64,000 nucleotides of DNA, taken from Leucobacter luti. GTDB lineage: Bacteria; Actinomycetota; Actinomycetes; Actinomycetales; Microbacteriaceae. The stretch spans positions 62,001 through 126,000 of the forward strand of contig NZ_CP080492.1 of the NCBI RefSeq assembly GCF_019464495.1, written 5' to 3'. The position numbers and the translations under genes are program-made. Numbering within the stretch: the first letter of the stretch is position 1; every line of letters starts with the position of its first letter. This document shows positions 1-64,000 of the stretch, in pieces. The notes beneath the pieces were generated by a model. The model saw only the letters and a list, made by a program, of their open reading frames with translations, made no database searches and had not been told where the DNA came from.

Positions 1-315
1 AACCGCTTCGGCTTCACAGACGCGCTGAACCAGATGGGCGCGAATATCGTGGTACACAAGAGTGGGCTTGCCTCCGACGACCGCCGCGTGAAGCGGCGCG
101 AGTTCGAGCAGGCAGCGGTAATCACTGGTCCGACGCCGCTCACCGGCGCAGACATCGAAGTGCCCGATCTGCGTGGCGGATTCAGCCACCTGATCGCAGC
201 GCTGACTGCCGAGGGGCAGTCAAAGGTCACGAACCTGGGAATCATTTCCCGGGGGTACGAGAACTTCATCGAGAAGCTGCACCTGCTCGGCGCCGATTTC
301 GTCTACGAGAGCTAG
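1..315 (+). CDS. murA: UDP-N-acetylglucosamine 1-carboxyvinyltransferase, C-terminal part
   Basis: This is the 3' end of murA; the 5' part lies outside the window. MurA transfers enolpyruvate from PEP to UDP-GlcNAc in the cytoplasm, the first committed step of peptidoglycan synthesis. About 104 residues are visible in frame from base 1. They include the conserved end of the family: TGADIEVPDLRGGF, then an Ala/Leu-rich helix, then GYENFIEKLHLLGADF. No frameshift is seen. It is followed by a 229-bp spacer and then plsC. Identification is by family recognition and is firm, although the catalytic Cys region is not in the window. Confidence 0.93.
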   Translation, partial: NRFGFTDALNQMGANIVVHKSGLASDDRRVKRREFEQAAVITGPTPLTGADIEVPDLRGGFSHLIAALTAEGQSKVTNLGIISRGYENFIEKLHLLGADFVYES

Positions 316-531
316 GCTGCGTCTGGCAATGCGGGTCAGGTCGAAGCGGCCCGGTCTGTGGTGTCCTGCACGACGGAGGAGGAACTCATAGTGGTGGTAT
401 GGGAGACGACAACGACGCAGCAGGGTGCCGCAGAGCGGATCGCGACGCAGAGCCGAATTGCCAGACACGCCCGAGGCTGCACGATCTGCGGGAGGTCGGT
501 CCGTCATGCCGCTTCCGGACCGTACCTCCGG

Positions 532-537
532 GATAAT
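532..537 (+). promoter_or_regulatory. Possible -10 box (GATAAT) of plsC, leaderless start
   Basis: GATAAT lies 8 bases before the plsC ATG (545), which puts the expected transcription start on or next to the start codon. There is no convincing Shine-Dalgarno sequence, and no clear -35 was found. Leaderless initiation is common in Actinobacteria, so this is plausible but not proven. Confidence 0.35.
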
Positions 538-544
538 GTGAAGC

Positions 545-1321
545 ATGATTGACACGGTGAAGATCCGAGGCCGCTCCTCCGCGGAGAAGCGGCGCCCGTC
601 GGCGTTCTGGGTGCTTTCGAGCCTGATCCTGCCACTGTGGTCGATGATGGTGCGCTATCGCTTCACGCCGAAGTCGAAGCTCCCTCAGACGGGACCGTTT
701 ATTCTCGCGCCGAACCACTACAGCGAGATCGACCCGATTGCTGTTGGTGCCGCGGTATGGCACCTGGGCCGCCTGCCGCGGTTCATGGCGAAAGCGAGCT
801 TGTTCAAGGTGCCCGTGTTTGGATCGCTGCTGCGCGCGTCGGGCCAGATTCCAGTTGAGCGGGTCGGCGTGGTTCGCCCAGGCGCGGACAGCGCGAACCC
901 GATCGGTGCGGCTGCCGCGCTCATCGCCAATGATGCTGGCGTGATCGTGTACCCGGAAGGAACGCTCACGCGAGATCCAGATCTCTGGCCAATGCGCGGG
1001 AAAACGGGTGCGATCCGGCTTGCACTCGAATCAGGGATCCCGGTAATCCCTGTCGCGCACTGGGGTACTCAGGAGCTCATGCCCCGGTACGCGAAGCGGA
1101 TTCATCCGTTCCCCCGCAAGACGATTCACGTCTCGGTCGGCGAACCATTGGATCTCAGCAAGTACGCCGGTCGGCCCATTGACCAGCGAGTTGTTACCGA
1201 GGCCACGCGCGAACTGATGGACGCGATCACCGCGCTCCTCGGCGAACTCAGGGGAGAGACGCCACCGCCAGAGCGGTGGGACCCCACCAAGCACCAGCAA
1301 AGTGAGACGGGACGCTTTTGA
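545..1321 (+). CDS. plsC: 1-acyl-sn-glycerol-3-phosphate acyltransferase (PlsC family)
   Basis: This is a membrane-associated lysophosphatidic acid acyltransferase that acylates the sn-2 position to give phosphatidic acid. It has 258 aa, typical for actinobacterial PlsC. The catalytic NHxxxxD motif is NHYSEID at residues 57-63, and the substrate-binding block VYPEGT is at about 135-140. A hydrophobic stretch near residues 20-35 could anchor it to the membrane. Its stop overlaps the TTG start of gpsA, so phospholipid backbone synthesis (GpsA) and acylation (PlsC) are translationally coupled. The ATG at 545 is chosen because it sits just behind the -10-like box. Confidence 0.9.
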   Translation: MIDTVKIRGRSSAEKRRPSAFWVLSSLILPLWSMMVRYRFTPKSKLPQTGPFILAPNHYSEIDPIAVGAAVWHLGRLPRFMAKASLFKVPVFGSLLRASGQIPVERVGVVRPGADSANPIGAAAALIANDAGVIVYPEGTLTRDPDLWPMRGKTGAIRLALESGIPVIPVAHWGTQELMPRYAKRIHPFPRKTIHVSVGEPLDLSKYAGRPIDQRVVTEATRELMDAITALLGELRGETPPPERWDPTKHQQSETGRF

Positions 1322-2439
1322 GCACCAATTCGATTCCGGTCGTTCGTGGAAACGGAACCCGGAACCACGGCCGAAAGGTCGCAGTGATCGGCTCGGGGAG
1401 CTGGGGGACGACTTTCGCGAAAGTTCTGACGGATGCCGGCTGCGACGTGACGATCTGGGCCCGGAGAACTGAGGTTGCTCACGAGATTCAGGTCGCGAGA
1501 CGCAATACTCAGTATCTGCCGAGCATTAATCTGCCGAAGGGGTTGAACGCCACGAGCGATCTCGCCGTGGCGCTGCGTGGTGCGCAGCTGGTGTTCCTGG
1601 CGGTTCCCAGTCAAACACTCAGGCAGAACTTGCTCGACCTTGAACCCTATCTGGACCGGCGGAGCGTGCTGGTGAGCCTGGTGAAGGGGGTCGAGAAGAC
1701 CACCACAATGCGGATGTCGGAGGTGATAGCCGACACACTGGATCTCCCTCCCGAGCGCATCGGCTCGGTTTCGGGGCCGAACATCGCACTCGAGATCGCG
1801 AAGGAGCAGCCCACCGGCGCAGTCGCCTCATGCGCTGATCTTTCCGTTGCGCAGGAGATTGCAACGGCTGCCTCCGCACCGTACTTCCGCACCTATGTCA
1901 GCACCGATGTCGTGGGCACAGAGCTTGGCGGGGTGCTTAAGAACTTGATCGCGCTTGCCATCGGCATCGTGGACGGTGTGGGCTACGGAGAGAACACGAA
2001 GGCCGCGATCATTACCCGCGGGCTCGCGGAGATGACCGAGTTTGCCGTGGCCTCAGGGGCGGATCCGGTAACGATGTCCGGCTTGGCAGGACTCGGTGAC
2101 TTGATCGCCACGTGCCAGTCGCCGCTGTCCCGCAATAACACCGCTGGCCGGCTGATTGGCCAGGGATACTCGCAGGAGGAAACTCGCGAGCAGATGCAGC
2201 AGGTTGCGGAGGGGATCACCTCGGTTCCCCCGGTCCTCGAACTCGCGCGTGAGCGTGGGATCGTGATGCCCATCGTGGAGCAGGTGCAGATGGTGCTGAG
2301 TGGCACCATGGCGCCGGCGAATCTGGGGCCGCACCTCGCAACCGAAGACGATGTGCCACGGCCAGAGCAGCGGCCCGACACGCCCCAGGAGGGGCGTTGG
2401 CGCCGACTGGTCAACCGAATGAAGGGAAGCGCCGCATGA
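1318..2439 (+). CDS. gpsA: NAD(P)H-dependent glycerol-3-phosphate dehydrogenase
   Basis: The enzyme reduces dihydroxyacetone phosphate to sn-glycerol-3-phosphate for phospholipid synthesis. It has 373 aa. The Rossmann loop GSGSWG is at residues 25-30, SGPNIALE at about 152-159, and the catalytic lysine is expected in GGVLKNLIALA (about K208). The C-terminus carries a roughly 40-residue tail rich in charged residues and Pro, beyond the usual end of the family. The start is a TTG overlapping the plsC stop. The end overlaps the next ATG in an ATGA arrangement, so plsC-gpsA-ddl form one operon. Confidence 0.93.
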   Translation: MSTNSIPVVRGNGTRNHGRKVAVIGSGSWGTTFAKVLTDAGCDVTIWARRTEVAHEIQVARRNTQYLPSINLPKGLNATSDLAVALRGAQLVFLAVPSQTLRQNLLDLEPYLDRRSVLVSLVKGVEKTTTMRMSEVIADTLDLPPERIGSVSGPNIALEIAKEQPTGAVASCADLSVAQEIATAASAPYFRTYVSTDVVGTELGGVLKNLIALAIGIVDGVGYGENTKAAIITRGLAEMTEFAVASGADPVTMSGLAGLGDLIATCQSPLSRNNTAGRLIGQGYSQEETREQMQQVAEGITSVPPVLELARERGIVMPIVEQVQMVLSGTMAPANLGPHLATEDDVPRPEQRPDTPQEGRWRRLVNRMKGSAA

Positions 2440-3599
2440 GCGAGAACGAGAGCACTACGGGCCCGGTTGCGACGGGTCCGATCCGTAAAGCAGGTCCGGC
2501 ACCGCGCACGGTCGTGATTCTCTTCGGCGGACGTTCCAGCGAGCACGGGATCAGCTGCGTGACCGCGGCCGGAGTGCTGCGGGCAATCGACCGCACGCTG
2601 TTCAATGTGATTCTCGTCGGGATGACTCAGCACGGCGCGACGGTGCTGATGAGCGAGGACGACCTGGCGGAGTACAAACTCGAGGCGGGAGCGCTGCCGC
2701 AGGTGCAGGACAACGGTACCCGCGTGCTGTGGCCGGCTTCGACGGCGACGCAGACCATCACGGTGATCGAGCAAACCGGAACCCTCCGCAGCCTCGGCCA
2801 CGTCGATGCTGTGCTGCCGATGCTGCACGGCCCCTACGGGGAGGACGGCACAGTGCAGGGCATGTTCGACCTTGTCGACATGCCTTACGTCGGCAGCGGC
2901 GTGCTGGGATCCGCTCTGTGCATGGATAAGCACATGGTGAAGACCGTGCTCGCAGAGGCCGGGATCCAGGTGGCGCCGTGGCGGACGGTGACGCGGGAGC
3001 AGATTCAGGCCGATCCGTATCTTGCGGAACAGCTGGATGAAGGCCTCAGCTATCCGCTGTTCGTGAAGCCGGCACGCGCCGGCTCGAGTGTGGGTGTGAG
3101 CCGGGTCGTGTCCGCTGCAGAGATCCCAGCGGCACTCGAACTGGCATTTGCCGAGGACCGAACCGTCCTGATCGAGTCGGGTGTCACCGGCCGAGAGGTG
3201 GAGATCGCGGTGCTCGAGGGCCGTGAGGGCACGGCACCTCGTACGAGTTCCGTGATCGGGGAGATTGTGTTCTCCGGGCGTGACTTCTACGACTTCGAGG
3301 CGAAGTACCTCGGTGCCTCAGGTGTTGACCTTGCGTTGCCAGCGGACGTCACAGACGCAGAGTTCCGCGCGATTCGTGAAGCCGCGATTCGCTCCTACGA
3401 GGTCACGCAGTGCGCAGGTCACGCCCGCATCGATTTCTTCCTCACAGATCACGGCCCTGTGCTGAATGAGATCAACACACTGCCGGGCTTCACTCCGATT
3501 TCGATGTACCCCCGATTGTGGGAAGCATCTGGGATGAGCTATTCCGAACTCATTACAGAGCTGATCGAGCTCGCGATTGCGAAGCGCCCGGCCTACTAG
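2436..3599 (+). CDS. ddl: D-alanine--D-alanine ligase
   Basis: This ATP-grasp enzyme makes D-Ala-D-Ala for the peptidoglycan stem peptide. It has 387 aa from the ATG that overlaps the gpsA stop (ATGA); an in-frame upstream start at 2397 would lie inside gpsA and is less likely. Visible motifs are FGGRSSEH near the N-terminus, the HGPYGEDG serine-loop region, KPARAGSSVGVSRV and, near the C-terminus, RIDFFLTD...NEINTLPGFT. The length and insert pattern fit DdlA-type ligases. A hairpin terminator follows immediately. Confidence 0.93.
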   Translation: MSENESTTGPVATGPIRKAGPAPRTVVILFGGRSSEHGISCVTAAGVLRAIDRTLFNVILVGMTQHGATVLMSEDDLAEYKLEAGALPQVQDNGTRVLWPASTATQTITVIEQTGTLRSLGHVDAVLPMLHGPYGEDGTVQGMFDLVDMPYVGSGVLGSALCMDKHMVKTVLAEAGIQVAPWRTVTREQIQADPYLAEQLDEGLSYPLFVKPARAGSSVGVSRVVSAAEIPAALELAFAEDRTVLIESGVTGREVEIAVLEGREGTAPRTSSVIGEIVFSGRDFYDFEAKYLGASGVDLALPADVTDAEFRAIREAAIRSYEVTQCAGHARIDFFLTDHGPVLNEINTLPGFTPISMYPRLWEASGMSYSELITELIELAIAKRPAY

Positions 3600-3606
3600 C
3601 TGCTCC

Positions 3607-3632
3607 AGCCCGAGCGCTGCGGCGCTCGGGCT
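3607..3632. terminator. Hairpin terminator between ddl and the DUF3515 gene
   Basis: Perfect 11-bp arms (AGCCCGAGCGC at 3607-3617 and its complement at 3622-3632) enclose a 4-base loop. The hairpin lies between convergent genes, so it can serve both. Confidence 0.8.
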
Positions 3633-3633
3633 G

Positions 3634-4146
3634 CTACTGCTTGGTGATGTCGAGTGTGTCTGACAGGCTCGTGCACTGGCGCTCCTGTGGGAGCTCCTTC
3701 GCGACGGCACTGAGGTCGACAACCACCTCTGTGCCGCTCACCTGCTCGCCATCGACGTAGACGGCGAGGCCGGGGGATCGGCCGTACGCTTCAAAGCGGT
3801 AGATGGGGGCCTCGGACTCGTCGATGACCCAGTCGACACCGTTGACGTTGACACAGGTGTCGGTGGTGGGACCCGTCGGTTCGACGCCGCAGACCAGTTG
3901 AACTGCTGCATTCTCACCCCACGCGCCGGTTGCCTGCGCGTTCGTCGAGCGTTTCTGCTGCTCCGCGACCGTTTCCGGAAGCCGCACGATCACATCCGCG
4001 CACGCCGGGTTGTTCGCGTCATCGGCGGGGCGCATCGGAACCTGTCCGGCGCACGCAGTGAGACTCGCGATCCCGAGCGCGGCCGCAATCGCGGTCACCG
4101 CTGCCGAACGACGTGAACGGGTGGAGCGGGACAGCAAGTGCGACAT
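3634..4146 (-). CDS. DUF3515 family lipoprotein
   Basis: A 170-aa secreted lipoprotein of the actinobacterial DUF3515 family. It has a basic N-terminus (SRSTRSRR), a hydrophobic core and a lipobox ending LTAC, with the lipidated Cys at about residue 32. The mature part has four further cysteines (ACADV, VCGV, TCVNV and QCTS), which could pair as disulfides outside the cell. The family has no established function, but in Microbacteriaceae it sits between ddl and thiL, as here. It is transcribed against ddl. Confidence 0.82.
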   Translation of the reverse strand: MSHLLSRSTRSRRSAAVTAIAAALGIASLTACAGQVPMRPADDANNPACADVIVRLPETVAEQQKRSTNAQATGAWGENAAVQLVCGVEPTGPTTDTCVNVNGVDWVIDESEAPIYRFEAYGRSPGLAVYVDGEQVSGTEVVVDLSAVAKELPQERQCTSLSDTLDITKQ

Positions 4147-4167
4147 GGCTCCAGTCTACCGGGGCCG

Positions 4168-4617
4168 CTACTGAGCAAACGGTGCAGTCGAGGGGGACGA
4201 CTGGGTGGGGTTCCGCGTGAAATCTGGTCGCGTGAACAGCCAGCTCAGAGCGATTCCGAGCACAAATGGGATGAGGACGATCCCCATGAGACTCGTGATC
4301 ACCACGGTCCAGAAGAGATTCGCAATGTAGTCCTCGGGGCTTCCAGCCGGAACAGCGATTGCGCCAACGAGCAGCCACACGATCGCCGCGGCTACGGCGG
4401 GCATCATCACCTGCCGGAGCCGGGTGTGCCCAAGCCGCTGAGCCCGGCGCCAGAACAGGAGCAGCGTGCCGAGCCAGGCGACACCGGAGGCGATCGGAGC
4501 GATCAGTAGGCCCGCGGCAAACGGTCCGCCTGGCGGGAAAATGAACCACGCCGCAGCCGTCAGCGCGACTCCGGCGAATCCCGCCAGGACCGTGACGGTC
4601 CGTGCTCGTGTAGTCAT
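4168..4617 (-). CDS. Small integral membrane protein, function unknown
   Basis: 149 aa if it starts at the ATG (4615-4617) giving MTTRARTV; a longer reading to 4842 has an Arg-rich, non-membrane extension that overlaps the thiL start and is unlikely. Four hydrophobic segments are visible (about residues 7-27, 33-50, 66-88 and 103-125), followed by a hydrophilic tail rich in Ser/Thr/Pro. I do not recognise a named family. It is divergent from thiL and downstream of nothing obvious. Confidence 0.6.
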   Translation of the reverse strand: MTTRARTVTVLAGFAGVALTAAAWFIFPPGGPFAAGLLIAPIASGVAWLGTLLLFWRRAQRLGHTRLRQVMMPAVAAAIVWLLVGAIAVPAGSPEDYIANLFWTVVITSLMGIVLIPFVLGIALSWLFTRPDFTRNPTQSSPSTAPFAQ

Positions 4618-4760
4618 GTGCGTGGTGTGCTCCGGCCGATCGGTACTGCGCTCGCTCCCGACGCTATCAGAGCCGTGTTCACCGCGAGTCGTGCATGACA
4701 CCCGCCAGTCGCTCCCGGCGGTGTGAGGCCGCCGTGCCACCGGCGCGATAGCGTAGAGGA

Positions 4761-5777
4761 ATGACCTTGACCGTTGGAGAGCTCGGCGAGAGCGGTGTGC
4801 TGCGGCGCATATTGTCCCGGCTCGACGCTGCACAGGTCGCAACTCTTGGCCCAGGCGACGATTGTGCGGTGCTCGGAGTGCGCGGCGAACTGGTGATCAC
4901 CACGGACACGATGATCGAGGGCCCAGACTTCCGGGCTGCGTGGCACAGCGGCTGCGATCTTGGATGGAAGCTTGCGGCGACGAATCTGTCTGACGTTGCC
5001 GCGATGGGTGCGCGCCCGATCGCACTCACGCTCGCGTTGGCGGTGCCCAGGGACACCCCGGTCGAGCTGTTAGAAGCAATCGCAACCGGGATGAACGACG
5101 CGTGCCAGGCGCTCGCTCCCGGCTGCGGCGTGGTGGGCGGTGACCTCGGCACGGCTCCTGTGATCACGGCGGCCGTGACCGCCCTGGGTGAACTCTCGGG
5201 GCGGCCAGCGGTGACTCGAGCGGGCGCACGCGCGGGTGACACGCTTGCCTACGCGGGGGACTTGGGACTTGCCGGACTGGGGCTGAGCCTGCTCTTCGCA
5301 GAGGCCGCGGACAAGCATGGGAATGCGCAGCCTGATCGAGTCGCCGAACTGAAGTCTGCAAGTGCGGTGAACGCAGAGACGCTCGCAGCGCAGCTCACGC
5401 CAACGCCGCCGGTCGGGCTGGGCGTGGTCGCCGCGACCTCCGGCGCAACCGCGATGATGGATATTTCCGATTCACTCTCGATCGACGCCGATCGGCTTGC
5501 TCGAGCGAGTGGAGTACGTGTTGAGTTGGAGTCCGAGCTGCTGCTCGGGGCCTTCGGCTCTCAGCGCGGGGTCGATGTCCCTGTGGCCGCAATGCTTACC
5601 GGCGGGGAGGACCATGGACTGCTCGCCACGTTCCCTGCGGACGTCGTGATTCCCGCGGGTTTCGCGCCAATCGGGCGCGTGCTCGCCGCACACCTCGATC
5701 CGAGAGTGACTCTCGATGGTGAGCCGCAAGAACCCGCGGGGTGGGATCCGTACGTCCTGCGTTGGCCGGGTGCGTGA
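4761..5777 (+). CDS. thiL: Thiamine-monophosphate kinase
   Basis: The enzyme phosphorylates thiamine phosphate to thiamine pyrophosphate (ATP-dependent, PurM/AIR synthase-like fold). It has 338 aa. Family hallmarks are GPGDDCAVL at about residues 31-39, TTDTMIEG, DLGWKLAATNLSDVAAMGA, a Gly-rich VVGGDLG segment and DISDSLSIDADRLA (Mg and nucleotide ligands). It has its own start with no overlap and appears to be a single gene. No TPP riboswitch-like sequence was seen upstream. Confidence 0.92.
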   Translation: MTLTVGELGESGVLRRILSRLDAAQVATLGPGDDCAVLGVRGELVITTDTMIEGPDFRAAWHSGCDLGWKLAATNLSDVAAMGARPIALTLALAVPRDTPVELLEAIATGMNDACQALAPGCGVVGGDLGTAPVITAAVTALGELSGRPAVTRAGARAGDTLAYAGDLGLAGLGLSLLFAEAADKHGNAQPDRVAELKSASAVNAETLAAQLTPTPPVGLGVVAATSGATAMMDISDSLSIDADRLARASGVRVELESELLLGAFGSQRGVDVPVAAMLTGGEDHGLLATFPADVVIPAGFAPIGRVLAAHLDPRVTLDGEPQEPAGWDPYVLRWPGA

Positions 5778-5869
5778 CCCAGCAGGATCTCGCTTAGCAC
5801 AACGTCTCAGCAGAGCCTTCGGCAGGAGGTGAACGGGAGCGGCCCATGCGCGTGGGTCGGAGAGCTAGA

Positions 5870-5884
5870 CGCACCTGAGGTGCG
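5870..5884. promoter_or_regulatory. 15-bp palindrome upstream of the SIMPL gene
   Basis: CGCACCTGAGGTGCG is a perfect inverted repeat around TGA. A -10-like TAATGT follows at 5889-5894, about 50 bases before the ATG. It could be an operator or simply part of the promoter region. Confidence 0.3.
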
Positions 5885-5946
5885 CGAGTAATGTTCGGGG
5901 TGCGTGGCCTTCCCGGCCATCCGAGCCGAACTCAGAGGGGGACTGA

Positions 5947-6573
5947 ATGACCGAGATCGTGGTGACCGGATCATCCGAGCGACGCGTGCCGGCGGATCGT
6001 GCGCAGCTGCAACTCAGTGCATCGAATGCGGGTCCCGAGCGGCAGCGGGTGGTGGCCGGTGCCGGTGCGGTCCACGAGCGCATCGTGGCTCGGGCGCAGG
6101 AGTTGGTGGCTTCTGGCGTGGCCGAGAGCTACACTGCGGAGGCCGTGTCTACCTACACGAACAGCTGGCGAGACGAGCACGGCGAGCAGATCGTTGAGCA
6201 CCGCGCGAGTGTGAGCGTTGGTATTGAACTTCTCGCGCTTGACGAGGTCGGTGCGCTGACCACCGAGTTCGCTGAGGCCGGGATCGATCCGCAGGTGTCC
6301 TGGCAGCTCAGCGCGCCTGCTCGGACCGCGATGCTGCGTGATCTGCGTGCTGAGGCGGTTGCCGATGCGCACACCGCAGCTGCAGATTATGCTCTCGCGA
6401 TCGGCAAGTCTGCGCTGGAGCTCCGGGAGCTTCGGGACGGCAGCACGGGTCGCGGGCCAGTGCCTATCGGGGCGCCACGGTTCGCGATGATGGCGGACGC
6501 GGGAGCGCCACCTGAAGTGACGGTGCACGACATTCTGGTGAGCGTCGACGTCGAGGCGAGGTTCGGGGCGTAG
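5947..6573 (+). CDS. SIMPL domain protein (DUF541)
   Basis: A 208-aa protein of the SIMPL/DUF541 family (named after the mouse IRAK-interacting protein; bacterial members include BP26/OmpIRR). It opens directly with the characteristic VTGSSERRVPADRAQLQLS beta strand. The usual pattern of tandem strands and helices follows, with a conserved helix of the type AVADAHTAAADYALAIGKS before the final strands. Many bacterial members carry a signal peptide; none is seen here, so this one is predicted cytoplasmic. Its role is unknown. It stands alone between thiL and a terminator. Confidence 0.78.
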   Translation: MTEIVVTGSSERRVPADRAQLQLSASNAGPERQRVVAGAGAVHERIVARAQELVASGVAESYTAEAVSTYTNSWRDEHGEQIVEHRASVSVGIELLALDEVGALTTEFAEAGIDPQVSWQLSAPARTAMLRDLRAEAVADAHTAAADYALAIGKSALELRELRDGSTGRGPVPIGAPRFAMMADAGAPPEVTVHDILVSVDVEARFGA

Positions 6574-6587
6574 CGGTCCGGGCGACA

Positions 6588-6634
6588 CCGCGACTGCGGC
6601 CAGCGCGGTCCTGCTGCTGCGACCGCAGTCGCGG
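6588..6634. terminator. Hairpin between the SIMPL gene and pucR
   Basis: A 12-bp perfect stem (CCGCGACTGCGG at 6588-6599, complement at 6623-6634) with a 23-base loop lies between convergent genes. Confidence 0.6.
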
Positions 6635-6697
6635 CGGACACGGCGGGGGCAGGCCCAGCGCTGCCGTTTCGATCATCCGATTCTTCGCCCACGACGT

Positions 6698-8302
6698 CTA
6701 CTCGGCGTCGAGCACGCGGAGGGCTGCCCAGAGCTCGGCGCGTGCGTCGGGAGAATCGAGATCGAGCTGCAGGAGGCTCGCCGCCGTGAGTACCCGGGCC
6801 TTGAGCGTATGTCGATGCACGCCCAGCTCCGTCGCGGCGGGGCTGGTCTGGCCGTGATGCGCGAGCCAGGTCGTGAGGCTTTCCTCAATCCGATCGCCGT
6901 GCCGCTCATCGTGGTGTCGGATAGGGCCGAGCAGCGCTGCAGCGCGTGCGGCGGCTTCTGGCTGGCCGGCGAGAAGCCGGAGCACGCCGCCGTGCAACTC
7001 GGGACGATAGTCGACAGGAGTGGGAGCGTCTGAGCCGAGAGCGAATTCAAGAGCGCGATCTGCCTGGCCGATCAGCTCACTGAGCGCGCTCAGTGTGCCG
7101 CGTTCGGAGATGCCAGCCGGGAGCCGATGAGCCACGAGGAGCCGTTTCAGCGCTGGCAGATGTCGCGTTTCGGCGACGATGAGTGGCGCACCACCCCTGA
7201 GCGCGCCGATGAGCCCTGGGCTGCCTGCGTCAAGCGATTGGAGATCTTCGGCGAAGCTCGGGTCTGGTTCCGCTGGGCTCCGGTAGCGCACCGCCGCGAT
7301 CGCGCCCGCCGGGATCCGCGTCAGCGTGCCCTCGGCCAGACGCTCAGCGAGCGAGTGCTGATCCGCGATCAAGAGCTCCAGAATCGCGCTGCGCAGTGAA
7401 GCCTGCGCGGCCCCGATCCCGCTTCGGTGCTCGAGCTGCACGGTCGCGAGCGCGGCCACGAGCCCGAACAGCGTGCGCTCGGCGGTGTCTGGGGTCCCGT
7501 GCTCCTCGACCACGAGCACGCCGAGCACCTGCCCCTGCCGCCCGAGTGCCTGCATCTGCACGCCGGTGCCGTCTGCGCCTCCGATTCTGCCCGCGCTGAC
7601 GCCGCGCTCCACCAGGCGGCGGGTCTCGCGCCTGATCCACTCGGCGTCCACCGCTGAGCGCGCCGCCTGCGGGGCGAACTCCACGAGCCGCCCAGAGCGA
7701 TCGGTGATCCCCACCCACCGCCCGAGCCGCGCAGCGGCCTCGCGCACCGCAGAGCCGAGCCCATCTCGGTGCAGTGACGCGGTGGTGACGGCGCGCTGCG
7801 ATTCAATAGCCCAGATGTCGCGCTCCCGAGAGAGCGCGTCGAGCAGTCGCGCCGCGGTCTGCACGATCTCAATGAACGCGGTGTCGTAGGGCACGCGGAA
7901 CAGGGGGAGCCCCAGTCGATCGCACGCTGCCACAACGGGCGCGGGGATCCGGTCCCAGTGGAGGCCGACCGCAACGCCGAGCGCTGAGGTGCCAGCGTCG
8001 ATGAGACGCTGCACGTACGCATCAGCGTCGTCCTGGGCCTGGACCACGTCGAAGCGAGCGCCCGTCGTGAGCAGGACCGTGCGCGGCGTGAGGAATGGTG
8101 TGGGATCTTCAAGCTCACTCACGTGGACCCACTGGACCGGGCGCACGGCGGTTGCCTCGTCGGATCCAGCGATGAGCACGAGGCCCAACTGGTACTGGTG
8201 CAGCAGATCACCGAGTTGGATCGTGGGATGCGGGGTGATCGCACTATTGAGCTCGGTCAAAGGGTTCGGATCGGTGGCGATCGTGGCCGCGCTGTTACTC
8301 AT
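6698..8302 (-). CDS. PucR-type transcriptional regulator
   Basis: About 534 aa from the ATG giving MSNSAATIATDP; a longer start (8371) adds 23 residues that lack membrane or domain features. The N-terminal PucR domain (TIQLGDLLHQYQLGLVLIAG, then VQWVHVSELEDPTPFL) is typical of regulators of purine, allantoin or GABA use. A GGDEF-like central part follows. The C-terminal HTH_30 helix-turn-helix is visible in SPAATELGVHRHTLKARV. It is divergent from gabT-gabD and probably controls them, by analogy with other PucR/gab pairs. Confidence 0.85.
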   Translation of the reverse strand: MSNSAATIATDPNPLTELNSAITPHPTIQLGDLLHQYQLGLVLIAGSDEATAVRPVQWVHVSELEDPTPFLTPRTVLLTTGARFDVVQAQDDADAYVQRLIDAGTSALGVAVGLHWDRIPAPVVAACDRLGLPLFRVPYDTAFIEIVQTAARLLDALSRERDIWAIESQRAVTTASLHRDGLGSAVREAAARLGRWVGITDRSGRLVEFAPQAARSAVDAEWIRRETRRLVERGVSAGRIGGADGTGVQMQALGRQGQVLGVLVVEEHGTPDTAERTLFGLVAALATVQLEHRSGIGAAQASLRSAILELLIADQHSLAERLAEGTLTRIPAGAIAAVRYRSPAEPDPSFAEDLQSLDAGSPGLIGALRGGAPLIVAETRHLPALKRLLVAHRLPAGISERGTLSALSELIGQADRALEFALGSDAPTPVDYRPELHGGVLRLLAGQPEAAARAAALLGPIRHHDERHGDRIEESLTTWLAHHGQTSPAATELGVHRHTLKARVLTAASLLQLDLDSPDARAELWAALRVLDAE

Positions 8303-8336
8303 GATTTGCTCGATTCTGCTGCCGTCACGACGTCTG

Positions 8337-8354
8337 CCAAAGTGTCCAAAGTCT
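8337..8354. promoter_or_regulatory. Tandem 9-bp repeat in the pucR-gabT intergenic region
   Basis: CCAAAGTGT is followed immediately by CCAAAGTCT. The repeat sits between the divergent pucR and gabT starts, if pucR starts at 8302. It is a candidate site for the PucR protein; this is inference from position only. Confidence 0.3.
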
Positions 8355-8475
8355 GTGACGTTTGACTCCATTCTGGCACAAGCTCGTGTGGGGTCTTAAA
8401 GCTAGGCTGAACCCGAATCAATTGGACGCGAGACCGGCGCACCCGCTCGCGAGACCTACGCAAGGAGAATCACTC

Positions 8476-9813
8476 ATGGTCGATGTCATCGGCGGCCCGT
8501 CGCTTCCGCAGGAGCGCAAGCTCGTCACCAGCATCCCCGGCCCGAAGTCGCAGGAACTCCTCGCGCGCAAGAACGCTGCGGTTGCAGCCGGCGTGGGCGT
8601 TGCGCTTCCCGTCTCAATCGTTGCAGCAGGCGGCGGCGTCATGGTTGACGTCGACGGCAACTCGCTGATCGACCTCGGCTCCGGCATCGCGGTCACCGGT
8701 GTCGGCAACTCGGCACCCGCGGTCGTCGAGGCCGTCACGAACCAGGTGCAGCAGTTCACGCACACGTGCTTCACCGTGACCCCGTACGAGGGCTACGTCG
8801 CAGTGGCTGAGAAGCTCAATGCACTCACCCCCGGCGACCACGAGAAGCGCTCGGCGCTGTTCAACTCGGGAGCCGAAGCCGTGGAGAACGCAATCAAGAT
8901 TGCGCGTCACTACACGAAGAAGAACGCTGTCGTTGTGTTCGACCACGCGTACCACGGCCGCACGAACCTCACCATGGGTATGACCGCAAAGAACATCCCG
9001 TACAAGGATGGCTTCGGACCGTTCGCTCCCGAGGTCTACCGCGTGCCCACCTCCTACCCGTTCCGCGATGGGCTCTCCGGCGCTGCTGCTGCCGAGGTTG
9101 CGATCACGCAGATCGAGAAGCAGGTCGGCGCAGGCAACCTCGCCGCGATCATCATCGAGCCGATCCAGGGCGAGGGCGGCTTCATCGCTCCGGCCGAGGG
9201 CTTCCTCCCCGCGATTCAGGCGTGGGCAACTGCGAACAAGGTCGTATTCATCCTCGATGAGGTCCAGACCGGGTTCGCACGCACCGGCGATCTCTTCGCT
9301 GCTGATCACGAGGGCGTTGTCCCCGATCTCGTCACCACCGCCAAGGGCATCGCGGGCGGCCTGCCGCTGTCCGCTGTCACGGGCCGCGCCGACATCATGG
9401 ATTCCGCACACGCTGGTGGCCTCGGTGGCACCTACGCGGGAAGCCCGATCGCGTGTGCAGCTGCGCTCGCAACGATCGACACCTATGAGAAGGAGAACCT
9501 CGCCGAGCGAGCGCGCGAGATTGGCGCAATCGTCGACGAGTTCTTCACCGAACTCCAGAAGAACGACAACCGCATCGGTGAGATCCGCGGCCGTGGGGCC
9601 ATGAAGGCCGTCGAGTTCGTTGAGTCGGGCTCGATGAAGCCGGCAGCAGCACTCACCGGCGCAATCGCCAAGTACGCTGGAGAGCAGGGCGTCATTCTCC
9701 TCACCTGCGGCACCTACGGCAACGTAGTGCGCTTCCTCCCGCCGCTGTCGATCTCCGACGAGCTGCTCCGCGAGGGCCTGCAGGTCGTCGCTGACGCACT
9801 CGCAGCGAACTGA
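8476..9813 (+). CDS. gabT: 4-aminobutyrate aminotransferase
   Basis: A PLP class-III aminotransferase moving the amino group of GABA to 2-oxoglutarate to give succinate semialdehyde and glutamate. It has 445 aa. The start at 8476 is fixed by a strong AAGGAG ribosome site 9 bases upstream. LDEVQTG (Asp about 261) and the PLP lysine in TTAKGIAGGLPLS (about K290) are visible, as is FNSGAEAVENAIKIAR. It is followed 34 bp later by gabD, so the pair converts GABA to succinate for the TCA cycle. Confidence 0.92.
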   Translation: MVDVIGGPSLPQERKLVTSIPGPKSQELLARKNAAVAAGVGVALPVSIVAAGGGVMVDVDGNSLIDLGSGIAVTGVGNSAPAVVEAVTNQVQQFTHTCFTVTPYEGYVAVAEKLNALTPGDHEKRSALFNSGAEAVENAIKIARHYTKKNAVVVFDHAYHGRTNLTMGMTAKNIPYKDGFGPFAPEVYRVPTSYPFRDGLSGAAAAEVAITQIEKQVGAGNLAAIIIEPIQGEGGFIAPAEGFLPAIQAWATANKVVFILDEVQTGFARTGDLFAADHEGVVPDLVTTAKGIAGGLPLSAVTGRADIMDSAHAGGLGGTYAGSPIACAAALATIDTYEKENLAERAREIGAIVDEFFTELQKNDNRIGEIRGRGAMKAVEFVESGSMKPAAALTGAIAKYAGEQGVILLTCGTYGNVVRFLPPLSISDELLREGLQVVADALAAN

Positions 9814-9847
9814 TCACTGAGCTCTGTTCCCGAAAGGACACGAACAC

Positions 9848-11314
9848 ATGGCACTGAAGCCCAACGAGCAGGATCTGCTCAACCGCGTTGAGGCCGGTCT
9901 CGGCATTGGCGGCACCTGGGAACCCGCAACGTCAGGCGCAACGCTCGACGTGCACGACCCCGCCACCGGTGAGGTCATCAAGTCGATCGCTGACGCGACC
10001 GTCGAGGACGCAGTGCGCGCGCTCGATGCCGCAGTGGCCGCGCAGGAGTCCTGGGGCAACACCCCGTCGCGTGAGCGCTCGAACATCCTGCGCCGCGCAT
10101 ACGACCTCCTGATGGAGCGCAAGGAAGAGTTCGCGCTCCTCATGAGCATGGAGATGGGCAAGCCCATCGCCGAGGCTCGCGGCGAAGTGAACTACGGCGG
10201 CGAATTCCTGCGCTGGTTCTCGGAAGAGGCCGTCCGCGTGAAGGGTGACTACCGTCAGAACCCCGAGGGCACTGGCAACATGCTTGTCTCGCACCTGCCG
10301 GTCGGGCCCTGCTACTTCATCACGCCGTGGAACTTCCCGCTTGCCATGGCAACTCGCAAGATCGCTCCGGCCTTGGCCGCCGGGTGCACCGTGGTCATCA
10401 AGCCCGCGGCGCTGACCCCGCTCACGACGATTTTCTTCGCGCAGTTGCTCGAAGAAGCCGGTCTTCCTGCCGGCGTCGTCAACGTGGTTGCGACCTCGAA
10501 GTCGAGCGCACAGTCGAGCGCGCTGCTCTCTGATCCGCGCCTGCGGAAGCTCTCCTTCACCGGCTCGACCCCGGTGGGTGTCAAGCTGCTTGAAGCAGCC
10601 GCACAGAACGTGCTCCGCACCTCGATGGAGCTCGGCGGCAACGCCCCGTTCATCGTGTTTGAGGACGCCGATCTGGACCGCGCCGTTGAGGGTGCGATGC
10701 TTGCCAAGTTCCGCAATATCGGCCAGGCGTGCACCGCAGCCAACCGTGTGATCGTGCACGAGTCGGTGGCAGACGAGTTCGTTCGCCGCGTGAGCGAGAA
10801 GGTTGCAGCCTTCACGATCGGCCGTGGCGCTGAAGAGGGCAACGACATCGGTGCGCTCGTCGACGACAAGGCTGTGGCCAACACGGCACGCCTCGTGCAG
10901 GACGCTGTCGACACCGGTGCAACCGTGGTCACCGGCGGCGAAGCGATCGACGGGCCGGGCAGCTTCTTCCAGCCCACCGTGGTCGACCACCTCACCCCGC
11001 AGTCAGCGATCATGCGCGAGGAGATCTTCGGACCTCTGCTCGGCGTCATCCGCTTCTCCACAGAGGATGAGGCAGTCGAGATCGCGAACAATACCGAGTA
11101 CGGCCTCATCAGCTACGTCTTCACGGAGAACATCCACCGTGGACACCGGATGATCGAGAAGCTCGAGAGCGGCATGATGGGCCTCAACACGGGCCTCGTT
11201 TCGAACGCCGCGGCTCCGTTCGGTGGCCTGAAGCAGTCCGGCCTCGGACGCGAGGGCGGCTTCGAGGGCATCCACGAGTTCCTCTCGTCGAAGTACACGC
11301 TGCTGCCGCGCTAG
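9848..11314 (+). CDS. gabD: Succinate-semialdehyde dehydrogenase (NAD(P)+)
   Basis: An aldehyde dehydrogenase superfamily enzyme oxidising succinate semialdehyde to succinate. It has 488 aa. The catalytic Cys lies in NIGQACTAANR (C295) and the general base Glu in MELGGNAP (about E261). The cofactor region TPWNFPLAMATRKIAPALA and FTGSTPVGVKLL are also present. It is second in the gabT-gabD operon and ends at a very strong hairpin. Substrate assignment relies on the gabT partner as well as on family resemblance. Confidence 0.9.
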   Translation: MALKPNEQDLLNRVEAGLGIGGTWEPATSGATLDVHDPATGEVIKSIADATVEDAVRALDAAVAAQESWGNTPSRERSNILRRAYDLLMERKEEFALLMSMEMGKPIAEARGEVNYGGEFLRWFSEEAVRVKGDYRQNPEGTGNMLVSHLPVGPCYFITPWNFPLAMATRKIAPALAAGCTVVIKPAALTPLTTIFFAQLLEEAGLPAGVVNVVATSKSSAQSSALLSDPRLRKLSFTGSTPVGVKLLEAAAQNVLRTSMELGGNAPFIVFEDADLDRAVEGAMLAKFRNIGQACTAANRVIVHESVADEFVRRVSEKVAAFTIGRGAEEGNDIGALVDDKAVANTARLVQDAVDTGATVVTGGEAIDGPGSFFQPTVVDHLTPQSAIMREEIFGPLLGVIRFSTEDEAVEIANNTEYGLISYVFTENIHRGHRMIEKLESGMMGLNTGLVSNAAAPFGGLKQSGLGREGGFEGIHEFLSSKYTLLPR

Positions 11315-11346
11315 TCGCAGTGCCTGCCGCGCGCGTCGCGGTGTGC

Positions 11347-11382
11347 CGTGGGCCCCGGGATCAGGAGATCCCGGGGCCCACG
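11347..11382. terminator. Strong hairpin terminator after gabD
   Basis: Perfect 16-bp arms (CGTGGGCCCCGGGATC at 11347-11362, complement at 11367-11382) with loop AGGA. There is no U-tract, as is usual in this genome. Confidence 0.85.
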
Positions 11383-11555
11383 TGCGTGTGGGCGTGATGA
11401 TGTGCGGCGTTCTCCTCGCCCGAGTTCGTTGCGCACTTCATCAAGCCGGCGCTGTAGCCGGCGCTGTAGCTCGGCGCCCCGCGCACACCGTATGGGTCGG
11501 TGAGCGTGGACACGTCGCTCGCGGCAATATGTTGAATCTTGCCGTTGACTGACAT
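11361..11555 (-). CDS. Possible small protein (64 aa), doubtful
   Basis: The reading frame begins with ATG at 11555 and ends inside the gabD terminator. The sequence (MSVNGKIQHIAASDV... ending with an HHHAHTH cluster) looks more protein-like than neighbouring shadow frames. It contains a small repeat SAGYSAG encoded by a 13-bp tandem repeat. No ribosome site is evident. It lies directly downstream of rsmD on the same strand. I do not recognise it; it may not be a gene. Confidence 0.25.
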   Translation of the reverse strand: MSVNGKIQHIAASDVSTLTDPYGVRGAPSYSAGYSAGLMKCATNSGEENAAHHHAHTHVGPGIS

Positions 11556-11577
11556 GAGGTGCTGCCGCAGCCAATTG

Positions 11578-12216
11578 CTAGAGGAGATCGAGTGAGTGGT
11601 CAGCCTCTGCCTCGGTGCTCGGCTCCGCCCACCAGAGTGCGGTTTCACCGTAGCGCTTCTCCCGCAGCGGGCTGAGACCCTCGGGCCAGCCGGGTTCCGG
11701 AGTGCGCGTGCTGCGCTCAACAAGCACACAAGCGCCAGGAGCCAAGAGTGGCACCAGAGCACTCAGGTTCGCCGTCAGTTCGGCCTCACTCAGGTCATAG
11801 GGCGGATCCAGCAGGACAACGTCCCAGATCGAAGACGCGGGGAGCGCCGAGTCCGGGTCTGAGGTGTGTCCGGCGCTATCGAGGAAGCCCTGCACCGATT
11901 GCCGCACGACGGTGATGCGGGGTGCGTGACCGTCACGGAACGCGGTGAGTACGGTGCTCCGATTACGCGTTGCCACCTGTGCGGCTTGCGGGTTTTTCTC
12001 CACGAGGGTGACTTCGCGCGCGCCGCGGCTGGCCGCCTCCAGCCCGAGTGCTCCCGATCCCGCATAGAGGTCGAGTACGCGCGTGTCATCAATGAGATCC
12101 CATGCTTCGAGCCTCGAGAAGATTGCCTCCCGCACTCGGTCGCTGGTGGGGCGGGTCCCCGCCTGAGGCACTTCGAGGCGCAATGATCCGGCGGCTCCCG
12201 CGATTACTCTGGTCAC
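11578..12216 (-). CDS. rsmD: 16S rRNA (guanine(966)-N2)-methyltransferase
   Basis: RsmD methylates G966 of 16S rRNA using SAM. It has 212 aa. SAM-binding motif LDLYAGSGALGLEAASRGA and catalytic motif LDPPY (about residues 133-137) are visible, as is the N-terminal family signature RVIAGAAGSLRL...TRPTSDRVREAIF. The gene is on the minus strand, divergent from recG. In related genomes rsmD normally follows recG on the same strand, so this locus has been rearranged. Confidence 0.92.
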   Translation of the reverse strand: MTRVIAGAAGSLRLEVPQAGTRPTSDRVREAIFSRLEAWDLIDDTRVLDLYAGSGALGLEAASRGAREVTLVEKNPQAAQVATRNRSTVLTAFRDGHAPRITVVRQSVQGFLDSAGHTSDPDSALPASSIWDVVLLDPPYDLSEAELTANLSALVPLLAPGACVLVERSTRTPEPGWPEGLSPLREKRYGETALWWAEPSTEAEADHSLDLL

Positions 12217-12281
12217 CCATTGAGCGTACCGCGCTGCGGCCGGCTCCGTATCTTGACGGTGGTCGCCGCTACGCTTGAGGC

Positions 12282-14468
12282 ATGCCCCAGGTCGCCCTCG
12301 ATACCCCGCTCGCTCCCGTCGTGGGCCCGCCTACGGCAAAAGCCATGGAGAAGAGTTTTGGTGTGCTCACTGTGGGCGATGCGCTGTGGCACTTGCCGCG
12401 GCGGTACTCCCGGCGAGGTGAACTCACGCCGTTGCGAGATCTGCCGCTGGGCGAACACGTCACAGTGGTCGCTCAAGTGCTCAGCACGGTTTCTCGAGAA
12501 ATGGCGAAGCGTCGAGGCAGCATCCTTGAAGCCAAGATCACGGATGGCAACGGGATCCTCACCCTCACGTACTTCAATCAGAAATTCAGGGCTCACGATC
12601 TTCTGCCGGGGCGGCGCGGGATCTTCAGCGGGAAGGTCACTGCGTATCAGGGCCAGCTCCAGCTGCAGCATCCGAACTACGAGCTGTTCGAGAATCGGGA
12701 CGAAGCGCCCGGAGCGAGCCAGCTTGACGAAGCCGCAGCGAAAGCCTGGGCGGAAACTCCGGTGCCGATCTATCCAGCTTCCGCGAAAGTGGCGAGCTGG
12801 ACCGTGCAAAAGACCCTCGGTGTCGTGCTCGATTCCTTGTCGACGGTTCCCGATCCGCTGCCGCAACATATTCTGCGGCAGGAGGGAATCATCTCACTGC
12901 ACCGCGCCTTTGAGCAGGTCCACCGACCGCAGCGTGAATCGGACGCCCACGCAGCACGCGACAGCCTCCGCTTCCGTGAGGCTTTCGAGTTGCAGCTCGC
13001 GCTGCTCGACCGCCGCAGACGCTCTGCCCAGGAGGTCAGCACTGCGTGGCCCAGTGAGAGTGAACCGCTGCGAAGATTCGACGCTGCACTCCCGTTTGAG
13101 CTCACGGGGGACCAGCGCCTGGCAGGCGCGCAAATTGCGGCGGACCTCGCCGCTCCGCACCCCATGCATCGTCTCCTCCAAGGCGAGGTCGGCTCCGGCA
13201 AGACTCTCGTCGCCTTGCGAGCCATGCTCCAGGTCGCAGGGGGTGGCGGGCAGAGCGCACTCCTCGCTCCCACCGAAGTGCTCGCGGCACAGCACTTTCG
13301 CTCGATCACAGAGGCGCTCGGCCCGGAACTCGCGGCTGAGCTCCACCCCGTCTTGCTCACCGGTCGGATGCCGGCGGCGGAGCGCAAGAAGGCGCTCCTC
13401 GCTCTCGCAGCTGGCGCCTCCCGGATTGCCGTTGGCACCCATGCGCTGCTGGGGGAGTCAGTGATGTTCGCGGACCTCGGCCTCATCGTGGTGGACGAAC
13501 AGCACCGTTTTGGTGTCGAGCAGCGTGAGACCCTGCGGCGCAAGGGGTCTCAGCCGCATGTGCTGGCCATGACGGCGACTCCAATACCACGCACAGTTGC
13601 ACTCACGGCGTTCGGGGATCTCGAAGTCACGACGATCCGTGAACTTCCTCCCGGGCGTCTCGGCATCGAAACATTTGCGGTGCCTGAGATTGAGATGCCC
13701 GGCCGAGCCGCGCGGGTCTGGGCTCGCGCGGCTGAGGACCTCGCAGCTGGACGCCAGGTCTATGTGGTGTGTCCGGCGATCGCACCAGGAGAGGTTGATC
13801 CCGGGCTTGACCCGCTGGCTGACGCGCCAGACGCGCAGGCCACTGATCAGCGCCCGCTCTCCAGCGTCGAGGAGACGGTGACCGAGCTGCGGGCCAGAGC
13901 CGATTTCGCGCAATTCCCGATTGCGGGTCTGCACGGCGGCATGCCTGGCCCAGAGAAAGACAGCGTCATGCGGGGCTTCGCCGATGGTGAGATCCGGCTC
14001 CTCGTCGCCACGACCGTGATCGAGGTCGGAGTCAATGTGCCGAACGCGACGATCATGATCGTGCGCGACGCGGATCGTTTCGGTATTTCACAGTTGCACC
14101 AGCTTCGCGGTCGTGTCGGCCGCGGTTCCCACGCCGGTCTGTGCCTCTTGATGACGCGCGCAGAACAGGGCTCAACCGCTCGCGCGCGCATCGACGCCGT
14201 GGCGGAGACGGCTGACGGTTTCGCGCTCGCCGAGGTCGACCTGCAGCTCCGCCGCGAGGGCGACATTCTCGGTACGGAGCAGTCCGGGGGCCGCTCGACT
14301 TTGCGGCTGCTCCGCGTGGCGGAGCACGGTGAACTCATAGTGCACTCGCGCGAGGTCGCCGCGACGCTGCTCGAGCAAGATCCCGAGCTCACATCTGCGC
14401 CGGAACTGGCGGCAATGCTCGAGCGGCAACGGACCGCTGGCGCGCTCGACAACCTCGCGAAGTCGTAG
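12282..14468 (+). CDS. recG: ATP-dependent DNA helicase RecG
   Basis: RecG remodels stalled replication forks and branch-migrates Holliday junctions. It has 728 aa. The OB-fold wedge domain is near residues 40-150. The SF2 motor has Walker A GEVGSGKT (301-308), the RecG-specific DEQH box (405-408), TATPIPRT and motif VI QLRGRVGRG. Actinobacterial inserts (for example the Asp/Pro-rich LDPLADAPDAQATDQ) account for the slightly greater length. It is followed by a hairpin. Confidence 0.95.
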   Translation: MPQVALDTPLAPVVGPPTAKAMEKSFGVLTVGDALWHLPRRYSRRGELTPLRDLPLGEHVTVVAQVLSTVSREMAKRRGSILEAKITDGNGILTLTYFNQKFRAHDLLPGRRGIFSGKVTAYQGQLQLQHPNYELFENRDEAPGASQLDEAAAKAWAETPVPIYPASAKVASWTVQKTLGVVLDSLSTVPDPLPQHILRQEGIISLHRAFEQVHRPQRESDAHAARDSLRFREAFELQLALLDRRRRSAQEVSTAWPSESEPLRRFDAALPFELTGDQRLAGAQIAADLAAPHPMHRLLQGEVGSGKTLVALRAMLQVAGGGGQSALLAPTEVLAAQHFRSITEALGPELAAELHPVLLTGRMPAAERKKALLALAAGASRIAVGTHALLGESVMFADLGLIVVDEQHRFGVEQRETLRRKGSQPHVLAMTATPIPRTVALTAFGDLEVTTIRELPPGRLGIETFAVPEIEMPGRAARVWARAAEDLAAGRQVYVVCPAIAPGEVDPGLDPLADAPDAQATDQRPLSSVEETVTELRARADFAQFPIAGLHGGMPGPEKDSVMRGFADGEIRLLVATTVIEVGVNVPNATIMIVRDADRFGISQLHQLRGRVGRGSHAGLCLLMTRAEQGSTARARIDAVAETADGFALAEVDLQLRREGDILGTEQSGGRSTLRLLRVAEHGELIVHSREVAATLLEQDPELTSAPELAAMLERQRTAGALDNLAKS

Positions 14469-14476
14469 CTGAATTG

Positions 14477-14502
14477 CCGTGGCCAGCACGCGGCTGGCAC
14501 GG
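14477..14502. terminator. Hairpin after recG
   Basis: A stem of about 10 bp (CCGTGGCCAGC against GCTGGCACGG, one bulge) starts 9 bases after the recG stop. Confidence 0.5.
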
Positions 14503-14639
14503 ACAGTCAGTGGTGAGCCGCGCAAGATCATACCCAGGTACCACCGCCTCAGGCACTGCCGACTGATGTGCGGAACTGTCCCCGTCAATACCTTGGATGT
14601 ACTGCCGAATTTCGGCGCACACGATTCAAGGAGAGCACC

Positions 14640-15551
14640 ATGATCGAGGCACGAGGCCTGAGTAAGCGGTACGGTACGAAGCTCGCCGTCGACGACGTGA
14701 GCTTCACGATCAAACCGGGGCAGGTGACGGGGTTCCTCGGCCCGAATGGGGCTGGGAAGTCCACGAGTATGCGGCTCATGCTGGGACTCGACCGGCCGAC
14801 CTCGGGCACCGTGACGGTCAACGGAAGTCAATACTCGCAGCTGGCAGCACCCATGCACGAGGTGGGGGCTCTTCTCGACGCGAAGGGAGTGCACCCGGGC
14901 CGCAGCGCTCGAAGCCACTTGCGTGCACTCGCGGCCACGCACCGGATTCCGGAGCGCCGCGTCCAAGAAGTGCTGGATCAGACAGGCCTCGGGGCCGTCG
15001 CGAATAAGCGTGTCGGCGGCTTCTCGCTCGGGATGGGCCAGCGGCTCGGGATCGCTGCCGCGCTGCTGGGAGATCCGCGTGTGCTGATCCTCGACGAGCC
15101 GGTCAACGGCCTCGACCCGGATGGCGTGCTCTGGGTGCGCCAGTTGGTGCGCCACCTCGCGAGTGAGGGCCGAACCGTGCTCTTGTCCAGCCACCTCATG
15201 AGCGAGATGGCGCAAACTGCCGATCACGTCATTGTGCTCGGACGTGGCAAAGTCGTTGCAGACGCCCCGATCGCCGAGTTCATCTCGGCTGGGCGTGAGG
15301 TGCGCGTCACAGTACGGAGCCCGGAGGCAGCTCGCCTTGCCTCACTCCTGATGTCAGGGCCGGATGCCTCAGCGGCGCTCGAGCCCGCGGGCGACGAGGC
15401 CTTCACGGTCACCGGGCTGACCGCGGCAGAAATCGGCGGAGTCGCGGCGGCGAACGGGATCGTGCTGCACGAGCTCAGCCCACTCGCGGCAAGTCTTGAA
15501 GACGCCTACCTCGAACTCACACGGACTGAGTTGGAGTACGCCGCGGCCTAG
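14640..15551 (+). CDS. ABC transporter ATP-binding protein (drug/lantibiotic exporter type)
   Basis: A 303-aa nucleotide-binding subunit. Start 14640 follows an AAGGAG ribosome site at 14628-14633. Walker A GPNGAGKST is at 34-42, a signature loop reads FSLGMGQRL, and Walker B is ILDEPVNGLDPDG with Asp at about 152. The H-loop is SSHLMSEM. About 70 C-terminal residues form the accessory domain seen in DrrA/BcrA-type exporters. It pairs with the permease 75 bp downstream and precedes a two-component system, which points to an inducible efflux or envelope-protection module. Confidence 0.88.
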   Translation: MIEARGLSKRYGTKLAVDDVSFTIKPGQVTGFLGPNGAGKSTSMRLMLGLDRPTSGTVTVNGSQYSQLAAPMHEVGALLDAKGVHPGRSARSHLRALAATHRIPERRVQEVLDQTGLGAVANKRVGGFSLGMGQRLGIAAALLGDPRVLILDEPVNGLDPDGVLWVRQLVRHLASEGRTVLLSSHLMSEMAQTADHVIVLGRGKVVADAPIAEFISAGREVRVTVRSPEAARLASLLMSGPDASAALEPAGDEAFTVTGLTAAEIGGVAAANGIVLHELSPLAASLEDAYLELTRTELEYAAA

Positions 15552-15626
15552 CGTCGCCCCCAAGCATCCCCGCGCCCAGGACGGTGTTCCAGGCGCCCCA
15601 GCACACCCTTTGAAGGGACTACGATC

Positions 15627-16520
15627 ATGACCTCCACTATTCTCATCGACGCAAGCTCAGCCCCCGAATCCGGGCCCCCGCGGTCCGTCAGGCAGACCCC
15701 AGCACCGAGCTCTGGTCACACCTTCGGGGGTGTATTCCGCAGTGAACGAATCAAATTCACGTCACTGCGCAGCATTCGCCTCACGCTGCTCATCACCGTC
15801 GTCTGCGGGCTCGCCATGAGCACGCTGATCGCGGCACTCTGGAGCGGTGAGATGAACGCTGGCGGCATGGGTGACATGTTCGGTCCTGGCGATGCCGGTC
15901 TCCAGGGCTACCTGCTCTTCGCGGCAACCATGTCCGCCCCCTTCCTGGCGCTGGTGTTCGGTGTGCTGGGCGTGTTTGCGATCTCGAGCGAGTACTCGAG
16001 CGGCATGATCCTCTCCACGCTGACTGCGGTGCCCAAGCGCGGCCCGGTCTACCTCGCGAAAGCCGTGTTGCTGGCCGTCGTCTCCGGCCTCACCGCAGCT
16101 GCTCTTGTCCTGGGCGGTCTGGGCATTGCAGTGCTCTTCTACCCGCCGTCCGCGGCAGCGCTTGGCGCCGGCGTGGTGATTTCTGGCGCACTCGGAACGA
16201 TCGCATATCTCGTGCTGATCTCCCTGTTTGCGTTCGGGATCGCCGCACTGCTGCGCTCGACTGCTGGGGGTGTGGCGGTCGTAGCGGGCGTCACCTTCGT
16301 GCTTCCGATCGTGTTCCAGGTGCTCAGCATCACGAACTGGGACTGGGTCGGGGTCGCGATGAGCTACCTCCCAACGCCGCTCGGGAGCACTTTGGCGAGT
16401 GGGCTCACCGAGGTCGCTGCGGGTCCGAGCTACTGGGGAGCGTTGATCGCGATGTTGGTGTGGGCCGCGGTCACGGTGGTGCCCGCCGCGATTCTGTTCC
16501 AACGCCGCGACGCGCGATAG
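15627..16520 (+). CDS. ABC transporter permease (ABC-2 type)
   Basis: A 297-aa membrane subunit. A hydrophilic N-terminal segment of about 45 residues contains FRSERIKFTSLRSIRLTL, the amphipathic entry helix typical of ABC-2/BcrB-like permeases. Six hydrophobic segments follow (about residues 52-70, 93-120, 138-165, 173-200, 208-230 and 268-290). It is the partner of the upstream ATPase, and a hairpin follows. The substrate cannot be told from sequence. Confidence 0.83.
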   Translation: MTSTILIDASSAPESGPPRSVRQTPAPSSGHTFGGVFRSERIKFTSLRSIRLTLLITVVCGLAMSTLIAALWSGEMNAGGMGDMFGPGDAGLQGYLLFAATMSAPFLALVFGVLGVFAISSEYSSGMILSTLTAVPKRGPVYLAKAVLLAVVSGLTAAALVLGGLGIAVLFYPPSAAALGAGVVISGALGTIAYLVLISLFAFGIAALLRSTAGGVAVVAGVTFVLPIVFQVLSITNWDWVGVAMSYLPTPLGSTLASGLTEVAAGPSYWGALIAMLVWAAVTVVPAAILFQRRDAR

Positions 16521-16532
16521 CTCGAACGCGTG

Positions 16533-16563
16533 AGGTCCGGGGCAGCGTGGCCGCCCCGGACCT
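16533..16563. terminator. Hairpin after the ABC permease
   Basis: Perfect 11-bp stem AGGTCCGGGGC (16533-16543) and its complement (16553-16563), with a 9-base loop. Confidence 0.75.
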
Positions 16564-16641
16564 GTGCTGCGCGTGCAGGCAGCTGTGTGCGTGCGCAGCG
16601 ATCCGCGCCGACAATCCCGCCTGAGTAGTTAGGGTGAGAGG

Positions 16642-18042
16642 GTGATCACCGAAGCTGAAGTGCGCCTGCCGCGACCGCCAGGCGTGATCCGCCGCGCGCT
16701 CGCCGCGCACCCCATCGTGGTCGATGTATTCATCGTCGTGTGGTTCGGGATCGGAAGCATCTTCGGAGTGCTGCTCGACCTGCTGGGCGCGGCGCACTGG
16801 GAAAGCGGGCAGCCGGAAACCTGGTTTGGGATTCCCCCTCACCTCGCCTGGCCCCTGTGGCCGCTCACGGTGCTGCGAGTCGGGGCAATCGGTCTCGCGC
16901 TCTTCTTCCGCAGGCGCTACCCGCTCGGCGGGCTCATCGTGGTGGTGCTCGCAATGTTCGGCGAGCAGGGCACACAGGGCTTCGCCAACGGCGTGGCACT
17001 GCTGTTCATGATCTACGCGGTTCCCGTGTACCGGAGCGTGCCGGCTGGGTGGATCGGGTACGGGGTCGCACTCGTCGGGACCGTGCTGCAATTTGGTATC
17101 GACGTGCAGCGTGCGCGAGACAGCAGCCCTGGCCAAGCTGGGCCGGGCGGCGTCGTGATGGGCGATAGCGGCATGGTGAGTTCGCCAACCGAATTCATCG
17201 GACTCAGCCTGCTGAGTGCACTCTGGATGCTTGCGATACTCATGCTTGGAATCAACCTGGGAAACCGGCGACGCTATCTCGAGGCGATTATCGACCGGGC
17301 GCACCAGCTTGCGCGCGAGCGGCACCAGCTCGCGCAGCTCGCGGTAGCCGAGGAGCGATCCCGGATTGCGCGCGAAATGCACGATATCGTCGCGCACTCG
17401 GTGTCGGTGATGATCGCGCTCTCTGAGGGGGCCGCACGCGCCGCTGAAACGGCGCCCGCTGCCGCGGCGGACGCCATGCAGCGCAGCGCCGAAACTGGGC
17501 GGACTGCACTCGGCGAGATGCGCCGGATGCTCGGTGTGCTGCACACGACGGAAGAGGAACCGGATCTCGTGCCTCAGCCGGGCGTGCAAGAGCTGCCAGA
17601 ACTCGTCCAGACGTTCACGAATGCGGGACTTCGAGTGGGGCTGCAGATCACTGGCGAAGCGTCGGGTGACCGTGGCCAAGAACTGGCCGTCTATCGAGTG
17701 GTGCAGGAAGCCCTGACGAATGTGTTGCGCTACGCGGGCACCGGGGCGCGGGCCGAAGTGCTGGTGAACAGCTTGCCCGATCGCACCAGCGTCGAAGTGC
17801 GTGACTTCGGTCGCGCACCCGGAACGACACGGCCGCTCGCCGGGATGGGATCCGGCCGCGGCCTTGCCGGTCTCAGCGAACGTGCGCGCGTCTTCGGCGG
17901 ACACATCGAATCAGGTCCCGTGCCTGACCATTCAGGAGGCGGCTGGCGGCTCTGGGCCGTGTTGCCCGTCAGTGCAGCGGCACGCACGGGTGCGCCGACG
18001 GCCCGGGACACCTCAGACACCGCAGAAGAAGGAATGAAATGA
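16642..18042 (+). CDS. Sensor histidine kinase (HisKA_3, LiaS/NarX-like)
   Basis: A 466-aa membrane kinase with a GTG start. The N-terminal half has about five hydrophobic segments and little extracellular material, as in intramembrane-sensing kinases. The HisKA_3 phosphorylation helix reads SRIAREMHDIVAHSVSVM with His about 247. The C-terminal HATPase_c domain is seen from VYRVVQEALTNVLRYAG to GRGLAGLSERARVFGG. Its end overlaps the response regulator start (ATGA). With the ABC exporter upstream this resembles envelope-stress or antibiotic-sensing modules. Confidence 0.9.
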   Translation: MITEAEVRLPRPPGVIRRALAAHPIVVDVFIVVWFGIGSIFGVLLDLLGAAHWESGQPETWFGIPPHLAWPLWPLTVLRVGAIGLALFFRRRYPLGGLIVVVLAMFGEQGTQGFANGVALLFMIYAVPVYRSVPAGWIGYGVALVGTVLQFGIDVQRARDSSPGQAGPGGVVMGDSGMVSSPTEFIGLSLLSALWMLAILMLGINLGNRRRYLEAIIDRAHQLARERHQLAQLAVAEERSRIAREMHDIVAHSVSVMIALSEGAARAAETAPAAAADAMQRSAETGRTALGEMRRMLGVLHTTEEEPDLVPQPGVQELPELVQTFTNAGLRVGLQITGEASGDRGQELAVYRVVQEALTNVLRYAGTGARAEVLVNSLPDRTSVEVRDFGRAPGTTRPLAGMGSGRGLAGLSERARVFGGHIESGPVPDHSGGGWRLWAVLPVSAAARTGAPTARDTSDTAEEGMK

Positions 18043-18794
18043 CTGAGACACCTATTCGCGTGATGCTCGTCGACGATCAGGAATTGATCCGCACGGGTTT
18101 TCGCCTAGTTCTCCTCGGTGAACAGGGCATCGAAGTGGTCGCGGAGGCTGCTGACGGCGGTGCTGCACTCGCGCAGTTGGAACGCCTCGAAGCAGCGGGC
18201 TCCGGCTGCGACATCGTGCTCATGGACGTGCGCATGCCGGGGATGAATGGGATCGAAGCGACCGCCGCTGTCGTAGAGCGCTTCCCGGCCGTCCGGGTGT
18301 TGGTGCTGACGACTTTCGATCTCGACGAGTACGCTACCGGGGCGATCCAGGCGGGTGCCAGTGGGTTCCTGCTGAAAGACGCACGCCCGACCGAACTCGT
18401 TGACGCCATTCGCCGTGTGTTCTCGGGCGACGCGGCCATGGCCCCGAGCGTGACGAAGCGAATGCTCGAGCAGCTCCGTGCGTCGGGTGGACTGTCTGCC
18501 GGTTCAGATGCTGCCGGTTCAGCTCCCACCGCCTCAGGACACGGGCTCGCCGCGCGCGGATTTGCCGCTGCCCCCGCTGCTCCCGCTGTTCCCGCGCCCG
18601 AGCTGGGCGTGCTCACGGAGCGAGAGCTGGATGTGCTTCGCCTCATTGCAGAGGGAAAAAACAATGGCGAGATCAGTGCTGAGCTGTTCCTGTCGGAGTC
18701 TACGGTCAAGACCCACGTCGGACGAGTCCTGGCGAAGCTCCAGTTGCGCGATCGCGTACACGCCGTAATCTTTGCGAAACAACACGGGCTCTAA
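18039..18794 (+). CDS. LuxR/NarL-family response regulator
   Basis: A 251-aa partner of the upstream kinase. The receiver domain has the acidic pocket VDDQ near residue 8, phospho-acceptor Asp63 in LMDVRMPGMNG, and the conserved Lys in GFLLKDARP. A long Ala/Gly/Pro-rich linker (about residues 150-190) is unusual for the family. The C-terminal LuxR HTH is LTERELDVLRLIAEGKNNGE ... SESTVKTHVGRVLAKL. It probably activates the adjacent ABC exporter operon. Confidence 0.92.
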   Translation: MTETPIRVMLVDDQELIRTGFRLVLLGEQGIEVVAEAADGGAALAQLERLEAAGSGCDIVLMDVRMPGMNGIEATAAVVERFPAVRVLVLTTFDLDEYATGAIQAGASGFLLKDARPTELVDAIRRVFSGDAAMAPSVTKRMLEQLRASGGLSAGSDAAGSAPTASGHGLAARGFAAAPAAPAVPAPELGVLTERELDVLRLIAEGKNNGEISAELFLSESTVKTHVGRVLAKLQLRDRVHAVIFAKQHGL

Positions 18795-18838
18795 GGGGAT
18801 CCAGGAATATTCCTGACCGGGCACACTAGGCTAGGAAC

Positions 18839-19333
18839 ATGACCAAGATCGCTGTCGTCCCGGGATCCTTTGATCCCGTCACCCTGGGGCACCTCGACGT
18901 AATCCGGCGCGCAGCTGGTGTGTTTGATGAAGTGCACGTGCTCGTCGTCCACAACCCGGGCAAGGATGCGATGCTTCCCTTGTCTGAACGGGTCGGCCTG
19001 ATCCAGAAGTCGATTGCGGAGGACCCGGAGATTCCGGATAACATCCTGGTCGCCTCCTGGTCCGTCGGGCTCCTCGTTGACTACTGCACTGAAGTGGGCG
19101 CGTCTGTGCTCGTGAAGGGGATTCGATCGCAGATCGACGTCGCCTACGAGACCCCGATGGTGCTCATGAACCGAAGCCTTGCCGGTGTCGAGACGGTGTT
19201 CATGTTGCCGGATCCGGCGCACGCGCATGTGTCGAGCACGCTCGTCCGCCAAGTGTCTTCGCTGGGTGGCGATGTGAGCCCCTACGTGCCACCCGCTGTG
19301 GCGCGTTTCCTGGATAAGACGAGGCCCGCCTGA
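18839..19333 (+). CDS. coaD: Phosphopantetheine adenylyltransferase
   Basis: The enzyme adenylates 4'-phosphopantetheine to dephospho-CoA, the penultimate step of CoA synthesis. It has 164 aa, the usual length. The nucleotidyl-transferase motif [12 protein letters not shown] starts at residue 9, and the C-terminal [21 protein letters not shown] is diagnostic. The stop overlaps the DUF177 start (TGATG). A palindrome CAGGAATATTCCTG at 18802-18815 and a TAGGCT box lie just upstream. Confidence 0.95.
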
Positions 19334-19947
19334 TGCCGGGGGAGAGCAAGACCGCAGGCAAGGGGAGTGGCGCAATGCGCGTGTTCGAAGAGAATATTCG
19401 CGACATCATGAACCGGCCAGGCGAGATGCGCGAGCGGTCGCGCACCATCGTGCTCCCGGAGAAGTTTGGTGAGGCGCTCGCCGAGATTCCTGCCGGATCT
19501 GAGCTTGAACTTGATGTCCGGCTGGAGTCCGTGCACGAGGGCATCTTGGTGTCCGCCGAGGCGAACGCGACCATGCACGCACAGTGCGGTCGCTGCCTGA
19601 AAGATTTCACCACGCCGTTTCAAGTCGAGTTTCAGGAGCTTTTCGCGTATACTCCTACGGAGGCCGATGAGTATGGGGTTCACGGTGATCACGTGGATCT
19701 TGAACCCCCGCTCAGAGACGCGGTAGTGCTTGCACTGCCGTTCCAGCCTGTGTGTCGCCCGGACTGCCCGGGACTCGATCCCGAGTCCGGTGAGTTGCGC
19801 GAGGCCGGGGCTGCAGTGGCTGCCGATGTGGATCTTGATCCGCGGTGGGCAGCGCTGGCTGGCTTTGACACCAGCGTTGTCGCCGACACTGTCACGGTTG
19901 AAGTAGATCCTGGCGCGGGGGAGCACCCCGGGTCCGTAAGCAAGTAG
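19333..19947 (+). CDS. YceD/DUF177 family protein
   Basis: A 204-aa YceD-family protein, usually encoded directly before rpmF and implicated in 23S rRNA/ribosome assembly in other bacteria. The family core [20 protein letters not shown] is visible near residues 82-101, with a later CRPDCPGLD pair giving a CxxC...CxxxC set that could bind zinc. It is translationally coupled to coaD and is followed after 13 bp by rpmF. The ATG at 19333 was taken; an internal ATG at 19375 (MRVFEEN) is an alternative start. Confidence 0.85.
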
Positions 19948-19960
19948 GAAAGAGAACATC

Positions 19961-20164
19961 ATGGCTGTTCCCAAGCGGAAGATGTCGCGCTCGAACACCC
20001 GTCACCGTCGTTCGGCGTGGAAGGCGATTGTTCCCACGCTCGTCAAGACTGAAGAAAACGGCAAGACTGTTTACAGCCTGCCGCACCGCGCTCGCGTGGT
20101 CGAGGACTCGCAGGGCACCCCCCTGTTCCTCGAGTACAAGGGCCGCAAGGTCGCTGACGTCTAA
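19961..20164 (+). CDS. rpmF: 50S ribosomal protein L32
   Basis: A 67-aa ribosomal protein starting [22 protein letters not shown]. It lacks the two CxxC zinc pairs found in the Cys+ form of L32, so it is the zinc-independent type. It sits in the conserved order DUF177-rpmF-rnc. Confidence 0.95.
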
Positions 20165-20174
20165 GACTGATCGC

Positions 20175-20918
20175 GTGAACGGGGACGATACGTCGCTCCC
20201 GCACACCGACCGGGACTCACCGTCGGGGCCGCCTCAGGGCGGCCTCGACGGTTTTCTCGTTTCTCTCGGTGTTGTGGTTGAGCCTGAACTGCGCGAGCTC
20301 GCGCTGACTCACCGCTCGTGGGCCTACGAGCACGGGGGCGCGCCGCACAATGAGCGACTCGAGTTCCTCGGGGATTCGATTCTTGGTCAGGCTGTCACTG
20401 TCAAGCTGTATCGGGACTACCCTGAGCTGACCGAGGGTGACTTGGCGAAGCGCCGCGCTGCGCTCGTGTCGACGCTTGCACTTGCGGAGGTCGCGCGCGC
20501 GCTTGACATGGGGGCCGTGCTGCGATTGGGACGCGGCGAAGAATTGACCGGCGGTCGCGAGAAGGACTCAATCCTCGCAGACTCCGTTGAGGCGATCATT
20601 GGCGCCGTCTATCTGTCCACCGGGGCTGCCGAGGCTGAGCGCTTCGTGCTGGCGCTGATGGACACACTGCTGGTGGATCCGGATCGCTTCACGGATGCGC
20701 TTGATCCGAAGACCGCGCTGCAGCAGGAGGCCGCCAGGCGCGGTCTCCCGCACCCACCTTACGACACGGTGGGATCCGGGCCGGATCACGACCGCCGCTA
20801 CACCGCGCGCGTCACTGTTGATGGTGTGACGGGGCGTGGCACCGGCACGAGCAAGAAGAACGCTGAACTCGCAGCCGCGCGCGATGCGGTGACCAGGCTG
20901 CGCCCGCGCGGTCGCTAA
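20175..20918 (+). CDS. rnc: Ribonuclease III
   Basis: The enzyme cleaves double-stranded RNA and matures rRNA precursors. It has 247 aa from the GTG at 20175, 10 bases after rpmF; earlier in-frame starts lie inside rpmF. The signature NERLEFLGD is at 59-67, and the catalytic DSVEAIIGAVYL segment follows. The C-terminal dsRBD reads DPKTALQQEA ... GTGTSKKNAELAAARDAV. The N-terminus has a short polar extension. Confidence 0.94.
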   Translation: MNGDDTSLPHTDRDSPSGPPQGGLDGFLVSLGVVVEPELRELALTHRSWAYEHGGAPHNERLEFLGDSILGQAVTVKLYRDYPELTEGDLAKRRAALVSTLALAEVARALDMGAVLRLGRGEELTGGREKDSILADSVEAIIGAVYLSTGAAEAERFVLALMDTLLVDPDRFTDALDPKTALQQEAARRGLPHPPYDTVGSGPDHDRRYTARVTVDGVTGRGTGTSKKNAELAAARDAVTRLRPRGR

Positions 20919-20922
20919 CGTC

Positions 20923-21909
20923 GTGCCAGAGCTTCCTGAAGTTGAGGTGGTGCGCGCGGGGCTCGCGCCAGCGGTCACCGGTGCGCGCGTGATTGCCGCT
21001 GAGGTGCGGGATGCGCGCGCACTCAAGCGCCACGCGCTGCTGTCGGGGGATGATGGCCTCGGCGGCCACGGGGTGACGCTGCCGGTGGAAGCCGCCGCTG
21101 AGCGCGCCATCGACTTTGAACGGCGCGTCACCGGGCTGCAGCTCGGAGCGCCCGAGCGGCGAGGCAAGTTCATGTGGGTCCCAGTCGCCCGTAGCGGATC
21201 CACCGCAGGAATTGGGTCTGGCTCAGGCGAAGCGGTGCCCGATGAGCCGTGGGCGTTGCTTGCGCACCTCGGCATGAGCGGGCAGCTGTTGCTGCGGGAC
21301 ACCGCGGCGGAGGACGATCGCCATGTGCGGATCAGGCTCTGGATCGAACACCCGGATCACGGCGAGCTGCGGCTCGATTTCGCGGATCAGCGCCTGTTCG
21401 GCTCGCTCGCCCTCGACCGTCTCACGCCAACTTCCGATGACGGATCGCTCCTCCCGGTGCAGGCCGCACGGATCGCGCGCGATCCGCTCGATCCGCACTT
21501 TGATGATGCGGTGTTCGTGGCGGCGGTGCGATCCCGCAGCTCTGGGATTAAGAAATTGATCCTGGATCAGGCACTGGTCAGTGGCGTCGGCAATATCTAT
21601 GCCGATGAGGCGCTGTGGCGAGCGAGGCTGCACCCCGACACCGCTGGCCGCGCGATCAGCGTGCGCAAGCTCGCGTCACTGCTCGGCGCGCTGCGAGACG
21701 TCTTCGCACAGGCGCTTGCAGAAGGCGGCACGAGCTTCGATGAGCAGTACGTCAACGTGAATGGGCAGGCCGGGTATTTCGCGCACTCGCTCAACGCGTA
21801 CGGTCGCGGGGGAGAGCCCTGTCCGCGCTGCGGTGGCCTCATTAAGCGCGTGCCGTTTGGGGGCCGCTCGTCCCACTTTTGCTCGCGGTGTCAACGCTTG
21901 GCCCGTTAG
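20923..21909 (+). CDS. mutM: Formamidopyrimidine-DNA glycosylase
   Basis: The glycosylase removes 8-oxoguanine and ring-opened purines, with AP lyase activity. It has 328 aa from a GTG giving MPELPEVE, where Pro2 is the nucleophile. The conserved lysine loop is RRGKFMWVPV, and the H2TH region is GVGNIYADEALW. The C-terminal zinc finger has Cys at about 300, 303, 320 and 323. The length is a little above average because of Gly/Ser- and Ala-rich inserts. A second, decayed copy of its 3' end lies at 24490-24650. Confidence 0.95.
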   Translation: MPELPEVEVVRAGLAPAVTGARVIAAEVRDARALKRHALLSGDDGLGGHGVTLPVEAAAERAIDFERRVTGLQLGAPERRGKFMWVPVARSGSTAGIGSGSGEAVPDEPWALLAHLGMSGQLLLRDTAAEDDRHVRIRLWIEHPDHGELRLDFADQRLFGSLALDRLTPTSDDGSLLPVQAARIARDPLDPHFDDAVFVAAVRSRSSGIKKLILDQALVSGVGNIYADEALWRARLHPDTAGRAISVRKLASLLGALRDVFAQALAEGGTSFDEQYVNVNGQAGYFAHSLNAYGRGGEPCPRCGGLIKRVPFGGRSSHFCSRCQRLAR

Positions 21910-22075
21910 TACTATTTTGGGCTGCTCAAGCCACTATTCCAACCTGTCGAATCCGGCGCGGGCTCAAGTTAGATGGATGGTCGAGATAGTGCCTCGCGGG
22001 TGGGTGAGAGCTAGGTGTATGTCGAGTCGCGTTCGATGCCACTGACGCCTACGCCAGCGCCAATCTTGCTTTGCC

Positions 22076-22120
22076 TAGCAACTTAGGTTGACAGCAGAAT
22101 GCTGTCAATGTAGGTTGCTA
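22076..22120. promoter_or_regulatory. 45-bp nested palindrome, candidate operator
   Basis: Symmetric about base 22098: outer arms TAGCAAC (22076-22082) and GTTGCTA (22114-22120), inner arms TTGACAGC (22088-22095) and GCTGTCAA (22101-22108), all spacers 5 bases. It covers the likely -35 and -10 boxes of the HTH gene, so a bound dimer pair would block transcription. Confidence 0.7.
22088..22116 (+). promoter_or_regulatory. Promoter of the HTH/Clp-N operon (leaderless)
   Basis: TTGACA (22088-22093), a 17-base spacer and TAGGTT (22111-22116) make a good sigma-70-type promoter. The expected start point is on or just before the ATG at 22124, so the mRNA is probably leaderless. Confidence 0.6.
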
Positions 22121-22123
22121 AGT

Positions 22124-22369
22124 ATGCAATCCACCCAAGTCGCGAGCGCTGCCGCCGATACCAGTGATCCTCGTTCCGGGCTCAGAGCGGTCGCTTCGCT
22201 ACGCACTCTCACTGAGCGGCTGGAACTCGCTCAGGTGGAGGCCGCGCTTCTGGCTGGCATGAGCTGGCAGGAGATCGCGGACGCCCTCGGCGTTTCTCGT
22301 CAAGCGGCGCACAAGAAGTACGCGAAGAGGATCGACCCGGTCATCCCCGTTCCTAGGAGGAGAACGTGA
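22124..22369 (+). CDS. Small helix-turn-helix protein
   Basis: 81 aa from the ATG at 22124; an in-frame TTG at 22088 lies in the promoter and is rejected. After a polar N-terminus comes an amphipathic helix (RTLTERLELAQVEAALLAG). A clear helix-turn-helix follows, MSWQEIADALGVSRQAAHKKY, and a basic tail. Its stop overlaps the GTG of the next gene, so it is translationally coupled to the Clp-N protein. It is the obvious candidate to bind the nested palindrome over its own promoter. It resembles small HTH proteins encoded beside Clp-N genes in Actinobacteria. Confidence 0.78.
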   Translation: MQSTQVASAAADTSDPRSGLRAVASLRTLTERLELAQVEAALLAGMSWQEIADALGVSRQAAHKKYAKRIDPVIPVPRRRT

Positions 22370-23358
22370 GTAAGTTCACTGCCGCCGCCAGTACCTCGCA
22401 TACCCTTTCGCTTGCCGCCATGGAGGAGGCCTCGCGCGCCGGTCAGCGCACTGCCGATATCGATCATCTGCTGATCGCTCTCGTGCTGAACGAGCAGATT
22501 GCGGGTCAGGTGCTGCGCAGTTTTGGCATCACGCTCGATACTGCACGTGAGGCGGTGGCGGAACAGCATGCCGACCACCTCGCGGCTCTGGGCATTCAAC
22601 TGACATCGCCTGGGTCGGGCAAGATCGTGTTTCATGAGACGAACGGGTACGAATGGAGTGAACGCGCACTCGGCGTTTTCAAGCGCGCGAGTGAGACCGG
22701 GAAGTGCGGCGACGCGTCAGCCGTGCTTCGTGAACTCGTCTCGGAATCTAGTGGCATGATCGAGGCCGTTCTGAAACGGCTTGGAGCCACCCCGGAGGCA
22801 GTCACCGAGAAGCTGGACGAGGCACATCGCTATCCTGTCCACCAGCCACAGCGCTTTGTTCGCGCTGATGCGCTTTCCGGCTCATCTGAAGCGTTCGTCC
22901 CTGCGTCTCCTGAACGGGTCTGGGAACTACTCGACGATCCGTTGCGGATGCCAGAGTGGGAACCAAGCATCGGAAGCGTCGAAGGTGCGCCACTGACGAT
23001 CAAGGCCGGCGAGACCTGGACGGCACTCGCCCGCACCGAGCGGCCCGACGGTAAACCGATTCCGATGAAGCCCGGCTTCGTCACGCAGCAAGTTGAACTC
23101 GTCGCACATGAAGAACCGAGATTTATCGAGTGGCGCTTCACCTACCCGGACGCACCGCAGGCGAACGCACGCCGCATCAGGGTCGAGCTCGAGTATGCAG
23201 CCGGTGGCACACAGCTCCGCCTCGCCCTCGCCTGGGAACGCAACCCGAACCGCCCCCGCCGCCCGTTCCTGGGCTTCGTGATGCGCCCCGTCTTCCGGTT
23301 CGTGCTCTGGATGCAGCTCTCACAACTCGGAAGCGGCATTAGCCGCACGTTCCGCTAA
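22366..23358 (+). CDS. Clp N-terminal repeat domain fused to an SRPBCC domain
   Basis: 330 aa from a GTG behind AGGAGG. Residues of about 5-145 match the Clp-N (ClpA/ClpC adaptor-binding) double repeat: HTLSLAAMEEASRAGQRTADIDHLLIAL and, in the second repeat, WSERALGVFKRASETGKCGD. There is no AAA+ domain. Residues from about 170 to the end form an SRPBCC/polyketide-cyclase-like fold (VPASPERVWELLDDPLRMPEWEP, GETWTALART). The protein could present SRPBCC-bound ligands or damaged proteins to a Clp protease, or respond to Clp clients; this is inference. Confidence 0.8.
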   Translation: MSKFTAAASTSHTLSLAAMEEASRAGQRTADIDHLLIALVLNEQIAGQVLRSFGITLDTAREAVAEQHADHLAALGIQLTSPGSGKIVFHETNGYEWSERALGVFKRASETGKCGDASAVLRELVSESSGMIEAVLKRLGATPEAVTEKLDEAHRYPVHQPQRFVRADALSGSSEAFVPASPERVWELLDDPLRMPEWEPSIGSVEGAPLTIKAGETWTALARTERPDGKPIPMKPGFVTQQVELVAHEEPRFIEWRFTYPDAPQANARRIRVELEYAAGGTQLRLALAWERNPNRPRRPFLGFVMRPVFRFVLWMQLSQLGSGISRTFR

Positions 23359-23360
23359 GC

Positions 23361-23603
23361 ATGGAGGACACGATGAGACGTATCGGACGAGTCCTCCTGG
23401 GCCTCGTGATGATTGGCCTGCTGTTCGTATGGCTGTTCTACCGGCAGCACGAGCCGTTCAGCGTATGGGCAACCAGCAGCACACTCGTCGGTTGGGCGTT
23501 CCAAGGAGCAGCTTGGTTGAGCTGCCTCGGTGGTGCCTACCTTATTGCGACCGCCTGGTCAGCGCAGGCTGAGGTCACAGGCGCGGACGCCGACACACAC
23601 TGA
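23361..23603 (+). CDS. Small membrane protein in the Clp-N operon
   Basis: 80 aa (an internal ATG gives 76 aa), starting 2 bases after the Clp-N gene. Two hydrophobic helices are visible (about residues 8-27 and 43-66), with an acidic C-terminal tail. It is probably the third gene of the HTH/Clp-N operon. No family is recognised. Confidence 0.6.
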   Translation: MEDTMRRIGRVLLGLVMIGLLFVWLFYRQHEPFSVWATSSTLVGWAFQGAAWLSCLGGAYLIATAWSAQAEVTGADADTH

Positions 23604-23779
23604 CCGAGGCACCCCCCCACTCGCTGCTGCCCCACACCAACTCTTGCCAGCTGGTCGCTGGTCGAAAGAAGCGTAGCCCGTACCCGCGTGATACCCAGAT
23701 CCAGAGCAGGTCCTTGTGACCCCGAGAGTCGTTCGCAGAGGGCAAACAGCATGCGTGGGTCGACGGCTTCTTCTTCAAC

Positions 23780-23944
23780 TGACGAAACGCTGAAAGGGAG
23801 GAGGAGGAAGGGTATGAAGTTGTTTGTCGAGTGCAGGACGATTGCGAGTTCCAGGCCACGACTCTTCCACGCGAGCGCGCCCAAACAGGTTGCAAACACG
23901 GCGATATCGACCTGACCGGGCCCTCGGCTGCGATGCCCGTCCAG
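23780..23944 (-). pseudogene. CPBP (CAAX-type) intramembrane protease, C-terminal remnant
   Basis: On the minus strand an open frame reads GQVDIAVFATCLGALAWKS, then RGLELAIVLHSTNNFIPFLL. This is the last conserved block of CPBP proteases, including the HxxxN motif. An in-frame stop lies just upstream (23945-23947). The earlier EExxxR and FxxxH blocks are absent, so only the tail of a gene survives. Confidence 0.55.
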
Positions 23945-24328
23945 CTACCGTGGCCTCAACGTCGTTCAAGCCTGCCGGTCACGTCGTCGACTCGTCCAGC
24001 GTCACAGCCGAGGGTGCGGACAGTGGCAGTGGATACCGCGTTGACTTTGTTTCTCCGAATCTAAACCGATTGGCATTAGCCGCTAATATTCGGCAGCGTC
24101 TGAACCTGCGGTAGCGGGTTGTGCTCATTCATTGGACAATCAACTGGTTTTGATCCTGTCGGCACGCGTGGTTCGTCGTCAGTTGGAAAACTGGCCTTGC
24201 GTAGATCGACTTTCCAGCTCCCGCTGCGCGTTGACTGCAGCTTCCTCCTTGCATTCATGTTGGTGGGACAGAGCTTAAAGCCCCTGCGATCGATTGGACA
24301 CGTGGTCGAGCCGTTTTGCGCCTCTTAG

Positions 24329-24370
24329 GGCACCTTATCCAGGCTCAGTGCGCTTCATGAGGTGCCTTTT
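24329..24370 (+). terminator. Weak hairpin with T-run
   Basis: A 7-bp stem (GGCACCT at 24329-24335, AGGTGCC at 24360-24366) with a 24-base loop is followed by TTTT. Confidence 0.3.
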
Positions 24371-24489
24371 GGCATTGAAGACGAAAAGACCCGTCCTGCT
24401 CAATTGATGACCTGACCAAGATGTCTATGGTTCCCTGCCGACTAGGGCTCGCGAATGTCAGTCAATGTGTTTTTCCGCGGCAGTGGGAC

Positions 24490-24650
24490 CACTTCGCGCA
24501 CTCCCTAAATGCGCACGGACGCGGGGGAGGGTCCTGTCCGCACTGCGGTGGTCCTATTCGGCGCGTGCCGTTTGGGGGCGCTCGTCCCTCTTTGGCCCGC
24601 GGTGCCGATCGGTGGTCGCTTCTCGCACTTCTGCCCGCGGTGGCAGCGCA
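24490..24650 (+). pseudogene. Decayed second copy of the mutM 3' end
   Basis: The sequence parallels mutM from 21775 on. One frame reads HFAHSLNAHGRGGGSCPHC, then GGPIRRVPFGG, against YFAHSLNAYGRGGEPCPRC, then GGLIKRVPFGG in the intact gene. After GTGCCGTTTGGGGG the frame breaks. A second, partly repeated segment in another frame gives GGRFSHFCPRWQRR, the final zinc-knuckle region with one Cys replaced by Trp. The copies differ at many bases, so this is not a recent duplication. Confidence 0.75.
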
Positions 24651-24741
24651 GGACACCAACCCCCGGCGGGGAACGCGCGGAAGATTCCTTGCCGACTCTG
24701 TGCCCCGTGCGAGTGTCAGAGGGGGTTGGTAGCGTTGCCGC

Positions 24742-25362
24742 ATGAATCTTCTGCTGCTCTCGATCAGCCTCGGCGCGGTCCCTGAGTTCCTGAGCGAGTG
24801 CGTGGGAACGCTCACCCGGCAACTCCGTCTTGGCTACATCAGTGATGCGGCTGAGGGCATGCCCTTTGCAGAGCGAGAGCTGCACGGCGTGCGGGATCTG
24901 GGGCACGAGGTGATGGAAATTCGCGCCCGTGATGCAGACGCGCACGCGTTCGCCGCGAAACTGTCAACGTGCGACGCCGTGTACGTTGCGGGAGGAGAGA
25001 CGTTCGTGCTGCTTGAAGCACTGCGGTCCAATGGCACGGGCGAGGTGCTCGCGCAACGTGTGCGTGCGGGCCTGCCCTACATCGGCTGCAGTGCGGGGTC
25101 AGTGATTGCTGGGCCATCGATTACCCCCGTGGAGATGCTTGATGATCGCACCCTTGCCGTGGGACTCACGAGCGATGAGGGTCTCGGGCTGATCGACCGC
25201 GTCATCATCCCGCACGCTGACGGCAAGATTCCGCCTTATCCGATCGCGCTCATTGAGCGCATCATCTCGACGTACGGGGAGCAGTTCCCGCTCCTGACCT
25301 TGAATGATGATCAGGCTCTCCGGGTGGGTCCCACTGGTGCCAGGGTGATTCCCTCGCCCTAA
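24742..25362 (+). CDS. pepE: Type 1 glutamine amidotransferase-like peptidase (dipeptidase E, S51)
   Basis: 206 aa, S51 family serine peptidase that typically hydrolyses Asp-X dipeptides in the cytoplasm. The nucleophile elbow GCSAGSVIAGP has Ser at about 117. VYVAGGETFVLLEAL precedes it, and the His segment DRVIIPHADG follows. Length is close to the 220-230 aa norm. It is a stand-alone gene at the right edge of the gene-poor stretch. Confidence 0.85.
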   Translation: MNLLLLSISLGAVPEFLSECVGTLTRQLRLGYISDAAEGMPFAERELHGVRDLGHEVMEIRARDADAHAFAAKLSTCDAVYVAGGETFVLLEALRSNGTGEVLAQRVRAGLPYIGCSAGSVIAGPSITPVEMLDDRTLAVGLTSDEGLGLIDRVIIPHADGKIPPYPIALIERIISTYGEQFPLLTLNDDQALRVGPTGARVIPSP

Positions 25363-25427
25363 GCGCTTTCACCTGCGCCCGAGCCAGCTGAGCGGGGACG
25401 CTTTGGTCCTTGCCTGCTCAGGAGGTC

Positions 25428-25456
25428 ACGGTGCAGGCTTCGGCTTCAGGCACCGT
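25428..25456. terminator. Hairpin between pepE and the DUF1801 gene
   Basis: ACGGTGC (25428-25434) pairs with GCACCGT (25450-25456), with a 15-base loop, between convergent genes. Confidence 0.4.
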
Positions 25457-25475
25457 GAAACGAGAGGCGCAGCAG

Positions 25476-25838
25476 TTACTGCCGTGTGACGTCGATCTCC
25501 CGCTGATGCACGCGAACCAGGTCCTCCATGAGGTCGTCCGGGAGGGGCTTGTCGAGAGTGAACTGAATCGCGTGCTGCGTTGTCCGATACCCCACCAGTC
25601 GGTCGGCAAGCTCCTCGATGGCCCATGAGGACGGGTAGAAGCTCAAGTGTTTCTTGGAAGAGGTGAAGTACACGAGCGCTCTGCCGCGATAGCTCAGAGT
25701 TGGCATCCCGTAGCTCATGGACTCTTCAACGCTTGGCACGAGCCTGGTGACGAGGCGACGGATGTGCTCAAGCTCATCGCGCCGTGCAGGTTCTAGCGTG
25801 CTGAGATACTCATCAATGCTCTTCGCCTGGCTAGCCAT
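25476..25838 (-). CDS. DUF1801 / YdhG-like protein
   Basis: 120 aa from the ATG giving MASQAKSIDEYLSTL; an upstream in-frame start at 25862 adds eight residues. Family features are ELEHIRRLVTRLVPSVEESMSYGMPTLSYRGRALVYFTSSKKHLSFYP in pieces and a final FTLDKPLPDDLMEDLVRV. These match the DUF1801 fold of the YdhG/YyaC type, related to Fra/frataxin-like iron-binding folds. Function unknown. It is transcribed towards pepE. Confidence 0.78.
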   Translation of the reverse strand: MASQAKSIDEYLSTLEPARRDELEHIRRLVTRLVPSVEESMSYGMPTLSYRGRALVYFTSSKKHLSFYPSSWAIEELADRLVGYRTTQHAIQFTLDKPLPDDLMEDLVRVHQREIDVTRQ

Positions 25839-25877
25839 ACGTTGAGTGTACTTGCGGAGCAACCGCAGATGCTGACG

Positions 25878-26213
25878 CTACAGGCCCAGAACTGACCGCA
25901 GGATCAGTACCTCAACCAGCGATACGGCAAGTGTCAGGGGAATTCCTAACAGAGCAAGGACGGCCCACCTCACGGGCCGTGCCTTCTTGGCAAGAGCGAT
26001 GATGCCGACGAGCAGGGCAGCGAGCAAGCAGCCGACGGCGCCAGCCTGCACGATCAACGCGGCAATCATGAGCCCAATCTGTGCCGCGCTTCCGGGAACG
26101 AGCGGCCCACTGAGCGACCACGCAAGAATCGCGAGCGCGTTGAGCCCCACACCGACCACCATGATCCAGAAGCCGCGCTTCCCGACCCTCGATGAAATCC
26201 CCGTATCTCGCAT
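25878..26213 (-). CDS. Small membrane protein, unknown
   Basis: 111 aa with three hydrophobic segments (about residues 14-36, 44-72 and 80-106) and a basic N-terminus (RVGKRGF). It precedes the DUF1801 gene by 39 bases on the same strand and may be co-transcribed. No family is recognised. Confidence 0.6.
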   Translation of the reverse strand: MRDTGISSRVGKRGFWIMVVGVGLNALAILAWSLSGPLVPGSAAQIGLMIAALIVQAGAVGCLLAALLVGIIALAKKARPVRWAVLALLGIPLTLAVSLVEVLILRSVLGL

Positions 26214-26544
26214 CGATCCCCATCCTCCCAGATCCCGGACAGAATGTCGCGCTGAGGAGTCGGCTTCGCGCCTCGCGGACGAAGGGCCAACGGGTCACGT
26301 CATCTCCCAGGGAGGCCGTCGATTGCGGGCCTCAGCGGGGGCGGGGGCCGGCGCCCGCCGCTGGGCGGGGCTGATTCAGGCTGGACGAAGGGGTTCGCGT
26401 CAGCGGATTCTTCTATTGAGTAGAAATACTCGTAATTTTCACCCTCAATTTGGCAGGGGTGGCATCGTTTGAGGGTGCAGAGTGAGAAGTAGCCCAGGAA
26501 GGTCACCGAGTTCGTGATCTGGCATTCACTACAAAGGAGTCACC
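26214..26544. other. Intergenic region upstream of aceA
   Basis: 331 bp with no gene. It contains a G-rich segment at 26335-26380 and a 9-bp inverted repeat (26440-26477). The aceA ribosome site AAGGAG lies 7 bases before the ATG. The AT-richer part at 26410-26455 probably holds the promoter. Confidence 0.6.
26440..26477. promoter_or_regulatory. Inverted repeat upstream of aceA
   Basis: CACCCTCAA (26440-26448) and TTGAGGGTG (26469-26477) are exact complements separated by 20 bases, about 70 bases before the aceA ATG. It is a candidate operator for acetate/glyoxylate control; no known motif was recognised. Confidence 0.4.
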
Positions 26545-28140
26545 ATGACTGCATTCCAGAACGACATTGAAGCCGTTGAAGCGCTCAAGGCTGAGCACGG
26601 TGCGAGCTGGGATCGGATCAACCCCGAGCACGTCGCACGAATGCGCGCACAGAACCGCTTCAAGACTGGCCTCGAAATCGCGCAGTACACCGCAGACATC
26701 ATGCGCCGCGACATGGAAGAGTACGACGCCGACTCCTCGGTCTACACCCAGTCGCTCGGTGTCTGGCACGGCTTCATCGGTCAGCAGAAGCTGATTTCGA
26801 TCAAGAAGCACCTGAAGACCACGAACAAGCGCTACCTGTACCTCTCGGGTTGGATGGTTGCCGCGCTTCGTTCTGAGTTCGGGCCGCTGCCGGATCAGTC
26901 AATGCACGAGAAGACCTCAGTGCCCGCTCTGATCGAGGAGCTCTACACCTTCCTGCGTCAGGCCGATGCCCGTGAGCTTGACCTACTTTTCACCCAGCTC
27001 GACGAGGCTCGTGTCGCTGGCGACGAGACGGCAGTTGAGTTCATCCAGTCGCAGATTGACAACTTCGAAACTCACGTCGTGCCGATCATCGCCGATATCG
27101 ACGCCGGCTTCGGCAACCCTGAGGCTACCTACCTCCTCGCCAAGAAGATGATCGAGGCCGGTGCCTGCGCACTCCAGGTCGAGAACCAGGTCTCCGACGA
27201 GAAGCAGTGCGGCCACCAGGACGGCAAGGTGACGGTGCCGCACGAGGACTTCATCGCCAAGATCAACGCAATCCGCTACGCCTTCCTCGAGATGGGCATT
27301 GACAACGGCGTGATCGTGTCTCGCACCGACTCGCTCGGCGCCGGTCTCACGCAGAAGCTCGCCGTCAGCCACACCCCGGGCGACCTGGGTGATCAGTACA
27401 ACTCATACCTCGATGTCGAGGAGATCTCCGAGTCGGATCTCGGCAACGGCGATGTCGTCATCAAGCGCGACGGGAAGCTGCTGCGTCCGAAGCGTCTCGC
27501 TAGCAACCTGTTCCAGTTCCGCCCCGGCACCGGCGAGGATCGCTGCGTACTCGACAGCATCACCTCACTTAAGAACGGTGCCGATCTGCTCTGGATCGAG
27601 ACTGAGAAGCCGCATGTGGAGCAGATCGCAGGCATGGTGGATCGGATCCGCGAGGTCATCCCGAACGCGAAGCTCGTTTACAACAACAGCCCCTCCTTTA
27701 ACTGGACCCTCAGCTTCCGCCAGCAGGCCTACGACTTGCTCGCTGAGCAGGGCGCGGATGTGTCGGCGTACGATCGTGACAAGCTGATGAGCGTGGACTA
27801 CGACGGCACCGAGCTCGCGCAGCTCGCCGACGAGAAGATCCGCACCTTCCAGAGCGAGGGCTCGGCGCGCGCCGGAATCTTCCACCACCTGATCACCCTG
27901 CCGACTTACCACACGGCAGCGCTGTCCACGGACAACCTCGCGAAGGGCTACTTCGGCGACGAGGGCATGCTCACCTACGTTCGCGACGTGCAGCGCCAGG
28001 AGATCCGTCAGGGGATCGCCACGGTCAAGCACCAGAACATGGCAGGCAGCGACATCGGCGACAACCACAAGGAGTACTTCGCCGGTGATGCAGCGCTCAA
28101 GGCTGGCGGCAAGGACAACACGATGAACCAGTTCAACTAA
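26545..28140 (+). CDS. aceA: Isocitrate lyase
   Basis: The enzyme splits isocitrate to succinate and glyoxylate, the first step of the glyoxylate shunt. It has 531 aa. The catalytic Cys is in EKQCGHQDGK (Cys222), a variant of the KKCGH motif. IADIDAGFGN, NQVSDEKQCGH and the C-terminal HQNMAGSDIGDNHKEYF are present. The length and many stretches match the long Pseudomonas aeruginosa-type enzyme rather than the about 430-aa actinobacterial form. No malate synthase gene is adjacent. Confidence 0.94.
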   Translation: MTAFQNDIEAVEALKAEHGASWDRINPEHVARMRAQNRFKTGLEIAQYTADIMRRDMEEYDADSSVYTQSLGVWHGFIGQQKLISIKKHLKTTNKRYLYLSGWMVAALRSEFGPLPDQSMHEKTSVPALIEELYTFLRQADARELDLLFTQLDEARVAGDETAVEFIQSQIDNFETHVVPIIADIDAGFGNPEATYLLAKKMIEAGACALQVENQVSDEKQCGHQDGKVTVPHEDFIAKINAIRYAFLEMGIDNGVIVSRTDSLGAGLTQKLAVSHTPGDLGDQYNSYLDVEEISESDLGNGDVVIKRDGKLLRPKRLASNLFQFRPGTGEDRCVLDSITSLKNGADLLWIETEKPHVEQIAGMVDRIREVIPNAKLVYNNSPSFNWTLSFRQQAYDLLAEQGADVSAYDRDKLMSVDYDGTELAQLADEKIRTFQSEGSARAGIFHHLITLPTYHTAALSTDNLAKGYFGDEGMLTYVRDVQRQEIRQGIATVKHQNMAGSDIGDNHKEYFAGDAALKAGGKDNTMNQFN

Positions 28141-28155
28141 GTTCTCACACACTCG

Positions 28156-28185
28156 ACGGGGGTTCGGTTTCGGCCGGGCCCCCGT
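28156..28185 (+). terminator. Hairpin after aceA
   Basis: ACGGGGG (28156-28162) pairs with CCCCCGT (28179-28185); the interior can extend the stem through CGG/CCG. Confidence 0.65.
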
Positions 28186-28598
28186 TGGTGCGTGCATTCG
28201 CAGGCAGCGTTCCCTGCCGCGTTCCCCCCTGCGTTCCCCACTGTGGTGCCCGATGCATGCCCCGCGGCCCAGGCTAAGGTCACGGCCTGTCGAGACGGCG
28301 GGAGCACAGACTGTTCCGTTGCGCTCGTGTGAGCTGCTGAGTTCGGGATCCCTTCTGAGTCCACGGAATCTCCGGGGATCTTGCGCTGTATTGATTACAC
28401 CGGCCTTTCCTGCTGAGCGACCTGGCCCGTGTGTCTTCCTCGTCGAACGTGACGAGGCGCGTACCTCGTACCGCGTCCCGCTTGGATGGAGGGCGCCTGC
28501 GAGCATTGCCGTGGGGTGCTGGACAGTGCTCCCGGCAGCTGCGGCGGAGATCAGCACGTATCCACTCTCGGTGACCGGTCATTCCATCGCGCGCCCGA

Positions 28599-28615
28599 GT
28601 TGACCGTGAGTCAAC
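28599..28615. promoter_or_regulatory. Inverted repeat upstream of ddh
   Basis: GTTGAC, five bases, GTCAAC; about 95 bases before the ddh ATG. It is a possible regulator site. Confidence 0.3.
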
Positions 28616-28707
28616 ATCCCGGTCATCATGAACGGAGCGGCTCGTGATCTCGGGCCCGCGTGCGTGCCGTACCCGAGTGATGGGCGGCGAAGAAAGGCAA
28701 CTCAGCT

Positions 28708-29682
28708 ATGAGTATTCGTGTGGGCATCGTCGGTTTCGGAAACCTCGGGCGAGGGGTGGAAACATCGATCGCGCTGCAGCCCGACATGGAGCTGGTGGGC
28801 GTCTTCACTCGCAGAGACCCCGCCGCGGTTGCGACCGGCGGAGCCGCGGTCTTTGCGCTCGAAGCGCTCGCAGACTACCGGGACACGATTGACGTCCTGG
28901 TGCTCTGTGGCGGATCCAAGAGCGACCTTCCTGAGCAGAGTCCGGAGCTCGCGGCGCAGTTCACAATCGTCGATAGCTTTGACACCCATGCCCGGATCCC
29001 CGAGCATTTCGCCGCGGTTGACGCCTCCGCACGGACTGCTGGCACGACCGCAGTGATCTCCACCGGGTGGGATCCGGGGTTGTTCTCGATCAATCGCCTG
29101 TACGGCGAAGCGATCCTGCCGCAGGGTGCCACATATACGTTCTGGGGCCGCGGCCTCAGCCAGGGGCACTCGGACGCACTGCGCAGAGTCCCCGGCGTGG
29201 CTGGGGCGGTGCAGTACACCATCCCCGCTTCTGAGGCGATCGAGCGCGTGCGCGCGGGGGAGCAGCCCGAGCTCACGACGCGAGAGAAGCATGATCGCCA
29301 GTGCTTTGTGGTGCTCGAAGACGGGGCGGACGCGCAGGAAGTGCGCGAGGCTATTGTGACGATGCCGGACTACTTTGAACCGTACGCCACAACGGTGACC
29401 TTCATTACGGCAGAAGAACTTGCGCGGGATCACAGGGGGATGCCGCACGGGGGATTTGTGATCCGCAGCGGAGAATCTTCGCCCGGCGTGACCCAGACCG
29501 TTGAGTATCGGCTCCAACTCGATTCGAACCCAGAGTTCACCTCGAGTGTGCTCGTCGCGTATGCGCGTGCCGCTGCTCGTCTCGCCGCAGCGGGGGATTA
29601 CGGTGCGAAGACGCCGTTCGATATTGCGCCCGGCCTCCTCTCACCGAAGACCGCTGCCGAACTGCGTACAGAGTTGCTCTAG
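28708..29682 (+). CDS. ddh: meso-Diaminopimelate dehydrogenase
   Basis: An NADPH-dependent enzyme making meso-DAP in one step from tetrahydrodipicolinate, for lysine and sometimes peptidoglycan. It has 324 aa. The Rossmann loop GFGNLGRGVE is at about residues 10-19. Family blocks STGWDPGLFSINRLYGEA and FWGRGLSQGHSDALRRVPGV are seen, as is TREKHDRQCFVV. There is an upstream ribosome site (AAAGGCA) and no operon partner. Confidence 0.92.
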   Translation: MSIRVGIVGFGNLGRGVETSIALQPDMELVGVFTRRDPAAVATGGAAVFALEALADYRDTIDVLVLCGGSKSDLPEQSPELAAQFTIVDSFDTHARIPEHFAAVDASARTAGTTAVISTGWDPGLFSINRLYGEAILPQGATYTFWGRGLSQGHSDALRRVPGVAGAVQYTIPASEAIERVRAGEQPELTTREKHDRQCFVVLEDGADAQEVREAIVTMPDYFEPYATTVTFITAEELARDHRGMPHGGFVIRSGESSPGVTQTVEYRLQLDSNPEFTSSVLVAYARAAARLAAAGDYGAKTPFDIAPGLLSPKTAAELRTELL

Positions 29683-29765
29683 CGCTCCCGGGCTCCCGGC
29701 CCCGAACCGACTCAGACACGACGCTGTTGTGGCGTCGGCCAGCTCCAAGTCTTACAGTGGCAGGC

Positions 29766-30281
29766 ATGAACTCCACTGAGATCCTGATCGACCTTGCGAA
29801 ACGCCCCGGTGACGCTGCTGAGCAGTTGCGCGGGGCGCTCACTCCTGAATTGCTCAACGCGCATCCGCACCATGACAACTCGATTGCGTGGCTGCTCTGG
29901 CACGCTGGGCGGGAGATTGACGAGCAGATCGTGGATCTCACAGGCGGCGAATCCGTATGGCTCGCGGCGGGGTTTGCTGAGCGATTTGGGCTCGAGGTCG
30001 GCGCGCACGAGCACGGCTACGGTCACACCTCGGAGCAGGCGAGGGCCGTGGTGGTTCGGGATCCTGAGCTCCTGCTTGCCTATCTGAGTGCGGCAATTGA
30101 TGCGCAGGTGAAATACGTCGCCGGGCTCGATGAGGAGGAGCTGGGGCGGATTGTGGATGAGGGGTGGGAGCCACCCGTCACGCTGGCCGCGCGGCTCGTG
30201 AGCATCAGTGTCGATGCGGCCGAGCACGTCGCTCAGGCCACCTACCTCACCGGGATGGGGCCTGGCGCATTCGAGGACTGA
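29766..30281 (+). CDS. DinB superfamily protein (DUF664-like)
   Basis: 171 aa from the ATG giving MNSTEILIDLAK; a GTG 39 bases earlier is rejected. It is a DinB/mycothiol-transferase-type four-helix bundle: NSIAWLLWHAGREIDEQI supplies the first metal-ligand His, and VSISVDAAEHVAQATYL the later His. Such proteins use low-molecular-weight thiols (mycothiol in Actinobacteria) in detoxification; the exact reaction is unknown. The stop codon abuts a hairpin. Confidence 0.8.
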   Translation: MNSTEILIDLAKRPGDAAEQLRGALTPELLNAHPHHDNSIAWLLWHAGREIDEQIVDLTGGESVWLAAGFAERFGLEVGAHEHGYGHTSEQARAVVVRDPELLLAYLSAAIDAQVKYVAGLDEEELGRIVDEGWEPPVTLAARLVSISVDAAEHVAQATYLTGMGPGAFED

Positions 30282-30302
30282 ACTGGGCGACACCGCCCAG
30301 TT
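30281..30302. terminator. Hairpin between the DinB and methyltransferase genes
   Basis: AACTGGGCG (30281-30289) and its complement (30294-30302) enclose loop ACAC. The genes are convergent. Confidence 0.75.
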
Positions 30303-30311
30303 CCGGCGCGT

Positions 30312-31058
30312 CTACCCTTCCGCGTCCCGTGAGTGCCCCGGCCGCCGAAACACGAGCAGCGCGTCCGCGACGAGGTCGTGCGGATGACGGTCCCACTCGA
30401 TGTGTGTGACTCCCACCGACGCCAGGTGTCGCCCGAGCGCCTGGGCGCAGTCGCGGATCAGGTGCGTTGTTTCGCCCATGTGGTGGATGTCAGCGACGTT
30501 CCACACCACGTACCCTCCCGGTTTTACGAGGCGTGCGCACTGGGCCGCGACGAGTCCAAGCTCAGCAAGGTATCGACGATAGTCTCCGCCGTCCTCTTCG
30601 TAGGCAGTGAGCGGATCGGCCTCGTGGTGCGCCACAGTCATATAGGGCGGTGAGGTGAGGACCAGGTCTGCGTGCATCCGGGAATCTGCGAGGAACGTGC
30701 GATGCACAATGCTCAGCAGCTCGCGAGCGTCACCCTCTTCAACCTGCGCGTCAGGTACGCGCTGCTGCAGGAGCGCCACGCGTTCCGGGAGGAGCTCAAT
30801 ACCAAGCGCCCGCCGTCCGAGCGCGACTGCCCGCTCCAGTGTGGTCCCGAACCCGGCAAACGGATCAAACACCAGCTCGCCGGGGGTGCTGCACCGCTCC
30901 ACGACGTGGTCGACGAGAGCAGCGAGCATGTGCACGTCCTCATCGGCGCCAGCTGGCCGCTCGGCGAGAAACGTGCGGTGCCGCGCGCGCAACTGAGGAT
31001 CAAGGGGCGAAGCCTCGGTGATCGTCCTCATCGCACGCTGTCCCGACGTAGTCATCAT
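30312..31058 (-). CDS. DNA methyltransferase (N4/N6, TSPPY type), orphan
   Basis: About 248 aa from the ATG at 31058; upstream in-frame starts to 31172 add a Pro/Arg-rich stretch unlike the family. The SAM-binding motif I DPFAGFGTT (about residues 65-73) comes before the catalytic TSPPY (135-139). This order, with no separate target-recognition domain between or after, resembles compact RNA/DNA amino-methyltransferases. No restriction endonuclease is nearby, so it is an orphan. It could modify DNA or, by fold, RNA. Confidence 0.75.
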   Translation of the reverse strand: MMTTSGQRAMRTITEASPLDPQLRARHRTFLAERPAGADEDVHMLAALVDHVVERCSTPGELVFDPFAGFGTTLERAVALGRRALGIELLPERVALLQQRVPDAQVEEGDARELLSIVHRTFLADSRMHADLVLTSPPYMTVAHHEADPLTAYEEDGGDYRRYLAELGLVAAQCARLVKPGGYVVWNVADIHHMGETTHLIRDCAQALGRHLASVGVTHIEWDRHPHDLVADALLVFRRPGHSRDAEG

Positions 31059-31185
31059 GCGCAGCTTACTCTGGCGCGACAGTTCCTCGCAGCGCACCCG
31101 GCCGTGGCGCTCGCGGTGAGTGGCGCCGGTGATGCACGGGCTGGGTGATGGCGGGGGTGACGGTCCGGACACGTAGAGTGGCCGA

Positions 31186-31638
31186 GTGGCATTTCAAGCG
31201 TTTGACCGCTGGGTAACGATCGTGGGTGACAGCTTTGGTGCGCCGGGGCTTCCGAGCGCGGAGGAGCAACGCGGTGAGTACGAATCGGGAACGGTGATGC
31301 TGGGAGCGCAGCGGTGGCGAATCCGCACCGCGCACGTGACTCCGACGAAACCGGGCGCGTTCGTTGCGGCGTGGCGACGCGACGCCGCTGGGCGTACGGA
31401 GCCATTTGGGGGTGATGATGACTGTGCCGGATTGCTGGTGTTTGTGCGTGACGGCGAGCACTTTGGCGTGTTCAGATTCGCCGCCCTGCAACTCGAAGAG
31501 CTGGGAGTGGTGAGTTCAGCTCGGCACCCAGGGAAGCGCGGCTTCCGGGTGTACCCCAGCTGGAGCGCCGGCCTGAATCCGCAGGCGACGCGCACGCAGC
31601 GCGCTCAAGCGGGAGCGTTTGAGACGCTGCTGGGGTGA
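31186..31638 (+). CDS. MepB family protein
   Basis: 150 aa from a GTG. Family blocks are seen in order: RWRIRTAHVTPTKPGAFVAAW, then RTEPFGGDDD, GLLVFVRDGEHFGVFRF and KRGFRVYPSWSAGLNPQA with TQRAQA near the end. MepB is encoded beside the MepRA efflux system in Staphylococcus, but its function is not established. Here no efflux gene is adjacent, and it is divergent from the methyltransferase gene. Confidence 0.78.
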   Translation: MAFQAFDRWVTIVGDSFGAPGLPSAEEQRGEYESGTVMLGAQRWRIRTAHVTPTKPGAFVAAWRRDAAGRTEPFGGDDDCAGLLVFVRDGEHFGVFRFAALQLEELGVVSSARHPGKRGFRVYPSWSAGLNPQATRTQRAQAGAFETLLG

Positions 31639-31730
31639 GTTGCTCCGGGGTGCGCCGCGCACATCGTGCGCCAGCGCCAGCTCGCGTCATGCGCCCGCGC
31701 AGCGCGCAGTCCGTCAGCTAGGATTTGGCT

Positions 31731-32357
31731 ATGGAATCTTCGAGTGCACAGAGTTCAGTGCTGAAGTGGGAGCGAGACGACCCCCACTACCGCGTGATTG
31801 TGTTCTCCGGGCCGGAAAACGAAGCTGCTACGTACGATCTGCCAGACCTCGCGGTCGAGCAAGTGTGGGAAACGGTGCGTGTGGTGGCCCAGGAAGATTC
31901 GAAGCTGTGGTCCCTCGCGCTTCTGGAGCGCGACGACAGTGGTGCCCCAGGATTGCTCTGGCTCTCCGGGATGGACTATGGTCGTGCGCCGGTTTCTGCG
32001 CGGGACTGGCGGCGGCGCGGGGAAATGCAAGACCGATATCTCGCGGCGCAGGCAGAGCAGGGCCAAACTCCGACCCTTCCGAATGGGCTCAGACTGATCA
32101 GGCTCTTTCCAGAGTGGGGCACTGGGTCGCCGCTGTGGGAGAACGGCACTGACGACTACAACCTCGACGGGAAAGATCTCGGCCTGAGCGCTGCACTGTC
32201 CGCGGATCTGAGTGCCTGGAGTGCCCAGTGGGGTGAGCGTGATGAGGATGACGAGACGCTCCCACCGGGGTGGCTCGACCGCGGTATGGAGCTGTGGGGG
32301 CGTGTGCAAGATGAACTCGATGGCATCGCCGAGGTGCGCCCCGAGTTCCTGGAGTAA
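31731..32357 (+). CDS. Hypothetical protein, acidic, soluble
   Basis: 208 aa starting at the ATG (MESSSAQSSVLKWERDD); a TTG at 31725 adds two residues. It is acidic, with many Trp residues (KLWSLALLE, LLWLSGMDYG, GTGSPLWENG), and has no signal peptide or membrane helix. The pattern suggests a globular cytoplasmic protein. I do not recognise a family. Confidence 0.6.
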   Translation: MESSSAQSSVLKWERDDPHYRVIVFSGPENEAATYDLPDLAVEQVWETVRVVAQEDSKLWSLALLERDDSGAPGLLWLSGMDYGRAPVSARDWRRRGEMQDRYLAAQAEQGQTPTLPNGLRLIRLFPEWGTGSPLWENGTDDYNLDGKDLGLSAALSADLSAWSAQWGERDEDDETLPPGWLDRGMELWGRVQDELDGIAEVRPEFLE

Positions 32358-32437
32358 TCCGGTGGGTCGAGCTCGCTGAGAGGACTCTTGGTCACGAGGC
32401 CCACGGGCTCGGTGTCATGATGCACAGGGGACTGTAG

Positions 32438-33004
32438 CTAGTCATCGAGCCACCTGTTGTACTTGAGCTGCAGAGCACGGTCGAGCGCAGCGAGCAGGCC
32501 GGCGATCCCGAGCATGGTGTTGAGCCAGATGGGGAGTTCCAGCTGCGGGAGCGGGGACCCGGTGAGCTGCGCGAGACTCGAATTGAAGAGCACCGGGAGT
32601 TGCGTGGCCGCGGCACACGCGAGCACCGTCCACGACGCGATACCGATCCACCTGCTCAGCATGGGGTGCCTCCGGGCGAGTGCAGCGCGCCAGGCCTCAG
32701 CGGTGCCCGCGCGCGGTTGAAAGTGGGTCGTGACCCCGCGTGCCCGATCGATGAGGTCGACACGCTTCATGCCGTACAGGGACATCGCTGCCACCACTGC
32801 AGTGTCCGCGTTGAGTGCGAATGTGGCCGGTGACTTCTTGGTGTCGAAGAGTGCGCCGTCACGATACAGGTGAATCCGCTCGCTGAAGTCGAAATAGTCG
32901 ACATCGATCACGTACTCGGAATTACCGTGCTGCGCGGCAAACGAGCCACGCCAGAGCAGATCCCACCCGCGAACTGGTCGAAGCGGTCGGTTGTCGGCGG
33001 ACAT
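32438..33004 (-). CDS. Hypothetical membrane protein
   Basis: 188 aa from the ATG at 33004; the longer frame to 33154 runs through a palindromic promoter region and is rejected. A soluble N-terminal half (GWDLLWRGSFAAQHG, SERIHLYRDGALFDTKKSPATF) is followed by two hydrophobic helices (about residues 120-142 and 153-172) and a C-terminal DRALQLKYNRWLDD. No family name can be given. It has a strong palindrome upstream. Confidence 0.6.
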   Translation of the reverse strand: MSADNRPLRPVRGWDLLWRGSFAAQHGNSEYVIDVDYFDFSERIHLYRDGALFDTKKSPATFALNADTAVVAAMSLYGMKRVDLIDRARGVTTHFQPRAGTAEAWRAALARRHPMLSRWIGIASWTVLACAAATQLPVLFNSSLAQLTGSPLPQLELPIWLNTMLGIAGLLAALDRALQLKYNRWLDD

Positions 33005-33050
33005 GTCATGGCTCCGATCGCGCTCAGGTGCGGGTGCGCGGCAGCGACCC

Positions 33051-33070
33051 ACTAGTACGAGTGTACTAGT
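33051..33070. promoter_or_regulatory. 20-bp palindrome, candidate operator
   Basis: ACTAGTAC, GAGT, GTACTAGT: perfect 8-bp arms 47 bases upstream of the minus-strand start at 33004. A further GTAC repeats at 33078-33081. The form suits a TetR- or GntR-type repressor site. Confidence 0.5.
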
Positions 33071-33178
33071 ACATTCGTGTACCCGTGTGGGGCCTCGGAG
33101 TTGTGGGGAAAACGCTGCGCATTCGTGCTCCGCAGCCTTCCGATGAGCTGTCATTCGCAGCCGTCCGAGGCGGCGGCG

Positions 33179-33868
33179 CTACGCGTCAGTGGCGCGGATC
33201 AGCGCCGGCAGCTCCGCCAGTCTGACGGGTGTGCGGTTCGGAGTTGCAGGGCCAACATAGAACGGGGTCATGCCGAGGGCGCGCGGACCCTCGATATCTG
33301 CGGCCCAGTTGTCCCCGACAAACACTGCCTCGGCTCCGGTGATGGTGTGACGAGAGAGCGCGGTCTCGAAGATCTCCGAACGCGGCTTCCGCCAGCCAAT
33401 CTCGATCGATGTGAACACGTCAGTGAAGTACCCGGCGATCCCGAATCGCTCCAGCAACTCTGGCACGAGTGGCGCGTGGTGGGTGTTGCTCACGATGCTG
33501 AGTGTGTGGTCAGCCGCGAGATCGTCGACGCAGCTCGCGGCCGAGGGTGCGAGCCGAATGTTCGCGGTCCAGGCGTCGAGGTATGCGGCCACGAACGTAT
33601 CAAGCTCCTGATCCGCGACCGGCGGGATCTCAGCGAGTTCACGATACCTGTCCGCGATTTCGTGCAGTGAACACTCCCGACCTGTGTGCTCCGCGGTCGA
33701 ATCCATTGCGCTCCACGCTGTCTGCCACAGTCCGCTCGCGCGGTGAGCGTCGATGGCTGACCCATGTCGGAGTGCAAATTCGTGTGGCGCATTGACGGCA
33801 GCCGGGTGGACCGACGCATCGTAGTCGACCAGTGTGCCAAAGAAGTCGAAGTAGACGTGAGTAGCCAA
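33179..33868 (-). CDS. HAD superfamily hydrolase (subfamily IA)
   Basis: 229 aa from a TTG giving MATHVYFDFFGTLVDYD. The longer frame to 34108 begins with 80 residues unlike the family and is rejected. Motif I is DFFGTLVDYD (about residues 8-17, nucleophile Asp8). Motif II is SIVSNTHHA, motif III Lys lies in GWRKPRSEIFE, and motif IV is VFVGDNWAADIEGP. It is probably a small-molecule phosphatase; the substrate is not evident. Confidence 0.85.
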   Translation of the reverse strand: MATHVYFDFFGTLVDYDASVHPAAVNAPHEFALRHGSAIDAHRASGLWQTAWSAMDSTAEHTGRECSLHEIADRYRELAEIPPVADQELDTFVAAYLDAWTANIRLAPSAASCVDDLAADHTLSIVSNTHHAPLVPELLERFGIAGYFTDVFTSIEIGWRKPRSEIFETALSRHTITGAEAVFVGDNWAADIEGPRALGMTPFYVGPATPNRTPVRLAELPALIRATDA

Positions 33869-34123
33869 AATGGGTGCTCTCTCTGTGGGGGTCGAGTGAA
33901 GCGCGGGGGTCGCGCTCCCACCCCCAGCGTAGGAGAGCGCCAATGTCCAGGCACCCAGTTGGCGGCAGTGAGGCCCGCCGCCGCCCGCGCGGTGACCACA
34001 GTGCGTATTCACTACCCCAGGCGCACCGGCGCGCGCAGACCAGGTGATCCGGGAGTCGCTGCGGACCGGGGAGTGTGTGTGCGCCGTCGACCGGTATTCC
34101 CTGCCCACGTTCAGGGAGTGTGT

Positions 34124-34636
34124 TCAGTGCAACACGGGAAGTGCGGTGGCGGGGCGGGGAACGCGACTGCGCCGCACTGATCGTACGGCTGCGGTCACGA
34201 GAGTTCCCACGCCCAACACGAAGGCCACGGCGCTTGCGATGTACAGGGGGGCCTCGACGGCCCACGCCGCTGCCATATTCCAATCCGCAAAAGTGTCACC
34301 CACGGAGTTCAGATTGCCGAAAGAGCCGAAGAAGTAGGCGGGAGCGCCGCACGCCACGATCCCGCTCCACGCCACGAGTGACCCCCAGGCGGGGAGCCCC
34401 AGCCGAGGGCTGACGGTGGCCCAGGCCCACGCGGCCGCAAGCAGGAGCCCCATCACTGCGAAGAGCACCCCGGCAACGCTGCTGTACGGCTGACCAGCAG
34501 CCTCCATGGCGGCAACCGTCGCGTCCAGCGGGAGCCCGCTCGCGGCAGCCACGGCCCAGTCGTTCATGAGGAGTGCCCCCAGCACGGCGTAAGCGGCCAG
34601 TGCCGCTGCGCCGAGCACAGCCCAGGTGAGTCGCAT
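34124..34636 (-). CDS. Hypothetical four-helix membrane protein
   Basis: 170 aa with four hydrophobic segments (about residues 5-25, 52-75, 84-105 and 128-150). The extracellular or loop segment FFGSFGNLNSVGDTFADWN sits before the last helix, and a basic Arg-rich C-terminus (SVRRSRVPR) is predicted inside. No family is recognised. It is divergent from the gene at 34793. Confidence 0.6.
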   Translation of the reverse strand: MRLTWAVLGAAALAAYAVLGALLMNDWAVAAASGLPLDATVAAMEAAGQPYSSVAGVLFAVMGLLLAAAWAWATVSPRLGLPAWGSLVAWSGIVACGAPAYFFGSFGNLNSVGDTFADWNMAAAWAVEAPLYIASAVAFVLGVGTLVTAAVRSVRRSRVPRPATALPVLH

Positions 34637-34792
34637 ACGTGCAGGCTATCAGCGGCCAGCGGTGGCTTTCGGTGGCGAGGCTTCGATTTCCGCGATGAGC
34701 CTGATGAGAAACGCGCGATGCCGCGACACCGTGTACCTTCGTCTGAGTGCGACGTGCGCAGAGAGCGGCGTTGCGCTGAAACGGGGACGGAA

Positions 34793-35935
34793 ATGAAGCT
34801 GGATCTGCGGTGGTTGGCTGCCCCTGAAGCTGAAGTGGCGCAGGCGATCGCGCGCGTGCGCAAGGAGTCCCGTCCAAGCTGGGTGCCCACGAAGCGCCAG
34901 GTGCTCGTGCATGTGAATCACTGCCTCATGCTCTGGTATCTCTGCATTGTGTGGATGACACTCGGTGTGCGGATCGACACCCTGCAGGACAACCGGATCG
35001 AGCCGCGCGACCTGCGTGACATCGTGGTGCTCTCTGCCATTTTCGTCGTCTGGCTGCTCGGCGCGATCTGGCTCGTTCGATGGTCCGCTCGTCCGCCCTC
35101 TCGGAAGGCGCTCATGGGCGAGTGGCGGCAGACGCTGACTGCGCTTGCACATGGCTTCACACCAGCGTCGCGCCGTGAAGCACCGTTTTCCTCGCTTATC
35201 AGCCCGTCCCGCGGCATCGGTTACGCGCACCCCCGGTTTGTGTCCCCGGCTGTCGAATTCGGGAACATGATGCTTCGGCGCCCGGGTACCGGCGAGTGGC
35301 ACTACCTCGCGGTGACGCTGCCCGCGCCGATGCCGCACTTGATCTTCGAGGCGGTCGCGGCGGGCAAAGCGGCTGGCAGTCTCCCCGCCGGGATCAAGCG
35401 GAGCCAACGGCTCCCACTCGAGGGTAACTTTGACGGGGCATATCGACTGTTCGTGCCCGAAGGGTACGAGCGCGACGCGCTGTTTGTGGTGACCCCGGAC
35501 GTGATGGCCGCACTGGTCGACCACGCACACGGTTTCCATGTTGAACTGGTAGACGACCGAATCCTATTCTTTGCCGCGGCGCAGGCGGACTTCACTCGTG
35601 AGGGTCCCTGGCGCGACGTCGAGCGGCTGCTTACTGGAGCCGTCCCGCCGATCCTTGCGAGCTCGGCCAGATACCGCGACGATCGGCTGCCGGACCAGAA
35701 TTTCTCGCCCACCGTCGAGACCGTGCGCGCCGCGCTTGAGAACCCGGGGCAGCCCTGGCTCGCGCCGCCTCCGCGGATCGGGGCGACCGGTCAGCGGCTC
35801 GATGCGCGCGACCGGCGTATCGGTGCGTGGTCGGTGGTGGGTGCCGTTGCTTGGACCCTCACGCTGACCATCCTCTACGTCGTGCCGGGGCTGTTCGCGT
35901 TCGCAGGGTTCATGTCGATCGTCGACGGCAAGTAG
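34793..35935 (+). CDS. Membrane protein of unknown function, paralog of 54923-55969
   Basis: 380 aa from the ATG giving MKLDLRWLAAPE. Two hydrophobic helices lie near residues 40-60 and 78-100, then a large soluble region, then a C-terminal hairpin (about 345-375). The soluble part holds a block shared with 54923-55969: LPHLIFEA-like, LEGNFD, FVPEGYERDAL, TPDVMAALVDHA, VELVDDRILFF. Upstream sequence offers an ACGGGGACGGA element close to the ATG. The family is unknown to me. Confidence 0.7.
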   Translation: MKLDLRWLAAPEAEVAQAIARVRKESRPSWVPTKRQVLVHVNHCLMLWYLCIVWMTLGVRIDTLQDNRIEPRDLRDIVVLSAIFVVWLLGAIWLVRWSARPPSRKALMGEWRQTLTALAHGFTPASRREAPFSSLISPSRGIGYAHPRFVSPAVEFGNMMLRRPGTGEWHYLAVTLPAPMPHLIFEAVAAGKAAGSLPAGIKRSQRLPLEGNFDGAYRLFVPEGYERDALFVVTPDVMAALVDHAHGFHVELVDDRILFFAAAQADFTREGPWRDVERLLTGAVPPILASSARYRDDRLPDQNFSPTVETVRAALENPGQPWLAPPPRIGATGQRLDARDRRIGAWSVVGAVAWTLTLTILYVVPGLFAFAGFMSIVDGK

Positions 35936-35958
35936 CGCGCCCCGGATACGATGGGGGG

Positions 35959-36345
35959 ATGGTCTTCTCTCGTGCGATGTGGGGCATGAGCGCCCTCGTC
36001 TGGGTCGTGGTTGCTGTGCTGTGGTGTGTCTGGTGGGGGTGGCCAGCGATCTTCGTCGTCGTGGTGTTCGGGCTCCTGCCCGATGTCGCGCTCGTTGGCG
36101 CGTTCGCTGAACGGGGGAAACTGAAACCGAGTCGCGTGAGCTTCTACAATGCGCTGCACAACGTGGCCGTTCCAGCGGCACTGATCCTCGTAGGGTTTGT
36201 CGTGCTGTTCGTGACGGGCGGGATCGCCACTGGCTCCTGGGGGATCGCCCTCGCAGGCCTGGCGTGGTTCGTGCATATTGCGGCGGATCGCGCCCTCGGA
36301 TTCGGGCTTCGTGCCGCCGACGGCAGCATTATCCCCGTGCGCTAG
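35959..36345 (+). CDS. DUF4260 family membrane protein
   Basis: 128 aa with four hydrophobic segments. Diagnostic features are LLPDVALVGAFAERGKL, the conserved SFYNALHNVAVPAALI helix and the terminal HIAADRALGFGLR. The ATG at 35959 follows a G-run and is 20 bases after the upstream stop, so it may share that transcript. Function unknown. Confidence 0.8.
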   Translation: MVFSRAMWGMSALVWVVVAVLWCVWWGWPAIFVVVVFGLLPDVALVGAFAERGKLKPSRVSFYNALHNVAVPAALILVGFVVLFVTGGIATGSWGIALAGLAWFVHIAADRALGFGLRAADGSIIPVR

Positions 36346-36454
36346 GTGTGGCTCCCGAGGCAACTTCGCCACTTTCGTGACGCGGCGTGACTCCGCACAA
36401 CGAAGTGTTGCAGGCGATGCTGCGTGAGCTCTCGGGCATCAGTACCGTGACCGC

Positions 36455-37006
36455 ATGACAACTCTGACAACGACACAGATCCCCGCACTCACCGACGATG
36501 CCCGCGCCGCGCGCTTAACCGCTGCGGGGAGCGCGTGGAGCGACCGAATCGACGCGCGTCGCAGCTCTTCTCAGCTCACCTACCGCGTGAGCGGTGTCGC
36601 GGAGGGGGCGGTAGCGACTCGCGTCCGCTCTGGAGCGCACGAGTTTGTCATCGATGAACCAGCTCCGCTCGCTGGTGACGATGTTGCGCCGAGCCCGGTA
36701 GAGTATGCGCTCGGCGCGCTCATCGGTTGCCAGGTTGTCGTGTATCGCTTGTATGCGCAGGCGCTTGGCATCCAGATCGACGATATTCGGGTCGAGGCCG
36801 AGGGGGACCTCGACGCGGCGCGGCTGCTCGGCAAGGACCCCGCTGTTCGTCCCGGGTTCAGTGACATTCGGCTTCGAATCGAGCTGAGCGGCCCAGAAAC
36901 TCAGGAACGGTACGAGCAGTTGCGTGATGCGGTTGATGTGAACTGCCCGGTGTTTGACCTATTCGCAAATCCTACTCCCGTGAGCGTCACTGTCACGAAG
37001 GCGTAG
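36455..37006 (+). CDS. OsmC family peroxide-reductase-like protein
   Basis: 183 aa. OsmC/Ohr-fold proteins reduce organic hydroperoxides through two cysteines; here they lie in ALIGCQVVVYR and VDVNCPVFDLF. The pattern PSPVEYALGALIGC is characteristic. The first 30 residues (Thr/Asp/Ala-rich) are an extension. It is a stand-alone gene upstream of smc. Confidence 0.85.
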   Translation: MTTLTTTQIPALTDDARAARLTAAGSAWSDRIDARRSSSQLTYRVSGVAEGAVATRVRSGAHEFVIDEPAPLAGDDVAPSPVEYALGALIGCQVVVYRLYAQALGIQIDDIRVEAEGDLDAARLLGKDPAVRPGFSDIRLRIELSGPETQERYEQLRDAVDVNCPVFDLFANPTPVSVTVTKA

Positions 37007-37173
37007 CTCGTGGAGTGCAGGCGCGCTGCAGAACGCGCTCGCAACCGTCTGATTCACGCAGCGAGCGTCGCGGACGCTTTGGGGCGAAGCACCCGCCGGA
37101 TTCCGGGATGTCGCGGGTCTCACCCGGTATGGTCGTAGGGATAGCCGGCGGCTGAGAAACGGGAGGAGGCGGC

Positions 37174-40100
37174 GTGCACCTGAAGAGCCTCACCCTGAAA
37201 GGCTTCAAATCCTTTGCACAGCCGACCACATTCCAGTTTGAACCTGGCGTCACCGCGATCGTCGGCCCGAATGGTTCGGGCAAGTCCAACGTCGTTGACG
37301 CCCTCGCCTGGGTCATGGGCGAGCAGGGCGCCAAGACGCTCCGCGGCGGCAAGATGGAAGATGTCATTTTCGCTGGAACTGCGACTCGTGGCCCACTCGG
37401 GCGGGCAGAGGTGCGGCTCACGATTGACAACTCGGATGGGGCATTGCCCATTGAGTACGCCGAGGTCACGATTAGCCGCACACTGTTCCGCAACGGTTCG
37501 AGCGAGTATGCCATTAACGGTGAAGGCTGCAGGCTGCTCGACGTGCAGGAGCTCCTCAGTGACTCTGGTCTCGGTCGTGAGATGCATGTCATCGTCGGGC
37601 AGGGGCAACTCGACGCGGTGCTGCGGGCCACTCCCGAGGATCGGCGCGGCTTCATTGAGGAAGCGGCGGGTATCCTCAAGCATCGGCGCCGCAAAGAACG
37701 CACCGTGCGCAAGCTGGACGCGATGGAAACGAATCTGACGCGACTCAACGATCTTGCCGGAGAGATTCGGCGCCAACTGAAGCCGCTGGGACGCCAGGCC
37801 GCCGTCGCGCGAGCCGCTCAAGGAATCGCGGCGGAGGTGCGAGATGCGAAGGCGCGATTGCTCGCTGACGACGTTTCCCGGCTTCGCGCCGAGCTCGATG
37901 CGTTGTCGCGCGATGAGGCAGAGCAGCACTCTGAACGCATCGTGTTGCAGGAACAGCTTGAGCAAAAGCAACTGCGGATCCAACGTCTCGAGCAGGATCA
38001 GCAGAGCGACGATCTGGATGCTGCACGACGAGTGACGATCGCACTGGAGTCGGTGCAGTCCAAGCTGCGCGGTTTATATTCACAGACCCAGCAGCGGCTG
38101 ACATTCCTGGCCACTCAGGCGGAAGCCCCCGAACAGCTCGCACGGCTCAGCCGAGCGGCGGTCGATGAGGCTGGCGCCGAGGCTGATCGTCTCGCCGCGC
38201 TCGTGCCGATCGCGGAACTGGCGTGGGAGCAGGCCGGTCGAGCAACACAGATTGCACAACAGGCGCTCGACGCGACTGACGAGCACATCGCCGCGCAGAG
38301 CGCGCTCGTCTCCAAGCATGATCTCCAGCTCTCGCAACTGCGCGGACGCTCCGAAGCGGCCGAGCAAAAACTCGCGACGGTGGGCCAGGAGATTGGGCGG
38401 CGCGAACACGCGGGAGCGCAAGCAGAGGTGCGACTCGCGGAGGCTCGCGCCGCTCTTGCGGCGTTCGAGGAACAGATCGACGAGGATGTCCGTCCTGAGG
38501 GGGCCTCGACGCTGCCTACCGCGCGGCTCAGGAGGCGCAGGCCGCCGCCGAGCAGCAGCGCGATGCGACACGAGAGCGCCTCCACGAGCTTGAGCAGGAG
38601 CGGGCAGGACTTGAGGCCCGGATTAGCGCGCTCACCCGCTCGCTCGATCAGCGGGACGCATCTGGAGCACTGCTTGAGGCAGCACCCACGGGTATTCGGG
38701 GACGCGTCGCCGAGCAGGTTCGAGTGCGTGAGGGATTTGAGGCAGCGATTGGCGCCGCGCTCGGCTCGTATGCCGACGCGCTCCTCGCGGATACCGCAAC
38801 TGCGGCAGAGGGGGCCATCGATATTGCGCGGGCCCAGGATCTCGGACGGCTTCGGGCCGTGCTCGGGTCACCCCCGGGTCCCGCTGCGGTGGCTCCAGAG
38901 ATTCCGGGTCTGATTCGCGCGAGTGAGCTCCTGATCGAAGCTCCCGAAGGGGTGCGGGGACTCCTCTCTCGGAGCTACATTGCGGCAGATCTCGCGGCGG
39001 CCCTCGGGGCTGCCGAGGAGCTCTGCGAGCGATGGCCGGGTGGAAGCTACACGGTCGTCACCGATGCGGGTGATGTGCTCACCCAGCACACATTGAGTGG
39101 CGGATCAGGTCGTGCGCCCTCCCGGATCGAGGTGACGGCGGAGCTCGAGCATGCAGAGCTGCGTCGCGCTACAGTGGCCGAGGCAATTGCGGAGACCGAG
39201 GCTGAGCTGTCCGAGCTGCGCTCCGCGGCGGCGCATGCCAAGGCTGCCGCGCACGAGAGTTTCGCCGAGCTGCGGACCGCAGATGCTCGTCTCGCAGAGG
39301 TCGCGAAGGAGCGGAACAGACTGGCCACACGAGCGGAAGCCGCAGAGGCCGAAGCCGGTCGTGCCGCACAAGCGCTCGCTGGCGTCGCCGATTCCGTGCG
39401 CGAGGCAGAGCGTGAAGTGGAGCGCGCGGCACAGCGCCTTGCTGATGCAGAGGCGGAACCGCGCCCGATGCTGGACGCTGGTCAGCGGAGTCGTCTCTTT
39501 GCGGAGGTCGAATCGGCTCGTGCGCGGGAACTCGAAGCACGTCTCGCACTCGAGACGGCTCGCGAACGAGCCCGCGTTGGCGCCGCGCACCGGGACACTC
39601 TGGCGGAGCAGTTTGCAGCCGAACATCGCGCTGCCGAGGACGCCGCCCGGCGTGCAGTGCTGCGCGCTCGGCAGGTGGCACAGGCCGAACAGGTGGGGGC
39701 ACTTCTCCCCGCCATTCTTGATGCGTGTGATCGCTCGCTGGGGGAAGCTCGAGTGGTGCAGCAGCAGGCTGAGCAGGCGCGAGCGCGGCACAGTCAGGAA
39801 CTGACGCTGCTGCGATCTGAGGACTCATCGTTCAGACATCAGCTCCAGGCTCTCACCGAGCGGGTGCACAGCGCAGAGCTCAAAAGTTACGAGCGTCGCT
39901 TACAACTTTCAAGTCTGCTCGAGCGTTCAGGCAACGAACTGGGGCTGGTCGAGGACGTTCTGATCGCCGAGTACGGGCCGAATCAACCGGTTCCCGATCT
40001 CAGCGCGATGGGTGAAGCCAGCGGTGATACTGGGGGATCGGCAGGAGGTGCGCACACTCCGCCTGAACCCGAGCCGCAATTCGCGAATGCGCTCGAAGCT

Positions 40101-40865
40101 GAGCTTGCGGCTGAACTCGGACTCGATGCTGCGGGAGCGCGCACTGAGACCGGTGACTCAACAGATCCCGAACCCTCGGAGCTTGTCGACGTGCCCACCG
40201 TGCCATATGTGCGTGCTGAGCAGGAACGCCGCCTGCAGAAAGCCGAACGAAAGCTCAGCGAACTCGGCCGCATCAACCCGCTCGCGCTCGAAGAATTTGC
40301 CGCACTTGAGCAGCGTCACACGTTCCTCGCGGAACAGCTGAAGGACCTCGCGAAGACCCGTTCGGACCTGCTGGCAATCATCGCGGACCTTGACCAGAAG
40401 ATGCAGGGCATCTTCGCCGCTGCCTTTGAAGACACCCGCGTCGCGTTCGCGGAGGTGTTTCCGATACTGTTCCCCGGTGGCTCGGGAGAGATCGCGCTCA
40501 GTGCGCCCGAAGACCTCTTGAATACGGGCATCGAAATGGCGGTGAAGCCGGCCGGGAAACAGGTGGAGCGGCTCTCGCTGCTGTCCGGGGGCGAGCGGTC
40601 GCTCGCTGCGGTCGCGTGGCTGATGGCCATTTTCCAGGCACGACCGAGCCCGTTCTACATCGTGGACGAAGTTGAGGCTGCGCTTGACGACGCGAACCTG
40701 GGCCGACTGCTCCAGGTGTTTGAGCGGCTCCGCGAAAACTCGCAGCTGATCATCATCACCCACCAGAAACGCACCATGGAGATTGCCGATGCACTCTACG
40801 GTGTGTCGATGCGACAAGACGGCATCTCCGCCGTGGTGGGGCAGCGGATCGAACGCGACGCGTAG
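37174..40865 (+). CDS. smc: Chromosome segregation ATPase Smc (apparent frameshift)
   Basis: Smc forms the condensin ring that compacts and resolves the chromosome. The N-terminal Walker [10 protein letters not shown] is at 31-39. Long coiled coils flank a hinge ([21 protein letters not shown]). The C-terminal ATPase has [14 protein letters not shown] and Walker [13 protein letters not shown]. The two halves lie in different frames. The first is read to about 38500 and the second continues as [14 protein letters not shown]. Adding one G to the run at 38499-38503 joins them into about 1231 aa, the normal size. A 60-residue Pro/Glu-rich loop interrupts the second coil. Confidence 0.85.
38499..38503 (+). 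other. G5 run at the smc frame break
   Basis: Frame 1 reads EDVRPEG and then drifts into Arg/Pro/Ser-rich nonsense. Frame 3 has a stop at 38496-38498 and becomes coding right after. One extra G gives [11 protein letters not shown] without a break. Confidence 0.75.
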
Positions 40866-41053
40866 GAGCAGGCCTTGGCCGTGGCGTGTAATCACGCGAG
40901 ACCGCAGCTGATTCCGATGGTGAAAGTGTCACGAGACGCTAACGACTGAACGTTCGGACGGCTCCAGAGACTGCCAGAACCCGTGGAATCGCTATGCTCA
41001 GTCCTGTACCCCGCAGAGTCGCGGAGTAGCGGATGGGCAGAAAGGCGTCATTC

Positions 41054-42322
41054 ATGAAGAAGTTTTCACACCGGGCCACCAGCGGGCTCGCTCTCGCAGC
41101 GGGCGCAGCACTACTGCTGAGCGGGTGCACGACCAGCAGCGGGGACAGCGCAGACTCGGCGGAGTCAGCAACGGGATCTGGCGAGCAGGTCTTGAAGATC
41201 GGCACGCTGCTCCCACAGACGGGGTCCCTTGAGCACCTCATCTACGGCCCACAGGCAGCGGTCAAGCTCGCAGTCTCTGAGATCAACGAGGCCGGTGGGG
41301 TGCTCGGCAATGACATCGAAGTCGTGGTCGAAGCGAACGAGCACGATCCTACCGATCCCACGATTATGAACAAGAGCGTCGACGAGATCATCAAGGCGAA
41401 GCCCGCCTTCGTGCTCGGTGCAATGGGCACCGGAAATACGAATGCGGCGATGCCGAAGGTCACTGAAGCGGGGATCCTGATGGGTTCGCCCTCGAATACT
41501 GGCATTGCACTCGCTGGGGTCAACGACCTGTACTTCCGCACGATTGCATCAGACATCATCCAGGGTCGCGCCCTTGGCAACCTGGTATTGCAAGACGGGA
41601 ATACTTCGGTCGCTGTTCTGACTCAGAACAACGACTATGGCAAGGGTCTGCGGGACAACCTCCAGACGACGCTTGAAGACGCCGGCGCAGAAGTGGTGTA
41701 CGGGGCAAAGGGCTCTGGCGAAGAGTTCCCAGAGGCGCAGACAACGTTTTCGTCTGAGGTGACTGCGGCACTTGCGAAGAAGCCGGATGCAGTCGCCATG
41801 GTGAGCTACGTTGAGGCGAAGCAGGCGATCCCGGAGCTCGCTGCTCAGGGCTTCGACCTGTCCAAGCTCTATCTCGTAGACGGCAACACGGTGCCATATC
41901 CCGAATTCGACGCGGGCCTGCTTGAGGGTGCGCAGGGTACGACTCCTGGCCGCACGGTCGATGCTGACTTCGAGAAGGCACTCGTCGCTGCGTCGTCTGA
42001 CGCGAGCAAGAGCCTGAACTTCGCACCAGAAGCCTACGATGCAGTGATGCTGGTCGCGCTTGCTGCCCAGAAGGGTGGTGCGGCCGACACGGAGACGATC
42101 GTGGCGAACCTGCACGCCGTTTCAGGCTCGGAAGGCGGGGAGACCTGCTCGACGTTCAAGGACTGCGCCGCGCTCCTTGATGATGGCAAGGACATTCACT
42201 ATGAGGGTCGTGCCGGTGGCGGACCCCTCAACGAGGACAACGAACCGTCAACGGCTCTGATTGGTCTGTACAAGTACGACGCGGAGAACACTCCGCAGCC
42301 CGTTGGTGAGATCGAGGGCTAG
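41054..42322 (+). CDS. Branched-chain amino-acid ABC transporter substrate-binding lipoprotein
   Basis: 422 aa from the ATG giving MKKFSHRATSG; an upstream in-frame start at 41033 adds seven residues. A signal peptide ends in the lipobox LLSGC (Cys25). The mature protein opens as a LivJ-type periplasmic-binding fold: IGTLLPQTGSLEHLIYGPQAAVKLAV. It presumably feeds LivFGMH encoded at 46926-51203, though ctaB and a helicase gene lie between. A very long hairpin terminates it. Confidence 0.88.
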   Translation: MKKFSHRATSGLALAAGAALLLSGCTTSSGDSADSAESATGSGEQVLKIGTLLPQTGSLEHLIYGPQAAVKLAVSEINEAGGVLGNDIEVVVEANEHDPTDPTIMNKSVDEIIKAKPAFVLGAMGTGNTNAAMPKVTEAGILMGSPSNTGIALAGVNDLYFRTIASDIIQGRALGNLVLQDGNTSVAVLTQNNDYGKGLRDNLQTTLEDAGAEVVYGAKGSGEEFPEAQTTFSSEVTAALAKKPDAVAMVSYVEAKQAIPELAAQGFDLSKLYLVDGNTVPYPEFDAGLLEGAQGTTPGRTVDADFEKALVAASSDASKSLNFAPEAYDAVMLVALAAQKGGAADTETIVANLHAVSGSEGGETCSTFKDCAALLDDGKDIHYEGRAGGGPLNEDNEPSTALIGLYKYDAENTPQPVGEIEG

Positions 42323-42333
42323 CCCTCACCGCC

Positions 42334-42383
42334 GACACACCACGGGCCAGTCTCCCTCGAGGGAGACTGGCCCGTGGTGTGTC
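42334..42383. terminator. 50-bp perfect palindrome, two-way terminator
   Basis: Bases 42334-42358 and 42359-42383 are exact complements, centred on CTCGAG, with no loop bases. It separates the binding-protein gene from convergent ctaB. Confidence 0.85.
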
Positions 42384-42452
42384 CCGCCTGGCGACTTTGC
42401 GTCACATGACGAGAGGAGCCGTGCGATCAGAGTTGAACGCTCGCAGCGGTGA

Positions 42453-43520
42453 TTACGGAAGCAAGGGGCCGACGGCGATCATGAAGCTGTACGCCATGAT
42501 GATGATCAGGGAGAACCGGAACATCCGTCGCGCCCAGGCGTTGTCGTCGGTCGTGCGGAAACCCTGGATGCCGATCACGATCCACCACGCGCCCAGCACC
42601 CCCATGACCACGGCATACACCCAGCCGGTGTACCCCAGCGGAGTCAGTGCGACCGAGGAGATCGCGTACGCAATCGTGTAGATGAGGATCTGAACCTTGG
42701 TCGCTGGAATGCCGTGCACCACAGTGATCACAGGCACGCCGGCGCGGGCGTACTCATCGCGCCGATAGACGGCGATCGAGTAGAACTCTGGCATCTGCCA
42801 GAAGAAGATGGCAAGGAACGCGAAAATCGCGGCCGCGTCGACGACTCCGGTGACAGCGACGTAGCCAGCAAAAATGGGCGCTGCTCCGGAGATGCTCCCG
42901 ACGAGGGTGCCATGCACGCTCATTCGTTTCGAGAGCATGCCGTACAGCACGACATAGGTCACAAATCCCACAAGTCCGGTGACCACCACGAGCCAGTTGG
43001 TCCACGCGATCAGCACGATGTTGCCCAGCGCGAACAGGACGACCGAGAACACCACGGCATTTCGCACACCGATACTGCCGGAGACAGTTGCGCGCTTCTT
43101 CGTCCGCTCCATGCGATCATCGATATCGCGATCGAGCACGTTGTTCAGCACACACGCTGCGGCAATCACACACGTGGTGCCCGCGATGGTCGCCAAAAAC
43201 AGCAGCGCATCGAAACTACGGAGGACTCCTACGGCGAGTAGGAAGCCCGCGGCCGCGGTCAGCACGTTCCCGTACAACACTCCTGGCTTGGTCAGCGAGT
43301 AGTACCTGGCAGCGGTGGCACGGAACGAGTCACCATCGGCGCGGGACGCGATTTTCGCGTCGGTGCCCCGGCTGCGCTCTGAGAACACCGCAGCATCTGC
43401 GAGTTCAGAAAGCTCGGGGGCCATGGCACTTTGCCGAGCCGCGGTCTCCCGGTCGCTCCGCGCGTCCAATGGGACACTCGAATCGGGCTGGTTGTCTGTG
43501 GGGGACCCACTCGCGGGCAT
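42453..43520 (-). CDS. ctaB: Protoheme IX farnesyltransferase (heme O synthase)
   Basis: The enzyme adds a farnesyl group to protoheme, giving heme O for terminal oxidases. Start at 43520 (MPASGSPTDN) gives 355 aa; a longer frame to 43697 overlaps the divergent gene's promoter. The first 90 residues are polar, then a UbiA fold of about nine helices. Aspartate motifs: NNVLDRDIDDRMERTKKR (about residues 129-146) and the FYSIAVYRRDEYARAGVP loop. No other cytochrome oxidase genes are in the window. Confidence 0.9.
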   Translation of the reverse strand: MPASGSPTDNQPDSSVPLDARSDRETAARQSAMAPELSELADAAVFSERSRGTDAKIASRADGDSFRATAARYYSLTKPGVLYGNVLTAAAGFLLAVGVLRSFDALLFLATIAGTTCVIAAACVLNNVLDRDIDDRMERTKKRATVSGSIGVRNAVVFSVVLFALGNIVLIAWTNWLVVVTGLVGFVTYVVLYGMLSKRMSVHGTLVGSISGAAPIFAGYVAVTGVVDAAAIFAFLAIFFWQMPEFYSIAVYRRDEYARAGVPVITVVHGIPATKVQILIYTIAYAISSVALTPLGYTGWVYAVVMGVLGAWWIVIGIQGFRTTDDNAWARRMFRFSLIIIMAYSFMIAVGPLLP

Positions 43521-43731
43521 TCGAATCTGGCCTTTCTCAAGCCCCGGCATGGTGTGGCACGGGCTCGCCGCGTGCGATGCGACGTATCCGCAACGCTGGC
43601 CGTGCCGAGCGCCGTAGCCGAAAGGCCGCGGATTCTGTCTCCAAATATACCCCGTCTCTCGGGGAAGCGTTGCGCGCGCTCTCAACTCCGTGTGCACCCG
43701 TGTCAGTGGAACCTCCTACGATGAGAGGAAC

Positions 43732-46700
43732 ATGACTGCACCGCGAGCTGATGCCGAACCTTCCGAATCTGTGGAAGACGGTGCCTGTGCCACGCAGCCT
43801 GAGTGGCGCACCCGGCTTGCGCAGCTCGTAGCCCGTCCCTCCGCACGTCGAGTGACCTCGACCGACTCGCGTGAATCAGAACCGTCATCCACCACGCAAT
43901 TGGCGCTGCAGTTCGAGCTGCGTGAGTTGATCCCACGCTCTGTTGAACGATGGAACGGACCCACTTCGCGCTCGGTGAAACGGGGTCAACCGTCTGGCAG
44001 TGGGGTGTATCGGCTCGGCACGCGCCCAGTGCTGCGTACCGAGCGTGGGTGGGCCAAAGGGGCACTGACCTGGTCGAATATTGGCCACCAGGGAAACCGG
44101 CTCAGCCTTGCTCTCCAACAACAGCGCTGGTTTCGACAGTTCTATGCGCTCCATCGCGCCGCTGAGACCATCACCGTGGGACAAGACCCGAATTGGGTCT
44201 TCTTAGACGACTTCGCAAGCCCCGCACTGTGGGCGATGCTTGCGCAGGCGGACTCGCTCGGGATTGCGCTCGTGGCAGCTGGCTCCCACGCCCCGGTGGA
44301 ACTCCACGCCCTCGCAGAGCTCAGCCTTGATGCGACTTCCGATGCGAGCGGAGGGCTTCGGATCGAACCGCTGCTTCTCCTTGATGGGGCCCGCGTGGAC
44401 ATTACTGACGCTGGCGTGATCGGCGGACACGGGCTGTACCTCGCAGGGCGTTCGCACGAGCGGGGCGCGGAACGGACGGTACGGCTCGCCCCCATTCCGG
44501 CGGGGATCAGTACTGCCGAAGCAGCGCTGTTGACGTCCGCTGAGGCTGCTCAGCCGATTCTCGTGCCTGCAGCAGCCCGGGAAGTCTTTTTCGCCGAAGT
44601 GGTTCCTGAACTTCGCGCTGGGTTCCAGCTCGACAGCGCAGACGGCTCCGTGACGCTCCCCGCTCCACAACCCGGCGTGATCGTGCTCACTGCCACCTGG
44701 CGCAGTGGACACCGACTCTCGCTGAGCTGGAGCATCGAGGGTGCCGCCGGTTCCCCGGTTCCTGTGCTCTCAGAGTTGCTGCCGCAGGGCCTGATCGGGG
44801 AGGAACTCTTTCCTGAGGAATGGCTTGCGGAGCTCCCAGTGCCTTCGGTAAAGGAGCTCCGTGGTGTCGACGCCGCGGCATTCCTCGGCGGTGTTGTGCC
44901 GTCGCTCGAGCGTATTCCTGGCCTCGTGGTGCGTCGAGCGGGCAACCCGCCCGACTATCGGGAAGCCGAGGGCGCGCCCATGCTCACCGTCACGACTGTG
45001 CCGAGCGAACAGGACGACTGGTTCGATCTGAGCGTCCTCGTGACAGTGGACGGCAAGACTGTGCCCTTTGCGCCGCTGTTTCGAGCCCTCGCACTCGGCC
45101 GCAAGAAGTTGTTGCTCGTCGACAACACCTACCTCGCACTCACGCACCCCGCATTCGCGCCTCTCGCCGAGCTGATCGCGGAGGCGCAGGATCTCGATGA
45201 GTGGGAAACCGGACCTCGGATCAGCCGACATCAGGTCACCCTCTGGGCCGAGTTCGAAGATCTTGCTGACGAGTCCGAGGCCGCCGTGGAATGGCGCTCA
45301 CTCGTGCGTGAAATCCGCACTGAGCATCCGGTTCCCGTACCCGTGCCTGCCACAGTGACCGCCGAGCTGCGCCCCTATCAGTTGGAGGGGTTTCACTGGT
45401 TGGCCTTCCTCTGGCGCAATCGCCTCGGTGGCATTCTCGCGGACGACATGGGCTTGGGAAAGACGCTGCAGTGCCTCGCCTTGATGGAATATGCACGGAC
45501 GGGTGCCCCCAGCGGTGGCTCCGACACCGAAGCGGCCATCGGAGGAGCAGCGTCAGGAGAGCGTGGCCCATTCCTCGTCGTCGCGCCAACCTCGGTGATG
45601 AGCAATTGGGCGAGCGAGGCCGCGCGTTTCGCCCCAGGGCTGCGGGTGCGCGTACGCACCGCGACAGCAGCGACACTGGGCCGAAGCGTGCGAGACGACG
45701 CGGTTGGTGCCGATCTCATCATCACCAGCTACGCACTGTTCAGGCTCGACTACGCGCACTACCAGGCAGTTGCCGAGGACCCGGAGCTGGGTCTCGCGGG
45801 ACTGATCCTCGACGAGGCGCAATATGTGAAGAACGCACGAGCCCAGGCAAATGAACTCGCCGAGCGGCTGCCCGTGTCGTGGAAGCTCGCGGTGACGGGC
45901 ACCCCCATGGAGAACTCGCTGCGAGAACTCCACGCGATCTGCCGCATCGTCGCACCCGGACTGTTCCCTTCAGCCCGTCGCTTCGAAGAAGAGTATGTCC
46001 GCACGATCGAGCGCCCAGCCTCCGGGGTGTCAGTCGGCCGTGGCGCGGGGAGCGGCCCAGAAACGCAGGCCGGACTCCGAACACAGCGGACCGAGCGCCT
46101 GCGTCGGAGGCTGCGCCCATTTCTCCTGCGGCGGACGAAAGGTCTTGTCGCGGCGGAGCTCCCGGAAAAACAGGAGCAGATTCTTGAGGTCGAGCTTGAT
46201 CCTGGGCACCGTGAACTCTATGACCTGTTCATGCAGCGCGAGCGGCAGAAGCTCTACGGGTTAATTCAAGATCTCGACAAAAACCGCTTCACGGTGTTCC
46301 GATCGCTGACTCTGCTGCGAATGCTCGCACTCGACGCATCGTTGATCGACGAGCAGTATGCAGCGATGCCCTCCGCAAAACTTGAAGCGCTCGCCGAACA
46401 CACCGCAGCGCTCGCATCGGAGGGGCGCCGCGCGCTCGTGTTCAGCCAGTTCACCTCATTTCTTGACCGCGCACGAGAGCGGCTCCGCGCCGCGGGGGTC
46501 CGCACGGTGACGCTGGATGGCACGACGCGGAGCCGCGACCGGGTGATCGAGTCATTCCGGGCTGGTGATGCAGACGTGTTCCTCATCAGCCTCAAGGCCG
46601 GAGGCGTCGGGCTCAACCTCACCGAGGCCGACACCGTGTTCCTCCTGGATCCCTGGTGGAATCCTGCGAGCGAGGCGCAGGCCATTGACCGCACCCACCG

Positions 46701-46890
46701 CATTGGGCAGCAGAACCCAGTGCACGTGATCCGGATGATCGCGCTGGGCACCATCGAGGAAAAGGTGCTCGACCTGCAGCGCCGCAAACAGGCGCTGTTT
46801 GACGCAGTGATCGATGACGAGCAACTGTTCTCGCACGCGATGACTGCAGCAGACGTCCTCGCCCTGTTTGAGGATCACCCGCCGGCGTAG
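43732..46890 (+). CDS. SNF2-family DNA helicase/ATPase
   Basis: 1052 aa from the ATG preceded by GAGAGGA. The N-terminal half (to about residue 540) is a HepA/RapA-like accessory region with no zinc-binding SWIM motif seen. The motor has DDMGLGKT (571-578), DEAQ box (694-697), FSQFTSFLDR and the C-terminal LKAGGVGLNLTEADTVFLL, with DRTHRIGQ. Such proteins remodel protein-DNA complexes; the specific partner is unknown. It is divergent from ctaB. Confidence 0.9.
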   Translation: MTAPRADAEPSESVEDGACATQPEWRTRLAQLVARPSARRVTSTDSRESEPSSTTQLALQFELRELIPRSVERWNGPTSRSVKRGQPSGSGVYRLGTRPVLRTERGWAKGALTWSNIGHQGNRLSLALQQQRWFRQFYALHRAAETITVGQDPNWVFLDDFASPALWAMLAQADSLGIALVAAGSHAPVELHALAELSLDATSDASGGLRIEPLLLLDGARVDITDAGVIGGHGLYLAGRSHERGAERTVRLAPIPAGISTAEAALLTSAEAAQPILVPAAAREVFFAEVVPELRAGFQLDSADGSVTLPAPQPGVIVLTATWRSGHRLSLSWSIEGAAGSPVPVLSELLPQGLIGEELFPEEWLAELPVPSVKELRGVDAAAFLGGVVPSLERIPGLVVRRAGNPPDYREAEGAPMLTVTTVPSEQDDWFDLSVLVTVDGKTVPFAPLFRALALGRKKLLLVDNTYLALTHPAFAPLAELIAEAQDLDEWETGPRISRHQVTLWAEFEDLADESEAAVEWRSLVREIRTEHPVPVPVPATVTAELRPYQLEGFHWLAFLWRNRLGGILADDMGLGKTLQCLALMEYARTGAPSGGSDTEAAIGGAASGERGPFLVVAPTSVMSNWASEAARFAPGLRVRVRTATAATLGRSVRDDAVGADLIITSYALFRLDYAHYQAVAEDPELGLAGLILDEAQYVKNARAQANELAERLPVSWKLAVTGTPMENSLRELHAICRIVAPGLFPSARRFEEEYVRTIERPASGVSVGRGAGSGPETQAGLRTQRTERLRRRLRPFLLRRTKGLVAAELPEKQEQILEVELDPGHRELYDLFMQRERQKLYGLIQDLDKNRFTVFRSLTLLRMLALDASLIDEQYAAMPSAKLEALAEHTAALASEGRRALVFSQFTSFLDRARERLRAAGVRTVTLDGTTRSRDRVIESFRAGDADVFLISLKAGGVGLNLTEADTVFLLDPWWNPASEAQAIDRTHRIGQQNPVHVIRMIALGTIEEKVLDLQRRKQALFDAVIDDEQLFSHAMTAADVLALFEDHPPA

Positions 46891-46925
46891 CTCACGTCCT
46901 CAGATGCGCGGTGCTCCGACGCCTC

Positions 46926-47729
46926 CTACTGCGTCGGCCCGGCTCCGGACCCGGCCGGTGGTTCGGGTTCAGTCACCGTCTGCGCCTTCGACTCGACGTC
47001 GGCCGCGAGCGTGCCGAGGTACAGTTCGATCACGCGCGGATCGTTTGCAAGCTCGCGTCCAGGTCCCTCATACGCGTTCGTGCCGTGATCGAGCACATAC
47101 GCACGATCGCAGATCTGGAGGCAGCGTCTGGCGTTCTGCTCCACCATAATGATGGTGACGCCGGTCTTGTTGATCTGCCTGGTCCGGATAAACGTCTCGT
47201 CCTGACGCACCGGGGAAAGCCCGGCGCTTGGCTCATCAAGCAGCAGCACGTGCGGCTGCATCATGAGCGCGCGGGCCATGGCAACAGACTGGCGTTCGCC
47301 GCCCGACAGTGACCCTGCAAGTTGGCGACGGCGATCAGCGAGCATTGGGAACAGCTCCCACATCTCCTCGACCCGCGTCACGAATTCTTTCGGCTTGAGG
47401 AAGAGCCCCATCTGCAGGTTCTCTTCAATCGAGAGCGACGGGAACACGTTGTTGGTCTGTGGCACGAAGCCGACGCCAGCGCGTACGAGTTCGTTTGTTT
47501 TGAGCCCGGTCACATCATTCCCTCCGAGCGTGACGGTGCCCGAGCGAATGTTCACGAGCCCGAACAGGGCTTTGAGGAGTGTCGACTTCCCGGCCCCGTT
47601 CGGGCCGATGATGCCGACGAGTTCGCCCTTCCGGGCCTCAAGCGAACAGTTGTTCAAAATATTGATCCCGGGCAGGTAGCCGGCGTCGAGGCCGTCCGCC
47701 CGGAGGATGGGCTGTGTGTCGTCGCTCAT
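46926..47729 (-). CDS. livF: Branched-chain amino-acid ABC transporter ATP-binding protein LivF
   Basis: 267 aa. Walker A GPNGAGKST is at 42-50, signature LSGGERQSVAMARALM, Walker B LLLDEPSAGL. The C-terminus has a Pro/Glu/Gly-rich extension. The start overlaps the LivG stop (ATGA), as the fourth gene of livHMGF. This gene is the last, and it converges with the helicase. Confidence 0.92.
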   Translation of the reverse strand: MSDDTQPILRADGLDAGYLPGINILNNCSLEARKGELVGIIGPNGAGKSTLLKALFGLVNIRSGTVTLGGNDVTGLKTNELVRAGVGFVPQTNNVFPSLSIEENLQMGLFLKPKEFVTRVEEMWELFPMLADRRRQLAGSLSGGERQSVAMARALMMQPHVLLLDEPSAGLSPVRQDETFIRTRQINKTGVTIIMVEQNARRCLQICDRAYVLDHGTNAYEGPGRELANDPRVIELYLGTLAADVESKAQTVTEPEPPAGSGAGPTQ

Positions 47730-48766
47730 CGCGATCCTTCCCCGGCCTCACTGGCCACTTCGTCAGCGACTTCTTCAGAGATCGCGCGGATCACTCCGGT
47801 GGTCAGCACATCGTCGTCACCGAGGTCGCGGTCATGGTGTGCGCCGAGGTAGGCATCGACCACGGCAGAGCTCGTCATGACGTCTTCGGGGAGGCCCTCG
47901 GCGATGATCTCGCCCTGCGCCATCACGACGACCCAGTCTGAAATGTGTCGCACCATGTGCATATCGTGTTCGACAAACAGCACGGTGGTGCCTTCGTCGC
48001 GCAGTGTCTGGATATGCTCCAGCAAGCTCTGCGTGAGCGCAGGATTGACTCCGGCCATCGGCTCATCGAGCATGATCATTGACGGCTCAGTCATGAGTGC
48101 CCGCGCCATCTCGAGCAGTTTCTTCTGGCCACCGGAGAGTCCGCCAGCCATATCGTTGCGCTTCTCATCGAGCTTGAACCGCCGCAGCAACTCCTCGGCA
48201 CGCTCGATGTTCTCCCGCTCGCGCTTCGCCCACAGCGGTTTCACGAGCCCGACCCAGAGGTTCTCGCCCGGCTGATTCGCGGCGCCAATGAGCATGTTTT
48301 CGAGCACGGTCATACGGCCAAGTGCCTTCGTGAGCTGGAACGTGCGGATCATTCCTGCACGCGCGACCTTTGTCGCGTTGGTGCGTCCCAGTGAGCGACC
48401 CTCGAAACTCCAGCGCGCTCGGTCGGCGCCGCCGCCGAAGACGCCTGCGGCGTTGCTGGCCTTGTCAAAGCCGGTGAGCAAATTGAAGAACGTCGTCTTG
48501 CCTGCCCCGTTCGGGCCGATGAGCGCGGTGATCGCGCCGCGTTGCACCTGCAAGTGATCGACGCTGACCGCGGTCATGCCACCAAAGCGACGCTCAATTC
48601 GGTCGACGGTCAGGATTGGATCCGGCTTGGCCACACCTGGCAGCTGATCCAGTGTGCGCAACTGTGCACGCAGGGCCTCGCGATCGGCGGGGTATCCCGG
48701 CGGGAGCGGGCGGCCGGGACGCGGCTGTGAGCTCGTGGGCGGCTCGGTCAAGATTGGCTCAGACAT
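47726..48766 (-). CDS. livG: Branched-chain amino-acid ABC transporter ATP-binding protein LivG
   Basis: 346 aa. Walker A GPNGAGKTT is at 84-92, signature LSGGQKKLLEMARALM and Walker B IMLDEPMAGVNPAL; the H-loop is FVEHDMH. An extra stretch of about 50 residues precedes the domain (Pro-rich, then DREALRAQLRTLDQLPG), longer than typical LivG. A C-terminal Asp/Glu-rich tail follows. It overlaps LivM at its start and LivF at its end. Confidence 0.92.
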   Translation of the reverse strand: MSEPILTEPPTSSQPRPGRPLPPGYPADREALRAQLRTLDQLPGVAKPDPILTVDRIERRFGGMTAVSVDHLQVQRGAITALIGPNGAGKTTFFNLLTGFDKASNAAGVFGGGADRARWSFEGRSLGRTNATKVARAGMIRTFQLTKALGRMTVLENMLIGAANQPGENLWVGLVKPLWAKRERENIERAEELLRRFKLDEKRNDMAGGLSGGQKKLLEMARALMTEPSMIMLDEPMAGVNPALTQSLLEHIQTLRDEGTTVLFVEHDMHMVRHISDWVVVMAQGEIIAEGLPEDVMTSSAVVDAYLGAHHDRDLGDDDVLTTGVIRAISEEVADEVASEAGEGSR

Positions 48767-49745
48767 TGAACGACAGCTCCTTCTTGTTGCCCAGTATGCC
48801 TTGCGGTCTGAATATCACCAGCAGCATGAGCATCAGTCCGATGAGGATCCAGGACACGATCTCGGTTTGCTGCGCATTCAGGATCGAATCGGGAACGAAC
48901 TCGCCAGCGACGCTCGTGATCACGAGCCGCACGACGAAGAACAGGATGGATCCGAGCAGCGGGCCGAGGATCGTCGCAGCGCCGCCCAGCAGCATAATCA
49001 TCCACAGGTTGAATGTGGTGGCGCGGCCCATCCCGTCCGGGTTGATCGCGGCGGGGAATGCCATGATGATCCCGCCAAAGCCACCCATGACGCCTCCGAT
49101 CATGAGCGCCTGCATCTTGTAGGAAAACGTGTTCTTTCCGAGACTGCGCACGGCGTCCTCGTCTTCACGGATCCCCTTCAGCACGCGGCCCCACGGGCTG
49201 CGCATCAGCAGCCAGGTCACGAGCAGAAACAGGATCACGAGCCCCCAGGCCACGATCCGTGACCACCAGTCATCCACGCCAGTGTTGACGTAATCGAGGC
49301 TGAGGAACGACGTGCGACCCTCCGGCAGCGGCGAGAGCGCATTGAACTCTTCGCGGAACTGTGGGCTCTGAATGCCGCTGGGGCCGCCGGTGATCGGAGA
49401 CAGGTTCGCGAGTCGCGCGGTCATGCGGATGATCTCAGCGGCGCCGATCGTCACGATGGCGAGGTAGTCTCCGCGCAGTTTCAGCGTGGGGATCCCGAGC
49501 AGCAGCGCGAACAGTGCCGCCGCGAGCATCGAGATCAGTATCGAGGGGAAGAAGCCGAGTCCGCCCATCACCGAGATCACGAACCCGTAGCCGCCGACGA
49601 GCATGAAGCCGGCCTGGCCCATGTTCATCAGTCCGGTAAACCCGAAATGAATGTTCAGTCCAATCGCGGCAAGCACGAATGCCGCGGTGATGGGGGACAG
49701 TGCGGTCTGCAGTATGGCCTGCAGGAGTCCAATGAGAAAGTCCAT
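48759..49745 (-). CDS. livM: Branched-chain amino-acid ABC transporter permease LivM
   Basis: 328 aa with about eight hydrophobic segments. Family features are AAIGLNIHFGFTGLMNMGQAGFM (in two pieces) and RGDYLAIVTIGAAEIIRM. The cytoplasmic coupling loop is SPWGRVLKGIREDEDAVRSLGK. It is the inner-membrane partner of LivH, 9 bases after it. The stop overlaps LivG. Confidence 0.9.
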   Translation of the reverse strand: MDFLIGLLQAILQTALSPITAAFVLAAIGLNIHFGFTGLMNMGQAGFMLVGGYGFVISVMGGLGFFPSILISMLAAALFALLLGIPTLKLRGDYLAIVTIGAAEIIRMTARLANLSPITGGPSGIQSPQFREEFNALSPLPEGRTSFLSLDYVNTGVDDWWSRIVAWGLVILFLLVTWLLMRSPWGRVLKGIREDEDAVRSLGKNTFSYKMQALMIGGVMGGFGGIIMAFPAAINPDGMGRATTFNLWMIMLLGGAATILGPLLGSILFFVVRLVITSVAGEFVPDSILNAQQTEIVSWILIGLMLMLLVIFRPQGILGNKKELSFNV

Positions 49746-49754
49746 GGTGCGTCC

Positions 49755-51203
49755 CTACCCGACTCGCTCAGCGCGGCCGAAAATACCCTGCGGGCGCACC
49801 AGCAGGACGACGATGAGGATAAAGAGTGCTGCGGCGTGTTTGAGATCGCCGGGAAGCCAGATGTTCGCCATTTCGACGATGAGGCCGATAATCATGGCGC
49901 CCACTACCGCGCCAAACGCGGTGCCGATGCCGCCGAGCACGACCGCCGCGAAGAGGAGCAGCAGGAAGTGCCAGCCGGTGTTCCATGAGATCCCGTTCAG
50001 TACGAGGCCGAGGAGCACACCGGCGAGACCGGCGAGCGCGGAGCTCGCGATCCAGACGATGCGGATCACCCGGTTCACGTCGATGCCTGAGGCTTCTGCG
50101 AGCGCCGGGTTGTCTGAGACCGCGCGGGTGGCGCGGCCGAAGCGCGAGTATTTGAGGGCGAGGCCCACCGCGACAATCGCGACGAGCGCGATCCCCATTG
50201 CAATGTAGGACTGCACGGTGAGGGTGACCCCGAGCAGTGTGACTGTTGCTGGCGTGCTCGGGTCGATCCGCAGCACGTTCGCACCGAAGAAGAACTGGAA
50301 GACATTCTGCAGCACGATCGAAAGCGCAATTGAGACGATCATCATTTGCATCAGGCTCAAACGCCGCTTGCGCAGTGGTCGCCACAGAATCTTGTCTTGC
50401 ACCCAGCCGAAGATCGCCATGATCAGGACCGAGATCCCGCCGGCGAGCCAGATATTTCCCGTGAGCCCCATGAACAGGAACGCGAGGATCCCGCCCATTG
50501 AGAGCATCTCGGCGTGAGCAAAGTTGCTGAGGCCAGTGGTGCCGAACACCAGCGAGAGCCCGACTGCCGCGAGCGAGAGCAGCAGACCCATGCGGATCCC
50601 GGAGGCGAACTGCTGCCAGAACCGTGGCCACGAGAAGCCGTCTCCTGATGCCGTCGTCCCAGCGCTGGTCTCGGCGCCCGGCGTCGTGGTCGGCGGTTGC
50701 GTCTCGGCGGGCTGCGCAGGATCCGGCTCCGGCTCCGGGGACGTGGATCCCGTAGCCGCCGGATCATCGGTGAGCGGGAAGAGTGCGCTCACGCTTTCGT
50801 AGAGCTCCACGGTGACTTCGCGCGACTCCGCGGTTTTGAGAAACTGGCCGCCTGGCAGCGTTGCCGGATCGACGGCGACCGTGTGTGAGCCGGCCTTCGT
50901 GACGGGGAAGACCCAGCGGCCGTCCGCGTCGGAAGTCGTCTTCTGCTCGCCGTCATCGAGCGTGAGTGCTACTCCGGCGGCGGGATCTCCCGCGCTGGTC
51001 TTGATGATTCCCTGCACGCAGGCGGTCTGGGGATCGGGGGTGCAAGTCGAGACGGCCTGCGCAGGCGGGGCCGAGAACACGGCACCGAATGCTGCGGCGA
51101 GGGCGACGACGAACAGCGCGGCCCCGGATAGGCGTCTCCGGATTCCCGGTGATGACGGTTGTCGGGTCACAGTGCCTCCGTGGGTCACGTGGAACGTCGA
51201 CAT
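49755..51203 (-). CDS. livH: LivH-type permease with secreted-type N-terminal domain
   Basis: 482 aa from the ATG giving MSTFHVTHGG; the frame opens to 51347 but that would overlap ftsY. After a basic segment comes a signal-like helix (GAALFVVALAAAFGAVFSA). A CarboxypepD_reg/Cna-B-like beta domain then follows (about residues 55-140: GIIKTSAGDPAAGVALTLDDG and DADGRWVFPV), and a Pro/Thr-rich linker. The LivH permease part (from about 200) has about eight helices (GLSNFAHAEMLSMG, EASGIDVNRVIRIVWI). LivH normally lacks such an N-terminal domain. Confidence 0.85.
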   Translation of the reverse strand: MSTFHVTHGGTVTRQPSSPGIRRRLSGAALFVVALAAAFGAVFSAPPAQAVSTCTPDPQTACVQGIIKTSAGDPAAGVALTLDDGEQKTTSDADGRWVFPVTKAGSHTVAVDPATLPGGQFLKTAESREVTVELYESVSALFPLTDDPAATGSTSPEPEPDPAQPAETQPPTTTPGAETSAGTTASGDGFSWPRFWQQFASGIRMGLLLSLAAVGLSLVFGTTGLSNFAHAEMLSMGGILAFLFMGLTGNIWLAGGISVLIMAIFGWVQDKILWRPLRKRRLSLMQMMIVSIALSIVLQNVFQFFFGANVLRIDPSTPATVTLLGVTLTVQSYIAMGIALVAIVAVGLALKYSRFGRATRAVSDNPALAEASGIDVNRVIRIVWIASSALAGLAGVLLGLVLNGISWNTGWHFLLLLFAAVVLGGIGTAFGAVVGAMIIGLIVEMANIWLPGDLKHAAALFILIVVLLVRPQGIFGRAERVG

Positions 51204-51313
51204 CCCATCGACGCTGCTGGGAACTACTAACACGGTGAATCGTAGCGGAGTCTGGCGGATCTGTTGACCGACCGGCCGGTCACTCGCGAGCCGGTGATCG
51301 GTAGGATCGACGT

Positions 51314-52189
51314 ATGGCAGAGCGAACGTGGTCTTTTTCCCAGGCATTCCGCAGTATCTTCAGCGGTCCCGCGATCATTACGGAGGAAACGTGGGATGAC
51401 CTTGAGGCTGCGTTGATCACCGCGGACTTCGGTCCCGATGTGGCTGAGGAGCTCCTGGACAGTCTTCGTGCTGACGTTGAGCGCCACCGCGTCACAGAGG
51501 TGAAGGAGATGCGCGGCATGCTGCGTGACGCGGTCGAGGAGCGGCTCGCCGCATACGATCCCACACTACGGCTCACGGACCGGCCTGCCGTGATCCTCGT
51601 GGTCGGCGTGAACGGGGTGGGGAAGACCACCACTATCGGTAAGTTCGCCAACTATCTCAAGGCCTTCGACAAGAAGATTGTGGTGGGCGCCGCCGATACG
51701 TTCCGTGCGGCAGCCGTTGAACAGCTCGGCACGTGGGCGCAGCGCGCCGGGGTCGATATCGTGAAGCCGCAGCAGCACGGCCAGGATCCCGCAGCGGTGG
51801 CGTTCCAGACCGTACAGCGCGCGATCGAGGGTGGCTACGACATCGCGATCATTGACACTGCTGGTCGGCTGCAGACCAAGGGGGGGCTCATGGACGAGCT
51901 GGGCAAGGTGCGTCGCGTGATCGAGAAGCAGGCCCCCGTGGCCGAGGTGCTGCTGGTGCTTGACGCGACGACCGGGCAGAACGGTCTCGCGCAGGCGGAG
52001 GCCTTCATCGAGCACGCGGGCGTCACCGGGCTCGTTCTGACCAAGCTCGACGGCTCGGCGAAGGGCGGATTTGTGCTCGCGGTGCAGCAGCGCACCGGAC
52101 TCCCCATCAAGCTCGTGGGTCAGGGTGAGGGCATTGGTGATCTCACCGGCTTCACGCCGCACGTGTTCGCGCAGCAACTCGTGGGCTAG
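51314..52189 (+). CDS. ftsY: Signal recognition particle receptor FtsY
   Basis: The GTPase receptor that docks SRP-ribosome complexes to SecYEG. It has 291 aa. The N-domain opens almost at once (AFRSIFSGPAIITEETWDDLE), so the acidic A domain is essentially absent. G1 is GVNGVGKTTTIGK (98-110), ADTFRAAAVEQL, IDTAGR and TKLDGSAKGG follow. It is separated from ffh by one dehydrogenase gene. Confidence 0.94.
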   Translation: MAERTWSFSQAFRSIFSGPAIITEETWDDLEAALITADFGPDVAEELLDSLRADVERHRVTEVKEMRGMLRDAVEERLAAYDPTLRLTDRPAVILVVGVNGVGKTTTIGKFANYLKAFDKKIVVGAADTFRAAAVEQLGTWAQRAGVDIVKPQQHGQDPAAVAFQTVQRAIEGGYDIAIIDTAGRLQTKGGLMDELGKVRRVIEKQAPVAEVLLVLDATTGQNGLAQAEAFIEHAGVTGLVLTKLDGSAKGGFVLAVQQRTGLPIKLVGQGEGIGDLTGFTPHVFAQQLVG

Positions 52190-52344
52190 TGCGAATACCC
52201 ACTGTTCAGCCTCGCGCGAAAACTGACGGTTCAGTACAAATTGGGAGTACATTGGTGAGTGAGGCCTGACGGCTGGGCCACAAGCTGCGGCCGCCGGACC
52301 GGAAGTCTCGCCAATCAGGCGAGGCATTCGAGATAAGGGTAGAC

Positions 52345-53199
52345 ATGCAGAACCTCACCGTCCTGGGCACCGGCGTCCTGGGATCCCAGATCATCTTTCA
52401 GGCGGCATACTCCGGGAAGCAGGTTGTCGCCTACGACCTGAACGACGAGATCTTGGCCAAGTTGCCGGAGCGCTGGGAGTATCTGAAGCCGTTCTACCTG
52501 CGTGATCTTCCGGACGCCACCCCAGAAAAGCTCGACGCTGCGGTGCAGCGGATCCGCCCCTCCTCAGATCTGGCGGACGCGCTCTCCGCGGCCGACATTG
52601 TCATCGAGGCTGTTCCCGAGCGACTCGATATCAAGCAGAGCACGTGGGAACAGGTCGGCACACTGGCTCCAGAGCAGACGATTTTCTGCACGAACTCCTC
52701 GACGCTGCTCCCGAGCGATATTGCTCCGTTCACCGGTCGACCGGAGAAGTTCCTCGCGCTGCACTTCGCAAACGAGGTGTGGCTGCACAACACCGGTGAG
52801 GTGATGAGTCACCCGGGAACTGATCCCGCGGTATTCGAACAGGTGGCGGACTTCGCCGCAGAGATCGGCATGGTCCCGATTCGGATCCATAAGGAACAGC
52901 CGGGCTATGTGCTGAACTCGCTGCTGGTGCCGTTCCTCAATGCAGGGGCCAAACTGCTCGTGCGCGGCGTCGCCTCCCCAGAGGACATCGACAACACGTG
53001 GAAGATCGCCACGGGGTCGCCGAACGGCCCATTTGAGATCTTCGACGTGGTGGGCATGATGACGCCGTACAACCTGGGCATGAGTGGCGATGACCCGGAA
53101 ATGCGTGAGTTCGCCGAGTACATCAAGCGCGAGTACATCGATAAGGGCTGGCTCGGCAAGGGTTCCGGGCGCGGTTTCTACGACTACAGCGGGAAGTAG
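52345..53199 (+). CDS. 3-hydroxyacyl-CoA dehydrogenase
   Basis: 284 aa. The NAD-binding loop is GTGVLGSQI at about residues 8-16, DIVIEAVPERLDIKQ is the usual beta4 region, and the catalytic His lies in ALHFANEVW. The C-terminal domain ends GWLGKGSGRGFYDYSGK. It oxidises short-chain 3-hydroxyacyl-CoA (beta-oxidation or butanoate use). It is not a clear operon member and has a hairpin behind it. Confidence 0.87.
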   Translation: MQNLTVLGTGVLGSQIIFQAAYSGKQVVAYDLNDEILAKLPERWEYLKPFYLRDLPDATPEKLDAAVQRIRPSSDLADALSAADIVIEAVPERLDIKQSTWEQVGTLAPEQTIFCTNSSTLLPSDIAPFTGRPEKFLALHFANEVWLHNTGEVMSHPGTDPAVFEQVADFAAEIGMVPIRIHKEQPGYVLNSLLVPFLNAGAKLLVRGVASPEDIDNTWKIATGSPNGPFEIFDVVGMMTPYNLGMSGDDPEMREFAEYIKREYIDKGWLGKGSGRGFYDYSGK

Positions 53200-53205
53200 C
53201 GCTCG

Positions 53206-53234
53206 GGGCGTGCCGGTGCAGCGCCGGCACGCCC
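53206..53234 (+). terminator. Hairpin after the hydroxyacyl-CoA dehydrogenase gene
   Basis: GGGCGTGCCGG (53206-53216) and its complement (53224-53234), 7-base loop. Confidence 0.75.
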
Positions 53235-53258
53235 TGACAGGGGTAGAATCGATCCATC

Positions 53259-54833
53259 ATGGCTACTTTCGGAAACCTCTCAGCGCGGCTCACCGACACT
53301 TTCAAGAACCTTCGGGCGAAGGGCAAGCTGTCGGCGTCAGACGTTGACAGCACGGTGCGCGAGATTCGACGCGCACTGCTCGAGGCCGACGTGGCCCTCG
53401 ACGTCGTGAAAGACTTCACCGGCAAGGTGCGCGAGCGTGCCCTCGGCGACGAGGTCAACCAGGCACTGAACCCGGCGCAGCAGGTTGTTCAGATCGTCAA
53501 CGAGGAGCTTGTGGCTATCCTGGGCGGCGAGCAACGCCGGCTCGAGTTCGCAAAGAAGCCGCCGACCATCATCATGCTGGCCGGTCTCCAGGGCGCCGGG
53601 AAGACCACGCTCGCTGGCAAGCTCGCGAAGTGGCTGAAGGATCAGGGCCACACGCCGATGCTGGTCGCGTGTGATCTCCAGCGTCCGAACGCCGTGACCC
53701 AGCTCAGCGTGGTTGCTGAGCAGGCCGGCGTCGCGATCTACGCGCCGGAGCCGGGCAACGGTGTGGGCGACCCGGTCAAGGTTGCACGGGGAGGCGTTGC
53801 TGAGGCGCGCGCCAAGCTGCACGACTTCGTGATCGTTGATACGGCGGGCCGCTTGGGCGTTGACGAGGAGCTCATGCAGCAGGCCTCGAACATTCGCAAG
53901 GCGATCGATCCCGACGAGGTGCTGTTCGTCATCGACGCAATGATCGGCCAGGATGCCGTCGCGACGGCGCAGGCGTTCCAAGAGGGCGTTGATTTCACCG
54001 GCGTCGTGCTCACCAAGCTCGATGGCGACGCTCGCGGTGGTGCGGCGCTTTCGATCCGTGGCGTCACCGGCCGTCCAATCCTGTTCGCATCGACCGGCGA
54101 GGGCCTCGGTGACTTCGAGCCGTTCCACCCGGACCGCATGGCGAGCCGGATCCTGGATCTCGGCGATATCCTCACCCTGATCGAGCAGGCGCAGAGCGCA
54201 TTCGACGAGGGCGAAGCTCGCAAAGTTGCCGAGAAGATCGCGAAAGACGAGTTCACCCTCGATGACTTCCTCGGCCAGATGCAGCAGCTGCGAGGTGCTG
54301 GGTCCATCAAGAAGATGATGGGCATGCTGCCGGGCATGGGCAAGATGAAGGATCAGCTCGAGAACTTCGACGAGCGCGAGATCGTGCGCACCGAGGCGAT
54401 TATCCAGTCGATGACCCTCGCCGAGCGTCAGAACCCGAAGCTACTGAACGGTTCGCGTCGCCTCCGTATCGCGCGCGGATCGGGCATGACCGTCACCGAT
54501 GTGAACGCCCTCGTGCAGCGCTTTGAGCAGGCAGCCAAGATGATGAAGACCGTTGCCCGTGGCGGCGTGCCCCAGATCCCGGGGATGGGGCCGATGCCCG
54601 GCATGGGTGGTCACGGCGGCAAGAAGAAGGTCCAGTCCAAGAGCAAGGGCAAGAAGCAGTCGGGAAACCCGGCAAAGCGTGCGCAGGAGCAGGCGGGGAT
54701 CGCAGCGAAGCAGAGCGCCGCGCCAGCGGCTGGCTCAGGATTTGGCCTAGGCGCCGGCGGCGGTGGCAACGCGCAGCCCTCCGAAGAAGAGATGGCGAAG
54801 TTGCAGCAGATGCTCGGCAAGGGTCTGCGGTAA
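53259..54833 (+). CDS. ffh: Signal recognition particle protein Ffh
   Basis: The GTPase that binds signal sequences on nascent chains and 4.5S RNA. It has 524 aa. N-domain residues 1-95, G1 GLQGAGKTT (109-117), DLQRPNAV, DTAGRLGVDEEL and TKLDGDARGG. The M-domain runs with SRRLRIARGSGMTVTDVN and several Met-rich stretches. The C-terminus has a low-complexity Gly/Lys tail. The next gene starts at its stop. Confidence 0.95.
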   Translation: MATFGNLSARLTDTFKNLRAKGKLSASDVDSTVREIRRALLEADVALDVVKDFTGKVRERALGDEVNQALNPAQQVVQIVNEELVAILGGEQRRLEFAKKPPTIIMLAGLQGAGKTTLAGKLAKWLKDQGHTPMLVACDLQRPNAVTQLSVVAEQAGVAIYAPEPGNGVGDPVKVARGGVAEARAKLHDFVIVDTAGRLGVDEELMQQASNIRKAIDPDEVLFVIDAMIGQDAVATAQAFQEGVDFTGVVLTKLDGDARGGAALSIRGVTGRPILFASTGEGLGDFEPFHPDRMASRILDLGDILTLIEQAQSAFDEGEARKVAEKIAKDEFTLDDFLGQMQQLRGAGSIKKMMGMLPGMGKMKDQLENFDEREIVRTEAIIQSMTLAERQNPKLLNGSRRLRIARGSGMTVTDVNALVQRFEQAAKMMKTVARGGVPQIPGMGPMPGMGGHGGKKKVQSKSKGKKQSGNPAKRAQEQAGIAAKQSAAPAAGSGFGLGAGGGGNAQPSEEEMAKLQQMLGKGLR

Positions 54834-54865
54834 GTGACGGCCCCGGCGCATTCCGACGGGGCGTC

Positions 54866-54869
54866 GGGG
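54866..54869 (+). other. G4 run at a suspected frame break after ffh
   Basis: A GTG overlapping the ffh stop (54834) opens MTAPAHSDGASG in one frame. The frame that continues to the paralog gene is open and coding-like from here (ERLAQFRAEWPVRITWAQ) but has no start. One extra G would join them. Confidence 0.5.
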
Positions 54870-54922
54870 AGCGGCTCGCGCAGTTTCGCGCGGAGTGGCC
54901 GGTTCGCATTACCTGGGCGCAG

Positions 54923-55969
54923 GTGCGCGCCGCGGAGCCGACGGTATTCCGTCAGGCTGCGTGGGGCGCGATCCTGTGTGTCCCAGCGGCAGCGTTGCTG
55001 GTGCTCTGGGTGGCGCTGAGCTTTGAATTTCCGATCCAAGTGGAGCTCCCTGAGTGGCTGGACTGGACGCGTGGTTTTCTCATCGTCGCGATCATGTGGG
55101 GCGGTCTGCTCCTGGGGATCTGTGCCGCGGTGCTGATCACCCGGCCGAGTGAGCTGCGACGCGAGCTGGCGTTCCGCGGTTTTGCCGCTGAGCGCGGGCT
55201 GCTGTACGCGCGCTACGGTGTGCAACCGCCCGCGAGAGGCATCTCGTTCGCCGAGGGCACAGATGGCACGGCGCGGGTGAATGCGCGCAATCGCTCGCGC
55301 GGAATACCGGAGCTGGACGGATCGCAGAGCCGGTTCCGGGCGAACTTTGCACTGTCGCGCGGCGGGGCAGGAGTCGAACCCGATCTGCAGATCGCCGTTG
55401 CCGGGTACACCGGCGGGAAGAACGATCCGCGTGGTCCGCGCGCCGCGTTTCGGTATCTGCAGCTGAGCGTGCCGCGTCAGCTTCCGCACCTTTTCATCGA
55501 CTCAGTGCGCAATGGTCGCCTCCGCCAGATCCTTCCAGGCACGCTGCGCCTCAAACTGGAGGGTGACTTCGACCGCCACTTTGTGGTCTATGTACCAGAG
55601 GGGTATGAGCGGGACGCGCTCGAACTCCTGACACCTGACGTGATGGCGAGCCTCATCGACTACGGACGTGAGTGGGACATCGAAGTCGTCGAGGATCGCT
55701 TGATCGCGGTGTCGAACCGGATCAGGCGGCGCAACGATCGCACCGAGACCTGTGCCATGCTGCTCTTCGCTGAGCTCGTCGGGTCCGAGTTGGTGCAGCA
55801 GGCCACCCACTACTCTGATCCGCGCGCGTTCCGGCCGCGCACACAAGTAGCGGAGGCCGGGCAACGGCTCAGGCGGCGATCGGGCTGGATCGCCACCGTG
55901 ATCCTGGCGCTTGCCGTTGCGATCATGCTGGGCTATCCGTTCGTGCTGGGCTGGATCCTTGACAGCTAG
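54923..55969 (+). CDS. Membrane protein of unknown function, paralog of 34793-35935
   Basis: 348 aa from the GTG at 54923. The true N-terminus is probably longer, starting at the GTG at 54834 with one missing base (see the G4 run). Two hydrophobic helices (about residues 10-33 and 55-77) precede a soluble domain, and a last helix is at 320-345. The shared block reads LPHLFIDSV, LKLEGDFDRHF, YVPEGYERDAL, TPDVMASLIDY and IEVVEDRL. Family and function are unknown. Confidence 0.7.
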   Translation: MRAAEPTVFRQAAWGAILCVPAAALLVLWVALSFEFPIQVELPEWLDWTRGFLIVAIMWGGLLLGICAAVLITRPSELRRELAFRGFAAERGLLYARYGVQPPARGISFAEGTDGTARVNARNRSRGIPELDGSQSRFRANFALSRGGAGVEPDLQIAVAGYTGGKNDPRGPRAAFRYLQLSVPRQLPHLFIDSVRNGRLRQILPGTLRLKLEGDFDRHFVVYVPEGYERDALELLTPDVMASLIDYGREWDIEVVEDRLIAVSNRIRRRNDRTETCAMLLFAELVGSELVQQATHYSDPRAFRPRTQVAEAGQRLRRRSGWIATVILALAVAIMLGYPFVLGWILDS

Positions 55970-56003
55970 CACCGCACACGCTGGTGAGTGAGAGGGAAAT
56001 GGA

Positions 56004-57305
56004 ATGACGCACAGCGCTGAATACTTCATCGGGACCGACATCGTCGCCCGCGATGTGTGGACCACGGTGCCGCTTGACTGGGCGGAGCCGCACGGGGAGA
56101 CGATTCGCGTATTCGCCAGAGAGCTCGTGGCCGCGGAACGCCGCACTGAGGATCTCCCGTTGCTCGTGCACCTGCAGGGCGGTCCGGGCGGCAAGGGTAC
56201 GCGGCCACTCGGGCGATCGGCCTGGGTGGGGGCCGCGCTGCGGCGATTCCGGGTCGTCATTCCGGATCAGCGCGGCACCGGGCGCTCCACGCCGCTGTCG
56301 GGGGCTGACTTCGCTGCGATGCCTGCCGCGGAGGCAGCGCGCAGGCTCTCGCTGCACCGAGCCGACTCGATCGTTCGGGATCTCGAAGCAGTGCGCGCGA
56401 CGCACTACGACGGGCGGCAGTGGTGGAGCATCGGCCAGAGCTACGGTGGCTTCCTGACCCTGCACTATCTGTCCGTCGCGCCAGAAGCGCTGATCGCGTC
56501 TGCGGTCACCGGGGGTCTCGCTGGCCTGGACCCTGATCCCGATGAGGTGTATCGCCGCACGTTTCCTCGCGTGGCGGCCAAGAACCGGATGTTCCGCGAA
56601 CGCACTCCGCACCTCACCGATCGGATCTCGCGGATCGCCGATCTGCTCGCGGCTGAGGACGTGCGTCTCCCCGATGGGGATCGCTTGACGGTGCGGCGGT
56701 TCCAGACGCTCGGCCTCGACTTTGGGATGGCTCCCGGCTTCGACCGTGTGCATTGGCTGCTCGATGAAGCATTTGCTGACGAGGCCGAGACGAGGCTGAG
56801 TGAGACGTTCCTTGCGACAGTCGGATCAGCTACCGGCTTTGCCGCGAACCCGCTGTTTATCGCGCTCCAGGAAAGCATCTATGGACCGGGCCCCTCCGCC
56901 TGGGCCGCACAGCGCGCCCGCGATGGGTTGCCCGGGTTTGCGGAGACGTCCCGCCCGCTGCAGTTCACCGGAGAGATGGTGTTTCCGTGGATGTTCGAGG
57001 AAATCCGTGCGCTGCGCGGGTTCCGCGCCGGAGTTGAGGTGCTGGCAGCGGGGACCTGGCCGATTGACCTCTACAACGTCGAACGGCTTGCACAGAATCC
57101 CGTGCCGGTTGAGGCCGCGGTCTATTTTGAAGACATGTACGTGGACGCCGGGCTGTCACTGGACACTGCGGCGCGTGTGTCAGGGGTGAACGCCTGGGTC
57201 ACGAACGAGTATGAGCATGACGGCGTGCACCACGAGGGGGTTGCAGAGCGCCTGTTCACGGCTCTTGCGCACCGAATCGGCGGGACTCCACGTGATCGTT
57301 TGTGA
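56004..57305 (+). CDS. Alpha/beta hydrolase, proline iminopeptidase-like (S33)
   Basis: 433 aa. The nucleophile elbow GQSYGG has Ser at about 146. LQGGPGGKG at about 58-66 gives the oxyanion region (HGGPG-type), and DQRGTGRSTPL is the conserved S33 strand. The late Asp/His pair is expected around VYFEDMYVD and NEYEHDGVHHEG. It resembles actinobacterial prolyl aminopeptidases. It may share the upstream transcript. Confidence 0.85.
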   Translation: MTHSAEYFIGTDIVARDVWTTVPLDWAEPHGETIRVFARELVAAERRTEDLPLLVHLQGGPGGKGTRPLGRSAWVGAALRRFRVVIPDQRGTGRSTPLSGADFAAMPAAEAARRLSLHRADSIVRDLEAVRATHYDGRQWWSIGQSYGGFLTLHYLSVAPEALIASAVTGGLAGLDPDPDEVYRRTFPRVAAKNRMFRERTPHLTDRISRIADLLAAEDVRLPDGDRLTVRRFQTLGLDFGMAPGFDRVHWLLDEAFADEAETRLSETFLATVGSATGFAANPLFIALQESIYGPGPSAWAAQRARDGLPGFAETSRPLQFTGEMVFPWMFEEIRALRGFRAGVEVLAAGTWPIDLYNVERLAQNPVPVEAAVYFEDMYVDAGLSLDTAARVSGVNAWVTNEYEHDGVHHEGVAERLFTALAHRIGGTPRDRL

Positions 57306-57328
57306 AAAACCCCTGGTCGCGACAAAAA

Positions 57329-57358
57329 TTGCGATTTATGCCCCACCTGTGGCAAAAT
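57329..57358 (+). promoter_or_regulatory. Candidate promoter of the rpsP operon
   Basis: TTGCGA (57329-57334), an 18-base spacer and CAAAAT (57353-57358), in an AT-richer 140-bp gap before rpsP. The ribosome site AAGGAG at 57437-57442 precedes the ATG. Confidence 0.45.
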
Positions 57359-57447
57359 AGACAAGTTCACGCAATTCGCGTGCCCAGGCTTTCGCGCAGC
57401 GGCACTTCGCCGCAGCGTGTCGTCATCAGACATTCAAGGAGTCATTC

Positions 57448-57882
57448 ATGGCAGTCAAGATTCGCCTCAAGCGCCTCGGCAAGATCCGCGCACCGTACTA
57501 CCGCATCGTTGTAGCCGACTCGCGCACCAAGCGCGACGGCCGCGTGATCGAGGAGATCGGCAAGTACCACCCGACGGAGAACCCCTCGTTCATCGAGGTT
57601 GACTCGGAGCGCGCACAGTACTGGCTCAGCGTTGGTGCACAGCCGACCGAGCAGGTTGCTGCGATCCTGAAGCTTACGGGCGACTGGGGCAAGTTCTCGG
57701 GCGAGGGCTCGACCGAGTCGAAGGTGCTCGCACCGACGGCCAAGGTTCCCTTCGAGGTCGACTCCTCAAAGAAGGCCGTGCTCCGCCCCAAGGCCGAGAA
57801 GCCTGCAGCCGCTGCAGAGGCTCCCGCGGAGGACGCCGCTGAGGCTCCCGCTGAGGACGCAGCCGAGACCACCGAGGCCTAA
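57448..57882 (+). CDS. rpsP: 30S ribosomal protein S16
   Basis: 144 aa. The N-terminal about 80 residues are S16 ([20 protein letters not shown], then [18 protein letters not shown]). The remaining about 60 residues are an Ala/Glu/Pro-rich tail with a PAEDAAEA repeat. Such a tail is common in actinobacterial S16. First gene of rpsP-khpA-rimM-trmD. Confidence 0.95.
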
Positions 57883-57887
57883 TTCTC

Positions 57888-58196
57888 TTGGCTGAGCAGG
57901 CGCTTGCTGACGCGCTCGAGCATCTCGTACGCGGCATCGTTGACCACCCCGAGCGGGTGCGTGTCGACGCGCGCGGCGGTTCGCGTGGCGAGGTCCTTGA
58001 GGTGCGTGTGCACCCCGAGGATCTCGGCCGTGTGATCGGCCGTGGCGGGCGCACTGCCTCGTCGCTGCGCACCGTAGTTTCTTCGCTCGCCGCTGGTGAG
58101 CGCGTCCGGGTCGACGTGGTCGACACTGACGATGTGAGTGACTCCGGCGACGCAGTCGAAGCGACCGACACCGCGACGACCGGAAGCGACGCCTGA
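57888..58196 (+). CDS. khpA: KH-domain RNA-binding protein KhpA
   Basis: 102 aa from a TTG five bases after rpsP. KH type-II domain with LGRVIGRGGRTASSLRTVVSS, whose GRGG loop binds RNA. KhpA proteins act in cell-wall elongation and mRNA regulation in other Gram-positives. A Thr/Asp-rich tail ends the protein. Confidence 0.88.
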   Translation: MAEQALADALEHLVRGIVDHPERVRVDARGGSRGEVLEVRVHPEDLGRVIGRGGRTASSLRTVVSSLAAGERVRVDVVDTDDVSDSGDAVEATDTATTGSDA

Positions 58197-58244
58197 TGGC
58201 CGACGCCCCGGGCGTGCGCATGCTCCCCGTCCCGCTAGCGGGGC

Positions 58245-58248
58245 GGGG
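58245..58248 (+). other. G4 run at a suspected rimM frame break
   Basis: An ATG at 58196 overlaps the khpA stop (TGATG) and opens MADAPGVRMLPVPLAGRG. One extra G here would join it to [16 protein letters not shown], the normal rimM start. Confidence 0.45.
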
Positions 58249-58251
58249 AGT

Positions 58252-58902
58252 TTGCGTGTCGGCCGCCTCACGAAACCCCACGGGCTCAAAGGGGGAATCA
58301 AGCTCGAGCTGTTTACGGACAACCCCGAGCTGCGGTTCACTCCTGGCGCCGAGTTCCATCTTCAAGTGCCGGAAGACTCTCCCTGGTTTGGGCGCGCGAT
58401 CACGATGCGCGAGCTGCGCTGGTTCAACGAGTCGCCGGTCGGCTTCTTTGAGGAACTCAACGACCGCTCGGATGCGGAGAGCATTGTGCGCGCGATCCTG
58501 TGGATCGATGAGCAGGCGGTTGCCGACGGGGAAGAAGACAACGCCTGGTACGACCATCAACTCGTCGGGCTTGACGTGGTGCGTGACAGCGAAAAGCTCG
58601 GCACCGTCGCAGAGGTGCGTCACTTCCCGGCGCAAGATCTCCTCGTGGTGAACACTGAGGCAGGCGCTGTGCTCGTGCCCTTCGTCGAGGCTATTGTGCC
58701 TCGCGTTGATATCGAGGCCGGAATTGTCTACGTGACGCCTCCGACCGGTCTGTTCGAAGACCGCGAGGCGGAGATCGCTGGTGGGCCGGGTTCCGGGCCT
58801 GCACCGGAGCGTACGTCTACTCCGTCAGCCGATGCCACCGCCGGTCCAGCGGATTCTGAGGTTGCCACCACTGAGCCGGTAGCGGAGGACCCCTCCGCAT
58901 GA
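58252..58902 (+). CDS. rimM: 16S rRNA processing protein RimM
   Basis: 216 aa from the TTG at 58252, the first start next to the conserved core [20 protein letters not shown]. RimM helps 30S head assembly. The N-terminal barrel and the PRC-barrel ([16 protein letters not shown], [18 protein letters not shown]) are complete. The frame is open back to a GTG at 58138 but that part reads khpA's tail out of frame. The real start may be 58196 with a lost G. The C-terminus has a Pro/Ala/Thr-rich tail. The stop overlaps trmD (ATGA). Confidence 0.85.
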
Positions 58903-59633
58903 GGATCGACATCGTTTCGATCTTCCCAGGGTACTTCGATGCGCTCGAGCTCTCACTGCTCGGCAAAGCGAAGCAGCGCGGAGTGATCGATGTGCGCGTG
59001 CACGAGCTTCGCGAGCACGCGCACGACAAACACCGCACGGTTGACGACACGCCTTCGGGTGGTGGCGCCGGAATGGTGATGAAACCTGAACCGTGGGGTG
59101 AGGCGCTGGACTCAGTCCTTGGGACCACAGAAGATGGCGTTGAACCGCTCATCATTTTCCCGTCGCCTGCCGGTGAGGTGTTTACGCAGCGGATGGCGCG
59201 TGAGCTGGCACAGGAGCCGCACCTCGTGTTCGGCTGCGGCCGCTACGAGGGCATCGACCAGCGGGTGTTTGAGGAATACGCCGAAAGCGGTCGCGTTCGG
59301 CTGGTGAGCATCGGCGACTACATCCTGAACGGGGGAGAGGTCGCCACGATCGCAATGGTCGAGGCGATCGCTCGGCTCGTTCCGGGTGTCGTCGGCAATC
59401 CGGAGAGCCTGGTCGAAGAGTCGCACGAGGACGGGCTGCTGGAGTACCCGAGTTATACCAAGCCAGCGCTGTGGCGTGGACGCGCAGTTCCGCCGGTGCT
59501 GCTCGGAGGCAACCACGCCGCAATCGCTGCCTGGCGCACCGAGCAGAGCATCGAGCGCACTCGTCGCGTGCGCCCCGAACTGCTCACCCCCGAGCAGCGC
59601 GGCGAGTCCCGCGGGCGCCACGCAGCTGATTGA
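58899..59633 (+). CDS. trmD: tRNA (guanine(37)-N1)-methyltransferase
   Basis: TrmD methylates G37 of tRNAs ending position 36 with G, preventing frameshifting. It has 244 aa. The trefoil knot signatures are [28 protein letters not shown] and [20 protein letters not shown]. Standard length. The tail SRGRHAAD is short. Its ATG overlaps the rimM stop. Confidence 0.95.
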
Positions 59634-59659
59634 GCGCTTCGCTCCACTAGGCTTGATCC

Positions 59660-60991
59660 ATGCGTGATGTGATCTCCGCCCTCGTGGGGAAGAGTGTGCG
59701 GCAAGTCGCCCGATTGCGAGGCGGCGGATCAGCACTCCCCGGGCTCGTCGTTGAGAAGATGGACCCCGGCTTTCTCGGGCGCGTGCTGGGACGGCTGCCG
59801 TATGGCGTCGTTGCGGTGAGCGGTACGAATGGCAAGACCACCACGACGAAGATGATCGTCGAGATGCTCGAAGCCGAGGGGCTGCGCGTCTTCACGAACC
59901 GCACGGGCTCCAACTTCTCTCGCGGCGTTGTTGCTGCGGCGGTGGCCGAGGGCTCTCTGCGTGGCCGTCTTGACGCCGATATTGCGGTGCTTGAGCTTGA
60001 TGAGGCCCACGCGATGTTCTTCATTGATCGCGTGCCGCCGCGCTTCACGCTGCTGCTGAACGTCCTCCGAGACCAACTCGACCGCTTTGGCGAGATCGAT
60101 ACGACCGCGAAGCTCCTGCAGCGGATTGCCGATGCCACGACCGAAGGACTCGTAGTCAACCGCGAGGATCGACTGATCCGTACGATCGGTGATCTGACGC
60201 GTGAGCGCACCGCAGCGGTGGACGTTCGTGAGTTTGGGCTCTCCGCTGATCTGCTCGCAACCTTCCCGAGCGATGACGACTTTCATGCTGGGAGTGTGTC
60301 CGCCGTTGCCGGCGGCGTCGCTGTCGCTGATGCGGATGTCACGCTCATTGAGCTCGGCGATCACGAGGCTGTCTTCCGTGTTGAGGGCAGTGACTATCGC
60401 ACACCGCTCAAGCTTGAGGGGCTATACAACACCTTCAATGCGGCTGCTGCGCTCGCGGTGGTGCGTCAGATCCTGGTGGCCGGACCACTCCCTGGCCGTG
60501 AGGCGCGCGTCACGGTGACACCAGATACCGCGGAAATCGTTGCGGCGCTGGCCCAGGTGCGCCCCGCCTTTGGCCGTGGCGAGCAGCTTGAACTTGATGG
60601 TCAACCGCTTGAACTTGTGCTCGTGAAGAACCCGGCCGGGTTCCGCCTCGGGCTCGCCTCGTTCGCTGCTGACGGTGTTGCCGCAATGATCGCGATCAAT
60701 GATCAGTACGCTGATGGTCGCGACATGTCGTGGCTCTGGGACGTCGATTTCACCTCGTTGCAGAGCGGCGGAGTCGACACGGTGAGCGGAACGCGTGCCT
60801 GGGATATGGCGCTGCGGCTCGAACACGACGAGGTGCCCGTCGCAGCTGTCGAGGAGAACCTCGGACGCGCGCTGGCGGAGTTCCGCGCACGCACGATGGG
60901 TCAGCCGCGCAGAATCTACTGCACCTACACGGCGATGCTTGAACTGCGTCGCGCCCTCGCAGAAGTGACCGACGTGGAGGATATCTGGTGA
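59660..60991 (+). CDS. murT: Lipid II isoglutaminyl synthase, MurT subunit
   Basis: 443 aa. With GatD it amidates the alpha-carboxyl of D-Glu in lipid II. The Mur-ligase P-loop VSGTNGKTTTTK is at 53-64. LELDEAHA follows, and the DUF1727 C-terminal domain has DQYADGRDMSWLWDVDF. Only one Cys is present (near the C-terminus), so the four-Cys zinc ribbon found in staphylococcal and streptococcal MurT is missing. The stop overlaps gatD. Confidence 0.92.
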   Translation: MRDVISALVGKSVRQVARLRGGGSALPGLVVEKMDPGFLGRVLGRLPYGVVAVSGTNGKTTTTKMIVEMLEAEGLRVFTNRTGSNFSRGVVAAAVAEGSLRGRLDADIAVLELDEAHAMFFIDRVPPRFTLLLNVLRDQLDRFGEIDTTAKLLQRIADATTEGLVVNREDRLIRTIGDLTRERTAAVDVREFGLSADLLATFPSDDDFHAGSVSAVAGGVAVADADVTLIELGDHEAVFRVEGSDYRTPLKLEGLYNTFNAAAALAVVRQILVAGPLPGREARVTVTPDTAEIVAALAQVRPAFGRGEQLELDGQPLELVLVKNPAGFRLGLASFAADGVAAMIAINDQYADGRDMSWLWDVDFTSLQSGGVDTVSGTRAWDMALRLEHDEVPVAAVEENLGRALAEFRARTMGQPRRIYCTYTAMLELRRALAEVTDVEDIW

Positions 60992-61734
60992 GCGCAGCTG
61001 CAGCCGCGGGGGAGACCCCGCAGGAACTCGTGATCGTGTCGCTCTACCCGCGCGATATGAACATCTACGGTGACCGCGGCAATGTGCTCGCGATTGAACG
61101 TCGGGCAACAGCGCACGGGTTTGTTCCCCGCATTGTCGAGGTCAATCCTGGCGATCCGCTGCCCGAGACCATCGACCTGATCGTGGGTGGCGGCGGCCAG
61201 GACTCCGGTCAGGGCCGCGTTGCCGCTGATCTTGCGCTGCGCGCTGACCAGTTCCGTGCGCTGGCGGATGACGGCGTGCCGATGCTCATGATCTGCGGGC
61301 TGTACCAGCTCTTTGGCCACCGTTTCGTCACGCACACCGGCGAGGAGCTGGCGGGCATCGGAGTGCTTGATGTGGAGACTCGCGGTGGCAGCGAGCGCAT
61401 GATTGGCAATATCGTGCTCGACACGGCCGAATTCGGTGAGATTATCGGCTACGAGAACCACAGCGGCAACACAACACTCGGCCCGGGATCGACGCCGCTC
61501 GGCCGTGTGGTGCAGGGAGCCGGCAACAACCCGAATGACGGTGTTGAGGGTGCGCGCAGCAGCAACGTGATTGGCAGCTACCTGCACGGCTCACTGCTGC
61601 CGAAGAACCCTGCGCTGAGCGACTTCCTGATTGGCGAGGCGGCCCGGCGCCGCTACGGCTCGTTCGAGCCTCGCGCCGAGCTCAACGAAACCGTCCGCCG
61701 CGCCCGCGAAAGCGCAAAGCGCCGCCCCCGCTAG
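60988..61734 (+). CDS. gatD: Lipid II isoglutaminyl synthase, GatD glutaminase subunit
   Basis: 248 aa from a GTG. Class-I glutaminase-like: GGGGQDSGQGR region, nucleophile Cys at about 103 in LMICGLYQLFGHRF, and catalytic His in GSYLHGSLLPKNP. It supplies ammonia to MurT. The tail is Arg/Ala-rich. Overlap with murT marks a two-gene operon. Confidence 0.92.
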   Translation: MSAAAAAGETPQELVIVSLYPRDMNIYGDRGNVLAIERRATAHGFVPRIVEVNPGDPLPETIDLIVGGGGQDSGQGRVAADLALRADQFRALADDGVPMLMICGLYQLFGHRFVTHTGEELAGIGVLDVETRGGSERMIGNIVLDTAEFGEIIGYENHSGNTTLGPGSTPLGRVVQGAGNNPNDGVEGARSSNVIGSYLHGSLLPKNPALSDFLIGEAARRRYGSFEPRAELNETVRRARESAKRRPR

Positions 61735-61914
61735 CCCTCTGCCCTGCCCTGCTCTGCCCATCCGAGCTGGCGCCCAACTTCGTCCAGCGCCGCCCTCTGC
61801 GTCCTCAGCGTCGGAACCTATCCTGAACGTCTCGATTGTTCCCGAAGCTTGCGGCACCGAAGAGTGATCTGCGCATCAAGGATGCTGGTCGGGGTGGGAG
61901 AGAGGTGCAGGCGG

Positions 61915-62916
61915 CTAGCGCCAAACATGAGCTGACTCGGCGTCGTAGAAGTGAAGCTTGAGTGGCGTTCCGCCGTTGGACCTACGCTTCTTGCTGAGAT
62001 CATGAGCTCGGACTCGAATCTGAGCTTCAGAAGAACCCGGGCGAACCGAAACAAACAATGTAGTGATCCCGCTTTCTTCCCTGGTGATCTGGTTGAAGAG
62101 ATGCTCGTCGTTGCTGCTGAGCGAGGAGCCATGGATGAAGAGAGCTCCTGAGAGGCTGCCCAGCTGGTCGTAGCAATTGCTCAGATACTTGCTCTCCTCA
62201 ATTCGAACTCGTTTGTCTATGGAACTCCCTTCTGTGACGATCAGCGGGTGTTGCTGCAAGGCAATTCGATCACGAATTTCATCCATAATGAGTCCGTCTT
62301 GCCGTGCCGCTTTGGTCGTCACTGAACTCTCCTCGAAAAGATGAATCGCGCCATGTAGATAGTAAATCTTCTGGGAGTTCGACAGGCGCCACTTAAAGCC
62401 GTTGTCGTAGGAGCCCCGGAACCCATCGTCTTTGGGGACTGATTGACTGGCGGCATGGTTGACGGCCCAATAGAGGAGCAGGTCGTAGTTCGTGGTGAAT
62501 AGCGATGTGAAGTGCGCGAGAAATTCGTTGACGTTGCGTCGTTCTTCCGAGTCAAGCGTCCAAGCGTGCGCCGGGTGGAGCCGTGCAATGGCCGCAGCAA
62601 GTCCCGTACGAATCGCCGTGCTATCCGCTTCAATCTGACCAATTATCTCGGAGTCGCCTCCGTAGACGGCAAGAAGGTTTGCACATCGGTCCAATCGGCG
62701 AATGACGGTTTCAAAGTCCTTGCTGTTCATCGCTTCCTCAATCTCGACCTTCTCGCCAGTGAGAGTGAAATCTGCGCGATCCCAGAGGGAACCGTAATTG
62801 AATGTGTCGTCTCTGCATGCGCGACTAAACCCATTGCCAAGCAGGGCGGAGAGCGGCTCGCTACCCAGCTTTGCCAGTTCGATTGCGTCTGAAAACTTCA
62901 ATGTCTCGGTGATCAT
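61915..62916 (-). CDS. DUF4917 family SIR2-like protein
   Basis: 333 aa. Visible blocks are ALLGNGFSRAC (25-34), FTTNYDLLLYW (about 141-151), IYYLHGAIHLFEE, PLIVTEGSSIDKRVRI and LFIHGSSLSSNDEHL. This is the order of SIR2-like NAD-binding proteins (GNG, TTNYD, HG). Related SIR2 proteins in phage-defence systems destroy NAD. Codon use is more AT-rich than its neighbours, and it lies alone between gatD and yceI, suggesting acquisition. Confidence 0.75.
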   Translation of the reverse strand: MITETLKFSDAIELAKLGSEPLSALLGNGFSRACRDDTFNYGSLWDRADFTLTGEKVEIEEAMNSKDFETVIRRLDRCANLLAVYGGDSEIIGQIEADSTAIRTGLAAAIARLHPAHAWTLDSEERRNVNEFLAHFTSLFTTNYDLLLYWAVNHAASQSVPKDDGFRGSYDNGFKWRLSNSQKIYYLHGAIHLFEESSVTTKAARQDGLIMDEIRDRIALQQHPLIVTEGSSIDKRVRIEESKYLSNCYDQLGSLSGALFIHGSSLSSNDEHLFNQITREESGITTLFVSVRPGSSEAQIRVRAHDLSKKRRSNGGTPLKLHFYDAESAHVWR

Positions 62917-63107
62917 GACCTCAGCCTAGAGTTCTATTGATCAGCTATGAGTTGGGGCTGCGAAGTGCAGTGGGTGGCCAGGGAAAGTTCGGTGCCTTTC
63001 GAGCAATGCCACTGTCGCAAAAACTTTTTCAAGATCCAAGGAATATTCGTCTGCATGTATCTGTTGCATCTCTCAGACCGACGTACTCGATTGAAAGGCA
63101 ACACAAC

Positions 63108-63665
63108 ATGGCTATCACCGCTGATCAGATCCCCGGCTACCGCGCAGGCACCTGGGTGATCGACCCCACGCACTCCGAGGTCAGCTTCTCTGTCCGCCAC
63201 CTCGCGATCAGCAAGGTCAAGGGAAAGTTCGAGAACTTTGACGCCACTTTCGTGACCGCCGAGAACCCGCTCGAGAGCTCCGTCCAGGCCAGCGCCGAGG
63301 TTGCCTCGGTCAACACCAACGAAAAGAACCGCGACGGCCACCTCCGCACGGGCGACTTCTTCGCCGCAGAAGAGTTCCCGCAGCTCACCTTTGCTTCCAC
63401 CGGCGCACGCGAGGACAAGGGTGACCTCCTGGTCGACGGCGAGCTCACCATGCGTGGCGTGACCAAGCCGGTCACTTTCAACTTCGAGTTCGGTGGCTTC
63501 GGCGAAGACCCCTACGGCAACTACAAGGCCGGCTTCACCGCCACCACTGTCGTCAAGCGTGAGGACTTCGGCCTCACCTGGAACGCCCCGCTGGAGAAGG
63601 GTGGCCTGCTGCTCGGCTCCGACGTGACGATCTCGATCGACGTGCAGGCAGCGCTCCAGGCGTAG
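63108..63665 (+). CDS. YceI family protein
   Basis: 185 aa from the ATG giving MAITADQIPGYRAG, behind GAAAGG; the frame to 62937 is not needed. It is a lipocalin-like YceI barrel: TWVIDPTHSEVSFSVRHL, then KVKGKFENFDATF and FGLTWNAPLEKGGLLLG. Family members bind polyprenoid chains and help in stress or isoprenoid-quinone handling. No signal peptide is seen, so it is probably cytoplasmic here. It has a strong hairpin behind it. Confidence 0.9.
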   Translation: MAITADQIPGYRAGTWVIDPTHSEVSFSVRHLAISKVKGKFENFDATFVTAENPLESSVQASAEVASVNTNEKNRDGHLRTGDFFAAEEFPQLTFASTGAREDKGDLLVDGELTMRGVTKPVTFNFEFGGFGEDPYGNYKAGFTATTVVKREDFGLTWNAPLEKGGLLLGSDVTISIDVQAALQA

Positions 63666-64000
63666 GCAGCAGCGCTCGCGTTGACCGCGAGATAGACAGC
63701 GGGGCGGGGCCAATCGGCCCCGCCCCGCTGTGCATTTCGGAACCGTCATGTCTGCTGGAAGGCTGACCAACAGAGAGACACGTGGCTCGCGGCTCAGTCG
63801 AAGAACGCCGGCGAGAGTGACCCCGTGTGGTGTTGGGATTCGTGTGCGCGGTGGCGCTCCCATTCGAGCCGATTCCTCACATCGCCATGACCACGGCGGA
63901 CTGCGCTGTGCGCGACGCTGACCAGACTGTGGAGTTCACCGACCAGACCGTGGAGTTCACGCGGGATCCGGATCAGTCCAGCTCGCCGGTGATCCGCCCG
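63666..64000. other. Region after yceI to the window end
   Basis: 335 bp. After the yceI hairpin nothing is certain. An open frame from the GTG at 63827 runs off the end (MVLGFVCAVALPFEP, then TVEFTDQTVEFT). On the minus strand a stop at 63973-63975 preceded by GRITGELD could be the end of a gene outside the window. A 21-bp unit is repeated twice at about 63910-63960. Confidence 0.4.
63697..63730. terminator. Hairpin terminator after yceI
   Basis: CAGCGGGGCGGGGCC (63697-63711) and its complement (63716-63730) are a perfect 15-bp stem with loop AATC. Confidence 0.85.

Follow-up and report, generated by a model that had tools for sequence, protein, structure and literature searches.

In a 64,000-nucleotide stretch of Leucobacter luti DNA (the window), a short operon couples a helix-turn-helix (HTH) protein to a ClpC-type N-terminal domain that is fused to an SRPBCC domain. 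We think it probable, from comparisons of sequence and predicted fold, that this operon is a split, two-gene counterpart of ClpC2, that is, an autorepressed Clp_N sensor or decoy with a ligand-binding domain added. A preliminary description of this DNA had put it forward as a candidate undescribed system, a label that has to be dropped because the logic it guessed, in which a Clp-N domain senses ligands and a ClpC ligand relieves the self-repression, is close to the biology published for ClpC2 (accessible sections of PMC10030653). The class of mechanism is thus known; what is new, as far as the open-access literature goes, is the division into two genes, the fusion to SRPBCC and an operator shared across the class. 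Within that literature we found no description of a Clp_N and SRPBCC fusion and no report of an HTH protein paired with a Clp N-terminal domain. All parts of the operon lie on the + strand, in the order operators, HTH gene, Clp_N/SRPBCC fusion gene and small hydrophobic ORF:

22076–22093, + strand: operator site 1, TAGCAAC-n4-GTTGACA, an inverted repeat whose right half includes the −35 element TTGACA (22088–22093)
22103–22120, + strand: operator site 2, TGTCAAT-n4-GTTGCTA, an inverted repeat that covers the −10 element TAGGTT (22111–22116)
22124–22369, + strand: HTH gene, encoding an 81-aa helix-turn-helix protein of the family that holds the ClpC2 N-terminal domain and RelI; presumed repressor
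22366–22830, + strand: Clp_N part of the fusion, residues ~1–155, a complete ClpC-type N-domain of two repeats without an ATPase
22858–23358, + strand: SRPBCC/START part of the fusion, residues ~165–330; of the rows listed, PYR/PYL receptors have the nearest fold
23373–23603, + strand: small hydrophobic protein, 76 aa from the second ATG (an earlier start lies at 23361); accessory

ClpC1 is an antibiotic target, and in mycobacteria ClpC2 dampens the ClpC1 drug cyclomarin. From our survey, ClpC2 appears to be one version of a broader design in actinobacteria, in which an HTH and a Clp_N sensor stand behind a single type of tandem operator. The design also occurs split over two genes and, in several families, carries an extra ligand-binding domain.

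A conserved gene pair

The fusion gene (22366–23358, 330 aa) is predicted to encode a complete ClpC N-domain followed by an SRPBCC domain. The first part adopts the two-repeat fold of the ClpA/ClpC N terminus (Clp_N, PF02861), and the second the helix-grip fold of SRPBCC/Polyketide_cyc2 proteins, with an AHSA1 Pfam match of 30.6 bits against a cut-off of 22.1. The preliminary description was therefore right about a Clp-N domain without an ATPase, since the predicted fold, inspected for a lack of resemblance to Clp-N, does resemble it; the Pfam match and the fold likewise bear out the fusion to an SRPBCC domain. PYR/PYL/RCAR abscisic acid receptors and other SRPBCC proteins share 7–11% identity with the fusion in the rows listed, and a fold common to PYR/PYL receptors says nothing about the ligand. 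The 3.41-Mb, one-contig genome is that of a Leucobacter or close kin, the nearest named homologue being from Leucobacter luti at 80% identity. Apart from the fusion, Clp_N matches at E ≤ 1e-3 in this genome are confined to an 842-aa ClpC, one for each of its two repeats.

The fusion gene starts 4 nt inside the end of the HTH gene (22369), and this arrangement is widely kept. One scan of genome contigs for the fusion returned at least 77 related loci, not counting those of the same genome (L001–L003), which were left out. Among the 77 matches listed, an HTH homologue lies upstream of the fusion in 76 (phmmer) and is intact and directly upstream in 75; the same search found no upstream HTH homologue at L079. 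The overlap is 4 nt in 67 of the 75 intact loci among these matches, and the other junctions include overlaps of 1 nt (three loci), 8 nt (two) and 13 nt (one) and a 2-nt gap (one), in a count that leaves out L070 and L079, keeps L080 as unclassified and sets the fusion start by the tblastn match. When ORFs of at least 80 aa around the 77 listed matches were clustered, the only clusters present at a majority of loci were the HTH, the fusion and overlying minus-strand ORFs, and the next most frequent neighbour occurred at 14 of the 77. The HTH and the Clp_N/SRPBCC fusion are a conserved gene pair, and the coupling first proposed from the window alone is confirmed by the overlap and by the intact HTH in relatives. 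The gene neighbourhood, proposed earlier as a check, gave a divided answer: the HTH is not a random neighbour, and the remaining neighbours are. One locus retained in the counts, L060, carries the record title Vibrio cholerae strain 35D and this actinobacterial operon; it is probably a contaminant contig. In Arthrobacter sp. APC 3897 (L070), the HTH before the fusion is degraded, and operators were not found there.

The small membrane protein, which the preliminary description had included as a component of the system, does not belong to this core. Homologues of its ORF adjoin the fusion in 2 of the 77 matches listed (L005, L071), so that we rejected it as a core component and regard it as accessory to the HTH and fusion pair. 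At L067, a small two-segment ORF occupies the same place and looks unrelated to the window's membrane ORF.

Tandem operators and kinship with ClpC2

In the window promoter, the −35 and −10 elements are separated by a 17-nt spacer and the HTH start codon lies 7 nt past the −10 element, so the operon transcript is probably leaderless. We counted operators as [GT]CAA[CT]-n4-[GA]TTG[AC], with n4 required, within 100 nt upstream of the HTH. Two such sites occur in 72 of 76 listed relatives, one in three (L004, L042, L078) and none in L070, against a background of 9 sites in 655,533 nt; the L042 contig ends at the operator region, and L004 shows a second site with a variant sequence. A −35-like/−10-like pair with a start codon 4–7 nt after the −10 was present in 72 of 74 listed relatives (L042, L070 and L079 left out), as judged by a loose pattern that had no shuffled control. 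In the SRPBCC-linked family, one operator half reads GCAAC. Throughout the window's own genome, the tandem pattern occurs only at this operon, and the strict single-site pattern has three matches, two of them in the operon, versus four for a reversed-pattern control; a wider regulon was rejected on these counts. The earlier suggestion of self-repression thus gains sequence signs in its favour, tandem operators on the operon's own promoter that form the sole tandem in the genome, and the repression itself we infer.

According to the accessible sections of the ClpC2 report, ClpC2 represses its own promoter via CGTCAAC-n5-GTTGACG sites overlapping −35 and −10, its transcript is probably leaderless, and cyclomarin lifts the self-repression, after which ClpC2 serves as a sponge (PMC10030653). 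The operon resembles ClpC2 (Rv2667; mycobacteria and other actinobacteria) in having a ClpC1-NTD-like Clp_N domain without AAA modules or ATPase, a related HTH, presumed self-repression, and tandem GTCAAC/GTTGAC pseudopalindromes over the −35 and −10 of a putatively leaderless promoter. It differs in that the related HTH is a separate upstream gene and not an N-terminal HTH/dimerisation domain of the same chain, in the added SRPBCC domain, in an operator spacer that is 4 nt long, both here and at the sites counted in relatives, versus 5 nt, and in the cyclomarin contact residues F2, F80 and E89, which are not retained as a set, the equivalent of E89 being unconserved. With three defining features of ClpC2 absent, filing the operon directly as ClpC2 was rejected.

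For comparison, we took 11 small Clp_N genes of the host class, picked by frame length. Ten were ClpC2-like (L151–L159, L161), each with two n5 operator sites upstream, and L160 was without an HTH. In a single profile comparison, the ClpC2-like N-terminal region aligned with the window HTH family at a probability of 95.8 (E 8e-9), with 32% identity over 47 columns that include the recognition helix. The HTH profile matched the solved ClpC2 N-fragment 8ADA, whose chain ends at residue 72 without the recognition helix, at E 0.13, and the whole fusion matched ClpC2 weakly (probability 38%, 47 columns). The profile alignment thus makes the HTH a relative of the N-terminal domain of ClpC2. The ten ClpC2-like proteins carry the HTH motif GASWT.IG..MGV[TS]KQAAQKR, with the recognition helix beyond the 8ADA fragment. 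With an HTH in the N-terminal domain of ClpC2, DNA binding may lie there and not in Clp_N, which is a testable view, whereas the ClpC2 authors suggested, in the accessible sections of their report, that the C-terminal (Clp_N) domain binds DNA (PMC10030653).

Profile matches to the HTH occur in 171 of 246 genomes of the class. We examined the 30 best-scoring HTH loci, the window's own included, which are not a random sample. A Clp_N ORF lies downstream of the HTH in 27 of these 30 at E ≤ 0.01 and in 28 at E ≤ 0.1 with a local profile; at L120 Pfam Clp_N matches directly downstream of the HTH, and at L117 the downstream ORF was judged by eye. The local SRPBCC profile matches at 8 of the 30 best loci and at none of the other 22. 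At these loci Clp_N is therefore the constant partner of the HTH and SRPBCC a variable addition. At least one n4 operator was present within the 150 nt scanned at 29 of the 30 best loci, the exception being L111, whose start is probably misplaced. SRPBCC-linked rows cluster in an HTH tree (3 changes for 43 rows versus a shuffled mean of 28); as the tree rests on 59 columns and includes a misread row (L111, branch length 10), it serves clustering only and not history. A survey for Clp_N in the same 246 genomes listed mostly ClpC itself.

A ClpC2-like gene and a separate HTH and Clp_N pair were both present in 8 of 9 genomes examined in one family (f22; pairs L162–L169), which were picked for having HTH matches, so that two such systems coexist per cell. 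In L168 and L169, a long glycine-rich, low-complexity insert separates the two repeats of the Clp_N partner. According to the available parts of three papers, a small mycobacterial Clp_N protein, ClpC3, has the same ligand site as ClpC1 and is induced when ClpC1 is targeted (PMC10864484, PMC10914731, PMC10746685). By these published mentions it can be likened to the fusion, and our guess is that ClpC3 is the HTH-coupled Clp_N gene of L162–L169.

Ligand site, proposed mechanism and alternatives

Residues F2, F80 and E89 of ClpC1 have been named as critical for cyclomarin. We aligned the window with 76 loci (77 rows; L066, which runs off its contig without a full fusion ORF, is absent). At fusion position 4, the counterpart of F2, 38 of the 77 rows have F and 30 have L. 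F80 corresponds to either F89 (62 of 77) or W97 (68 of 77), with an aromatic residue mostly kept. E89 falls at position 106, which is not conserved (A 23, K 16 and T 11 of 77 rows). E32 of ClpC, a phospho-arginine contact, has an acidic counterpart at position 33 in 73 of 77 rows, and the second-repeat equivalent is mostly lost. On this alignment, the Clp_N docking surface of the fusion is altered. The natural ligand may also be something other than cyclomarin, since the E89 equivalent is not conserved and those of F2 and F80 are partly kept. Ecumicin and ilamycin are ligands of M. tuberculosis ClpC2 that do not induce it, according to the available part of the source (PMC12913811), and therefore binding to Clp_N need not lift repression.

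In the mechanism we propose, the HTH, probably as a dimer on each of the two operators, would shut the operon's own, probably leaderless promoter. The ClpC N-domain of its coupled partner would meet the same kind of ligand as ClpC; candidates are adaptors, substrates or damaged proteins, and peptide antibiotics directed at ClpC. The SRPBCC domain has a hydrophobic small molecule as its probable ligand. Once bound, a ligand would alter the contact between partner and HTH and lift repression, and the accumulating Clp_N protein would occupy the ligand, so that ClpC would be spared.

The complete ClpC N-domain fold would also suit a Clp adaptor or substrate trap that senses nothing, in which Clp_N competes for or delivers ClpC substrates, the Aha1-like SRPBCC domain is a chaperone cofactor and the HTH only sets the amount. 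The AHSA1 match above its cut-off agrees with this, and the ClpC2 authors themselves weigh a holdase or substrate-competition role in the accessible sections of their report (PMC10030653). We nevertheless judge it unlikely, because nearly all listed relatives have the tandem operators and a coupled, presumed repressor gene, which points to a signal-dependent system. If instead the SRPBCC domain were the sole sensor of a ligand-induced regulator and Clp_N merely marked the protein for, or docked it on, ClpC, the PYR/PYL-like fold and the several changed ClpC contact residues would be explained; yet it is Clp_N that is constant, with a Clp_N ORF at 28 of the 30 best HTH loci and no SRPBCC match at 22, which makes such a regulator very unlikely.

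The kinship of the HTH also extends to the RelI antitoxin (E 4.6e-6 by profile), which belongs to the same HTH family in RelS-RelI (Rv2663-Rv2664) and was linked to the ClpC2 HTH with HHpred by its authors (available part of PMC13284704). This kinship, a weak match to an SRPBCC toxin family, the island location and the patchy distribution would fit a toxin-antitoxin pair, with the HTH as self-regulating antitoxin and the SRPBCC fusion as toxin. The partner of RelI, however, is described in the same source as an RNase toxin and not a Clp_N protein (PMC13284704), and no RelE-like toxin family was found in the three operon ORFs, mutM or the ORF at 24742–25362. The weak match, to the NCBIfam SRPBCC Rv0910-family toxin of Rv0909-Rv0910, reaches 16.5 bits, far under the cut-off of 100, PADLOC has no match for either protein, and among the 30 best HTH loci the partner lacks a local SRPBCC match at 22, with a Clp_N ORF downstream of the HTH at 28. 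The toxin-antitoxin reading is highly improbable on this evidence and was rejected.

An insertion hotspot at the 3′ end of mutM

The operon lies in an insert that has mutM on one side and, on the other, a decayed duplicate of the gene's 3′ end:

20923–21909: mutM, one flank of the operon
21910–24492, no strand: insert that holds the operon
24493–24642, + strand: partial broken copies of the mutM 3′ end, codons ~282–325, the far boundary of the insert
24742–25362: peptidase S51 gene, the other flank

The broken copies are 85% identical over 113 nt. A detached mutM 3′ fragment was found in 11 of 54 genomes of the genus (the window's own included), in nine of the 11 on the same contig as the gene and 1.4 to 13 kb off, and the mutM 3′ end in Leucobacter is an insertion hotspot. 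We found no report of a mutM serine-integrase island in the open-access literature. From the mutM inserts (L204–L211 and the one in the window), 28 large ORFs were listed, of which 8 were scanned with Pfam and 5 with PADLOC. Several inserts in other Leucobacter carry genes of phage-defence type, and among the 8 scanned proteins were a type ISP restriction enzyme, a Dsr1-like SIR2 protein, a GmrSD-like protein, an AbiU-like protein and a kinase. PADLOC gave no match for the HTH or the fusion protein at E ≤ 1e-3, and assignment to a PADLOC defence system was rejected.

Within the genus the fusion is patchy, with E below 1e-40 in 14 of 36 congeners. This patchiness and the defence-type setting of the mutM inserts suggest a more specialised role, which we regard as distinctly doubtful: a ligand-gated guard of ClpC in mobile defence islands, whose Clp_N part would lure phage proteins or competitors' antibiotics aimed at the N-domain of ClpC, whose PYR/PYL-like part would be a second input for small molecules, and whose HTH would release a burst of decoy upon engagement of either part. 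In two of the inserts (L204, L206), a serine recombinase lies beside the mutM fragment. In L. chromiireducens (L004), the operon also adjoins mutM, in the opposite orientation.
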